DNA from: Quercus robur
Taxonomy: Eukaryota > Streptophyta > Magnoliopsida > Fagales > Fagaceae
Reading direction: 5' to 3'
Length of the DNA: 64,000 nt
Assembly (NCBI RefSeq): GCF_932294415.1
Contig: NC_065535.1
Coordinates: 13,300,282-13,364,281, forward strand
A program made the position numbers and the translations under genes. The notes below the pieces were generated by a model, which was not told the origin of the DNA, did not search any database, and saw only the letters and a list, made by a program, of their open reading frames with translations. Of the stretch, positions 1 through 64,000 are shown piece by piece; the first letter of the stretch is position 1, and each line of letters opens with the position of its first letter.

Positions 1-263
1 ATGCAGCTCAGCTCCCTCTACTGCTCTGCAGTTGCATTATAGCATATATATTCATATAGCAAACTTTCCCTCAATAAATTTGGTGCATAGCTTATTCTCA
101 TTACGGATACATTGATGATTTATGTAAATAACTTATGTTCGTCTTCTGTTACCTTTTAATGTAATAGGGTGCTACTGTGGCTTCAAGGTTGATGTATGAC
201 TGTATGCCATGGAGTTCCTTTTTTCATTTTGAATTTGGTACCTGAATATTGTCATATTTCAGG

Positions 264-438
264 ATTTTCTTTTACAAGGCATGTCAGGAAATCTGCTGGG
301 GCCATCACTGCTGAATGTACATATTCACGATACCGTTGCCAGAATGGGTTGTCTACCTAGGTTGATTCAAGAAGAGGGAAAAATTACACCAAAGGAGGGA
401 AACTCCAGTCACAAAAGCTTAAAGAGACTCCAAGGATG
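264..438 (+). other. exon-like open segment, unidentified
   Basis: A stretch preceded by a pyrimidine-rich tract and CAG (an acceptor-like context) stays open for about 58 codons before TGA. I do not recognise the translation. It could be the last exon or 3' UTR of a gene lying to the left of the window, or chance. No promoter or start can be seen. Confidence 0.15.
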
Positions 439-439
439 A

Positions 440-1606
440 TGGAGTTATTTTCAGCTAAAAGAACTCTTTGGTTTGGGGAAAGAAGCATAGAATATGCTAG
501 AGGGCAAGCCAGATAACCAAGCTGAAGGTTGCAGGGCAGCAAAGCAGTGTAACCAAGGGGGAATATGATCTACACTAGAAAGGAAAGAAAGGAATAGACG
601 TATATATAGTTCATGCCTTGAAAAAGTTAATAGTCTACAGAAACATTAAAATACTTACTGCAAATTTCTTTTAGCACTGTCATTTGATGCTAAAGGGTTT
701 CTTTTCCTATCGATTGATACACAAGAAAGGTTATAAAATAATAATATGAATAATCATATTTTTAATGACAACAAAAAAAAAAAAAAATAAAAGCTGTTTC
801 TGCTTATTGTACAGAATCTAGTGATATCGTGTTTTACTATCAAATTTACTTCGTGCAAAATGTCTTTTGATTATGTGTACCTTTGCCTCCATAAGAATGA
901 GATGTTGGGTAAGGTTATGGGTTCAAGTCGCATGGGGTGTGCGAGTTTCATAGCCATCAAAATATGTTGTTGTTAGGTGGTTTTGTTTTGTGCCTTACGG
1001 CCTCTAATTTGGTTATCTTCTATGGTTATTAATACAGACAATTTACTTAATAGTGAAACCACATTTAGGCTAGAATCTCCCCTAATTCCCCTATGCTCTT
1101 GGAAATGCATGTAATTGTTCTTTTGTGTACCTCATAACAAGATTACATTCATAGCATATTGTTCAACTAGTCCCATTGGATATGAGTTTCATTGCTTGTG
1201 CAGACAATTTACTTAAGTGATATCACATTTATGCTAGATTATCGTCTCCCAAATTCCCCTATTCTCTTGGAAATGTATGTAAATGTTATTTTGTGTGCCT
1301 CATACCAGGATTAGATTGATGCTAAATGGCTAGCATGATCATTTTGGCTCTTGTAGTGAATTTTTTTGGTAATTCATTATTCTAGGGATGAGTTAAGCAA
1401 GAGATTAAAAAAAAAAAAAAAAAAGACATTTCAAATATTCTGAGTTATAAGTTATAATTGCACTGGTGCAAACTGCAAAGCTTACAATGCAACTTGTAGC
1501 ACCCTTTTAAGTACTTATTTGCAAGGATGAACCTAGGATTTCAAGTTAAGGATGTCGAAGTATAAGCAAAAAAAAAAAATCAAATAGGCGAATTAACAAA
1601 TTGTAT

Positions 1607-1638
<32 letters not shown>

Positions 1639-2400
1639 TATTAACAAACTATAAATATACAAAATTATTATCTCTTAATACATTAAGATATAATCATCTA
1701 TCAACAAAGACAAAAAAAAAAAAAAAACATAAAATAATTTTTTTTTTTTTTAATGCTAGGTTGGCTAGGATTTTTATTTTTATTTTATTTTTTTTATTTA
1801 AGTTATTGTTTTTGTTAAGTTTTTGAATTGGATAGTTGTTAATTGGGCTAGACTAATTAGAGAAGAGATGACCTGAAGTTTTGGAAGAAGGTGACTCAGC
1901 TACAAAAATAAAAAAATATAACTAGATAAAAAAAAAAAATTTGGGCCAGAACGGCCGGGCCCCCTTGGGCCCGTCCCTGCTTATTTGTGTGGCAGCGAAA
2001 AGGAAAAAAGAAATACTTATGGGTACAAATGCCTACAATATGTACATATGACGTTGAAATGGTGTTGGATTTTAATTATCAAGAATTCTCTCGTGAGGGA
2101 GAAAAGGAAATAAAAGGAACAAAAATAATTCATTTAGGATCTATCTGCTTTAGTTTAAAATCCAAATGTTATTAGCAATAGAGTTTCATAAGAATTCTCC
2201 TAAAACTTATTCAATTTGTGAGTGTAAATATATGGTCGTTAATCCTGTATTCAGTTTTTATTTATTTTTTATTTTATCTAGATGATGATTTATTTCCGGC
2301 TTAAAAACATTGTTGGTCCATGAAATTTACTAAATGAGCGCTTTTAATAAGAAGGTTTTTATTTTTTATTTTTATACTAGATAGAAATTCTATTATAGTA
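440..2400. other. gene-free AT-rich spacer
   Basis: No coding signal was recognised. It holds several poly(A)/poly(T) runs, a (TA)n run near 1613-1632, the tandem duplication listed separately, and near 1500-1980 a segment ending in a GC-rich block (gggccagaacggccgggccc) that looks like the end of an old dispersed repeat. A 62-codon open frame at 1987-2175 has no recognisable product. Confidence 0.5.
1035..1340. repeat. diverged tandem duplication, about 166-bp unit
   Basis: A segment beginning cagacaatttactta at 1035 recurs at 1201. Both copies continue through an 'aattcccctat-ctcttggaaatg-atgtaa' block and a 'ttttgtg-gcctcata' block with many point differences, so the duplication is old. 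No coding content. Confidence 0.7.
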
Positions 2401-2477
2401 TTATCTAAGTGTATATGTGTATGAAGCTGCTTCTTAAAGATTTGAACCCCGTCCCTTGCTCTCTTACACCCTACAAA

Positions 2478-2515
<38 letters not shown>

Positions 2516-2523
2516 AGAATACT

Positions 2524-2910
2524 AAGGGTATGTTTAGTAACTGTTTTTTCCTTTTATTTTTTGTTTCCAAAAATAATTTTCTATTTTTAAGATTAAAAAA
2601 CTTGTTTGGCACCCAAAATAGACAGAAAATAAAAACTATTTTCAGTTTCTAATTTTCAAAAGTTAATAAAAACATACATTTAATTTAATGAATCTGTCTT
2701 ATTTAATGAGTTAGTATTAGAATTCAAATCCTAATACCAACATATTTTAGTATTTTCTATTTTTTTTTTCAAAAAACTATCTTTTTAATTTCAACCAACC
2801 AAACATGTTTTTAATTTAAAAAATACAAAAAAAAATATTTTTTTCTTTATATTCCCAAAAACAAGTTTTTGAAAATAGAAAACAAAAACTATTACCAAAC
2901 ATAACCTAAG
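2524..2910. mobile_element. MITE with imperfect terminal inverted repeats
   Basis: The left end (agggtatgtttagtaactgt) is matched in reverse complement by the right end (actattaccaaacataacct) about 385 bp away. The interior is AT-rich and non-coding. This is the structure of a non-autonomous DNA transposon. I could not fix a target-site duplication, so the superfamily is open. Confidence 0.6.
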
Positions 2911-3201
2911 TATTTAACACACACACACGGGGAGAGAGGAGAAGGTCTTAAAGAAATTGACAGTGGTGTATATCTAAAATGGCCTAACTTTTGGATACAC
3001 AATATAAACTTTAAACCTCTTCACAAGCACTTATACTTGTGGAATAACAATCGCGCTAGTTTTAAATGAGAATTATTAGTTCCTAAAATTTCAAAGCTAA
3101 GCGCTATTAATCCCTTTGGTCACAAAATAAAATTGCTACTAATCCCTCAATTAACTTCCATTACCTAAATGTCTAACAGAGCGATAAGATAACTTTGAAC
3201 A

Positions 3202-3296
3202 ATGCTAGTACCACAAAAAATAACACTTCTGCCACAATTTGCCATGTGGTGAGTTATGAGTGGCAAAAGTTGTGTTATTTTTTGTGATCCTAACAT
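3202..3296. mobile_element. short foldback MITE (~95 bp)
   Basis: The left arm (gctagtaccacaaaaaataa) and right arm (ttattttttgtgatcctaac) are imperfect inverted repeats around a ccacaatttgccatgtgg core. Non-coding, likely a small non-autonomous DNA element. Confidence 0.5.
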
Positions 3297-3546
3297 TTTT
3301 TTTAATTATTGCATGACAACATATTTTATATTAAAAAAGTCTCACATAAGCATTTGACCTAATTTTAACTTCTAACCCAAACTTGATTTCCATTCAAACA
3401 TCCCCAAATCTCCTAGATCCACGTAACATCTCTCTCACATGAATTGTACATTTGTTTAACAACGGTTTAATTTAGGTAAAATTTTATCATTTAAATTTCA
3501 ACAAATTTAAATTCTATTCAAACTAAAAGCTATTATAATAAATTAT

Positions 3547-4731
3547 GCAAAAATCCAAAATTGACCCTCTAAGTTTCACATTTTGTCATTTCAGTCCTCT
3601 AAATTTCAATTTAGTCATTTCAGTCCTCTAAATTTTAAATTTTGTTAATTCAGTTCTTCATTATCCTTCTGTTAAGTGCTATCGTTTACTAAACCAAAAC
3701 GATGCCATTTTGGATGATTTAAAAAAAAAAATATATATTCTTAATTGAACTTTACTGAAAAATGTTAATTAAAAAAAAAAAATGAAACTAAGGGAATGAC
3801 GTACAACAACGCTATCTAGCTTCTCTGTCTCTGAGACAATCAAATCAACCTAATGGGTCAAGGAACTCCGAGCGGTCTTAACCGGAAAGGCTTACCAGGT
3901 GATTGAAAACCCAATGGATCCAACAAGAAGGAGAAGAAATTCGAGCCGGCGGCACCACAAGCTTGAGTGGGTCGCAAACAAAGAAAATAGAAAGGCCTAG
4001 ATGCCGATTCTCGACTGTCAGGCGTTAACTCCACACACAAAGTGCCATCTCTGACTCCTAAAGCTTGAGCGTGTCAAAGAATATCTGTTAAGGAAGGAAG
4101 AGTTAGTAAGCAACCAAGAAAGACACAAACCCCAAGAGGAAAAAGTCGAGGAAGACAAATCTAAAGTCAATGATCTCAAAGGCTCACCTATGAGTGTTGG
4201 AAATCTGGAAGAACTCATAGATGAGAATCACATGATTGTTTCATAGTCGATGGGGTCGGAATAATATGTGGGGATTTTGTCTTTTGTGGATAAGGATCAG
4301 CTGGAGCCTGGTTGTGCAATATTAATGCATAACAAGGTGTTTTATGTTCTGGGGTTGTTGCAAGATGAGGTTGATCCTATGTGATGAAAGTTGAGAAAGC
4401 TCCCATGGAATCGTATGCAGATATTGTTGGTTTGGATGCACAGATTCAGGAGATTAAGGAGGTTGTTGTTGAATTGCCATTAACACATCCTTAGTTTTTT
4501 TTTTTTTTTTTAAAAAAAATTAACTTTTTAAGTAAAATTAAATTAAAATATTAAAAAAAATTCATCCAAAATGGCGTCGTTTTGATTTAGTAAATGGCAA
4601 ACTTAACAGAAAGGTAACGGAGGACTAAATTGATAAAATTTGAAACTTAGGGGACTAAAATGACAAAACTGAAACTTAGAGAGTTAAAATGACAAAAAAT
4701 GAAATTTAGAGTGTTAGTTTTGCATTTTAGC
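3547..4731 (+). mobile_element. Pack-MULE-like element carrying an RPT2 gene fragment
   Basis: Two long inverted repeats of about 200-230 bp flank a decayed host gene fragment. The left arm runs from gcaaaaatcc at 3547 to about 3775; the right arm runs from about 4500 to ttttagc at 4731. Diagnostic matching blocks are 'gtcatttcagtcctctaa' / 'ggggactaaaatgac' and 'aaaacgatgccattttggat' / 'atccaaaatggcgtcgtttt'. Flanks aataaattat (left) and aaaaaattat (right) match at 9 of 10 positions and look like a target-site duplication. Long TIRs, a 9-10 bp duplication and captured host sequence are the hallmarks of Pack-MULEs (Mutator superfamily). No transposase is present, so it is non-autonomous. Confidence 0.75.
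3853..4494 (+). pseudogene. RPT2: 26S proteasome regulatory ATPase subunit RPT2, 5' fragment, decayed
   Basis: The three forward frames in turn read as the N-terminal ~180 residues of plant RPT2: MGQGTPSGLNRKGLPGD at the start, then blocks matching the family such as [41 protein letters not shown] and [11 protein letters not shown], ending at ELPLTHP. The ATPase core (Walker A onward) is absent, so it could never act as a proteasome subunit. Several in-frame stops occur (for example at 3901-3903 and 3964-3966, both TGA where the family has arginine) along with small frameshifts. It sits exactly between the two inverted repeats of the Pack-MULE and is best read as captured host sequence rather than a free retrocopy: no poly(A) tail of its own follows the coding end. 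Confidence 0.85.
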
Positions 4732-5548
4732 AAAAAAATTATAAACTTAAACCCCAAAAGCACATATAACAACCCACGTTTTCTTTACAAAAAAAAAAAA
4801 AAAACCAATGTTTTGACTTTTACTCTAACTAAAAGTCCATCATCAATAATTTAACAACTGTTTAATTTAGATAAAACTTTATCATTTAAATTTTAACAAA
4901 TTTAAATTATATTCAAACTAAAAGTCTATTATAAAAAATTCTAAACTTAAACCTCAAACAACAACCCACATTTTCTTTCTTAAAAAAATCCACGTTTTGA
5001 CTTTTCCTCCAACTAAAAGTTTATTATCAATATTTTAAGAACAACTAATTAGTAAATTAATTTTATACATTTAAAATTCAACAAATTTAAATTCTATCAA
5101 AACTAAAAGTCAATCATAAAAAATTCTAAACTTCAATCCCAGAAAACAAGCTATGTTTTCTTTCTCAAAAAAAAAAAAAAAAAAAAAAACTTTTTGACTT
5201 CTACTCCAATTAAAAGTCTATTCTCAGCATTTTAAGAATAATTAATTAGTAAATTAATTTTATATTATTTTTTATGATATATTTCCTCAAATTAAGGGAT
5301 AACATTTACCAATTGTTTAATTTAAATAAAACTAAAAGTCTATCATCAAAATTTTCTAAACTTAAATCCAACACAACTCACATTTTTATTTTTTATTTTT
5401 CCCTCAAGTTGTATCTTATTAAATTAATATTTTATTAGGATATAAACTATGAGACTCTTGACTAAGGGATAAGATTTAACAATAATTTAATTTAGATAAA
5501 CCTTTATCATCTAAGTTTTAGAAATTTAAATTCTACTTCAACTAATAG

Positions 5549-5552
5549 TCTA

Positions 5553-5592
<40 letters not shown>
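5549..5592. repeat. (TA)n microsatellite
   Basis: About 22 consecutive TA dinucleotides within AT-rich spacer. Confidence 0.9.
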
Positions 5593-5599
<7 letters not shown>

Positions 5600-6241
5600 A
5601 GCCATATATGGCTTTTTGAATTAATCTCTCTTAACCAACAGAGTCATCCTATAATTATATCCCACACAATGCACCCCATGCTGTTTTATTTTATCTTTTT
5701 TCACTTTTTTCTCCTAAGATGCAACTGACGCTTATGTTTTAATCTAATAAATTCATCTTATTTATTGTTTTGTGCTTTTGAATTTGGGCGTAGAATATTA
5801 TGCTAAAAGAAGTTTATTTAAGTTATTGGTTTATGTAAGTTTTTTAAATTTTTTTATATTCTCATATTTTGAACTCTTTTGTGTATATTTTTATTTTGGG
5901 TGGTTATTATATTTAATTTGTGAGTGTGTTGATTTTTTAAATTAGACTATCACTAGGAAAAAATTTGTATTGAGGAACTATATATTTTGTTTATTATTGT
6001 TTAAGTTAGCTAGAGCATAAATTAAACTTTACTCAAATAGGAATCACCAAACTCATTCCATATCTCATATTAAGAAATTAACACAAAGCACAAAGAGAAT
6101 TTTCAAATATAAAAATAGATAAATACTGATAAAGTCTAAACTCTAAACAGTTAGAACTTGAAAGCAAATTTTTTATTAAAATTATTAACTTATTTTATAA
6201 TTTATATTACTATTTATATGTAATTATTTTTCTTTTATAAT

Positions 6242-6509
6242 TGTGGAGACTTTTTGCCTTAGCTCGGTCAATAGCTTGCTTGTAACCGATTTTGGCTTGA
6301 ATCTCACATCGACCCCCCCACTTTCTGCCTTATAAGCTGTGAAGCTAAGGGAGTAGTGTACCACCAAGCCTCTGATCAGAGGCTTGGTGGTACACTACTC
6401 CCTTAGCTTCACAGCTTATAAGGCAGAAAGTGGGGGGGTCGATGTGGGATTCAAGCCAAAATCGGTTACAAGCAAGTTATTGGCCGAGCTAAGGCAAAAA
6501 GTCTCCACA
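6242..6509. mobile_element. nearly perfect 268-bp palindrome (foldback element)
   Basis: Two 134-bp arms meet with no spacer at the self-complementary centre tctgatcaga (6371-6380). The arms differ at only about three positions. The outer ends are tgtggagac / gtctccaca. Each arm carries a C-run (cccccccactttctgcc), 'cttataagctgtgaagc' and 'gggagtagtgtaccacc'. No ORF. Its architecture (TGTGG..CCACA ends, internal cttataag, arm about 130 bp) resembles the foldback at 45953-46240. It may be an inverted pair of short terminal repeats; transcription through it would give a long hairpin RNA. Confidence 0.8.
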
Positions 6510-7300
6510 ATTATTATTATTATTATTATTTTTTAATATTTAGCTTACATATGATAACGACAATGATAATGACGACGAAGAAAGAAGAAAAGAAAAGAAA
6601 GAATGTGCGTAATAGGAAAGATTCTTTTATATAATATATTTGTATGTGAAGTATTGAGTCTATAATAGAAATAGTATTGGACCCAATGAACTATACCAAC
6701 AAAATAATTAAGGTAATTCAAGATGTTTTTTTTTTTTTTGAGAAAGAGGTAATTCAAGATGTTGGTCTAGTGAAGAGAGATTCTTTCATATAATTACTTG
6801 GAATATGTGGGATGAAATAATATAGATAATCATTCAATGAGAGATTCTCTTGTTTTTACTTAAAATAAAAATGAATATAAGTGATTTTCCAATTAAGATT
6901 TTTTATTTTGTGGGGGGTGTTTGGTGTCTGCAATGAATTGAACCATTTGAAATATAGATAAATTATTTTCCTAACAATATACATGTTTTTTTTTTTTAGA
7001 TTCTTATAATAAACGGAAAGAGAAAGATATATTATCAATACTTCTTGATTATGCCATGAGTTCGTATTCCCATTCCCCACTTGTTATAAAATATACATAG
7101 TAGTTATTTAAACAAACAAATAAACAAACCGTTTCTCCAAAAAAAAAAAAAAAAAAACTTTCTTCCACGAGTTCCTATTTTTTTAATTCTCCCCCTTTTT
7201 TTTTCCTTTTGCCAAATGATTCTCCATGTGAGTTGGCATCCCCACTTGTACTAAAACATTTGAAAAGACCATGCTCCATATTAATTAATGTTCAAACCAA
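6510..7300. other. spacer upstream of the dehydrogenase gene
   Basis: AT-rich, with an (ATT)n run directly after the palindrome, poly(T) and poly(A) runs, and no recognisable coding sequence. Confidence 0.5.
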
Positions 7301-7318
7301 TCCTCCCATCGCAATGAG

Positions 7319-7330
7319 GCTTTTAAATAC
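7319..7330 (+). promoter_or_regulatory. candidate TATA box of the dehydrogenase gene
   Basis: gcttttaaatac lies about 80 bp before the ATG at 7409, a plausible distance given a short leader. The leader between them ends in a (CT)n tract (7380-7407) that abuts the start codon. Placement is by position only. Confidence 0.4.
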
Positions 7331-7374
7331 AGGAGAGCCAGGAGAGAGTCGGTCATCACCTCAAGTCAAGTTAA

Positions 7375-7379
<5 letters not shown>

Positions 7380-7407
<28 letters not shown>
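7380..7407 (+). repeat. (CT)n tract directly before the start codon
   Basis: About 14 CT units end one base before the ATG of the dehydrogenase gene. Pyrimidine-rich leaders are common near plant start sites; its length is probably variable between individuals. Confidence 0.85.
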
Positions 7408-7408
7408 A

Positions 7409-10324
7409 ATGGCTCAAACTACTCCAAACCACACACAAACTGTGTCCGGTTGGGCAGCTCATGACACCTCGGGCAAGATCACCCCTTACATCTTCAAACG
7501 AAGGTATAACAAAGTGATCTCCAAAAGAAAAAAAGAGAATTCATTCATTTTCGTCCATTAATTAACCACAAATTTCCATATATTCTCAGTCTTCTCAATG
7601 TTCATAAGGTTTAAGATACGCATAAAACATGAGGTTAACCTTTTTTGCCATACAGAGAAAACGGCGTAAACGATGTTACCATAGAAATCTTGTACTGTGG
7701 GATTTGCCACACTGATCTCCACCAAGTCAGGAATGACTGGGGCATCACCATGTATCCTATTGTACCCGGGTATGTAACATCTCTACCTTCCATTTCTGTC
7801 ACATTAATAATTGTTTGTTTGCCCAAAAGTGTAGACTTTTATTTTTATTTTTTTGACAATTATTTATGTATGCTAGGCATGAGATTACTGGGCTGATAAC
7901 GAAGGTGGGAAGCAATGTAAAGGGGTTCAAAGTAGGAGATAAAGTAGGGGTAGGGTGCTTGGCAGCATCGTGTTTGGATTGTGAGTTTTGCAACAACTCT
8001 CAGGAGAATTACTGTGACCAAGTTCAGTTCACTTACAATGGCATCTTCTGGGATGGTACTATCACTTATGGTGGCTACTCAAAAATGTTGGTTGCAGATC
8101 ACAGGTTAGTGTGGTCTAATCTAACCCCAAATATCCCAAAATCACATTTTACTGTTTAAAGAATAAATAAAATCAACGTGGTTCTTCCACTTCTGAATTG
8201 CTCTTCAGTCATCCTTTCCTTTCCTCTACTTTCTACTTTTTGTTTAAATTCTAGGGCCTATCTTAACCAAAAAAAGAAAAGAAAAACTGAAGAAATTAAT
8301 AATTTATTGGGACAAAAAATGTTGGAGGGACCAGCCCATCTACATCTACATCTTCCACCTCCACATTCAAGTCTTAATCTTTAACATCAAAGATAAGATG
8401 TGGAACCCAATTAATGCGAATATCATGTGCATTAATTTTGGGATTGTAATAATTGCATCTTACAATGGAGTTGTAACTTTTAATTTGGAGGTATAGGTTG
8501 AAAGGTAAAAAAAAAAAAAAAAAAAAATTAATCCAAAAGCTAAGATTAAAAGTGAAAATTTTATTTTCAATCACGTTTATTGAATTAGATTTGGAACCTC
8601 TATTTACGTACATATATAATCAATTTTTTATTTATAAAAACAATAGAATCACTCGGGAATGATTCATTTCAAATGAATATTATCATCTACTTTCAAGTTT
8701 ATACCATCTATTATATGAAAATTTAAAAACCAATGATATTTTATTATAGTACCAGAGTTAAGTGTTTTGAGTTTGAACTCTATATTTACTAGGGGTGACC
8801 ATGGGTTGATTCGGGTCGGGTTTGTGCCCAACCCGCGATTGACCCGACCAAGTCGAGTTAAAAATTTTCAGACCCGCCGTCGATCGGTCAAAGAATCGGG
8901 TCGAATTGGACGGTTCTTCGTCGAAAGGTGGTCGAGTCTTGGTTGAGGTCGGATTTGGCCAAAACTCGCCAAATCTGGTCAAAAGTGGGGAGATCTGGCC
9001 GAAATCCGGCAAATTTGGCTCAAAAATGGACTTTTATGGTAAGATCTCAATGAGATCTTACCATATCTTGACGAGATCATGCCGGATCTAAACGAGATCT
9101 CGCTAGATCTAACAAGAATCGACTAAGAAAATGTATAGGTGGTGGAGATCGGCAGCCTTTTTGGTGGTAGAATCGGTCGGGTCGGTTGAAATTGTGTTTA
9201 AATGCAAGAACCTGCCAATTGACTCGTCAGAATCGGGTTGGGTATCTCAAAAACCGTCTCCGACCCATCATCGGAGTCGGATCGGGCGGTTTCCGAATCG
9301 GGTCGGTCGGAATTTCGAGTGGGTCAAGTTACCGAGTTGTCTTGGACAAGCCCAATCTTTACTATACTTTAATTTAAAATTTAAAAATTCCACGTATTTT
9401 ACTTCACCTAGTTTTTAGTATTTTCTATCACGGAACACTTGAATTAATCCTATAGGCGTCATATTAATATTATTATTATTATTTTATAAATTCTGAAGTC
9501 CGATTTATATATATATATATATATATATATGTACGTATGTACGCGCATGCTGCTACTTGTCAAGGTAAATCTAAAAGATTAACTAAATACTCGAGGAAAG
9601 AGTTTCTCAACAAAACAGAGAACAAAAACTCGTGGAAAGATTCGAATTGTAAGATAAATTGTAACTTCAAGGATATCTTAAGGTTAAATTAATTTTGATT
9701 GACAATGATGGTACTAAAGGAGGAAAATTAGTTGGGGTCAGCAAAAATTTTAAATATTTCTTTTTGTAGGGCAATAGACAACAACAGTCTCCAACTCTCC
9801 AATCCATTGCGCATTATATTAGAATAATAGGACGTGTCCTTCAATACATTCGTCCTATCACTTTTATTTTTACCTAAAAGGTCTTTTATTTTTATTTATT
9901 TCTAGTTGGCAATGACATGCATTTAACTATGGGAATCATTGCTATGAAGATACGTGGTGCACATACCAGAAAATCTGGCAATGGACGCCGCAGCACCGCT
10001 ACTATGTGCGGGAATAACAGTGTTCTGCCCCATGAAAGACAATAACTTGGTCGGTGGAGCAATGGGGAAGAAGGTGGGGATAGTGGGTTTGGGAGGACTT
10101 GGACATGTGGCTGTCAAATTTGCCAAGGCATTTGGTCATCATGTTACTGTTATCAGTACCTCTCCATCCAAACAAAATGAAGCCAAAGCTCGTTTGGGCT
10201 CCGATGATTTCATAGTCAGCACCGACGATCAGCAAATGCAGGTGGGTGCTCATCTCTATCTCTATCTCTTAGTTGTGCAATGTGCATGCATGACTGGCTG
10301 TGAATTATTGCGTCCATAAAAGTA

Positions 10325-10355
<31 letters not shown>

Positions 10356-12855
10356 TTTCTGAGAATCGCATTCCTTCTGATCGGCACCGGACAATGAACT
10401 TGTACTTACTATGCTCTCTCTCTTTTTCTCTCAGACCCAAAAGAAACAAAACAAGACAAAACAAAAACAAAGACTTTCTCCTAGTTTTGCGTGTGCCATG
10501 CCCATGCTGGCTCAAGGCCTATAGGCTATAGCCTTAGGCCTCTATTAATTAGTCCCAATTTTTTTCTAAAGCACCAATATTAAACAAATAAAAGATCTCA
10601 AAATTGTACAATTATTTTCAAAATTGTAGAATGATAGCTGATTTTTTTAAGAGAGAAAAAAAATATAAGTTTTACTTTCTTTTTTTTTTCCTTCTTCAAG
10701 AAGGCCCAAAATATTAAATCAATAGAAATCTAACATAATTGAAAATTTAATTTTTTAAAAATGACGTGATACTAAAATTTATTTTTAAATTTATAATATT
10801 TAATTTACATTATAAAATTGAACCATTTGTGATAGAGATAAACATTTTCAAGGTTTTGGAGTTTGGAATGAATGAATTAGGAGTGAGGGCATACCCCCAC
10901 AGCAGCATCCTATGTTTTATCTTGTATATGTGCTCGTTTAGTTAGCTTTTTATTTTTGAGTTTAAAAAAAAAAAGTTTGGTTTTATTTTTAGTTTCTCAT
11001 TTTTAAGTACAAATACACATTTTGAGTTTGGAATGAATGAATTAGGAGTGAGGGTATACCCCCACCACAGCGTCCTATGTTTTATCTTGTATATGTAATA
11101 TGTGCTTTTTTTTTTCTTTTTTTTTAATTTAAAAGTATGATTTTTATTTTTAGTTTCTCATTTTTAAGTACATCTACACATTTCTTATAAAAATATTTCC
11201 AAAACCAACGCTCTTGGAACATTTGTTAACATTTCTCTTTAGGTTTCGTTTAGGAGTTCATAAGGGAATAGAATGGAATAGAATGATCATAAGAGAATGG
11301 AAACGAATGGATGTATTTAAGCAAGGGAAATGAATGGAAAAAAATGGAATTAAGTAATCTTAATTAGATGTTTTAAAATAAAGGAATAGAAATGAATGGA
11401 ATGTAAGTAATTTTGTTTGAGATTAACATAGAGGGAATGAAATGGAATCATTTTATGACAATATTACTATTAGACCTTTATTTTAAAATAAAGGGGTATT
11501 TTGGGAGTTTTAATAAAAAATTCATTAAATCTAATTTCATTCCCTCCCATTCCTCCGAATTTTGAGGAGAATGACAATTTGAGGTTTTAAGGGAATAGAG
11601 AGGAATGAGTGTTCCCTTCTACCCATTACATTTCCTCCCACTAAACTTCCAAATAATGGAATAAATTTTTCATTCCCTCTATTAAAAGTCCCAAACAAGA
11701 GAAGGGAATAATATTCTAAAATTTTAATGATAGATAATAGCGAATCAAAATAAGAACTAATAAATATTTGTCATCTTAAACTGTTGTGAAAAAATTATTG
11801 TATTGATAGCATTACTTACTCCATTATGTTTGATCTAAGATTCCTATTTGTGTTGGTGTCTTATTTCAATGGGATATGGTCAATAATGTTTTTTTGAAAA
11901 ATATTATATTTTAAATCATATATTAGGTATTAGGGTTATAAATTAAAACTTGTATAGTTTCACAAATTACAAAACGACTCGCTCACTGGACGTCATGAAT
12001 TTGTGGAGTTCGACAAAAATAGAGTAGCAAAATGCATCACTCTGCTCTGACCAATACGAAATGACCTTTTGGCTGTTGCAAACAATACCAAAAAAAAAAA
12101 AAAAAATCAACGCAATAAAACACAATATGTTCAAAACGATAGTTAGGGATGAATCACAATGTCACAGTATTGTGCCATTTTTTGTTTTGTCTGGTGTAGG
12201 CGAATTCAAATGAAGATTCCTTAAGCAAAGGATAAGAGATTTTTATTATAAGCTGAACTAGTTAGAACCTAATAAATTGTCCCTTTAAGTAGTTTGATTA
12301 AAAAAAAAATATTTCATAATCTAGCAAATCATGTGGAAAAGTAAGGCCAAACCAGACCAATGACTCTTTTCGTCGATATTGATGAACTTTTTTGTAATTG
12401 TGTGGTGACAGAAAGCCAGGAGGAGCCTAGACTTCATTTTGTATACAGTATCAGCTAACCACTCCCTCGGTCCCATCTTGGAATTGCTCAAAGTGAATGG
12501 GACTTTGGTGTTTGTTGGTGCACCAGAGAAGCCAATTGAATTGCCTTCTTTTCCTTTGATATTTGGTAACATTTGAAGTTCTGCATTGATAAATAAATAC
12601 TCCTATACAATATTCATATTGCTCCAAAATAAGCAAGACCCCCCCCATATGTAAATTTTTACAGGAAAGCGAGTTGTGAAGGGCAGTATGATAGGAGGAA
12701 TGAGAGAGACACAAGAGATGATGGACATTTGTGGCAAGCATAACATTACTTGTGACATCGAGGTTATCAAACCGGACAATATTAACGAGGCCATGGATCG
12801 CCTTGTTAGGAATGATGTTCGGTATCGTTTTGTCATAGACATTGCAGCTCTTTAA
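7409..12855 (+). CDS. zinc alcohol dehydrogenase, cinnamyl-alcohol / mannitol dehydrogenase-like
   Basis: Six exons joined at GT-AG introns: 7409-7503, 7656-7769, 7877-8104, 9950-10241, 12412-12565, 12665-12855, giving 357 aa, normal for the CAD family. Catalytic zinc ligands are Cys49 (GICHTD), His71-Glu72 and Cys165; structural zinc ligands are Cys102, Cys105, Cys108 and Cys116. The nucleotide-binding loop GLGGLG is at 192-197, followed by STSPSK (215-220), the NADP(H)-type pattern. The C-terminus contains [24 protein letters not shown] and RYRFVIDIA. The family reduces aromatic or cinnamyl aldehydes to alcohols with NADPH in the cytosol, or oxidises mannitol in the ELI3/MTD branch; the exact substrate cannot be read here. 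The start is the first ATG after the CT tract and gives the usual N-terminus. Introns 3 and 4 are swollen by repeats, but the coding sequence is intact. Confidence 0.93.
8790..9370. repeat. GC-richer dispersed repeat in intron 3 of the dehydrogenase gene
   Basis: Begins 'ctaggggtgaccatgggttg' and contains many ggtcggg/cccgacc motifs in both orientations, in sharp contrast to the AT-rich intron. Open frames here on both strands have no recognisable product and are a by-product of composition. It resembles the element at 24985-25218 in motif use, but I could not define its ends. Confidence 0.45.
9506..9530. repeat. (TA)n microsatellite in intron 3
   Basis: About 12 TA units followed by the alternating gtacgtatgtacgcgcatgc stretch. 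Confidence 0.8.
10859..11185. repeat. tandem duplication, ~166-bp unit, in intron 4 of the dehydrogenase gene
   Basis: The block 'gagtttggaatgaatgaatt..aggagtgaggg' at 10859 recurs at 11024. Both copies run through 'cctatgttttatcttgtata' and 'agtttctcatttttaagtac'. The copies are about 90% alike, so the duplication is fairly recent. Confidence 0.8.
11247..11700. mobile_element. MITE-like element in intron 4 of the dehydrogenase gene
   Basis: Imperfect inverted ends (gtttaggagttcataaggga near 11248, tccctctattaaaagtccca near 11675) flank an interior rich in 'gaatggaat' on the left and 'cattcc' on the right. Non-coding; probably a non-autonomous DNA transposon. Confidence 0.5.
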
Positions 12856-13936
12856 TTAGATGCGTAGGAGTCTTGCATCTTCTCTATTTCCTTGTGTTCT
12901 TGTTTGTTTATTTTTGTGGGTTTGTGCTTCTATTATCATCTGATTTATGCATTGGATCAGTATGTCTTCCTGAGTTGAAGACTGCTCCCAGTTCTTTATC
13001 TGACTTTTTTTGGGTTCTTAGAGATGTTAATTTTTTAGAACATAATTTGGTCCATTGGGCTGCAAGTTGTATCTAAGATAGGCCCGTGGGCATCTTCTAT
13101 CTTCTCTCTTGAGTTTTCTTCACGGAAGATTGAGATGGATTTGAACCATCCTCTGTTTATTTTATTTTCTTTATATGAAATATATCATCATCATTATTCA
13201 ATTGTCAAAAATATTTCTTTTATTTTGTGTTTGATAGGGGTGTTATCTTGAAATCATAGTTTTTGATAATTCAATTATTATAATTATAAGTGGGGAAAAG
13301 AATATTCAAACTATGATTTTTCTTATAGAGAAAACTAGACAGTATAATTGTGCTATAAGATTCTTGGCATCTGTAATCATAATTAGTAACATAAGAAAGA
13401 CATATATATCAGACTCAACCAAGATGAGTCTGATATAAAATAAATAAATAAACAAAAGGACTCAGAAGAGAGACTGCTCATGTGGAGGTTTGAACTCATA
13501 GCCTCATATCATGTGCCAAAAAGACAAGTCGAGGTGTATTGAATATTTGCTCATATTATTGAACACTAATGCGGCTCTATAAAGTGTTGCTACCTTTATA
13601 ATTTCCTTTCATTCTCAAAAACAAAACGTTAATAATTAAATTTGGTATGAAGCTAAACATTGGAGGATACAAGCCTAGTTATAGCCAAAGCTGGCAAGAA
13701 GCACACCAAGTTTACATGCTTTTCCTGTCAGAAAAGGTGCATTAGATCCCAAAAAACAAGGACCTTTGCACTCAGGATGCTCAATGGAAAAAATTCAACA
13801 TCTAGCATTAGGCTTTTGCATCATCATGACAACACTCGGTATTTCCTCCTTCCACCAATACCAATAGCAAGCAACCATTTTGATTTGTTAGAACTGGAAC
13901 TGAGAAAAGACTGAAATACCAGAGCAAACAATCCAT
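12856..13936. other. intergenic region between convergent genes
   Basis: Contains the 3' UTRs of the dehydrogenase gene (+) and of CAC2 (-), which converge here. A 13-bp perfect hairpin is listed separately. Open frames at 12873-13076 and 13660-13914 have no recognisable product. Confidence 0.5.
13405..13437. repeat. short perfect hairpin, 13-bp stem
   Basis: tatatcagactca and tgagtctgatata are exact inverted repeats around a 7-base loop, between the convergent genes. Without a following T or A run it is not an obvious terminator; it may be a MITE remnant. Confidence 0.6.
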
Positions 13937-14843
13937 CTAAGCAGCTGTGCCAGCTAGTTCTTTGCCTGAAGTTGTTGGCACCAGGTTCTGGGGCTGCAGG
14001 CACACAAACCAATGTCCAAGTATATAAATTATTTCACAAAAAACTAACCCAACACACAAACACACACACAACCTAGCTGAAGGAGAATATCTATCAAATG
14101 TAGCAACACGGAAATGACCCATCTATATGCAGTGTTGATTTCTTATCCCTCACAAAGTTTTAGGGGCTGCTTAATCTCTCTCTCTCTTTTCCTCTAATGC
14201 GGGTGTCCAGCCTTCTTTGAGCACTTGACTAATAGCCAGTTGTGTACCCCTGTCCCACGTATTAGGTAAATTATAGGGAGGATTCCCTGGGGGCAGCCTC
14301 AAGATGTTGGCTAGGAGTTTTTAATCCAGGACCCATGGATCTTATGAGACCTTGAGAACCACTTGGGCTGCGTAATATCTCCAGCTTGTCCCTAGTAGGT
14401 TTTAGTTATATATTTATAACAGCATGTGTGCTTACTAATTCAGTAATCCAACAGTAATTGTATTTGTGTCTTCATCTAAATCATGGCTAATTTCTTCTGG
14501 TGGCATCAGTTTATTGGAGGGATGGTCAATATTCTGATATCTGTATATCTAATTGGAATATGACTCTTTGGTGTTCGCTTTTCACTGTTTCCAAAACTAC
14601 CCTTATTTTGTTGAAATTGATCTTCCCAAAAACATAAATTAAGGACAAAAAAGTATTTTAACAAATGGTTAAAGAACAAATTGGAATAAAATAAAACGAT
14701 AAGGCGTAAAACAGTCAAATTGAAAAAATATATTTAACTTCATACCCCATATTTTCTCCATAGTTATAACAAACGAAACTTTCACAACTCTTTCACATCC
14801 AGACAATTACTTATTTTGAACAGAGAGTATTACATAATGGAAT

Positions 14844-14874
<31 letters not shown>

Positions 14875-17800
14875 TTTAAAAAAATTAAGCACACACGAGA
14901 CACATGCATTGGTGCATGAAATCAATTAAAAACTGAAATTCATGGCAAAATGCATTTTCTCACATTTTTCTTATGAAATTTTATTTGTAATAATTTGGAG
15001 TTTGAATTTGAACAAAGTACATAAATCAAGGGCAGCCTAGGAATTCGTTTTAACAGCATACACTTGTTGTGAAACATTTGAAAGCAAAGAATCAAACAGG
15101 AGTTGATTTAATGAGATTTTTTTAAACCTAAAGTAGTAAATGTGGCCTGAGCCAAATGCAAGCCATTAAGTCTAGGAGAGATAAGGGGGAAGAAGGATGG
15201 GAGGGGGAGGGGGGGAGGGGAGAATGTTATTGTTTACTGCACTACATGTATAACATACCAAACGGTCCAGATAAAAGTGATAGTGTGTATGCATGAGTGA
15301 ATATATATATATATATATATATATGGATGGAAAGTAGATGTATATGTATATGTACATCTATATGTATACATGTATATTCAGGGTCAATCAGCTTCTTACC
15401 GCTGCTAATTCCTGCTCGTGCTTCGGGATAAAAGCAGTATCAACTTTGCCATTTTTGAAATCCTATGATAAACCAGAAAAACTTGCAAATTAGATTTAAA
15501 AAAAAAATTGAATTTCTTCGAGTTCATATCACTGAGAGAGAATAGTAACATAAACATACAGAGAAACAAACAAAGACAACTTAAATAAAGATGTTAAAAG
15601 AAAAGATCCATATTCGGGTTGCCTACCTCCACTTCAAGTATAAGTTTATGGTATTCAATGGTCGTTGGAACCCCTGTGGAACAGCGTTCAGAATTAAAAT
15701 AATTAAATTAATTAAGAATCCCAAGAGAGGATTAATCAAGAAATCCTATAGATTTCAAGCACAGAACAATTACAATCAAAGGGTCTATGAATGAAAATGC
15801 AATAGAGAGTATGGACACCTCTCAACTACAAGATCTCAACTAAAGTGCGATCAAATTAGATCATACCAAATAAAGGCAAAAGCCAGGGGAAAACCCTCTA
15901 CAAAAAGTACCTAACCCATTAACTAGTAAAAGAAAATTTGAAGACTTAGTCCTTATAAAAGCTCAAAATTGGCAACACAAACTGTTAAAGGATAATATTC
16001 TGGGTCCGTACCACCCTCCCACACTCAATAAACTGAATACTTAGCATGCACTACACTCAGAAATTGCAGTGTAAAGTGAAAAAAAAAAGGGTAGGAGAGA
16101 GAGAGAGAATCTTAATCCAGAACTAGTACAATTACCTGTAATAATAGTGTCATCAAGAGCTCTTTTCATGCGCTCAATTGCCTTTTCTCTAGTTGGAGCC
16201 CATACAATAAGCTGCAATATAGTGCCAAAGTTGCCAAACTAATTAGAACAACAATTTGTAGCAAAAACTTCCAATTTAGATGAGCAGCCCCAAGAATATT
16301 GAATGCTTATAATATCATGTTCAACATAAGCATAAGCTGTCCATCACCTACACCAATGCTCAGGTGACAGGAAAATATTAATGAATACTAACATTCTTTA
16401 TTTTGAACTATATACATGATAAAGACTGAAACTCTCAGACCTGAAGCCATAATGTGTGCTTTTTATTCCTTTATTCAACAATCTTTTTTCTTATTACTTA
16501 TGTAGTTCCATTATTCATTAGCAAGTCCAAATGAAACTTATTAAGAAGTTTAAATTAATAATTAAAATGTTACTTGCATAATTTAGGAAACTTCTCTGTT
16601 CACAAGCCAGTTCCCGGCCTAGAGAAGAAAGGATTTGCCAAACAAGTTTTGTAAACTTCACCAAGTATCCACACTCCATAAGCCTGGGTACCCCACCATC
16701 AATGAACTAAAACTCTATAGAAATTTGAGGGTTAGCCAGGGAGAAGAAGGCCCTCATTTGCAACTGTTTTATTAACTTCTGCATGATTTGAGCCATATTG
16801 AATACCGATACACAAATAATTTTCAGACATAGAATACACAGACACAACAGCATCTCATACATCCCTACAAATCAGCCACATGCATGTTAATGCTTGGTGG
16901 CATCAACTGTTCATATTTACAACACATTTCATAGGACAAACATATTCTAACAAAAGGAGAAGTGTGGCATACCTTTCCAAGAAGGGAATCATAGCTCGGA
17001 GGAACCACATAGTCAGGATAAACATGGCTATCCATTCTAACAAATGGACCCCCAGATGGCAAATATGCTGTTATTCTCCCTGTTGCCCAAACAAAGATTG
17101 GGAGCACTTAGAAAAGATTGATAACAATTATATATTAGAAGATATTGAAATCCGGAGGGTAGTCATCTATTGTGTGGTGTACTTGGAGAAAGGAAAGTGC
17201 AGAATTTTGAAGGGTGTGAATTTACCCATCCTCTTGCTCCAAATGATTGGATGGAAGCTACAAGTTGTTTGTCTAAATTGTAAGAGGTTATTGATTTTTT
17301 AAAATTTTATATGTTAGTTGTTCCTTTTGAGGGTTTCCCTTGTATACTTCCATGTATGAGATTTGTGTCCCTTTTCTGCATATATTTTTTAATTAATTAA
17401 GAGGTCATACCCAGTGCACAAAGCTCCTACTTTCTAGGAGAAGTGATTGGTAGGCATTCTTACCCCCAATGTTTTTTGGAGGGGCATATTCCTGGACTCA
17501 AACCTGCAACCTATCGGTTTTGGTGGAAGGCACTTGCCATCACACCAAGGCCCAACCTTGTGTATGTGTGTGTGTGTGTGTATTATATAAATAACTTATC
17601 CAAAAAGGTGATTGAAAACCATGATGCTAACTGTCTTCATTTAATATTCTGACTCAGTATGCGCTGAACTATAAACCTCCTACTGATAAGGGGTTAACTA
17701 TGTTATAATACAGAAAAATAAAGGAAAATTTAGTGCAGTAACTGAAAGGTCCAGCTGTATGCAAATGAGGCTAGTTAGGTAATCTAACAAACTTGAGAAG

Positions 17801-20800
17801 ACAGTATCAGAATGGTTTGGTGCATCATCTAATTTTCACATGCATGCAAGAAATAGTTCACAGGCACATTATCTGAACATACCTGGTCCAGGTCGGAATC
17901 CTTTAAAGGCATCTTCTGCATTGATACGGCATTCAATTGAGTGTCCTCTGAGCACAATATCTTCCTGTAGAAGAAATCCAAGTCATAAATTAAATACACA
18001 GTATTTTATGATTAGAACCTTTTTTTTTGGGGGGGGGGGGGGGGGGGGAAGCAGGGGTGTTTAAGTATTTTATGTTTAAGGCTAAGGTATCACTTAGAAA
18101 AAATAAAAATAAAGAGACCTATAATTAAGGTACCCCTTTTTCATTACCTGTTTGTACCGGAGTTTTTCTCCCATAGCTACACGAATTTGTTCCTCAATCA
18201 AGTCCACAGAGGAGATCATTTCTGTCACAGGATGCTCAACCTGAATCCCACCACCAAAAAAAAAATCCAAAAAAGGGGAAAAAATTATACAGCATAACTT
18301 GCAATTAGTGCAACCTAAAACAGGTAAGCTTTTAGACACTTATGTAAATCCACATTTTCGAGAAATATTTCTACCTGGATACGAGTGTTCATTTCCATAA
18401 AGTAGAAGGAACCTCTTTCATCCAAAAGGAACTCAACCGTTCCAACACCAATGTATCCTATAGATGCTGCTGCTGCAACCGCTGCATCACCCATGGCTTT
18501 CCGCAACTCTGGGGTCAATGCAGGAGAGGGTGCTTCTTCCAGCAGCTTTTGATTCCGTCTCTGTACAAAAGCCACAGTCAAGAGAGCTTATTACTTTGTT
18601 TTACTTGCATTTCAAAAGTGGTTGAAAGAGACTTTATTAACAAAAATCCTTTCAAAACAGCCTAAGAAATTTGTTGTACAACCATAAGAAAACAAAAGCC
18701 AATATGTGGATAAGAGTTGGACATAAGTCCTCTATCTAAAATTTCCATTTGCCTATAGATCTTTTACTTGGTTCTTCATTTTTAATTATGAAACAAAATC
18801 CATTTTCATAGCTGAATTCAGAGAACACTCCAAAACCATTTTGACAAACTGTCCTAAAAATAAAAGAAATGAGGGGGCTTCTGGTACCTGGATGCTGCAA
18901 TCACGCTCTCCAAAGTGGACGACATTACCAAATTTATCTGCAAGAACCTGTAGAACCATATAGCATGCCAGGGATGAAGCAAAAGTTGCATATAGTAGGT
19001 AGGCCAATATTATTTTACTAAACCATATGTCAACAAGACAATATGTAATGATGTTTAGCAAACAACTCAATATATGCATCAATAGTAGTGAGAGTTTTCT
19101 TTTTCTTATTTTTTTTGGGGAGTGGGGAAGTGGCAGCAATAGTAGTGAGAGTTAGGTACATGATTTCTGCACTTCACCCAAAAAAAATTTCTCAGACCCA
19201 GAATAACCTATCCATGTTGACTCAGATTTCAAACACCTTTATGGTATTGAAAAATTGGTCCTGAATCAACAACCCAGAATTTATTTGAACTCTCATAGTT
19301 GTACACATAAGACTGGCATGAAAAGGGCTAATCAGACTTATCTTTATACTCATTTAAATATAAAATGAAATTTCTCACTGTGACTCCTAGTCCTTGAAAC
19401 TATTTATATGTGCATCTATCTTTATTGAATGGATAACTGTTATGTACTGCTTACACAAATGTGAATCATCTGCAATAAAATGTTAGGAATTTGGAACATT
19501 TTACTATTTGAATTTATGATTATAACTGACTCTAAAGTAGCACAGACTAAAGTTCACATAGAGCCTAGTGGGCATATCTAGAGCACTCAGAATGCTCCTA
19601 CTGGTCCATGAATCAATTAGTTTTCTCCAACTGAGCTTAAAGAACAGAAATGCCAAGTATAATTTTTTCAATAAAAGAACACTCCACTAATTGGGTCTTC
19701 CATTAAGTATAAACTTATTTTCCTCAGGATGGCCTTTCTTGAGTTACTTGCTATGACATAGTTAAATGAAATTCCTTGAGAACTTCAGGAGATCATAGAT
19801 TTGAAAAGACATCAAAACACCCAGCACCCAGCAGTTACCTGGAACTCAATGTGCCTTGGATTTTGAATGTACTTCTCCAAATAAACTCCATCATTTCCAA
19901 ATGCAGCTGCTGCCTCACTCTTGGCTTGCTGCAAATCAAATCAGACCCCATTTAATACAAATTTCAAAGGAACTATAAAATTCTTTGTAGCAAATATTTG
20001 TTAATATTTGTTAAGATTAAATTGTGCTATTTAGTTTTCAGTACACAATTCAAACCAAATATGATATAAAAATCAAGCATCTAAGAGAAAGCAGACAATC
20101 ATCATGGAAAATGTGTAAATCATAACTCATGAAATAGATTGATTAAATTTAATCAAAAGAAAATGTCATTAACTAACGCATGTAAGTGAAAATGTTAGAA
20201 GAAGAATGGCATATTCATTATACAGAAATATGACCAATTTCAAGTGATGCAACAGCCTCAGCAGCGGCAGCGGCAACAGGATAGTTATGGAGAGACAGAA
20301 TCAAGACATTAACCAAAGATTTACGGTACTTCTGAATGTACAAGATGCTAAAATGCAATTTAGGAATTTAAATTTATATATGTGAAGTATTGAGCAGTGG
20401 AACATTAACAAAAGTTATGCAAGGTGGAACTTAAACCTAACCCATATATATGGACTAGTCTCACACTCAAATATAGTCTGTGGGTGTCAAGCCAGTTAAT
20501 ATCCTTCTTGATTCTTTAAATATGTCCATGGTAACGTTTGGGTCTTTAGGTAGTACACACTCCAGGTTAACATAATAGCTTATGTTCACTGTATTATCAC
20601 AAGTTAGCAAAACAGACACTGTATTCTTTTTACTGTCGTTCTAATTTCTATTGATGGTTCCAATTTGTTAATCAGATTTAATGTCAGTAATTTGAGATTT
20701 ATTTGTCATGAATGTCAAGTCTAAGTAATAATACAATTGAGATCTCAGCTTTAAACTTTGCATCAAGCTAGTGCTACGTGTCTCTCTTTTTTTCTTTTTT

Positions 20801-20946
20801 ATTTATTTACATTGTATTCTCCTTGTTACTACTGTCTATAAGCTTTTATAAAATTGAACTGTTACCTATTGTGTTTCTTTTCCAATTTAGGTTAAGCTTT
20901 TCAAACATGTTGCATTGTGGACAAGTATCTTTTTATTATAAGTACC

Positions 20947-20990
<44 letters not shown>

Positions 20991-23900
20991 AAATTTGATA
21001 AGTAAAAGTACCAAACAAAATAGTAGTAACTAGCAAATACCAGAGATGTCAGAAAAAATTGTTTATTTTATATTCCATCAGTCAAAAGAGGAAGAGCTAT
21101 AGGAATCTATTACGCCAATACAAAAATATAATTTCATAATCTACTACAATTTTTTTTTTTTTTTTCTAATTTTTAAAATCATACAAGCACCAAGAGGATT
21201 CAGAGCCCATGCTTTCACCCTCCACACCATTCTTATGTAGGGAGGAGGTGCTAACATAACATTATTAGTATTATTTGCAAGAGATAGATCAGGAAGACGT
21301 GACTAAAATTTTACAGAAGTTCAAACATCAAACACTTTTTAACATAGCAGTCATCCCCCTTTTAACATTACAGGAAATACGTGCATTTGGGGCAATACCT
21401 GTAGCAACTTCACAAATTCCTCAGGTTCTTTAGCTAGACGCATGCCACGGCCACCACCACCAGCTGTTGCCTTGAAAGTATAAATGTTTATCAGTTCACA
21501 GAAAATTCAATAAGAAATAAAGATAAGATTTTAGTAAGATACCCAGAAAGAATGAACTGACTATGAGCTTGTAACCTTCAATCTAAAATAATAGTTTTAA
21601 ATGCGAAGAAAAAGAAACTTAACAGTTAACACTATGAAAGCACTGAAACACACTATCAAACTTTAGTCTCTGAAGCCTCTAACTCATAGGAGTAAGGTCT
21701 TCCACAATCATCCTTCCACAGTAAACTTCAATATTTTCCAAGGAGGTGATCACACATTGAAGTGTTTTGTGACATTATTATTCTCTTGATAAGAAAAACA
21801 ACTTAAAATTTCTATCTCATGAGTAGCTTTACATGTATTTGGTCATGTAATATCATTATTTATAACCAAATTAGTATAGAAATAAATGGCAAAAAATAAC
21901 ATGTAATTCTCATTTTGGTTACTCATCAAGCCACAGAAAATTAGAGCAGATGTTTTCTAGTCAGGACCAGGTCAAAATTTCTAATACTCTTAAGTTAATC
22001 AGTAAAAGGTAGAAATAGGTGTGCATTGCAATTCCAGCAGCCACATAAGGCAGAGTGTTATAACTACTAGGCAGTGTTTTATAACTACTATAAAAAAAAT
22101 ACTAAGAAAGATTATTTACCTTGATCATAACAGGATATCCAATCTCATTGGCAAGCTTGATTGCTTCTTCCGTACTCTGTGATAACAATTAATTTAAAAA
22201 AAAAAAAAATTGGCCAAAAGATATAAAAACTGATATCACAACTTTTTCCCAAGATGTAAAATAGTATAGCACCATGAGTCACACATGATACCTGCAACAA
22301 TCCATCACTTCCTGGTACAGTTGGAACACCTGCTTTCTTCATTGTTTCTCTAGCAGTTGACTTGTCACCCATAACACGGATACTGTCAGGCTGCAAAATG
22401 TAACCAAGAATTTAAATTTCTTGCCCAAACTTTTGGAATTCAAGAAATGGCTTCAACCATGGACTCCCCCTATAATATCTACGTATAAACCAGAACTTTA
22501 TCCATCTGTTTCAACAGTAAAAATCATACATAAAACAAATTAAATTTTGGGTCTTTTATAAGAGAAAACCCTTATAAGTTATAACTGGGGAAGAAAAACA
22601 GATACACCAATCTCTAAAGTTGGTGCGTATTTGAGTATTGATGTAAGGCTGCCCAGTGCTCTCTCTCCCTCTCTTTGCAGACTTACCGACTTAATGTTCA
22701 CAGGCAATGATCACAAGTGGAGAACAGCACCTTGAACATACCCTTTCTTCCCATCCAAACAATCCCAAACCATACCCCTATGCCTTGCCTTTTTTAATCC
22801 CTAAAACCCCCAAGTTATCTTTGAAGATTTAGCATCCATTATCCCATCAAATCAGCCTCTAAAAGAACCACTTATCTGCTGTGTACAGAAAATCCAGCCA
22901 TATTTTATCAACTTCATCCTCTATTTTCCTTTCAATCCTATCCTTCCGCACCCTAATTATTACATACCCTATGTATTCTCCCCATGTACTAGGGTTGCAC
23001 CCATTTTCGCACTTTTAATTGACTATTATTACTTACAAAAAAAATATATATTATTATCACATACCCTAAACCTTCTACTCCATCTTTCTAAGCCCTAACA
23101 TCATAAGTAGGAAGAAATTTTTTTTCTAATTTCGGAAGTCAATTGTATTTTTATCGGTCACTTGGATTATATTTTAGGACTTATTAGTTAATTAGGTTAA
23201 TTATTATCTTATTTAATTTCCTAGAGTAAAAGGTCTTTTTGTAATTCAATCAATGGGATTTTCCAAGTCGATTATAATTAGAATTATGGTTAAGTCATGG
23301 TAGTCTATATACAGAATATTGTTTTACTATGAAGACAGCTTACAATTTGATTGATTAATGAAATTTCTGTTGGAATTTTTCAAATGGTCTAGTGTTCACT
23401 CCAGCCAACCCTAGATGCACCTAGACTCTGATGCCTAGGTTTATTCTCTCTTGCTTGGTGCTAACTCCAAGCAAGCCTAGGGGCTGGCTCCTAGATTTAT
23501 GTCTTTTTTTTTTAATGTTTTGTTCTACAATTTTGTTGCCAAATCTGTTTTGTTTTTGTCGTACATTACATACAGGAAGAATTTTGCTTAAAAATCTAGA
23601 TAGAAGCATCGGTGTAGAACATCAGGGACAAAGCCTCAATTTCTAGATCAATAAGCCAAAAGCAATTCATGTTTCCTAATGGGGTTTGATGAAGACCACT
23701 CAAACAGAATATCAATCAACTTTAGGTGCACAGGTTTAACAGGGCACATGGTATCCTTTTCCCTGAGCTCAATATTAATATACACTAAAAAAATTCTGAT
23801 TTAAAGTTGTTCCTATAAGCTGATTGCAATCTGCATCACCTTGTATCAATCTGCATACGTACTGAACCAGTGTGGTTTTACAGTAAAATATTAAATTCTG

Positions 23901-24512
23901 TTGGAAGTTCAAATTTATTGTCAATTAAATGTATTATTGAAATGCCATGGATCCATGGAAAGACACACTTTGGATTTATTACATAAACCCCACAAACCCT
24001 CTTATGCGCCCCAGCTATGGATATGTCCCTGTCTGGTTTTGTTCTTAGAAAGACAGGTGCCTTAAGTCTCCTGTTCAGTTTATGTGAAATTTTGACAAGA
24101 AATGCCAAATTAATTAAAATATTCTGACCCATTAAAAGATAGGTTATTGGGATTTAGTGGATGAACTTCATATCCTTTCTATGAGGAAACATTTGCACTA
24201 CTTACATTAGGCCCGATAAAGTTGATTCGATGTTCTCTGCACATTTCAACAAATACTGCATTCTCAGCAAGGAAGCCATATCCAGGATGCAGCATTGTAC
24301 ACTTACGGCTGATAGCAGCGGATAGAACATTTTGAATTAATAAATACCTGTAAAAAGGCCAATCAGCATGCATGTTACACCACTATCAACCATACCAAGA
24401 ACTAAAGAGGAGAAAAAAACAAACAAAAATTTGGACAGATATTGATGAAATATACAACAAAAACCAAGCCTTAGCCCCAAATTTTTGGTGTCAGCTAATA
24501 TTGATGATGATG

Positions 24513-24545
<33 letters not shown>

Positions 24546-25945
24546 CTCATAAAAAAATAAATGAAATATATATGTGTGTGTAAGTAGAGAGAGAGAGAGA
24601 GAGAGATTCCTAAAAAAAAGAAACATCTCAATTTTCATTCAATGTCATTATTTTCCATCATAATCTATGGTAGCACAATCAGTTGCAGTCTTGCAGACTA
24701 CGCCCCATGAAATAGAGGCCACTAGTTCAAATCTCCTCTTCCCCATTAGGGCCAAATTTACTTATTAAAAATAAATAATTAAATAACAAACTTTATGTTT
24801 TATCCTTTAAATCCAACACTCCATACCAGCTTGAAATCTAAAACTTTTTTTTCAAAAGAAAACTTTTTTTATTCTTATCACTTTTTCACTAAGCTTCATC
24901 ATTTCTCCCAATAAGATTTCCCATTCCCTTAACAAATGAAATAAAAAAGTTACAAGGAGTTGATGACATGCATAATGATAAATAGGGGTGTGCATCAAAC
25001 CCACCAACCTGAATTAGTTTGATAAATTTGGAATATAACTTAAACATATTATATGAATTGTAGTCTTATTGAAAAAAAATGTTTAAATAATTGATGAAAT
25101 TCCAATTTTTCACAAGGCATAAAATATGTACAACCCACCAACCTAACCCAACCCAACCATGTGGGTTGGGTCGGGTTGAAAAAACCCTCCAACCCGACCC
25201 ATGCACACCCCTAAATTGAATGATAAATATCTATAATGGCAGCAAATGATTAAGAAAGAAGAACAAGAAAAGCAATCATGTCATAGAGCACTTACGACTG
25301 ATTGCTTGGTGCTTCACCAATGCAAACCGATTCATCAGCCAATTTCACATGGAGTGCATCCTTGTCAATGGTTGAGTAAACAGCCACACAAGGTATCCCC
25401 ATCTCATGAGCAGTTCTAATGACCCGAACGGCAATCTCTCCTCTATTCGCAATGAGAATTTTCTCAGCACGACATGTAGCATGGAGAGCTCCTCCACGCT
25501 TCTTAGCTTTGTAACTTCCAACTTGTGCACCCTCAGCTCTTTGCCTTGGAAAGTTCACTCTACTATTTCCCACCATAAAGCTACATTGGGAAGCAGCTCT
25601 GATTCCTCTACTCGTCCCCACAAATAAACCCTTCCATTGCATTCACAAAACCCAAAAGAAAATTGAATATAATAATCACAACGATAATAACAATTAAAGA
25701 TCCATTTGTGACCCAATTCAAGATTCACTTATTTAAGCAAAACCCAACACGTAGAACCAGGAATATCATTCAAACAAAATGAGTTATACCAATTGAAGAT
25801 CCAATTGCGACCCATTTAAAGATTCACTAATTTGATCAGAACCCAACACTTGGAACAAAAAACTGCTTTCGAATATAAAATGTATTATAGAGAGTCTTAC
25901 AGGAGTTGAGGTGACAGATTTGCAAAAAGGCAGTGTGGCATCCAT
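13937..25945 (-). CDS. CAC2: biotin carboxylase subunit of plastid acetyl-CoA carboxylase
   Basis: Sixteen coding exons on the minus strand, in transcript order: 25945-25901, 25630-25296, 24347-24206, 22390-22292, 22176-22120, 21470-21399, 19928-19839, 18947-18888, 18560-18375, 18240-18148, 17964-17883, 17079-16973, 16211-16136, 15673-15627, 15462-15400, 13993-13937. All junctions are GT-AG and in phase; the product is 536 aa, the usual plant length. Residues 1 to ~70 are Ser/Arg-rich and acid-poor, a chloroplast transit peptide. The biotin carboxylase core starts [18 protein letters not shown]; it has the ATP-grasp glycine loop GGGGRGM (230-236), the catalytic [10 protein letters not shown] motif (356-365) and FRPGPGRI. 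The enzyme carboxylates biotin on BCCP with ATP and bicarbonate, the first step of plastid fatty-acid synthesis, with BCCP and the alpha/beta carboxyltransferase subunits. Introns are long and repeat-filled; the coding sequence has no defect. Confidence 0.96.
14850..14874. repeat. (AT)n microsatellite in CAC2 intron 15
   Basis: About 12 AT units in the last intron. A second TA run lies at 15300-15324. Confidence 0.8.
15198..15222 (+). other. G-quadruplex-type motif in CAC2 intron 15
   Basis: Four or more runs of three to seven G separated by single A residues. On the plus strand this meets the usual G3+N1-7 quadruplex pattern. CAC2 is transcribed from the other strand, so its pre-mRNA would be C-rich here; any G-quadruplex would form in the template DNA. 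Confidence 0.5.
17401..17561 (-). mobile_element. tRNA-derived SINE in CAC2 intron 11
   Basis: Read on the minus strand it begins aaggttgggccttggtgtga, has an A-box-like tgatggcaagtgcc and a B-box-like ggtttgagtcc, and ends in gacctc followed by an A/T-rich tail (ttaattaattaaaaaa). This is the order of an RNA polymerase III-promoted plant SINE. It is non-coding and lies in the same orientation as the host gene. Confidence 0.65.
18028..18048 (+). repeat. poly(G) run in CAC2 intron 10
   Basis: A T-run followed by about 20 consecutive G. Such homopolymers are rare in plant DNA and error-prone in sequencing, so the exact length is doubtful. Confidence 0.8.
20948..20989 (+). repeat. poly(A) run in CAC2 intron 6
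   Basis: About 40 A residues; may be a retroposon tail, but no body with box A/B motifs was recognised next to it. Confidence 0.7.
23115..23650. repeat. possible solo LTR or old retroelement piece in CAC2 intron 3
   Basis: Composition and motifs (ttaattaggttaattattat, caatcaatgggattttcc, a 'cctaggtttattctctc' tail region) look like a plant LTR. I could not find terminal TG/CA with a target-site duplication, so the call is tentative. Confidence 0.25.
24511..24606. repeat. (GT)n and (GA)n microsatellites in CAC2 intron 2
   Basis: A GT run of about 14 units near 24514-24542 and a GA run near 24585-24606, separated by AT-rich sequence. Confidence 0.8.
24666..24790 (+). mobile_element. tRNA-derived SINE in CAC2 intron 2
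   Basis: Contains an A-box-like tagcacaatcagttgcagt, a B-box-like ctagttcaaatctcc and a 'cccattagggccaaattta' 3' region followed by an A-rich tail. The same order and motifs occur in the SINE at 61647-61766, so both belong to one family. It lies opposite to the host gene. Confidence 0.6.
24985..25218. mobile_element. short element with inverted ends and 11-bp direct repeats
   Basis: The ends ggggtgtgca and tgcacacccc are inverted repeats; the interior contains several cccaaccc / gggttgggtcgggttg motifs. An exact direct repeat aatgataaata flanks it at 24974-24984 and 25219-25229 and looks like a target-site duplication. Non-coding, in CAC2 intron 2. The superfamily is uncertain because an 11-bp duplication is longer than usual for hAT elements. 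Confidence 0.6.
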
Positions 25946-26305
25946 TGTTTCCAGAGCAAAAGGAGAAAATGCCTAAAACAAAACAAGCCCATTTTGAAAT
26001 AAACACAAAATTAACATCAATTTTAGCATCAATTTTATTCAAGCGTTAAGTGTGAAAATTACCTCTGGAATGGGAACAACAATGGACGTGTTCTGATCCA
26101 AAATCAAGGGAGATTTCGGAGAGAATGTGAGCTGGAGAGAGAGAGAGAGAGAGAGTTGGAGAAAGAAGTGTGAGAGTTGAGGAGGTTTTTGAAGGTGAGT
26201 GTACGATAAAAACGAGGGAAATGGGCCAAATGGCAGGTTGCAAGCTCCGCCAAAGTGGTTGGGAAAGGATTGAGAAATCTTTTTAATCTCAGCCGTTGAT
26301 ATCAT
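25946..26305 (-). promoter_or_regulatory. CAC2 5' UTR with a leader intron
   Basis: Upstream of the ATG at 25945 the minus strand shows an acceptor (ttttag at 25973) and a donor (gtaatt at 26062), defining a 90-bp leader intron, 25973-26062. The leader exon upstream includes a (CT)n tract on the transcript strand (GA run 26133-26153 on plus). Leader introns often support strong expression in plants. The transcription start is not directly visible. Confidence 0.6.
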
Positions 26306-26336
26306 CTAGTGGCCGATGCAATGACATGCTTGCACT

Positions 26337-26351
26337 AATTATATATATACA
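26337..26351 (-). promoter_or_regulatory. candidate TATA box of CAC2
   Basis: On the minus strand, gtatatatataatt lies about 35 bp upstream of the presumed leader exon. Just beyond it begins the decanucleotide minisatellite, so the unique proximal promoter is only about 100 bp long. Confidence 0.4.
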
Positions 26352-26399
26352 CAGAAACAAGAGGTACTCTTAATTCAAACTTGTCTTTTCCCATTATGT

Positions 26400-26960
26400 A
26401 AGTGCACACTGAATGGACCGATATGGACCAAAAGTAACTGAATAAGGTCAAAGGGAACTGAATAGGACCAAAATGAACCGAAGTGAACTGAATAGGACCA
26501 AAGTAAATTGAAGTAGATTGAATAGGATCGAATAAGACCACAGTGAGATGGACCGAATGTAACCAAAGTGGACCAAATAAGACCAAACTGGACCAAGTAC
26601 GCCCAAATAGGACTGAAGTGGATGGAATGAATCGAATATGACCGAATAGAACCAAAGTGGAACAAATAGGACCGAGTGGACTGAATATAACCAAAGTGGA
26701 CAGAAGAAGACCGATAGGACTAAAGTGAGACAAATGGACCAAGGTAAACCGAATAAGACCGAATGGACTGAATAGGACCAAAGTGGACCGATTATGACCA
26801 AATTAGACCAAATTGAACCAATGTGGAGCAAATAGAACCGAATATGACCGAATAGAACCGAAGTGGAACTAAAATGACCAAAGTGGACGGAAAAGACCGA
26901 TAGGACTAAAGTGACCCAAATGGACCAAGGTGGATCAAATAAGACCGAAGTGAATCGAAT
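26400..26960. repeat. degenerate ~10-bp minisatellite upstream of CAC2
   Basis: Some 560 bp of 'gaccgaatag' and 'gaccaaagtg' type decamers with point variation. Because the unit has no stop codon in any minus-strand frame and its length is not a multiple of three, three overlapping minus-strand frames (26335-26831) stay open and give Phe/Gly/Pro/Ile/Ser-rich repeats; these are artefacts, not genes. It lies about 100 bp upstream of the presumed CAC2 transcription start. Confidence 0.8.
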
Positions 26961-28070
26961 TGGGCAAAATGCAAGGCTGATGTGGCTCGATAGAGGCTTA
27001 GCAACAATAAATGTTACACTTAAACTTCTAGATATAGTAGTTATTGCCCTGTGCCTTGTATAATTTTTTTTAAAAAAAAGTTATAAGTATTAGTCTTTAG
27101 ACACCTAAAGTATTTGTTTATATGTATTTCCTAAGAAATATAAAAAGTATTATCGAAGGGTTTGGATTTTATTGCTGCTTTTTTTTTCATTACTAATATG
27201 TCATGTGCATGACACTAGTGCAATATGCTAGATTTTTATTAATAAGTAAATTATATCATATAATAAACTATAAAAAGTTAATCTATAGTCTTCAATATTT
27301 TAAAACCAAATGGGTTGAAAAAGAACCACTCACAACTTTGTCAATAGTCTTCTGTATTAAATTTTAGCTCTATAATAAATTTTTTGGAATTTTTTTTTTA
27401 TCAACATTATTTCACAACTTTCATATGAAAAAATATTTTGTCAACACTTCTAAAATGCTCGAATCTGCAAAAGGTACCTTCCAAAATTAGAGAGGAAAAA
27501 AAGGAGAGCCAGTAATAATCAATAATTGTATCAATCAATAAACAACTTTAGTAAATTTTATTGAAAATATTCACCTATAAATTGGAAAGAAGTACCATTA
27601 GGAGATTTTCTTAGAATATCATGACTAAATGAAGCTTTGGTATTGCTGTTGCAAATATATATACGGGTTCAAAATTATACACACAAGTTAGGCAGAAACT
27701 ATTTTGGTACGTGAAAGACTAATAAATAGTAAACTCAACTGGGGTTAAATTTTCTTATGTTGTTTAAAATTTAACTTGAGTTTTTGACACATTTTCAAGA
27801 TATTAATTTTCGCACTTTGAATTCTTTAATTTTTGTATTGGCGGAAAATTGATGTAACGAGATGTAGGTATAAGGCTTGAAGAGTCTTTGAGTGCAGAAC
27901 AGCTGAAGGTGTCCAATCTGCTATCGCCTTGGATAAATGATAGAGATTTAGATTAAGTATAAAGTTTATTGATAAAATAAATAATCTAAAGTTTATTGAT
28001 AGGCTTATCAAATAAAAAGCTTCAAAAATAAAATAAAAAGCTTTATATCATAAATAATCTTATAATTGAG
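26960..28070. other. gene-free AT-rich spacer
   Basis: No coding sequence recognised; short poly(T) and poly(A) runs only. A 61-codon minus frame at 27826-28011 is not convincing. Confidence 0.5.
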
Positions 28071-28074
28071 CATA

Positions 28075-28541
28075 GCACTAGCATCAAGTGTGTGAAATGT
28101 CAAAAATTTGGCATTTGGAATTTAGCATACCAAAGACCAAAAAACCTCACATTTCAAATGTTCTAAATACTAAAAAATTTGACATTGATAAATAGTGTAA
28201 TGCCATGTTTGGAACTATACTAGCAGAAAATGTTATATGTGCTAAACATATTTTGGTGTTTTTTATTTCATTTTCTCTTTCCCACGATACATTCCTAGGT
28301 CCTCTCTATCTTTTTCTCTCTCCGCCTCTCTCTTTGTCAGATGGGGCCACATGACAAAATATATTTGTTTTGTTAATTTTTTAATTTAGATGAGGTTTAT
28401 TTTAAATTATTTTAATTTGTTGTAATCTTAAAATAGAAGATGTGATATAGAATAAATTATAAAATGATGTGTTAAAATAGATAAAATAATTTTTTAATAC
28501 GTCAAATGCTAAATTTTTTAAAAGAGCTGATGCTAGTGCTC
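28075..28541. mobile_element. MITE-like element, ~467 bp
   Basis: Left end gcactagcatcaagtg and right end agctgatgctagtgct are inverted repeats; the similarity continues inward (aatttggcatttgg versus caaatgctaaattt). The interior is AT-rich and non-coding. No clear target-site duplication. Confidence 0.55.
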
Positions 28542-29119
28542 AGTTTATTTTTAGCTGAGTTGAGAAGCACTGTATTAAATTAGTAAAGAATGAATAAGAA
28601 ATCAACTAGAATTACAATCCAAAGTTCCTCTCTTTCTCGTATTCTTTGAGGCTAGTCTCGTCAAACCATTTATACAACCGGTTTATATCACCAATCTAAT
28701 TGATAAGTACATGAGATAATAGCATCAGCACCCACATGAGTTTTTAGAACATGTCAGTAAATTTTGTGCATATAGCGAGTAATTCACTCACAAATTGCAT
28801 CATCTCGACGTGTAAAATTTTTTAATTTCAGCAAATATGAAGTCATACAATCAAGTCCCCTGCCCCATTGAAAATAAACACAATGGCCTTGTCCAAATTG
28901 AATTTCTTAATAAGCTCATTTCAGCCAAGAACACGTACGGAGCGACTTCATTGATAATTACTCTCTGTGACAAAAATGCAAGACATGCAATGAACATCAA
29001 AACACTATGCAATGCAAGGGTAGGAATGTCTAGGCAAATGCAAGTGTGTGAGATGGCCTAAGCCAAGCACAAATTATGCAATGCAATTGAGGGAGACACA
29101 CTTTCGGCTAACATGCACA

Positions 29120-29518
29120 AATTGTGTTCACCACCGCGAGCTGAAGCTGCAGCTGTGCTCTGCGCAATCCAGCTAGCTCTGACTGAAAATTGGGAGCAAA
29201 CATCATTGAGGGAGATGCAAAGTCCTGTTTTGACCCCCTAACCATAGCTGAAATTCAATCTGACTGGTCCATTGCTACTACTGGTAATAATATACTTGAA
29301 CTTCGTAACTTCTTTTTGAATTGTAATTTTTATTGGGTTAGAAGATGTTTCAATACTGCTACACATGAGGCTGCAAAGTATGCAGTCAAGCTTAGGTCTT
29401 TCTGTCTCAATAAGTGTAGTCTCCCTGTAGAAATTGCTGATGCTTGTATGGCTGATTGCTAGCTCTTTGGCTAGTTGAATAATATTGCTATTTAGCAAAA
29501 AAAAAAAAAAAAAAACTT
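29120..29518 (+). mobile_element. LINE 3' end with RNase H-like (RVT_3) domain remnant
   Basis: Translation gives AEAAAVLCAIQLALTENWE and then, after a frameshift near 29195, NIIEGDAKSCFDPLT..IQSDWSI..FFLNCNFYWVRRCFNTATHEAAKYA. This follows the plant RVT_3 pattern: an E-rich helix, then EGDxK, then R-x-x-N-x-x-x-H-x-x-A. The frame closes at 29461 and is followed by a short 3' UTR and about 18 A residues (29499-29516), as expected of a 5'-truncated LINE insertion. The upstream limit is unclear. The small open frame at 28837-29061 could belong to it but is not recognised. Confidence 0.6.
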
Positions 29519-29519
29519 G

Positions 29520-30690
29520 ACATAGTCCACAACGAAATCATGCCACGCTGGCGGTGATTACATGACAAAATTGTCACTTGGACATTTTGATTTTGTGTAA
29601 CACTTGATGTGCATAGTCAACACAACCAAGGACTAAGCAATAGGTTAACCATGAAAATGGCCAAAAAATTCACATACAAATGCCTTCATGGCAACAAAGG
29701 GGAACAAAGCCCATGATTTAATTCATTGGGCACAATAAATTTCGAAATTTAAGCAAAAATCCCGCCATATGTCGAAAACCCCAATGTTGCATACCTTAAT
29801 ATGAAACTACATATATGTTGGAGAAGATTAAATGGGATTGAAGAAAATTACCTCATACACACTTGAAAAACTTGAATTTCGAAAATTTGAGAGAGAAGTT
29901 TCAATTTACCAAGAGTGTTTTGAAAGTGAGAGGCAAACCTCAAAAGTCATGAAAAAGACAAAAACTTAAATCTATGAACCCACATAATGAATATGACCTA
30001 AGAAAAAGTTTTAATCATATTTGCTTTATATCCCAAAATGACTAATCTAAGCACAATTGAGACTATTACTAGTAGTTGTTTATAAAATGCTATATATGCC
30101 GGATGTGAAATTGAGAACAAACTCGCATAACATAAATTCAACTAATATCCAATCAATACGGGACATCACAAATTCTAACAAATGTTCCACTTAGTTTAGA
30201 AAACAGATCTCCTGAAATTTCATAGAATTAATATCATAATGTTTACTTTGAAAGATGCCACACGGCCCACCATATTCTATATCTCTATCTTCTGGGTATC
30301 AATGATTAAAGTTAGTCATACCAACTTGGAAATAAATATTAGACGAGATAATTAAGCATATTTTTTTTTGAAAATATAATTAAGCATATTGTAGAAGAGA
30401 ATATGCCGATTGGAAATAGGAATATCTTTTGCTTCTTTCGTTAAGAAATCTATGTTAGCCACATTTGTGCTATGTTCTCAAAGATTATGACCATACAATT
30501 GTGTGAGATTAGCGGGAACCATCCAATTGAATAAAAAGTCTGCTTTGATTTTAATCCATTGACAAACCCTTTTTAGTTGAAAATTTTCTTATCAAGAAGA
30601 AATAAGGAATAAACTAAATAAATGTGAGCGGACTTATAATCTTTTTCGGCCTTTGAATGTGTGTCCATTGTAGGCGTATCAACCACGTCA
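29520..30690. other. gene-free spacer
   Basis: AT-rich DNA with no recognisable coding sequence or complete element. Confidence 0.5.
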
Positions 30691-30693
30691 TCC

Positions 30694-30819
30694 ATATCAA
30701 ATTTCAATAAACGAGAGACATGTGTGCAAAAAAATAACTACTCACTAACACATGTCTTTCAATTGTCAGTGAGTTAATTATTTTTTGTTGACGTGTCTCA
30801 CACTTATTAGATTTTGATA
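30694..30819. mobile_element. foldback MITE, ~126 bp
   Basis: The arms 'atatcaaatttcaataaacg..gagacatgtgtgcaaaaa' and the reverse complement of 'ttttttgttgacgtgtctca..cttattagattttgat' pair over most of their length around a central cactaacacatg..gtcagtgag. Non-coding. Confidence 0.55.
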
Positions 30820-31019
30820 CCGCTGATATGGTATCATTTGATACCAAATACCTTCACATATATGTATCAGTAGATTCCAAGTCTCCATGCATGTAGTTTC
30901 TTAAGAGAATCTAAAGGTTTGTTGGTATTGTATGTGAAAGAGAGAAAAAAAAAATTGTTGAGAAATGTGAAAGAGGAAATTGAAAATGGAAGTATAATTA
31001 ATATGGTCCGACTTAATCA

Positions 31020-31110
31020 AGAGCTTTATAGCTTAATTGGTATCTCATAGTATTTCCAATAAAGATGTTCTTAGTTCAAATCCCTCTGGCCTGACAATAG
31101 ACAATAGCTA
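31020..31110 (+). mobile_element. tRNA-derived SINE-like fragment
   Basis: A-box-like tagcttaattggta and B-box-like agttcaaatccctc are about 40 bp apart, as in tRNA-related SINEs. It lacks a tRNA cloverleaf, so it is not a tRNA gene. Confidence 0.45.
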
Positions 31111-32040
31111 AAGGATGGCTACACCAGTGGTTTGAACGATAACATCGGTAAATGAAAGTGTTGTGGATGGCTAGATAATGGCCAAGATGATGACATCCGA
31201 TATGGACAAGGTAAATGAATGAATGATTGTGTGGAGGCTTGTTCAGGCTCCATGATAGGACCAGCAGTGCCAAATGAAGGGTAATTTTTTGACTGTTCTT
31301 ATGATATATTGTAGATTTGCTTCTAAGTGAGTGAATTTGGTGGTTGGTAATGGAAATCAACATTTGGAAGTCGTACATCTACACTGGAAAAGAAAATTGT
31401 TGAAAAATCAAGGAACATCAATAAGCTTTATATTACAATGAGGTCAAAGAACACTCATACAGTGTCAAAATTGTTGAAACATAGTTTCAATACTATGTTT
31501 GTAATGTTGTTAGGGTTGTCAGTGAGAGAAATAGAGAAGAGAAGTGTAATTAACATGACCCGACTTGATGGCCTAAATTCACCGTAGAAGGTCTTAACAA
31601 ATACATCTTCACTATAATAAACTTGTTTATTATATTGATTAATGACATTAAAGGATAAATATAGTAGACCAAACCTAAGGTTAACCTCAGACCATTAACC
31701 ATAGCATTACTTTACTTGCATTACAAGTAAGGCTACTATATATAAATATGAATTTTGCTACAATTAGGTCCTAGAATAATGAACCTAGATTAGGATAATG
31801 AACTCTGACCTCGACTAATAAGATTGATCTTTGATATCTTAATTGAAAAAAAAAATTTGAAAGATGATGTTGTGTAAATCATATAGTTCACTTTCCAACA
31901 ACAAATTTTGAGCTCAATTACGAGTTTTCAACAAATTATTCGGGATAGATCGATCACCTGTATTTTCTGAATTTGCATCTTTAAAGATTCATTCATAGTA
32001 AAGAAATTAAAGTGAATAAAATCCTATTCTTCCCATCAAT
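31110..32040. other. gene-free spacer left of the Copia element
   Basis: AT-rich, no recognisable gene; the 100-codon minus frame at 31076-31378 has no familiar features. Confidence 0.45.
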
Positions 32041-32048
32041 TTATCGCA

Positions 32049-32202
32049 TGTTAGAAATACTGAATGATTGTATTGTATTTCTCAAGTAATAGAATATACA
32101 TAAGTGCCTTTATATAGGAGGCAGAGTGTGTAGTACAAGTAAGTGTGCTATACAAGTAAACAAGGTGGGCCTAAAGCCCACATATCCTAATACACGCTAA
32201 CA
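32049..32202 (-). repeat. Copia LTR, 3' end of the element
   Basis: 154 bp, TG..CA ends, adjacent to the purine tract and to the target-site duplication tcgca on its outer side. Confidence 0.92.
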
Positions 32203-32215
32203 ACCCCCCTCAAAC

Positions 32216-33916
32216 TCAAGGTGGATGTGAGACCAACTTGAGGTTGTCAACCAAAGTGCGAAGACGTCCCTTAGGATGTGACTTGGTGAAGATATCTGCA
32301 AGTTGATCTTTAGAAGAAACTGAGATCAGCTTGAGAGCACCATGGACAAGATGATAACGGATAAAATGACAATCGATCTCGATGTGTTTAGTCCGTTCAT
32401 GGAAGACATCATTGTGAGCAATATGAATGGCACTCTGGTTGTCACAATAAAGAGGAGTAGCAGATGATGTGGATACACCTAAGTCTTTGAGAAGCCACCG
32501 TAGCCAAAGGAGCTCAGATGTGGTATCAGCAAGGGCACGATATTCTGCTTCAGTACTGGAGTGGGCCACATGAGTTTGTTTCTTGCTTCGCCAAGAAATC
32601 AGAGAAGAACTAAGAAGAAAGCAATAACCAGTGGTGGACCTGCGATCAGTGGGATCTCCTGCCCAATCAGCATCAGAAAATGCACGGAGTACAAGAGGAG
32701 ACTGAGCAGAGTAGAAAAGACCATGGAAGAGAGTGCCCTTTAGGTATCGAAGAATGCGCAGAACAGCAGCATAGTGAGTCGATCGTGGAGCAGACAGATA
32801 CTGACTCACCTGGTGAACAACATAGGAAATGTCTGGACGAGTGACAGTGAGATAAACTAGGCTGCCAACTAAGCGTCTGTAAAGAGAGGGATTAGACAAC
32901 GGTTTCCCCCCTGACGGAGTCAGATGCGCATTAAGCTCAACTGGAGTGTCAACAGTCTTGCTATCAGTGAGTCCAACTCGAGATAAGAGTTCAGAGGCAT
33001 ACTTGGCTTGAGTAATATAAAGTCCATCTGTAGAATGAGTAATTTCAAGACCCAAGAAGTAGCTGAGATGTCTAAGATCTTTCATCTCAAATTGCTGACT
33101 GAGAAAATCCTTGAGTTCTTGAATGCCACTGAGGTTATCACCAGTTATGATCATATCATCCACATACAGGAGAAGTAAAATAGTGCCTTTGTCAATGCGA
33201 CGAAGAAATAAGGCAGAATCATAATGACTGGCCATGTAACCTAAGCGAGAGATGGTAGAGCTGAATTTGGCAAACCAAGCTCGTGGAGCTTGTTTAAGGC
33301 CATAAAGAGCACGCCGAAGGTAACAAACCTTATTTGATTCAACAGAGAGACCAGGAGGAGGTTGCATATAAACTTCTTCACTTAAATCCCCATTAAGGAA
33401 TGCATTTTTGACATCCATCTGAAAAAGGTCCCATTTTCTGGCAGCAGCAACAGCTAAGAGAGCTCGAACAGATGAGATACGAGCAACCGGAGCAAAGGTC
33501 TCTTCATAATCAATCCCATACTCCTGTGTAAAACCTTTTGCAACAAGACGAGCTTTGTAGCGCTCAATGGACCCATCAGAGCGAGTCTTAATCTTGTAGA
33601 TCCACTTACAACCAACCACAAATTTCCTAGGGGGGAGAGTCACCAAATCCCAAGTATGGTTTTTAGATAATGCATCAAGTTCCTCTTTCATTGCAATCTG
33701 CCATAAAGGGTCAGTGGAAGCCTCACGATAGGTGTAAGGCTCATGCAGTGTAGCAAGGGCAGTGTAACAATGATAATCAAGTAAATGTGTAGGAATGGAT
33801 CTTACCCGAGTTGAGTGACGAGGTGGAATGTCTTGTGCAAGATCTTCAGGCGGAGCAGGAGCAGGAGACCCAAGCTCAGGGTTGGGTAGCTCGTCTTCAA
33901 CCTGTGCATTTTCCAC
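32216..33916 (-). other. Copia pol block: reverse transcriptase and RNase H (fossil)
   Basis: A long open block of about 566 codons. It shows the Copia reverse transcriptase signature (GCKWIYKIK, RLVAKGFTQ, QMDVKNAFLNG, the YVDD catalytic box) and RNase H (SDADWAGD, SSTEAEYRAL, HIEIDCHFIR). Part of the retroelement, not a host gene. Confidence 0.9.
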
Positions 33917-34099
33917 CTGTTCATTAAAGGGTGAACTAGGAAAGGGATCAAAGGTATCTGGTGGTTGGATAGAGAAGTCTATAAGAGGATCAGGAGCAAC
34001 TACAGAAGGAATATGTGCCTCATCTGGAAAAAGATCTAAAACAGAGGAGGAAGATAGGGAGGCACAGAAGTGAGAGAGCTCGACAAAGGAGTGATGTTC

Positions 34100-35680
34100 T
34101 CAAAAGACAACATTGCGGGAGATACGAAGACGATGAGAGACAGGATCATAACACCGATACCCCTTTTGAGTTTCGCCATAGCCAAGAAAACAACAAAGCC
34201 TTGACCTAGGCTCAAGTTTGTTATGCTCATGTGGCTGAAGAAGAACGAAACAAGCAGAACCGAAGGAGCGAAGGTGGTGATAGTTTGGAGGTGACCCAAA
34301 AAGGCGCTCATATGGAGTTTGATTTTGAATAACAGGACTTGGAATGCGATTAATAGCATGAACAGCATGAAGGGCAGCTTCACCCCAAAAAGGAGCAGGA
34401 ACTTTGACAGAGAGAAGAAGAACACGAACAGTGTCAAGAATATGACGAAGTTTTCGTTCGGCTCTACCATTTTGCTGAGAGGTACCTGGACAAGTTAGTT
34501 GATGAACAGTGCCATAGGAATGCAAAACAGCTTGGAAAGCATATTGAGTGTACTCAAGAGCATTATCAGATCGAAAAATTTTGATACGTTTGGAAAATTG
34601 AGTTTCAACCATTTTTGCAAAATTAGAATATACTTGCAATAATTCAGAACGATGTTTCATATTAAAAATCCAACTATAGCGAGAGTAATCATCAACAAAG
34701 ACAACAAAATATCGAAACCCACCAATACTAGAGACAGAGGAAGGCCCCCAAACATCAGAATGAATAAGGTCAAAGATATCAGTGGATATTGATTCACTAG
34801 TATTGAAAGGCAAAGCTGGTTGTTTTCCTAATTGACATGAAACACAATCAAAATTTTCTGTAGACACTGAACCTAACAAACCTCTAGAAGCTAATTGTTG
34901 TACACGAGAGGAAGATGCGTGACCAAGTCGAGTATGCCAAAGTGCAAGGGAAGGAGTAGAAGAAACTGCAGCAGCTACAACAACAGAAACAGGAGCAACA
35001 AGTGGAAGACGAAGGTTGTCCACGGGAAACATACGCCTAACTCTGGGACCGGTCCCAAGCTCCTGTCCCGTCCTTGGATCCTGCACAATACACCCAAAAT
35101 AATCAAAGATAATGCGATAACCTAACTCAGCTAATTTTTCCACAGAAAATAAATTGTAAGAAAGGTCAGGAACATTAAAGACACCAGGAACCGAGAGACT
35201 GGAGGTCGAAACGGAACCTATATTATGACCAGACATAGTGGAACCATTTGCTGTGTGAATATTAAGAGGGTGTGGTGCAGGTTTAAGTTCAGAAAACAAA
35301 GACGAGTGAGGAGTCATGTGATTGCAACAAGCAGAATCCATAAGCCAAGAGGAAGGAGACATACCAGATAAAGCTGAGAGAGAAGAAGAATAATATGCAT
35401 TACCAACCATACAAATGACATTGGCGATGATATTTTTAAGGTCATCTGTGGACATGGTGAAAGTGCGTCCTGAAGACTTAGACTGTGCAGAGACGGGAGC
35501 CATTGGTTGGACACTCTCAGTGTTAGCAACAGTAGCAGCGGAAATTGATACAGCTGATTTGTTGCAATGATAGCAAGTCTCAATATTGTGGCTAAAACGT
35601 TTGCAAAAACTGCAAAAACGTTTGCTGGATTGTTGGCGACGATTATTGCAACAAGAAGAAGACCTGTCCTTATTTCTCAT
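34100..35680 (-). other. Copia zinc-knuckle, protease and integrase block (fossil)
   Basis: About 526 codons. Near the start is a cysteine-histidine cluster resembling a zinc knuckle, then a protease region (WLMDSACCNHMT), a GAG-pre-integrase segment (LWHTRLGHAS) and the integrase core (DVWGPSSV, VDDYSRYSWIF, QQNGRAERK). It overlaps the expected order of a Copia polyprotein. Part of the retroelement. Confidence 0.9.
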
Positions 35681-36010
35681 TTAGAAGCAAAATATGCAAA
35701 AATGGACTGCAAAAATGAAATCTACGCGAAAAACTGGGTAAGGAGCACCTGGACTGCAAAAAGTCAACTCTGGTCAAAAGTCAACGGTCAACCTGGTCAA
35801 AGTCAACATAATGACGTCAGCAGGCTGATAGGGGATGATGAAGCGCTGACGCAAGCAGGTGACGTCATCTAGGGCTGACGTAAGCGGGCGACGTCAGCTA
35901 GGGCTGACGTAAGCAGGGATGACGTCAGAGATGACGTCAGCAAATAAGCCAGTGGCGCGTGCAGCGCGTGAGGCGCGTGGACCAGCTTCGCCGAAGATTC
36001 TGTCGGCGCG

Positions 36011-37097
36011 TGAGAGCACGTGCCCTGTCCGCTGATGCCGTTTCTTCTCCGGTGATGTAGATCGAAGAAGGACGATTCTTATGGTGTCGGTAGCAACAAG
36101 ATCGGAGATACCCTAGTGGCGCGTGAGGCGCGTGGATCAACTTTGCAGAAACTTTGACCGGCGCGTGGCGGCGCGTGGATCGTCAGATGTGGATGTTTCT
36201 AGCGACGGTGTGTAGATCGATTGAATATCTACACGATGATAGGTCTTATGTCCTATTCGGAGGTCAGAGGTGACAAATCCGATGATGGCAGTTGTTTTGG
36301 CGGCGAGGAAGAGCTTCTGGCGGTGGAGATTCAACCCTGAGGACCTCTAACTGCGGCGAAGCAGTTGGGAGATGGCACTGAAAGGGTTTACTGAGCACAG
36401 AAGATGAGGCAGCGGAAAATACCGATAAAATAAGACTGCAAAACACAAGAAAATTAGAGCAGTAGCTCTGATACCATGTTAGAAATACTGAATGATTGTA
36501 TTGTATTTCTCAAGTAATAGAATATACATAAGTGCCTTTATATAGGAGGCAGAGTGAGAGCGCGTGCCCTGTCCGCTGATGCCGTTTCTTCTCCGGTGAT
36601 GTAGATCGGAGAAGGACGATTCTTATGGTGTCGACAGCAACAAGATCGGAGATACCCTGGTGGCGCGTGAGGCGCGTGGATCAACTTTGCAGAAACTTTG
36701 ACCGGCGCGTGGCGGCGCGTGGATCGTCAGATGTGGATGTTTCTGGCGACGGTGTGTAGATCGATTGAATATCTACACGATGATAGGTCTTATGTCCTAT
36801 TCGGAGGTCAGAGGTGACAAATCCGATGATGGCAGTTGTTTTGGCGGCGAGGAAGAGCTTCTGGCGGTGGAGATTCAACCCTGAGGACCTCTAACTGCGG
36901 CGGAGCAGTTGGGAGATGGCACTGAAAGGGTTTACTGAGCACAGAAGATGAGGAGCGGAAAATACCGATAAAACAAGACTGCAAAACACAAGAAAATTAG
37001 AGCAGTAGCTCTGATACCATGTTAGAAATACTGAATGATTGTATTGTATTTCTCAAGTAATAGAATATACATAAGTGCCTTTATATAGGAGGCAGAG
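36011..37097 (-). repeat. tandem duplication of Copia leader plus LTR tip, ~544-bp unit
   Basis: The segment from tgagagc at 36011 to 36554 recurs from 36555 to about 37097 with few differences. Each copy contains the leader, the primer-binding-site sequence (gctctgatacca on plus) and the inner end of an LTR; the inner copy (36477-36554) is only a partial LTR. Confidence 0.88.
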
Positions 37098-37190
37098 TGT
37101 GTAGTACAAGTAAGTGTGCAGTACAAGTAAGTGTGCTATACAAGTAAACAAGGTGGGCCTAAAGCCCCCATATCCTAATACACGCTAACA
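37020..37190 (-). repeat. Copia LTR, 5' end of the element
   Basis: 171 bp. It matches the other LTR except for an extra 17-bp internal duplication (gtacaagtaagtgtgc) and one substitution. The target-site duplication tcgca follows it. Confidence 0.92.
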
Positions 37191-37370
37191 TCGCAATTCT
37201 CCAACTGTTTTACTTGGGATCGTTTGAGCAAAGTATACCGGACTAAACACAAAAACAAATTCATTCATTTTTCATCATTAGAAAGATAAATAAATAAAAG
37301 CACATCAAAGTTATATTTGGATAATAACAGTCAACAGTAGGTCCATCAGCAGTCTCATTCACTGTGGTGC

Positions 37371-37380
37371 CTATAAAAGG
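37371..37380 (+). promoter_or_regulatory. candidate TATA box of the aquaporin gene
   Basis: ctataaaagg is a strong TATA match but lies about 355 bp before the ATG, implying a long leader. The leader contains pyrimidine-rich stretches (ctctctcttgc; tctcactctctcaagttctc). The Copia element ends 180 bp upstream. A closer, weaker TATA cannot be excluded. Confidence 0.35.
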
Positions 37381-37735
37381 ATTAGCACAATCGATTGGGT
37401 TGATCGTCATTATCATTTGATAAAGGATAAAATTCTTAGATGAGATATAAAAAAAAATAAATAAATAAAAAAGTTGATGCTTTATCATCATTGGAGAAGA
37501 GAGAGCGTACGAGGGACACTACAGATTGCCATTAATCACGCTCACAAGACAGAAAAGACCTGAGACTCGAATAAAAGATTCCTTTGTCTTCTCAGCATAA
37601 TTTTCATTATATTCTATAGCATATGCTCTCTCTTGCACGCACATAAATTCATACTCTAGTCTCACTCTCTCAAGTTCTCTCAGTGTCTTTACCAGTAAAA
37701 AAAACGAAGAGAAGTGAAGAAGAACACTAACTAAG

Positions 37736-38993
37736 ATGTCGAAGGAAGTGAGTGAAGAAGCTCAGGCTTCTGAGCCAGTGAGAGACTATGTTGACCCACC
37801 ACCGGCACCACTTTTTGATGCTGAAGAGCTTAGTCTCTGGTCCTTTTATAGGGCAGTTATTGCTGAGTTCGTTGCTACCCTACTCTTTCTCTACATCACT
37901 GTCCTCACAGTTATTGGCTACAAGAAGCAAACTGATCCATGCGAAACAGTTGGTCTTCTCGGCGTTGCTTGGGCTTTTGGGGGCATGATTTTCATCCTTG
38001 TTTACAGCACTGCTGGAATATCAGGTTCATATATATGCTCTTTACTTACTTTGTATCCTTTTTTTTTTTGGGTTAACAATATGTTTAATTCTATTGTTTT
38101 GGATATAGGTGGTCATATTAATCCAGCTGTGACTTTCGGTTTGTTCCTGGCAAGGAAGGTTTCATTAATAAGAGCTATTGCTTACATAGTGGCTCAGCTC
38201 TTGGGAGCAATATGTGGAGTAGGGATAGTGAAAGGCATCGCGAAAGACTACTATGATAATTTTGGAGGTGGTACAAACACTGTTTCACCTACTTACTCCA
38301 AAGGAACCGCTTTAGCAGCTGAGATTATTGGCACGTTTGTACTTGTTTATACAGTCTTCTCCGCCACAGATCCTAAGCGAAATGCTCGCGATTCCCATGT
38401 CCCAGTGAGTAGCTATTAATTGGGAGATGAGAGATTTAAACCTTAAGCAACTCTATTACCAAAACTAGCTAGGAATTGTCAGTTGAGCTACAAGCTCTTG
38501 GCGCTGACTAGTTTCTAATTAAGTCTTTTAAATTTTACAAGTAAATACCTATTGTGCTGGCTAGTGGCTACTACTAAGTACTAACTAACATGTCTATATG
38601 TGGAAATTATAGGTTTTGGCTCCCCTGCCAATTGGGTTTGCGGTATTTTTGGTGCACTTGGCCACTATTCCCATCACAGGCACAGGAATAAACCCAGCTC
38701 GGAGCTTTGGAGCTGCTGTAATATACAATAAACAACCAGTTTGGGATGATCAAGTCAGTTTAATTAATTGTAGCTTAATTTAATTGAGGCTTTAGTGACT
38801 AATTAATTAATTATTTGTATTTGTTTATTGTTTGACTGTTGTTGACTCATGAGGTGGTGATGGTGATTTACAGTGGATTTTCTGGGTTGGACCTTTTCTG
38901 GGAGCACTCGCTGCAGCAATATATCATGAATATATTCTTAGAGCCACAGCTCTCAAAGCTTTGGGATCCTTCTCCACTAACCCCGCAGACTAA
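37736..38993 (+). CDS. PIP2: plasma-membrane aquaporin, PIP2 subgroup
   Basis: Four exons, 37736-38024, 38109-38404, 38613-38753 and 38874-38993, with GT-AG introns, give 281 aa. Both NPA boxes are present, Asn101-Pro-Ala and Asn222-Pro-Ala-Arg225. The aromatic/arginine filter residues Phe51, His210 and Arg225 are those of water-conducting PIPs. Gating residues known from spinach SoPIP2;1 sit at identical numbers: Asp28, Glu31, Ser115 and His193. The short acidic N-terminus (DYVDPPPAP) and the C-terminal serines Ser274 and Ser276 fit PIP2 rather than PIP1. Six membrane segments are predicted. The protein conducts water, and possibly hydrogen peroxide, across the plasma membrane as a tetramer; phosphorylation of the serines normally opens the pore and cytosolic acid acts through His193. 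A Copia element occupies the upstream region. Confidence 0.95.
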
Positions 38994-39406
38994 GCCAACT
39001 CTCCACTTTTCAGTGTGTTCCTCTCATTGTTTTTAGCCTTTTGCTTTTGTCCTCTCATGTGCATACGGTCATCCTCGTATCATTGCTTGATTACTGGTTA
39101 TGATGTCCATATAGTCTCTGTCTGGCTACTATTCCTGCGATGTACTTCCACTACTTAGATATTAGATTATTGTGCATCTTATTTGTATGTATTTAATTCT
39201 CTGTTTTGTCTAACATCGAAGAAATTGGATGAATATGTATTCTTTGTCAAACGTCTGAATTATGTGGCAAGATCATCATATTCTCTTCCAAGTTGTTTAT
39301 TAACACCTAGGTTTTTTTTTTTTTTTTTTTTTTTTTCTAATTTTTTTTTTTTTATACAATTTATCTTTTAGGTATATGTTGTATGACTTGTATCCCAATT
39401 TTCTAC

Positions 39407-39806
39407 GGACAAAGTTTAGTTACAAAATTGATTGTAGTCTAAGACTACAACATTACTTAATATCTTTTTATTGTAGGTGAATTTTGACAAATCCATCATT
39501 GAATGAAATCTTCTTCTTATATTCTCTATACTTGCAAAATTTCTAGAAAATTAGAGATAAATAGTTATGTCATTAATAAATTGTTTAAATTGAAAGTTTT
39601 TGTATTTTAAAATTATGCATAAAATATAAGCTTATAGATCATATGGTAAATAATATCCGATTGACACAAAATTTGACATATGTATTAAGAGCGTAAAAAA
39701 CATGCAATTCAATTGTTAGATTTTTTTTAAATATGTAGTAATATTTATTTTATTGAGTAAGATTGTAGTCTTAGGCTACAACTAATTTTGTAACTAAATT
39801 TTGTCC
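39407..39806. mobile_element. MITE with ~45-bp TIRs and 8-9 bp target-site duplication
   Basis: The ends ggacaaagtttagttacaaa and tttgtaactaaattttgtcc are inverted repeats that extend through 'ttgtagtctaagactacaa'. The flanks share ttttctac (39399-39406 and 39808-39815). Non-coding, 400 bp. The duplication length fits hAT (8) or MULE (9). Confidence 0.75.
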
Positions 39807-40006
39807 TTTTTCTACCCAAGATAATATTTTTTACTACTTGATAACGTGGATGTATGGACATGCGGATTGTCATGTATGGATTAAGGATGCCATGCAAGTG
39901 AAAACTGCTAAATATATTGATATTTTTGCAAATATTTCTTAAGGGGTGGTTAACATCCTATAAATTTTACTATATAAAACTTACATATTAATTTATATTT
40001 TGCAAT

Positions 40007-40778
40007 TGTGGGGGCTAGTTACTCAGGAAGTATTGTTAAAAGCGGTATTAATTGGGCCTATGGCCCTATCCGAGGATGTTGGACCATCCGAGGAGGCCCA
40101 AATAAGGCTATGAGCAGAATAAAGTTAAGAGATGAGTAGAGGTAATGTGAGATGGGTCCAATAAGTGTCCAAGGACAAAAGTATCCTCAGCAACATGTGT
40201 CCGAGATGAATCTGAGTACCTTATCATCACAAACTTACTTCAGGGCTACGTCACAGCTGAGAGTGGGACATTGGACCAGGGATAAGGATAAAAAGGCAGA
40301 CAAATATCTTCAAAGGCTGCGACCTCCGCATTAATTGTCTCTCAACCAACTCTCTGGCCGCATTAATGTGGAAGTGATGCCTGAACAGTGATCAAGCAGC
40401 CTTACAGCTACTATTTGATGGTTTCAGGAAGTGTTGGATGAGACAGGAAGGAATCCCCCTAATTTAGCATACACGAGTGTGGTAAGGATGACAAAAAGAT
40501 TGCAGTATATAACCTGGAAGAATGCACTAAAAGCATGATTGAAACTCTGATACAAAGGACTTCTGGAAGAAAACCATATGAAACAAAATAACATAGTTGG
40601 TTTCGAGGATAAATTCGATAATTTAATCTGTGTCATATCATCTTGAATCGTTAAGTTTAATCGCTTTTCCTCTGGGATAAATCTAGTTCTTCTATCCACG
40701 CTCTACAAATTTATTGTTTGGGTCGTTAACGTTTGAGCCCAATCCGATTTTGGGATCAATACAATTTCAGTCCCTACA
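40007..40778 (-). mobile_element. solo LTR of a Ty3/Gypsy-like family (fossil)
   Basis: On plus it begins tgtgggggct and ends agtccctaca, flanked by the exact 5-bp duplication gcaat (40002-40006, 40779-40783). In reverse orientation the ends read TGTAGGGAC..CCCACA, the same termini as the LTRs at 50583, 51910 and 53240, so it belongs to the same broad family in the opposite orientation. Solo LTRs arise by recombination between two LTRs. Open frames inside have no recognisable product. Confidence 0.8.
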
Positions 40779-41029
40779 GCAATCATATATAAATAATTCA
40801 AATATTCACTTTATTAGGTTGCTGAAGTATGTACATCAATCAAATTCCTTGTCACATTACTTTGTAATTATTTTGTAGAAACTTTAGTAATTTTCATATT
40901 TTTTAAGTTGTGATTTGCTTGAATCCAATGTGAGACTTATGGAATGTATTTTTGTTATATTAATGACCACATTTTTATAAAAGATTAATGGCCTCTAATG
41001 ATGCCTTAAAATCACCAGTGAACTACACG

Positions 41030-41521
41030 ATTATCGCACGCTTGAAATAGCGACCTGCAAGAAGAAAAAAAATGATCTAACAGAGGGCACCGGTGTGGTG
41101 CCTGCCAAATACCCTCCGAAGGTCAAGTTAGAACTATTCTCAACTCTAGAATGCTAGAGAGGGGTAAATTATGCGTACCTTGATTTGTGAGGGTATTGGG
41201 GCTTTTATAGTAGTAGAAGGTTGGCCTCCCTTCCTTGATGTAGAAGTCTTTTCCTTATAGGAATCCTCTTGAGCAATCCAAAACGTGATAGACAAGACAT
41301 TTCCTTGTAGAGAGGGTTTTGCATTAACGCGCGTATCTTTCGGAGTTCTCCTTGCACTAGGATTCCGATTTCCTTTGGGATTCTACCGCAGTTAAGCGTG
41401 CACAACAAGTATTTTAACTTAGGGTTCCTGCTATGCCCTGGGCTTACCCATTCTCGGCCCATTGGCTAAGATCCGTCAAGCCCATCATGGTGAAGGTCCG
41501 TTAACCCAATTTTTACCCCTT
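41030..41521 (-). repeat. probable 3' LTR of the Tat-like fossil
   Basis: The minus strand shows a purine tract 'gaagggggcagc' directly followed by TGAAGGGG near 41521, the expected PPT-LTR junction. The region contains 'cagagggcaccggtgtggtg' and other LTR-like unique sequence. The outer limit is a guess, as no matching second LTR lies in the window. Confidence 0.45.
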
Positions 41522-41581
41522 CAGCTGCCCCCTTCACCCTATGGTCCGTCATGCTTGGATGGACGGACTAATTGGGTGACG

Positions 41582-41715
41582 GTTCAATATTCAATATTCT
41601 TTGGGTTTGACGGTTTAGGGATCTATGACGGTTGAAATTTCTTTGACGGTTGAAGGTTCTTTGACGGTTGAAGGTTCTTTGACGGTTGAGGGTTCTTGGA
41701 GTAGACGGTTTTCCA
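41582..41715. repeat. 18-bp minisatellite (cggttgaaggttctttga)
   Basis: About four to five imperfect copies, each with a gacgg core, next to the purine tract of the Tat-like fossil. Confidence 0.75.
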
Positions 41716-42115
41716 AGAGGACGATAGCAACTGCGATCATTTGTTGACAGATTGTCAAGCATTTATGAGGTGCGACACGTGTCACGTTTTGATTGGATTT
41801 TGTCCTGGATCGAAGCATCGCTTCGTCTTCCATGCATTTCACATATATATATTACACTTCTCCTCCCTCATTTCTCTACTTTTCAGCTAAAACATATTGC
41901 CAGAGCGCCATTGTCAACCTTGTCAGAGAGCTTTCTGTCGAATATCTGTACCCGTCATCTATACAACCGTCGACCTTTAGTTACTCAAATTTGGTAAGTA
42001 TTATTATCATTTTTACAAGTCTTTCATTTGTGCTTTTCATTTTGTTAGACTTTCATACACACCCGTCAACACTGCTAGATCAGTCAGTCTTAGGTTTTGT
42101 CGTCACTTGTAGGCA

Positions 42116-44249
42116 ATGTCTAGTGCGTCAAGTAATCAGTTAGTAGTTCGTGACGAGGCGGATTATGAGGAAGTATACCCGTTTGGTCATAAAGACCAAG
42201 AGAGTCCGGGCGAAGAGAGGAATCCGTTTGCCTCTTCCTCGTCCTCAACAAATGAGGATATGGAGATGGCTGAGCCAGAGGATATTTCTGATGACGGTGA
42301 GGATCAACCATTGAGATCCGTCATTAGTGCTGATGGACTTAGGGAGTTCATCATGCTACCAGAGTAGACGGTGCATAAATTCACATCCGTCATCAAGGAA
42401 AAACACTTCAGCACATTTAGGGCCATTTTTCAAATTCCAGACTACATTACAATCCGTCTACCCTACGTATCAAAGAAATGTTATTATGAGGGGGTAGACG
42501 GTGTCGGAGTGTACGAGCAGATGCTGAAGGCGAGACTTAGGTTTCCTTTAAGTACCCTGCATAGAGAACTTCTAAAGTATTTGGGTCTGTCCGTCACCTA
42601 GATTTCCCCGAACGCCTGGAGGGTCTTCATTGCAATGGAGATTCTCTATGGTGCTATGACAGACGGTGCCAGGAGGCTGATGGTGCGTGAATTTCTTCAT
42701 TGCTACCGTCCAGACAAAATTGACAGGTCAAGGGGAATGTATTGTTTTGCTAGTAGGAGTCCATTGTTGAAGGTCATCTTTGAAACACCCAACTCAAATA
42801 GAGACTGGAAGAGTCATTACTTCTTCTTAGAGGGCGACGAGTGGATGGGTCGTCCAGGGGAAACGGAATATATGCCCGTCGACACGACCTGGGGAGTGTT
42901 AGATCCATCTCATATGCATCCGTCCTAATTTGTAAACTCTTTTATATTCTCTTAGTTATTATTACTTCTCTTTTGGTCGTCCGTTTTTTGCAGGTAGACG
43001 GTGTCCTTAAGTTAGTGTCGAGGAGTTTGGTTTCCTTGAGAAGATTTTTCAAAAGACCAAGTCGAAGGAAAGGACTTGGGTGAAGTTGGTAAATCCCAAC
43101 ATTATCCACTGGTATTGTGACGGTCCCGAACCCACTCTTGAAGCCATCAGATATAACGAAAGAATTCACAGACGTAAGTCCGTCAACCTTTATTTTCCAT
43201 AAATGGCTTCAACTCAGTTTATAACTTTTACCCGTCCTTCTTTGCAGAGATGGACGATGCTAAGAGGAAGGTGCTGATAAAATCACAGGCTGCCAAAAGA
43301 AAGGAGTCCGGTGAGATTCCTAAGGGGACAGCTCCGTCGATAAAAAGAAAGCCTCCGTCCAAATCTGACCGTCCGCTTAAGCAGCAGAAGGTCTCTCTGG
43401 AACCCGTCGTAGGGTTGATGGCTGAGGGTGTGAAGACCGTCACCCCTGTAAAGCATGGGTCAGGCAAAGGTTTAATGAAGGCCCCGTCCACAAGCCAAGA
43501 GAAGCCTCCTCCTCTCCTTCGTGACGACTCCAAGTATGCCCTGGAGAAGCTTTCATCTATCATTTCGTCGGAGGACTATGAGGATTTGGCCAATCACTTG
43601 AAAGAGGCAATGGGGGAGACGGGCCTTTTTGCTGTTGCACAGGTAATTTTTGTCCGTCAATTTTCACCCGTCCACTCCACTTAGTTTTTGTCTAACACCC
43701 TTAACTTGTTTGTTCCAGTCCCTTGTCATGATGAAGGGCCTAATGGATCAGTGTCTTAACCGTGAAGCGGCCCTGGAACGTGTACGAGCAAAGACAGAGC
43801 AGATGGAGGACGAGCTGGGTCAACTCAACAAGTGGAAGTCCACCATGGAGAAGAAATTTGAACTTTCTGAGCAGGTTAGGAAAGAGCTTGAGCAGAAGAC
43901 GGATGAGGAAGGGAAGGCCTTGGAGGTCAAAGAAAAGGAGATCCAAGACTTGAAGGAAAAGCTCCGTCAGGCTAAGAAGGTGGCAATCTATTAATACCGT
44001 GACTCCGATGCTTTATTGACCGAGCTGGGGGACTCATTCCTGCAAGGTTTTAATGACGTCCTCCGTCAAGTTAAGAAAGCCTACCCTAAACTAGATGTGT
44101 CCATGATAGTTGTTGAAGATCAAGGTCAGACGTTTGCTTTGCCCGTCGCCTCAGAGAACACAGACAACCTATTTGCTGAGGAGGCGGCTCAAGGTGACGG
44201 AGAGTCAGCTCTAGCAAAGAATGCCCAAGATGCCGACCCTAAAAAGTAG
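42116..44249 (+). other. antisense additional ORF of the Tat-like fossil (gypsy-type transposase_28-like)
   Basis: Successive open pieces show an acidic serine-rich start (MSSASSNQLVVRDEADYEE), then the block characteristic of the plant 'putative gypsy type transposon' domain (RLPYVSKKCYYEGVDG, FPLSTLHRELLKYLG, NAWRVFIAMEILYG), then a basic linker and a C-terminal coiled coil (about 43720-43980, rich in E, K, L, Q). Intron-like intervals with GT..AG edges separate some pieces. The frame is broken several times. Its function is unknown in the family; here it is part of a retroelement rather than a host gene. Confidence 0.6.
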
Positions 44250-44265
44250 ATGGCCATCCGTCCTA

Positions 44266-44305
<40 letters not shown>

Positions 44306-44739
44306 TTTTTCTTTTTGAGAACAATCTGTCCTTAATTTTGTGTATTAAACAATTACCCTCTGAGGGTTTTATCCGTCAATGTTTTATTTCACAATTTTTA
44401 TGCCTGCTTTATTTATTATTTGAAAGTTGCATAAATATCCGTCCTCTTAAGTAGTTCGGAGAACTGGCCATCTTTATGGACTTGCATGGTTTTTAATTTT
44501 TGGACAAACCGTCCTTGTAGTTTATCCCGTCTTTTGTTGTGGATTTTGAAATTTTCACTTGGTGGGGTGATCCGTGTAGTTGACGGGCTTGTATCCGTTT
44601 TATGTGCCAGTCGTCACCCTCCCGGGACTACCCGTCGTAGTTTGTGGTTTTTTACCCGTCTATTTTTTGGGGTTAGTTTATAAATTTCTCCTATTTATGA
44701 CCCGTCCATTTCGTGGACTTGGCGATTATATCCGCCTTA

Positions 44740-45357
44740 AGGGTGGTCCGTCTACTTTGTGGACTACAAATATTTCCACCCTATGATCCGTCCACTTTGT
44801 GGACTGTAAATATTCTCACTCTACAGGTGATCCATCCACTTTGTGGACTTTGCAAATACTCTCACCCTGTGGGTGATCCGTCCACTTTGTGGACTTTGTA
44901 AATACTTTCACGTTGTGGGTGATCCGTCCACTTTGTGGACTTTGTAAATATTCTCACCCTATGAGTGATCCGTCCACTTTGTGGACTTTGTAAATACTTT
45001 CACGTTGTGGGTGATCCGTCCACTTTGTGGACTTTGTAAATATTCTCACCCTATGAGTGATCCGTCCACTTTGTGGGCTTTGTAAATATTCTCACCATGT
45101 AGGTGATCCGTCCACTTTGTGGACTTTGTAAATATTCTCACCCTTACGGGTGATCCGTCCACATTGTGAACTTTGTAAATATTCTCACCCTATTGGTGAT
45201 CCGTCCACTTCGTGGACATTGTAAATATTCTCACCATGTGGGTGATCCGTCCACTTTGTGGACTGTAAATATTCTCACCCTTATGGGTGATCCGTCCACT
45301 TTGTGGACTTTGTAAATATTCTCACCCTGTGGGTGATCCGTCCACTTTGTGGGCTTT
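44740..45357. repeat. 46-bp minisatellite with palindromic core
   Basis: About 14 units of 'gtgatccgtccactttgtgg..actttgtaaatattctcaccct', 43-46 bp each. Each unit contains the self-complementary gtcca-ctttg-tggac. Units alternate between 'aaatattctcaccct' and 'aaatactttcacgtt' variants in the middle, a sign of higher-order duplication. Confidence 0.9.
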
Positions 45358-45604
45358 GGTAGTCATCTGCACCCACAGTTATCCGTCTCTTTTTTTTTTT
45401 TTTTTGAGAATTTAAGTAGAAAAACACGGTTGTCTGAATAATTCCTCTTTAAAAAGAAAATGCGTTTGTAGGAAAAATACCTGCCCCCTTGGGCTTAAAA
45501 GGCACAAAATATTGTAGCAAAAATTATTAAAGGGAAACTAATAATTGTAGCTAAAATTAAATAAATTGGGAAATTGGGGATAATCGTTGTTTTTCATATG
45601 ATCT

Positions 45605-45955
45605 CTACTGGTAGTATTTTCGTAGATGCTCCGTGTTCCATGGGTGCTGCAGCTTTTGTCCGTCCATCGTCTCGAGGTGGTAGGTGCCCTTCCTTTGCCA
45701 TGACGCGATCCAGTAGGGTCCTTCCCAGTTGGGGCCGAGCTTTCCTTGCGAAGGATCTCTAGCGGCACCCATTACTTTCCGTAGTACAAGATCACCGACC
45801 TGAAAGTCCCTATGCCTCACTTTGGTGTTGTAGTGTTTTGCCATGAGATTCTGATAACGCGCCAACCTCTGCTCTGCTGCTGCTCTGACTTCGTCCACTA
45901 GGTCGAGCTGGAGGCGCATGGCCTCTTCGTTCTTATCTTCGTCGTAGCTCTCCAC
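45605..45955 (-). other. Ty3/Gypsy integrase C-terminal region (fossil)
   Basis: Open for 116 codons, with the typical end of a Tat/Athila-type integrase: a helix with DLVDEVRAAAEQRLARYQ, then RHRDFQVGDLVLRKV, then GKLGPNWEGPYWI and LQHPWNTEHLRKYYQ. It is the pol end of the Tat-like fossil. Confidence 0.85.
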
Positions 45956-46240
45956 CCTTTTATTGTGGGAGCATTTTTTGCTCTAAGGAAACTCATGTAC
46001 TCCTTAGGCAATTTTTGCTTGTCCCACATTGGAAAGATGGCCTTCCCCTTTCTAGCTTATAAGGGATGAGCCAATTAAAAAGAGTACCACTAGTTTGGTA
46101 ATGGTACTCTATCTCCATTGGTCATCCCTTATAAGGTAGAAAGAGGAAGACAATTTTTCCAATGTGGGGCAAGCAAAAATTGCCTAAGGAGTACATGAGT
46201 TTCCTTAGAGCAAAAAATGTTCCCACAATAAAAGGATCCT
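45953..46240. mobile_element. second foldback element, ~288 bp
   Basis: Two arms of about 140 bp (ccttttattgtgggagcatt on the left; aatgttcccacaataaaagg on the right) pair around a short centre near taccactagtttggtaatgg. The arms carry 'cccacattggaaa' and 'cttataagggatga' on one strand and their complements on the other. Similarity between arms is high but lower than in the palindrome at 6242-6509. It abuts the integrase end of the Tat-like fossil. Confidence 0.75.
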
Positions 46241-46329
46241 TTTATTGTAGGTACTCAAGAATTTTTGCCTTTGCCTTTGGTTTTAGCTTTTTTGGCTTGA
46301 TTGTCTTGCCTTGCCTTGGCTTGAATTCT

Positions 46330-46420
46330 TTGGTCCCACATTGGAAAGATAGCTTCCTCTTTCTACCTTATAAGGGATGAACCAATGAGAAAGAGTACCA
46401 CTAGTTACCAAACTATGGCA
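46330..46420 (+). repeat. partial third copy of a foldback arm
   Basis: 'ggtcccacattggaaagata' and 'ctttctaccttataaggga' repeat the inner part of the arm of the neighbouring foldback, in single orientation. Confidence 0.6.
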
Positions 46421-46429
46421 AGCAATGGC

Positions 46430-48760
46430 AAGCAAGCACTTCAGAGTTCAGACAATATTCTATCTTATACGAAATTTCAAATCAGGTATAGCCTGCATGG
46501 GCTTATAAGCCAATCTAGGGAAGGCTCTATCTCGTCCACTTGCTGCAACCACACACAAAATCTGAAAAGGAAAATTGGGAGACAAACATGAAGGATAAAA
46601 AACGTGGCGTCCTCCTTTTAATGACATACTTTTGATAAAGGAATGATTCAATTTCATGCATCCTATTGGAGCATTTTATATTAAATTTAATGAAAAAGTC
46701 AGAAAATTATTAATTTTGTTCAAATCCTTATTAATTTTTAAGTGTTTTAATTTATTGGGCTTAAAAGACAAATTAGTCGAGAACACAAGCATGAGAATGT
46801 GTAGAGGAGGAGTTTGAAATAGAACAAAATTTTCCCACCTCAATCCAACTGTATTTAAGATAATTCAACCGTATATATTTGTGATTTTTATACTATTTAA
46901 CATATTCACCAACACATTCTAACGTACATGGGACTACTGACTATATGTATTCTTTAACCTAATATGTACATGTGATTGTGGTCTATTATAAACAATATAT
47001 TTCTAAAGTTTTTATATCTTACACTCGTATATGACTCCTATTTGAACTACCAAAGATTTTATGTTTAATATATTAAGCTACGTCTTGATTTCTTCTATTC
47101 TTTTTAAATATATATAATAGAAGCCAAAAACCTTGTAGCTGAATTGGCATCTCCCTATGCACAAAATGCTTGGGAGTCTAAAGCGAAAGGGTTCGAGCTG
47201 ACATTTATGATAAATCTCACTAATTAATTGTTAGAGAAGCAAACTTCTCATCACTGTACTCTGGAAGTATTTAATAATTTTTCTGTCATCATGCAAAATG
47301 ATTACATTAAAAAAAAAAAAAAAAAAAAAAGTTATCTTAAGAGACAATGTCGTGTCTCACAATATGTAAGATTTTACATGTTTTGATAAAGATGTCTTGT
47401 AAGATTAGTTGATAATTAAGATACTACTGTATTTCATATTAGAGGGTTGTCCTTTGCTAGATATATAATTCACGTCATAATCATGAGTACGTACAATTGT
47501 TTCGTCGTTTTGTAGGAAGTTAAGGCTAAGGGGCACTAGGCATTTCTCATTAGTGTTAACGTGGGCTTGTGGCAAAGAAAGCTGCGTTGTATCTTATTTA
47601 AACAGCCGCCATTGGGATCCCAATTATACCAAAGTATCTTTGTATTTTTCTTCTTTTTGTGCATCTTGCAAGCATCTCGTTGCAAAGTATCACGTAATAT
47701 TGATTTCGTTAAGAGATCAAGTGACCAATTATGCATGTTTTCTATGACCATGCATCCAATAATTTGGTCTTTAAAATCAACTTAGTCTCTAAACATTATT
47801 TTAAAAACAATGACTAACTGACCTAATAGTGATTTGAGACTATGCTGATTTCAGGGATCAAATAGATCAATTTTGAAAAGTCTTAGATCTGATTGGTATT
47901 AGCTTACATATACCACATCGTATGTTAAAGAAAATTCGAACTCTTAAACACAATTAGAATTCTACACCTACATTAATTATTAGAATGATATTAAGAAAAC
48001 TACGTAGTAAGTATGTGAGATATGTGCATGTATGCAGCATGCGCATGGGTATATTAAAGAGTAATGATCAATTATCATCCTAAGAAGTCGATTGCACCAA
48101 AAAAAAATAAATAAATAAATACTAGTAAATCGTTATGATCATTTTAAATGACAAAATTTAAATTTTATTTTCAAAAAAAATTTTAACAAGATAAAAAATT
48201 ATTAGAGCATGCAAATTTCTCGTATTAATTGTTTGTTTGAAAATATTCTATAATTTTTCAATAAGGTTTAGTAAAAGCTGAAAAAAATACCCGAGGGTTG
48301 CATTTTTTGATGGAAAGAGTTGGGGAGGTTAGAAATTTGAACTTTGAATATCTTTGTTAAAAATATTAAGAAGTATTAGTTGAGCTACAAAACTCTTAAT
48401 CCAAGGATTATTTTTAACTCTTGCTTAAGTTGTCCACAAAAAATATCTCCATCAATATTCTATACTTCCATTTAATATGTAAGGATTTGTCTACTTTGTT
48501 AAGGCTCAAACTCTGAAAGATAAAATCAAATTAAAGAAACAACTGATTTTTTTTTTTTTTTTTTTTGAGGTCTTTATGGCAGTGGTGGCTTCACATGCAA
48601 GCCAAGGTGGTCATAGGATCACCTGACTTGAAAAAAAAAAAAAGTATATATACACTTGTCAAAAAAAAAATTATATGCTAAACTAACCAATTGTGACTAC
48701 CCTAATAAAAATATTGAACACTTTGACCTAAGAATTACAAAATTTTGGGTTCGACAAAAA
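46430..48760. other. gene-free spacer
   Basis: AT-rich sequence with poly(A) near 47310 and a few short open frames (for example 47536-47785 on both strands) without recognisable products. One SINE-like fragment is listed separately. Confidence 0.5.
47120..47225 (+). mobile_element. tRNA-derived SINE-like fragment
   Basis: A-box-like ttgtagctgaattggca and B-box-like gggttcgagct about 50 bp apart, preceded by 'aagccaaaaacc'. No cloverleaf, so not a tRNA gene. Confidence 0.5.
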
Positions 48761-48763
48761 TAA

Positions 48764-48932
48764 GAGTAATACTACATTCACAACATTTTCACAATAATTT
48801 CACAACAAATCCAATGTGGTAAGCTGTTACTAATTCTAATTTAAGCCAAATACTAATATTATTTTTTTACCCACCAATAATAGCTTTTTACATAAGTTTA
48901 TTGTAAAAATGTTGTGGACATAACATTACTCC
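48764..48932. mobile_element. MITE, ~169 bp
   Basis: Left end gagtaatactacattcacaa and right end gtggacataacattactcc are inverted repeats extending through 'cacaacattttcacaataa'. Similar ends occur at 51812 and 53997, so at least two members of the family lie in the window. Confidence 0.6.
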
Positions 48933-48934
48933 AA

Positions 48935-50575
48935 AATTAATTCTGTCTCCAAACATAATCCTTAATCCTTTTTTTTTTTTTAATCTTAAATAACAACAAT
49001 AAATATTAGCCCAAATAACAACAAAAATAAACCAAACAATAATAAGACAAGTCCAAACAACAACAAGTGAGCAAATTATTCAACAAAAAGCATATTATAA
49101 AACAAAATGATAAAATTTGTAACTCGTTCAACCTATTCAATAAAAATAATCTCTAATCTCATTTTTCCTTAAAAAATTGTACAAAGAAAAATATTGTGGT
49201 GGTGTGTTCTTCTTGGTTGTGACATGACAATTATACTTTTTTTGGCTTTGTGGTCGCAATAATTTTGCTCTCCTTAGCGACTTGAAGCAAATATTTAAGC
49301 TATCGCTTTATTAGATTTTGTATAATTTAAATTTTTTAATAACCACCCTAAAAAAAAAAATTCACAAAGCTGCCACTGCTTTATGGGCACGCAAAATTTT
49401 ATAACAAATTGAAATGTCAACCCACCATAAGTCAAAATTAAATTAAATAAATTAACAAAATATTATACCTAAACCCGCTGCAATTAAAAAAAAAAAATTT
49501 GTGAAAATGTTATAATTAATATTTTGCTATGTTATTAGACTTCCTTATTTTTCTTCGTATGCACAGCAAAACAATCCGAAATTTGAGAAACATAAGCTAA
49601 AAGGATTTCATATGCCAGATGGCGGGGAAAAAGTTGACTTGATCAATCGTTACATATTATAGTGTTCAAAATGAATATGAAACCGTAATAGGTGGCTTTT
49701 GACCCTGAGCGTCATCAAGAGCTCACTGTTGATGCGTGATGAATGTGGACTGTGGAGTGAAAAAAAGACCCTATTAGCTGTAGAGATTAGAGAAATGCAC
49801 CGCTACAGCCACACTGATTATAGAAAAAGAAAAAAGAAAAAAAGAAAAACCAACTGTTAACCAGGAATAATGGTGTACCCTTGTATAACGTGGCTAAATC
49901 TTAGTCCCAGACTAAATTTTGTCCAACTTAAAGAGATCAAAGAGTGGAAGCAAGGATCTCTTACATTTCAAGAGCTAACTTTGGGCCCGAAAGCAATCAT
50001 ATTTTATGCTAACAAAGAAAGCTATAGAGAGAGAGAGAGGGTTACCACTCCAAATTTAGGATAATTTAGCATGCAAGACAATCTAGCTATTAATGAATCA
50101 TGATTTGATTTTGATTTCAAAATTTATAGAACTAATCAAACTAAAGTTAAAAACGTGGCCGAGTGTTTAACAATGAAATTTTCAATAACATTAATTGACT
50201 CAGGTGGATTTTGATCCTTAATTATCTAGTTTCTGTTATTTTTTAATGTGGACCATATTTAGTATGAACAAGGTGATAATAAGAAGTTAAGAACTAAGAA
50301 GTAGTTTCCTATCCAAAAATAAAAGAGAAGTGCTTTATATTTTCTCTTGACAAATGTGAGAAAATTTGGGAGAACTTTTCTTTAAAAATATTTGGACTGC
50401 CCCCAAAAATAATCATAGCGAAAAATATTAAAATCCAGTTTCTCTGCCGACAAATCCTATATTGATATTTTTCAGATGTTGCTTGATAGAAAAAAATTTA
50501 GTAGTAGAGTAGCTAGGAGTTAGAATATACAGTAGTTGGATTCAACTATTAAAACTTTTGTTTAATGGTGCTTAA
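48935..50575. other. gene-free spacer
   Basis: AT-rich, poly(T)/poly(A) runs, no gene recognised. Confidence 0.5.
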
Positions 50576-50582
50576 TTACCAA

Positions 50583-51333
50583 TGTAGGGACACGGTTCTC
50601 AAGCGGCCCAACAATGACGTTGGGCTCGCGCATGATGGATCCCTCACAATAAATTTTGTAGAGAGTGGGCTTGAAAGGCTAGAGTTGGGTCACGGGGCGT
50701 TAGTATGAGCCGGACCTTAGATAAACCTAGACCAGAAAAGGCTTTAGTCCCGATATCTAAGCCCGTTAACTTTTTAAATTGAGGGATTGGGCTCCTCGGA
50801 TCATATCCGAGGAGCACTAGTGTTTTCTCCGGTTACCCGTCGATGGGTTTTCCATGTGGAGCGCATATACTCTCCGGGCATTCTCATTCTTGGAGTCTCT
50901 TCCAGGAAGTGAGATGGGGATCCCCTTCCTTATTAGTTTACCTTTCCTTTTATACTAGCCTACGTTTGTTGTCCCTCGTCCACGTGTAGGGTCGATCTTT
51001 CCAGGACAGATATCTGTCCCATCAATCTAATCCCGAAATTGTTGGAGATGATCAATAAAGCCTAAAAATCCGGCTCTGTTGGGTGCAGTGTCATATCAGT
51101 GAAGGGTATTAAGGACAACTGCCCCAAGATATTTTCTGATCTCCCAAGTTAGCTTGTATTCCACTCTAATCCGGGAGACTTTGGGTCTGCCGAGGACTAA
51201 GCTGTCCTCGGCTGTATCTTCGGGTCACTTTGGGCTTCCTATTTTTGGACTTGGGCCCTGACCTCCTTTAGTTTGGGGCCTGTGGACTCCCCATAAGCGA
51301 GCGAGCCGGGCTCCTAAACTATTGGGCCCCACA
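50583..51333 (+). mobile_element. solo LTR, TGTAGGGAC family (fossil)
   Basis: Begins tgtagggacacggttctc and ends tattgggccccaca. Flanked by the exact 5-bp duplication accaa (50578-50582 and 51334-51338). It is related to, but clearly diverged from, the LTRs of the element at 51910-53922. Confidence 0.85.
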
Positions 51334-51634
51334 ACCAAAATACAATAGTGCTACTTATAAAAATGGTAATGTATTGTCAAGAGGCAAGAGCTTTTTAGCC
51401 TACAGTGCAATTGAAAACCAAGATTTAAATTAATTTTGGACTTCTTTTTTCAAATAATTTAATTTTTATTTTTTTAATTAAATGAGCTAAATTTTAGTTT
51501 TTTTCATTTTTATCACACATTTAACATTTTTTTTTTCTTATTTGGGAGGAAAGCAATCTATTCAATAGTCAATTTTTTTTTTTCTATAAAAAAAATTGTT
51601 TGGAGTTGACTCATTAAACTCATAGACCAGGGGG

Positions 51635-51811
51635 TGATACTTTCTTGGCAATTCATACATAGATCCAACTACTTTTACAAAGTTCGGCACTATTTTCTTT
51701 TTATAAACACTATGCAAATAAATTACCGAAAATTGAAGACTCTTAGATACCTTGGCAATTCACACATAGATCTAACAAATTTTACTAGATTCGACACTAT
51801 ATTTTTATTTA
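51635..51811. repeat. tandem repeat, ~105-bp unit, second copy interrupted
   Basis: 'cttggcaattcatacatagatc' at 51642 recurs as 'cttggcaattcacacatagatc' at 51750. The first unit continues through 'ttataaacactatgcaaata' and 'ccgaaaattgaagactctta'. In the second copy this continuation is found only at 55775-55822, beyond the nested elements. Confidence 0.7.
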
Positions 51812-53997
51812 GAATAATGCTAAAGATACAAAAAAATTTACAAATTGCTAATGTGGTAAATAATTTTTGGTAAGAAAAAGTGATATTAATGGTAGGCTTA
51901 AATGAAAACTGTAGGGACACAATTATTTAACGACCCAAGAATGGCATTGGGCTCGTATGTAAAGGGACCTAACAATATGATTTGTAGAGAGTGGGTTTGA
52001 AAGGCAGGACCTTGGTCACAGGTTAGCGGTTTAGTCGTGGTTTTTATGGAAGCTTATATATGTGTGGACTTGGCTTGACTAGCTAAGCCTTCCATTGGTG
52101 CGGATTGTAGGATTTAAGTCCTCGGACTACGTTCGAGGAGCATAGTATCCTTCCCCTTCTCCCTTTTGTAGGATTTTATCCTCCCTCCGGGGCCCCCTTC
52201 CCCTTGGCTCTCTTTCCCTTTTATACTAGTGTTCACTCCCCTTTTAGTGTCCCCGTGTAAGTTTCACTTTTCTGGAGTATAGACCTGTCCTATCAATCCA
52301 TACATAGAGTGGTTGGGGGTGGCTGGAAAAGTTAAATAGCATGGTTTGGAGTATGGGCCTGTCAGATGCAGGGTTTTGTACTACGATGTCGGCAGCTTTT
52401 TCCCTTGTCCTGCCCATGTACTGAGTTTGTCATTTTCTTCAGGCGTTTTGTGAGGTAACGAGCATAAAATCGTTCTCGGCCATATATTTGGGCCTTGTCT
52501 GGATTTATACTTTGCGTCCTTGGAAATTATTCTCCTTGGCTTGGATCCTAGGCCCTATTATGAAGTGGGTCGGGCCCATAAATTCTCGGGCCCCACAATA
52601 GCCCCTCAAAATCCTACTGCCCCGCCTCCTGATTGGGGAGGGGGGTTTTGGTGATATCGGGCTCAAACCATGGCTTGCTTAAATTCTGTACTTTATTGAT
52701 GTTGGTGTTTTTCCATTTGCGTGGGAGGTGGGCCAAATTATGAGGACATTCCTTTAGATTTACTCACATGGCGTCCTCAACGTTTCAGTGCTCGAGGCGC
52801 ACCTTCACGAGGATATTCAAATCTTGTGGTTGCAGATGGTGTTGGAAATTGAGCCAAAACCGTCTTGTCTGTAGCATTCCTTGGAAACCTGCATAAATTA
52901 AATGCCACCAATTTGTCCTTTATATAAGCAAGATAGGAGGTTACCCCCCTTACATACAAACCCTTCGGCCCCTTCAAATTCATAATTCTTCAGCCATACT
53001 CACAGTCTCCATATCCAGTGCAATCCACCCTTAGAGCAATATGTTCGAGGTACGGGTGGGGGTGAAGGAACCACACCCGCCCCAGAGGCACCGGATCCTT
53101 CCGAGACTCAAGGTGGTGCGATCTGGACAGGGGAGACACAGACTCAAGATAGTCCTCTTTCGCCGACCCTTGCTTGACAGAGACTTGACTCCGCCGCCAC
53201 CTGTGCCAACGCGCAAGCCTTCCCACAGACGGCGCCAATTGTAGGGACACGATTATTTAACGACCCAAGAATGACATTGGGCTCATATGTAAAGGGCCCT
53301 AACAATATGATTTGTAGAGAGTGGGTTTGAAAGGCAGAACCTTGGTCACAGGTCAGCGGTTTAGTCGTGGTTTTTATGGAAGCTTATATATGTGTGGACT
53401 TGGCTAGACTAGCTAAGCCTTCCATTGGTGCGGATTGTAGGATTTAAGTCCTCGAACTACGTCCGAGGAGCATAGTATCCTTCCCCTTCTCCCTTTTGTA
53501 GGATTTTATCCTCCCTCCGAGGCCCCCTTCCCCTTGGCTCTCTTTCCCTTTTATACTAGTGTTCACTCCCCTTTTAGTGTCCACGTGTAAGTTTCACTTT
53601 TCTGGGGACCTGTCCTATCAATCCATACATAGAGTGGTTGGGGGTGGCTGGAAAAGTTAAATAGCATGGTTTGGAGTATGGGCCTGTCAGATGTAGGGTT
53701 TTGTACTACGATGTCGGCAGCTTTTTCCCTTGTCCTGCCCATGTACTGAGTTTGTCCTTTTCTTCAGGCGTTTTGTGAGGTGCCGAGCATAAAATCGTCC
53801 TCGACCATATATTTGGGCCTTGTCCAGATTTATACTTTGCGTCCTCGGAAATTATTCTCCTTGGCTTGGATCCTAGGCCCTATTATGAAGTGGGCCGGGC
53901 CCATAAATTCTCGGGCCCCACAAAAACCAATAAAATGATGGCCACATCAATATTTTGTAAAAATGTTGTAAAATAGTTTTTGACTGTAGTATTACTC
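51812..53997. mobile_element. MITE split by an LTR element
   Basis: The halves 51812-51904 and 53928-53997 have complementary ends (gaataatgcta.. and ..tagtattactc) like those of the MITE at 48764-48932. The LTR element with its aaaac duplication lies between them, so the LTR element inserted later. Confidence 0.6.
51910..53922 (-). mobile_element. short two-LTR element without pol (fossil)
   Basis: LTRs 51910-52597 and 53240-53922 (688 and 683 bp, about 97% alike) flank an internal part of only 642 bp. The element is flanked by the exact 5-bp duplication aaaac. On the minus strand the 5' LTR is followed by tggcgccgtctgtggga, a typical Gypsy primer-binding site, and the 3' LTR is preceded by a purine-rich ttgaggggct. 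No gag or pol domain is recognisable inside, so it is a non-autonomous derivative (TRIM/LARD-like). The LTR similarity implies a moderately recent insertion. Confidence 0.88.
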
Positions 53998-54269
53998 TTC
54001 TATACTATTATTTAAGGGCTTCCCCTGTTTAGATTCCTCATTTTTTTTAGTTCAAACATAAGTAGAGATAAAACTAAAGGACAATTTGGTAAAAATGCAA
54101 CTCTAACTCACATTAAAACATTACCTAAAAAATAAGACCACTCTCCTATTAATTTTCAAATTGATTTATTTATTTATAAATTAGATTTTCAAAAAAAAAA
54201 AAATATATATATATATATAATAAATAAAAAACACAGTTTTTTTCCCTACAAAATAGGACCACTAACAAA

Positions 54270-54325
54270 AAAAAAAAAAAAAAAAAAAACTCATTGCACG
54301 CGCGAAGCACATTTGATGAGGCTAA
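54270..54325 (+). mobile_element. Helitron-like 3' end
   Basis: 'attgcacgcgcgaagcac' followed by 'atttgatgaggctaa' and a T resembles the hairpin plus CTRR|T terminus of plant Helitrons. Only the terminus is visible. Confidence 0.35.
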
Positions 54326-54699
54326 TTTATATATTACTAAAAGTTAAAGCATAGCATTTAATGCTGCTGCGCTCACATTGAGCCATGTCAACGTCCACGT
54401 CATTATCTTTTTTCTTTCCATTTTCTTATAATTATTTATAATATTTTTTTATTTCATATTTACACTTCTCCAACATTTCTCCCTCCCTTATCTTTTCATC
54501 TCCCCACTACTTCTCCAACCTTTCTCCTTCTCTCATTCTCTCACATTCTCATCTCCCCACTACCCTCTACATTATTATCATTCTTCATATTTGCCTTCAT
54601 CTTCCTCTTTTTTTGTCTCTTCCTATTCACACTCTGTTACTATAAATCTATCACTATCTCTTTCATTCTATGCATAGTTTTCTCTTACAAAAAAAAGGT

Positions 54700-54736
<37 letters not shown>

Positions 54737-55773
54737 ATTTTTGAGTGGATTTTTATTTTTTATTTTCCTTGCATCTTCGTTTTAGGTTGATAATTTTTAT
54801 ATTCTTTAATTTACTTTAGGTTAATGTGATTTAGTTTTTTTTTTTCTCTCTCTCTCTTTGATTGTTAAATGTTATCCTATTGCGTTATAAATGATTATAT
54901 ATAAAAATATAATATTATTCTACTACATAGCATGATTTGGATAATTTAATTTGGTAGTTACTGTAATTTGATAGCATGATTTTTATAGTGCTCAATTTAG
55001 ATGTTAAACTATGAGACTTTAATCATTTTTGTTTATTTTTTAATCCTTTGTGGTGGACAAAGTATTCTTAATAGTATTAGAAGTACTCTATAATGCAATT
55101 TATTTAGAGAAAAGTAAAGGTTGGCTAAACAAAAGTTATTGGATGAGAGGCAAATTTTATCTTTTGCAATTTTACTTTAATTATTATTATTATTATTTTA
55201 TAACAATGCATATATAGAAATTTAATTCTTAGATTTTGCTAATAATTGATTATTTGATAATATGTTTTGGGTGGACGAAATTACAATTTCCACAAAGAAA
55301 ATAACCTTAGTAGATTATAAATAACAAATTGTTTTCCTAATTGGTCCAATTAATCATAGCTAAGTTTTATTAATTTTTTAGTTACTTTTTTCAGTGTTTT
55401 GGATTGTAGGCAGAAAAAATAAGTTTGAGAAAGTTTGTTTATAACTAAAAGAATAATTTCCAAATTTTATATTCTTTTTAATGATTCACAAAATGTTATA
55501 AATAACTTTTATTAAAAAATAAATATTTTCGTTAAATTGCCTTTTGAGTTTCTGAGAAAAATTGTATTTTTTTTTCATTTTAGTACAACAAAAATTATTA
55601 AATTTATGATTTATGATTGTTCCTATATTACATTTATGATTATTCTTATAATAAATAAAAATATAATTACAAAATACATTACTCTTTATTAAATTAGTTT
55701 AAATTGTATAAAAAAATTTAATAAAACCACCATAAAAATGATTATCATGCGCAACGCGCAGGTTCGCGGCTAG
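54326..55773 (+). mobile_element. probable non-autonomous Helitron
   Basis: The right end shows a short hairpin tgcgc-aac-gcgca (55748-55760), then ggttcgcgg and CTAG before a host T, the standard Helitron 3' terminus. The left start near 'atatattactaaaag' resembles Helitron 5' ends, but the expected TC could not be fixed. The interior is CT-rich with a (TC)n run, has no replicase, and might include captured leader sequence of a host gene. Confidence 0.45.
54701..54727 (+). repeat. (TC)n microsatellite
   Basis: About 13 CT units inside the Helitron-like element. Confidence 0.85.
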
Positions 55774-55774
55774 T

Positions 55775-55822
55775 TTATTTATAAAGACTATGCAAATGAG
55801 CAACCGAAAATCGAATACTCTT
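55775..55822. repeat. displaced continuation of the 51635 tandem repeat
   Basis: 'ttataaagactatgcaaatg' and 'ccgaaaatcgaatactctta' match 51697-51745 at roughly 85%. It follows directly after the Helitron terminus. Confidence 0.65.
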
Positions 55823-56720
55823 AATGATAACTGAATACTCTGCTGAGTGACAGCTATTCAGCCATGTTAAACAAAGTTATGTGAATGCAATGAGAGCTTG
55901 TGTACTTACGCATTCTTCCCCCCGAGCTTAACTTGGCTGATAATTTCTGATTTCGTTTGCTTAGTAGACCCACATATATGACCACCTCATCCCTTGGGAG
56001 CATATGATTCAAATACTTCACGCAAAATGCGTGCAGTTATCAATCATTATCTAACTAACTTGTATTACCAATAATTTTCTTCTTAATTTGAAAATAAGAA
56101 TAAAATCCATTAAGCACCTAAATACAGGGAAATTATATGGTCTTCGTTGTGGATGATGTCACTTATCCACTATTCCACTAAAAGACACTCAATTATTTAA
56201 AATGGCTAAGTCAGTTTATGATAAAAAATAAATAAATAAAAATTAAATTAAACAGATTCATGAAACTTGACTCAACAATTTTAAATAGTTGGGAGCTTTT
56301 AGTGAAATTGTGGACAGGTAACGTAGTCCATCATGCTGGATTGTATAATTTCTCACAAACATGAAGGTTTATCCCCATGATTCATTGATTCTATCTTCAA
56401 AATTTTCGTTCAGTTGTAAACTTGTAATGTAAAATACACGGTACAGAACTCAAGAAGACCAAGGAAAATTTCTAATATTTATCTCAAGCTTAAGAGGAAC
56501 TTCAAATTTACAAAACTCATTACCTACTGTTTTTTCCTACAAACTCCATGAAAAAACATCAGCCTCTGTTTCGGAGCAGATTACACGTAGGGACTAGAGA
56601 ACACGACGTGTGAGGGACGCTAACGTGTGACAAAAGTCATAAACAATTTGAGGCGGTGCTATAACTATGCCAACTGGCCTTCTTCTCTTTTTCTTCTTAG
56701 CTTCTCTTCAAGCCGTGAAA
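55823..56720. other. spacer upstream of the UPF0496 gene
   Basis: No coding sequence recognised; AT-rich with an inverted pair near 56120-56340 (cacttatccact.. / ..ggacaggtaac) too weak to name. Confidence 0.4.
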
Positions 56721-56725
56721 GCTAG

Positions 56726-56740
56726 TTATATATATATATT
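56726..56740 (+). promoter_or_regulatory. candidate TATA box of the UPF0496 gene
   Basis: ttatatatatatatt lies about 90-100 bp before the ATG at 56828, a normal distance for a plant gene with a short leader. Confidence 0.55.
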
Positions 56741-56827
56741 CCCCAACATACCTATCCTGCAACTTTTAATCCATTTTTTTTCAAGATACGATCCAGCTTA
56801 CACTTTTTATTTTAATCTTTCAACAAC

Positions 56828-58210
56828 ATGTCCCAGATGAGAAAGAGTATTCGTTGGCCCAAGTTGAAATCTCCCTTCAGAAGGGCTGGTTAGTTTTCAA
56901 CATATCTATCTCTCTTCTCTCTTTTTCGTAAAGTTGACGGCATATTTCTACCAATTCCTTCATGGGTTTGAAAGATCTTGGAATTATGTATATTGGGTTA
57001 AGACTATTTTTTATGTTAAGTTTGGTTGGTTTTATTTCTTCATGGTTATAGTTTTGAATTTAACACTGAGAAAAAGTTTTGAGATCCTATATTCATGTTT
57101 AAAAGTGATTGATTGATTGATTGTTGTTGATTTTAATGTTTGGTCTCAGGCAGATCACCGATAGAAGATGCCGATAGCTTGTCAAGCGTAAATGATGAAT
57201 ACATGGAAGCTTTCAGAACAAAATCTTATACAGATATGTGGGACAAAGTTCATGACCAGCTAGAAAGTACAAGCATGAAGAGACCTTCTTCATCGACTTC
57301 TCTTTCACTTCACACGCATCTCTCCCAAAGCTTACTTGAACCGCGGCAAGAAACCCTAGCGGACATGATACAAGGCATGGATCTTCATTACCTTCTAATT
57401 GACTATTTTAAAGCCAGCTTAGAAGCATGTAAGATTTGTGAGACACTCCTTCAAAGTGTACATCAAACGCATGCTAATTATCGAAAAATCAAAAGAGTTA
57501 TCAAGCTAAGTAGAAGTGTACACGATTCTGCAGATTACACTGATGACCAATGTCAGGTTATTTTTGGAAAGCTTGCTGCATTTGCATCAATGAAAAACCC
57601 ATTATCGATTATTAGCCCAGAACAATTTCGTGAAACTCGTGATGGCTACATGGTGTTGCTCCAAAGGCTTACATCAAAACATAGAAAAATTAAAAGGAAT
57701 GTAAGATTTGGTAAAATATGGAAGAAAGTTGGCGGGGTTGCTCTTGTTATGTCTCATAGTGCAATTCTGATTCTGTTGCTACTCTTTGCATTGCATAGCA
57801 TTGTGGGAATTGTTGCTGCACCAGCGCTTCTTGCTTGTTCCTTGGGTCTATGTACGAAGAAAATGAAGGGAGCTTGGGGAGGGCTTAAGGCAAAAGTGCT
57901 TGGAAAACTTGGTGACCAAATTGATGTTGCTGCCAAAGGAGTTTATATATTAGTCAATGATTTTGATACGATGAGTCGGATGGTTAAGAGATTACATGAC
58001 GAAGTAGAACACCGAAAAGCTGTGGCGGATATATGTGTTAAGAGCGGAAAATTTGAGATATTGAAGGAGGTTGTGAGGGACTTGCATGTCCATGAGTCAA
58101 GCTTCCAGGAACAATTAGAAGAGCTTGAAGAACATATCTACTTGTGCTTTCTCACAATAAACAGATCTAGGAGGCTTGTAATTCAAGAGATAATGGTAGC
58201 CCACCATTGA
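56828..58210 (+). CDS. UPF0496 family membrane protein (At3g19330-like)
   Basis: Two exons, 56828-56888 and 57150-58210, give 373 aa. The first exon (MSQMRKSIRWPKLKSP) is short and basic; it joins in phase at Gly21, after which the protein continues RSPIEDADSLSSVNDEYMEAFRTKSY, the conserved UPF0496 opening. Much of the rest is helical. A hydrophobic stretch near residues 225-260 ([20 protein letters not shown]) can form one or two membrane helices, and the last third (REVVRDLHVHESSFQEQLEELEEHI) is coiled-coil-like. The family is plant-specific and its biochemical role is not established. The start was chosen because exon 1 follows a TATA-like box and a clean leader; the internal Met in exon 2 would drop the basic N-terminus. 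Confidence 0.88.
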
Positions 58211-59600
58211 CACACACATATTTACATACTTTTGTGATCATGTTTGTGAAGGTAGGTACTAATCATCTGCAAATAGATAGTGACAGTACATGTTGAATCA
58301 TAAGAGTCTTGTTTGAGATGAAATTCCTCACGATTGTTTTGTTGTGGGATAGATTTTGTCAATCAACAAAGAAGAGACCTTTTACGGTGAAGACTAATTA
58401 CAGATGTTTTAAACTTTTTTTTGGACAATTCAGATAGTACAGATGTTTATAATTTACTCAAGCTCTTTTGAAACATGATTTGTAATTTATTTATGCCTAG
58501 ACATGGCTTTAACACTATGTCAAATTATGAAATTCGATTGGTATTCTTCCTTTTCGGGCTCCTCATTGCAGATTGAGTGACTGTTCTCATGGTCCTATAA
58601 TCCTATTGCTTTCTACCAAAAACAAAATCCTATTGCACAAAATGACAGCCCCAGTCATTTAATACTTTGCAACGATAGAAAGAACATTTTATCAAGAATT
58701 TTGTAGCACAATTGGTACTTTTTGTGTTTTCAAGAAAGACATCCATGATTCAAATTCCAGTTCCCCAAACTATCCAAGCAAGTAAAAAAGAAGTAGAAAT
58801 CACATGATTATTGCCAATTAACAGTCTGATTAGTTTTTTTTTTTGTGTGGACAAATTGTAAAACTTCAGTCCATCAGACCATCAACAATCATTCAATCTA
58901 CCCATGCCTTTATTTTTCAATTTTGGCTACTTAGGAAGGAAGCTTTTCTTTTTTGATTGTGAAGTATTTAGGAAGTAAGGAGGTTATTTGATAAAAAAAA
59001 ATATCTTCAATTTATAAGAAATTAATAACAATAGGAAGCTTTCTTACATTTCAAATAAAGTTAAGAGATTTAGCAGACATCATAAAGCAAGTGATAGTTT
59101 AAGGTGGGATTTTTTTTTTTTTTTGGATGACATAAGTGTCCCTAACCCGATAAACTTCCATTAATTTCATATTAACAACATACTTAACCAAAGACTTCTG
59201 GGAAAAGAGGAGAACCATAAGACTTCCATGAAAGAGGTTTGGAGTAGAAATCTGGGAAAGAGAAACTTAAAAGTTAATACTAAGAGAAAAGACTTATTTT
59301 TATTATTTTAATTCTAATCATGCAAAAATTATTTCATGACAAAATAATTAAACAGAATACATTCTACAAAAATAATAATAATAATAATACAGAATACTGA
59401 GGAACAAGATGAATATTTCCAATGAAGGTTTAAAATGTGAGAAGCATTAATATCATCAAGCTCGTCACCAGTAGTGAGGTTAACCTGGGAGGGCCATCAA
59501 ATGAACCGGTGAAGGGGAACACAAATGCACTGCCATGGGGAGCAACACTTCTCTCAGTTCCATTTTACTCTCAAGCCCAGACCTGTGTAAATAACACATC
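58211..59600. other. intergenic region between convergent genes
   Basis: Holds the 3' UTRs of the UPF0496 gene (+) and the Abitram gene (-), plus one SINE-like fragment. No further coding sequence recognised. Confidence 0.5.
58695..58795 (+). mobile_element. tRNA-derived SINE-like fragment
   Basis: A-box-like tagcacaattggta and B-box-like gattcaaattcc about 45 bp apart. Confidence 0.4.
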
Positions 59601-59608
59601 CCAATGAT

Positions 59609-62600
59609 TTAACATTCTCTCAATTTCTTATACTCTTCAAGGCCCAGTAACGATCCCTTGACTTTGAGCCAATCTGCTGGTTTTGGCATGATAATGGCAA
59701 TGTATCCTTCTCTATCTGCCTGGACAAAAAAAAGGCAGATGAACTAGAATTATGAACAATAAGTACAAGATACAAATGACAGCTGAAAAATAAATAACCA
59801 TAATCACTATCATTTATCATATCACAATTTTTTAATTACCAGTTATACATGCACCTAACATAATAGATCTTGAACTCACACCACACATTCCATCCTTTTA
59901 TTATGGGAGGAGATGATATTTTAGCTAGAGCTCATTGGCAAAAATCACTTTCACATAACATGAACTCAAACTAAAGGTAAATCAATGCCATGGTTCCTGA
60001 GGAGGTCCTCAAATGCGGGAGACTCGGTCTGGAATTAGATAAGAAGACTTCAAAAACGTATTCATGCATTTAGAAGCGAGATGCTTGAAAAATCACCCTC
60101 TCTTTTTTGATAAAGTAGCAAGCAGTTTATTGAAAAATCATGAAATGCTAGGGAAATCACCATCCCACCATTTTTTAGGTGGATCAATTGCATACAACCT
60201 GTGTACAGGTTCTCTCTTTTCTATTAAAAAACTTTAATTACTTCTATAAACCTCAAGGAGTTGGCTTAGTGGTTCTTTCGAGTCCAAATCTTCTGTCCCA
60301 CTTTTCCTACTCCACCCTATACTCCACCAATAAAAACTTGCCACATGTTCACCTAATTAATTAATTACTACCATTAATTAATAATGGTAGTATTAATAAG
60401 TCAATAACGGTAGTATTTAATTAATTAGGTGAACATGTGGTAAGTTTTTATTGGTGGAGCATAGAGTGGAGCAAGAAAAGTGGGACAGAAGATTTGGACT
60501 CGGTTCTTAAGGCCTCATGATATCTATGAGATCCTGGGCCTGAAAGAGGGAATAGTCGGATACTTGAAGAGGTATGGATACCCTAGTTTGTCAATAATAA
60601 TAATAAAATTACCATCTTCATGCGTCATCACTGCCATTAATTGCAACAGTATGAGAACAACCTAATTCTACATGGCCACCACCACACTTCTCATCCCTTC
60701 CGTATAATAATTCTTATTTCCTTGGGTGTCAATCAACTGATTTTCTATACACTAGACATCTCAAAAAATTGTCTTATAAGTCTCCTTGATAATTTTCTAG
60801 ACAGCTGAACCTACCAATACATTCTACTTCATTGGATTAGCTTAGGGTTAGATTAACTTCATAGAACTGCAACCACATGTTTGTTGAAACACCAATGATG
60901 AAGTTCATGAAGAAACTATAAAAAAACAAAAAAAAAAATTGCAACTAAAATAGAAATTCAAGATTCCTCATTTCTTTGCATAACAATTAAGTGCACCTGG
61001 GAGGTGTTTAACCCATAAAAAAAGCATATGTAACCTACAAACACAACACCAAGCATGCACAGACGCACATACAGAGATTGTATATTTTCCCCAAGTACCC
61101 TATAGAAAGCCATCTTCTAGACGCAAACTAGTACTAATTTGTATTCTAGAATATGACAGAGCATTTACTACAGCTTTAAGCTTCTATTCTCACCATTCTC
61201 TCACCCTTTTTAATATTAATTCTATTTTTTACATTAATTTCAACGCTTAAGGTTGTCATATCTTGCATAATTAGTTGGGCTGCATCTTCTAAGTATATTT
61301 TCCAATAAACTTTCTCACTTGTATAGAGATAACGCAGGAGTGCATAATCTTTATTTTTTTTGGAAAACGTATGCCAAAGCAAATGCCTTGCCAGCACTGG
61401 ATATACCCTTTTCTAAAACTAATATTGGTAAGACCCATCTTGTTATGTTATGCATGCTGGGTACTAAAATTAAAGCTGCATGCATCCAGGGTCTTGATTC
61501 CACAACCTTACCTTCCATCACATTTTTATGGGGTAGTAAATGACATTTGGGCTAGAGCTCAATGGCCTACCACAGAATCGAACTTGACAAATAAATAAAT
61601 TGCTAAGGAATCTAATAGCTATAGATCATGAAATATTCAATTATACCCCAAGGGATAGCACAATCAATTAGAGACCACTCCTTGTGAAGCAGAGGTCACT
61701 AGTTTGAACCTCGCCTTACCCCTCCCCCTAGGGGCCAAAACTTATAAATTAAAATTTAAAAAAATTATGAAATATTCAATTATACAAAGAGCTAAATGGC
61801 AATTGAACTTATGGCTAATGTTTCTTTTATTTAAAATATAATGAAGGAAACAGTCAAGAGCACAATGCTCCAATTTCTAAAAATTTGAAAATTGCCCAGT
61901 GAAAAAGCTAATGTAAACATGTAATATGAAAAAAGATTATAAACCAGAGGAGGACTTGAAGTGCAGCAAAAATTCAAGACAGATATATTATACAACTAAT
62001 TATACTATATGAACTTTGAGTTAGTATAAAAGGTTAATTATTCTCACCGATGAATTAAGCAATCCCGGCTGCTTGATTAACCTATCATTGACTTCTAATA
62101 GAGAGCCTTTCACACAACATCTGTCAAGCCACTACAACCTCTTAACTTTATATCAAAAGAATTTAGAAGCAAATACAAATAAAACACCCCCCAAAAGGGA
62201 AAGGAGAGTTAAGGAAGAACTGAAGAAGATACCTACCTCACAATATAAGAAGCATCATCCGTGTTAACTTTACACAAAGCTGAGTTGGACTCAAAGTGCT
62301 GTGCATTCTGCAAAAGAACATCTCCGATTTTAATCAAGTATAGGCTTGAAAGCGGACGTGAAAGTATGAAACAAATCATCAAGAAGGAAAATGAGTACTC
62401 ATGAAAAAGTAATTTATACACATTTGAAGCTATATAATAGGCTATATATACTCCAAAGAGCGCAATAGTTTCAGCCTCTAAAAATACAATAGTAGAAGCA
62501 TACTTTATATCACAAAACAACTTAATATGATGCACCAAGTCGTGCTGAAAACTGATTTATATAGACCTATACCCAAATGACTCTTTTCATCTTGAGATTA

Positions 62601-63445
62601 GAATTGCACAGCAGTATTTTTCTAAAATCTGCAGCAGAGAATGTTACGTAATTTAAATAATATTTTAGAATTACCTTCCAAACATTAATTTGATTTCTGA
62701 ATTCCATGCATTAAAAGATTAAAAAAATATAAATATAAATCTCTTCTCTTAATGTTAGAACTTAGAAACTTAAAACACTAACATGAATTCAAATGATAAT
62801 AATAGCAAACTAATTTCTTCAAATAATGGATGCATTGCTTTAGTACCTTCTTGCGCTTTCCGGTGACCTTGATGCCGCTGCGATCAGACTTCCCAACGTT
62901 GAAATCAACGGCCGTGATACCACTTGTATCTTTAAACGCCACATGCGTCCGAGCCAATCCAATCACACACAATCTATTATTTAAAATTAAAAAAAAAAAA
63001 AAAAAAAAATCAATTATCAAGATTATGAAATTTCTCCAATTTAACATACAATACCAAAAAAAAAAGCAAGATAGGTAATGTACCCATTGGCATGGCGATA
63101 AACGTACTGATCGTGTCCTGGCTTCGTGAAATCTAAAAATTTCAAAAAATCGAAATCAGTGAAACTTCGTGAAATCAGTTGAGTGGAACATTTAGTTAAG
63201 TAATCGATTTTGATTTCTCAGCAATAAGATCACAACAGAATAAAGTAATGTGTGTGTGTGTGTGGTTATGTCGTACCTGGAGCGAAATAGGAGACGAAAT
63301 TGGATTCAATGGCAGAGGGAGGAGTGAGAGGGAGATCGCGTACGTCAGGTACGAGAATCCTATGTAATGAGTCTTGTTCTTGTTCCTGTTCGTGTTCGTG
63401 TTCGTGTTCTAGATTTATTGTGTGGTCGACGCTGTGGTCCTTCAT
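59609..63445 (-). CDS. ABITRAM: Abitram / FAM206 family protein
   Basis: Six exons on the minus strand, 63445-63277, 63132-63084, 62973-62847, 62307-62237, 62120-62048 and 59719-59609, all with GT-AG junctions in phase, give 199 aa. Residues ~12-26 form a Glu-His/Glu-Gln repeat (EHEHEHEQEQEQ) encoded by a hexanucleotide repeat. The core has the family blocks FTKPGHDQYVYRHANGLCVIGLA, VDFNVGKSDRSG, KVTGKRKK, CCVKGSLLEVNDRLI and GYIAIIMPKPADWL. In animals the homologue (Simiate/Abitram) binds actin and affects transcription and growth in neurons; the plant role is not known. Family length is about 180-200 aa, so it looks complete. Intron 5 (59720-62047) carries a SINE and a foldback MITE. Confidence 0.92.
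60280..60501. mobile_element. foldback MITE in Abitram intron 5
   Basis: The arms gagtccaaatcttctgtccc and gggacagaagatttggactc are perfect inverted repeats; pairing continues through 'actccaccaataaaaacttg' and 'cacatgttcacctaattaat'. About 222 bp. The flanks ggttctttc / ggttcttaa match at 7 of 9, suggesting a target-site duplication. Confidence 0.7.
61647..61766 (+). mobile_element. SINE with a 19-bp target-site duplication, Abitram intron 5
   Basis: The 120-bp body has an A-box-like tagcacaatcaattaga, a B-box-like ctagtttgaacctcg, a 'ccctaggggccaaaact' 3' part and an A-rich tail. It is flanked by an exact 19-bp direct repeat, atgaaatattcaattatac (61628-61646 and 61767-61785). This is the signature of LINE-driven SINE insertion. 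It belongs to the same family as the element at 24666-24790. Confidence 0.8.
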
Positions 63446-64000
63446 TGAAATCTAAACAAGATTTTGTTTGAATAGGATCGAGGCCGGTCCGTACAATTTC
63501 AACAAAGCTTGGCTCCTTTCAGTTTCAGTGCGTGAGCTTGAGCTTGAGCTTGAGTCAAAGGTCGCTATGGCGGCTGTAGGTTCGGTTCTGTGTTGTGTTG
63601 TGTTGTGTTCGGTTCGCCCGAGTAGTCGGGTTTTGGGCTAAGCTGGTTTTAGTAATTGGGCTTGAAATTAGCGACCCTTTTATGCGTTTCAAATGGCAGA
63701 ATAATGGGCCGGGCTCAGACTAAATATCGGCCCTGAATTCAACAATCAGGCCTGGCCGGCTATAAAGCCCGTTAAGAAGTGTATGCGAGAGAACGACTTG
63801 TATGTTTTCTTCTTCTTCTTCTTTTTTCCTAATTATCCACTGGTAGGGTAGCACAGTTTTATACAGAAATGACACGTAGCTTTATATTATTATTATTATT
63901 ATTATTGAATGACGATTTATAATTTTAGCGTAGCTATTTTGGAACGGACTCGGCTGGCACTGGACCTTTGTGATGGCGACCTAAAATGGGCATCTATCAT
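63446..64000. other. Abitram upstream region with simple repeats
   Basis: Includes a (gagctt)n run near 63534-63553, a (tgtgt)n-like run near 63588-63611, (ttc)n near 63810-63829 and (att)n near 63886-63905. No TATA box in the expected place on the minus strand and no second gene recognised. Confidence 0.5.

Follow-up and report, generated by a model that had tools for sequence, protein, structure and literature searches.

A probable Pack-MULE carrying the 5′ part of the proteasome ATPase gene RPT2 in Quercus robur

Results

A 1187 bp element with long inverted repeats encloses a piece of RPT2

The window, as we call the whole 64,000-nucleotide stretch of DNA analyzed here, harbors a 1187 bp element at positions 3546–4732. 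With a probability of roughly 0.94, this is a Pack-MULE, a non-autonomous type of Mutator-like element, and it captured a piece of RPT2 and then spread. The first-pass annotation had read the element in the same way, and this reading is borne out by the long repeats, a 9-bp duplication, a donor gene that lies elsewhere and lacks the repeats, and copies at several sites. The span given earlier, 3547–4731, described the right element and was one base short at both ends. The inverted repeats and the RPT2 piece fill the 1187 bp, and no transposase gene lies inside.

3537–3545, no strand: left target-site duplication, AATAAATTA, matching the right copy at 8 of 9 positions
3546–3793, + strand: left terminal inverted repeat, inner edge approximate; tip TGCAAAAATCCAAAATTGACC, family consensus GGCTAAAATGCAAAACTGACCC
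3807–4491, + strand: captured RPT2 piece (5′ leader and codons 1–214) with in-frame stops and indels, 87% identical to the donor gene L005; edges set by eye from the alignment
3853–3855, + strand: RPT2 start codon
4495–4732, − strand: right terminal inverted repeat, inner edge approximate
4733–4741, no strand: right target-site duplication, AAAAAATTA

A direct search paired three inverted segments, 3543–3677 with 4601–4735 (79% identity), 3685–3720 with 4559–4594 (92%) and 3730–3793 with 4489–4552 (70%). The whole arms are ~248 bp long and ~76% identical over 253–257 aligned positions. A 30-base tip consensus, built from relatives, agrees at 26 of 30 positions both at 3546 on the forward strand and at 4732 on the reverse strand, and at no other place in the window does it reach 22 of 30. 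As a control, three base-shuffled windows were searched on one strand, and the best match in each was 19 or 20. The direct search, the arm alignment and the tips, unique in the window, thus uphold the earlier claim of long inverted repeats.

Between the inverted repeats, RPT2 is visible in pieces across three frames, and a PDB search with a 63-residue stretch of the window translation hit Rpt2 chains of the proteasome (best E 3.3e-25). The capture ends at codon 214, while the GEPGTGKT motif, which we take to be Walker A, begins at codon 232, 17 codons beyond. This end point, the Rpt2 chain match and the 87% DNA identity to the donor agree with the earlier description of an RPT2 N-terminal segment that stops before the ATPase core. 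Compared with the donor frame, the window copy contains six in-frame stops and three indels; its changed codons number 29 synonymous and 33 non-synonymous among 211 compared, versus 63 and 23 among 169 in the RPT2 paralogue L007 (raw codon counts, not rates). A coding role for the cargo was considered and rejected on account of the stops, the indels and the codon-change counts relative to the paralogue.

Elsewhere in the window, two adjoining open frames at 32216–35680 on the reverse strand encode a retrotransposon polyprotein, presumably Copia-type, that includes integrase core and RVT_2 domains. On the forward strand are an aquaporin (MIP family) coding stretch at 37718–38419 and an open frame at 57137–58210 that matches DUF677 (E 4.3e-20).

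The element is flanked by a 9-bp target-site duplication

The first-pass annotation had described a flanking duplication of 9–10 bp with 9 of 10 positions matching; the duplication is present, and is better set as 9 bp with 8 of 9 matching. The window duplication is imperfect and AT-rich. It was evaluated against the repeat family, sampled as 21 distinct elements that form part of the genome-search rows (the window element, L002, L003, L004, L006 and L012–L027); L008–L011 and L028 are repeats of places already in this sample. Both tips are kept in 17 of the 21, and L004, L006, L017 and L023, which lack one or both, were dropped. Flanking 9-mers with at most one mismatch were found in 13 of the 17 members, compared with 4 of 272 mispaired flanks, and at widths of 8, 10 and 11 in none of the 17, with the tip start set following inspection of the window and five other loci, which favors width 9; of the 13 members unseen before that point, 9 pass the 9-bp test. 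The members that fail are L014, L015, L016 and L022, and not all members are independent, some being close kin (the interiors of L014 and L015 are 95% alike, those of L016 and L017 91%). The 9-mer duplications of the window element, L002 and L003 differ from site to site.

The insertion lies within a local AT-rich repeat that extends over 3455–5360 with a unit spacing of ~184–197 bp.

3455–3529, + strand: local AT-rich repeat unit left of the insertion (family D3), 93% identical to 4850–4924
4850–4948, + strand: uninterrupted unit of the local repeat; 4933–4941, AAAAAATTC, is the counterpart of the empty target site
5035–5133, + strand: second uninterrupted unit; 5118–5126, AAAAAATTC, is the counterpart of the empty target site

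Because uninterrupted sister units are present in the window, the pre-insertion site can be read directly. The units at 4910–4948 and 5095–5133 read ...AAAAAATTCTAAACTT, and at the corresponding place the window reads AATAAATTA, the element, then AAAAAATTATAAACTT. The empty site in the sister units and the family flank control together indicate that the 9-bp duplication is real despite the AT-rich DNA.

The RPT2 copies derive from one donor gene

A search of the plant's own genome (785.7 Mb, 42 contigs) identified the donor as the RPT2 gene L005 on contig C38, which is 87% identical to the window copy over the captured part. Its first coding exon is open over 243 codons, with an intron after LLAK, and a search of the 3691-bp donor locus for the inverted repeats gave no match. 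A genome search with the cargo only yielded 17 candidates, all scored. Of their 18 matches, one is the donor and five are element copies; nine rows lie in a cluster at C2:91.06–91.18 Mb, and the last three are short matches on C40. The C2 cluster consists of diverged RPT2 sequences, some with a partial match only. The five element copies reside on five contigs, C2 (the window), C35, C41, C4 and C37, and the donor on a sixth; only three of the five (window, L002 and L003) retain both tips.

In alignment, the right cargo junction is common to the window copy, L003 and L004, with L002 similar, and the left junction is common to the window copy, L002 and L006. In L006 the cargo breaks off after 551 bases, and L003 and L004 each contain additional sequence on the left side. 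In a tree rooted on the paralogue L007, the five copies form one clade beside the donor with support of 99.3/100, which falls to 87.5/92 when CG and CHG sites are left out. At the 16 sites where all five copies agree with each other and differ from the donor, the paralogue sides with the donor in 9 cases and with the copies in 4. Since the copies are monophyletic and share junctions, the simplest reading of these alignments is that one capture was followed by transposition.

At two places, ~2406 on the reverse strand of L006 and ~1490 in L003, the RPT2 cargo or its edge abuts DNA containing GGGGCTGTTTGG / CCAAACAGCCCC, which to our eyes resembles the tip of a hAT-type miniature element.

The repeat family carries a second gene fragment

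Members of the repeat family without RPT2 also exist. The parental gene without repeats and the RPT2-less relatives, both of which the first-pass annotation proposed to look for, are present in the genome, alongside other copies that have both repeats and cargo. A second interior, with a GC content of 0.42–0.51, is common to five of the 21 elements (L012, L016, L017, L021 and L023). On its minus strand, the L012 interior encodes 38 residues that match the 75-kDa subunit of complex I (6x89_S1 in the PDB, phmmer E 4.5e-13); the other four are tied to L012 by DNA similarity only. The NDUFS1 fragment lies at L012:640–1020, and a piece of it is present twice in L012. An NDUFS1 5′ exon was located at C2:56267648 (L053) as an open frame whose residues 18–162 match residues 1–145 of the plant subunit 7a23_C (E 1.1e-61). 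Where the two match, L053 and the L012 interior share 80% identity, and a repeat search of the 1801 bases of L053 gave no hit. L054, a weaker relative, does match part of the repeat over 27 bases close to its edge (E 1.7e-4), and four further, weaker NDUFS1-like places occur in the genome. By these sequence comparisons the family captured at least twice (RPT2 and NDUFS1), each time from the 5′ part of the gene.

The interiors of the 21 elements thus comprise five with RPT2, five with NDUFS1 and eleven others, two of which were reached by Pfam scans. These scans, in which stops were read as X, covered one frame of L012, six of L013, six of the extra left sequence of L003 and four of six of L019, and returned only two matches, Fer2_4 in L012 and Nre_N in L003, neither of which reached the curated cut-off. 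Two RPT2-less relatives show an apparent doubled inverted repeat at one end (L019:362–658 and L021:449–905); a doubled-repeat form is described for dicot MULEs in PMC3310237.

The copies have decayed at CG and CHG sites

Relative to the donor, and counting either strand, the window copy shows C-to-T changes at 16 of 76 CG, 15 of 71 CHG and 12 of 205 CHH sites (CG and CHG versus CHH, Fisher p 2.4e-5), and the opposite transition at 2 of 328 A/T sites. The other four copies, which are not independent tests of decay because their ancestry is shared, give 22–26% at CG, 24–30% at CHG and 5–9% at CHH. The corresponding values for the paralogue are 3 of 68, 4 of 59 and 15 of 166 (4, 7 and 9%; p 0.27). 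With CG and CHG sites set aside, divergence between the copies and the donor is 5.0–7.5%. Over ~480–510 bases, the CpG observed/expected ratio is 0.61–0.71 in the copies, compared with 0.97 for the donor and 1.02 for the paralogue; over a 483-base stretch of the donor exon, the ratios for CG and CHG are 0.97 and 1.08, versus 0.61 and 0.76 in the window copy.

C-to-T loss at CG and CHG is the mark expected from long methylation, that is, of silenced transposon DNA. The copies are pseudogenes, and from this bias we infer that they probably decayed while methylated and silenced. No such loss is seen in the donor exon, so no visible methylation mark has been left on the donor, and the heavy decay of the copies next to none visible in this exon suggests that the donor was spared. 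PMC4858842 deals with MULE interiors, their methylation and 24-nt small RNAs.

Assignment of the element and alternative origins

In PMC3310237, Pack-MULEs are characterized by terminal inverted repeats of typically 100–500 bp and target-site duplications of 9–11 bp. The window element has repeats of ~248 bp at 76% identity, a 9-bp duplication and a host-gene fragment whose repeat-free donor lies elsewhere. The MULE transposase domain PF10551 is abundant in the genome: 150 of 1249 first-look candidates were scored, giving at least 150 matches, and the rows listed lie over the cut-off. Among the matches listed, no transposase-bearing element with these repeats was found, the closest listed PF10551–repeat pair being ~63 kb apart (by eye). 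Because no transposase-bearing partner was linked, the superfamily assignment rests on repeat length and the 9-bp duplications.

The repeats and flanks are AT-rich and degenerate, as would also be the case for chance inverted repeats in AT-rich DNA, or for an element of another DNA transposon superfamily such as hAT, CACTA or PIF. Such an origin is extremely improbable given the repeat length of ~248 bp, tips that are unique in the window, and a family duplication length of 9 (13 of 17 members, none at 8, 10 or 11, with the tip start set after six loci had been seen). A processed retrocopy that was later flanked by inverted repeats would account for the missing intron in the captured part, but the donor is also intronless in this stretch, and missing introns therefore cannot distinguish capture of DNA from capture of mRNA. 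Moreover, the piece runs from the 5′ leader to a point within the first coding exon, lacks a poly(A) end and has edges that are repeated in copies at other sites, so that we consider a retrocopy highly improbable. Neither of the outcomes named in the first-pass annotation as speaking against a Pack-MULE was seen, these being inverted repeats of unrelated low-complexity DNA and an RPT2 piece located elsewhere between identical flanks, without terminal repeats and with a poly(A) tail.

Discussion

Under the Pack-MULE reading, an ancestral element with long inverted repeats would have taken up from the RPT2 gene on C38 a copy of its leader and the greater part of its first coding exon, a step for which the donor, the breakpoints and the single origin are seen in our data. 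The copying probably occurred during gap repair in the element, as in published models, and the loaded element was presumably moved by a transposase supplied from elsewhere. Insertion at new sites would have made the 9-bp duplications observed for the window element, L002 and L003, and the element is now found at five places. The cargo, without a coding role, would then have decayed as methylated, silenced DNA, as the CG and CHG bias suggests, and, if transcribed, could feed small RNAs matching the donor.

Whether transcripts of the copies regulate the parent RPT2 gene through such small RNAs, an effect raised in the first-pass annotation, is a separate matter. The window copy still matches the donor exactly in 55 stretches of 21 nt and in 36 of 24 nt, the longest exact run being 40, and because these 55 perfect 21-nt matches remain, an effect on the parent is possible. 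Captured pieces are also reported as siRNA reservoirs in maize in the review PMC13317346, which treats both such reservoirs and essential donors. The donor exon, in contrast, shows no CG or CHG loss over its 483-base stretch, and the copies decay freely; regulation of the parent is therefore very unlikely. We regard it as most unlikely that the repeat family has a preference for taking up 5′ exons of essential housekeeping genes such as RPT2 and NDUFS1 and gains by it. If it did, small RNAs against the copies would also strike the essential donors, and the host would be unable to silence the family fully. The locus offers a natural case for asking whether silencing of captured pieces spills onto a donor that the plant presumably cannot spare, with a single donor, five copies whose breakpoints are known, windows of perfect match, and the NDUFS1 capture as a replicate in the same family.

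A full-text search of a partial literature collection found no paper pairing a Pack-MULE with RPT2, although one may be in print elsewhere; it listed two that mention Pack-MULEs together with the proteasome. A close parallel is PM-ZIBP of tomato, likewise a dicot, in which, according to PMC3310237, one captured fragment was amplified to 14 copies with AT-rich 9-bp duplications. In that system, 13 of the 14 copies have tandem repeats at both ends, whereas we saw no doubled repeat in the RPT2 copies. In rice, 36% of Pack-MULEs (481 of 1337) are multicopy by the figures in PMC8277862. With the Pack-MULEs of rice, tomato, maize and Arabidopsis, the window element has in common long inverted repeats, a 9-bp duplication, an enclosed gene fragment, a remote donor and several copies per capture, and we saw no structural difference from them. 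Thus, the evidence supports well that this is a known phenomenon, ordinary in kind, found here with RPT2 and NDUFS1 as the donors.
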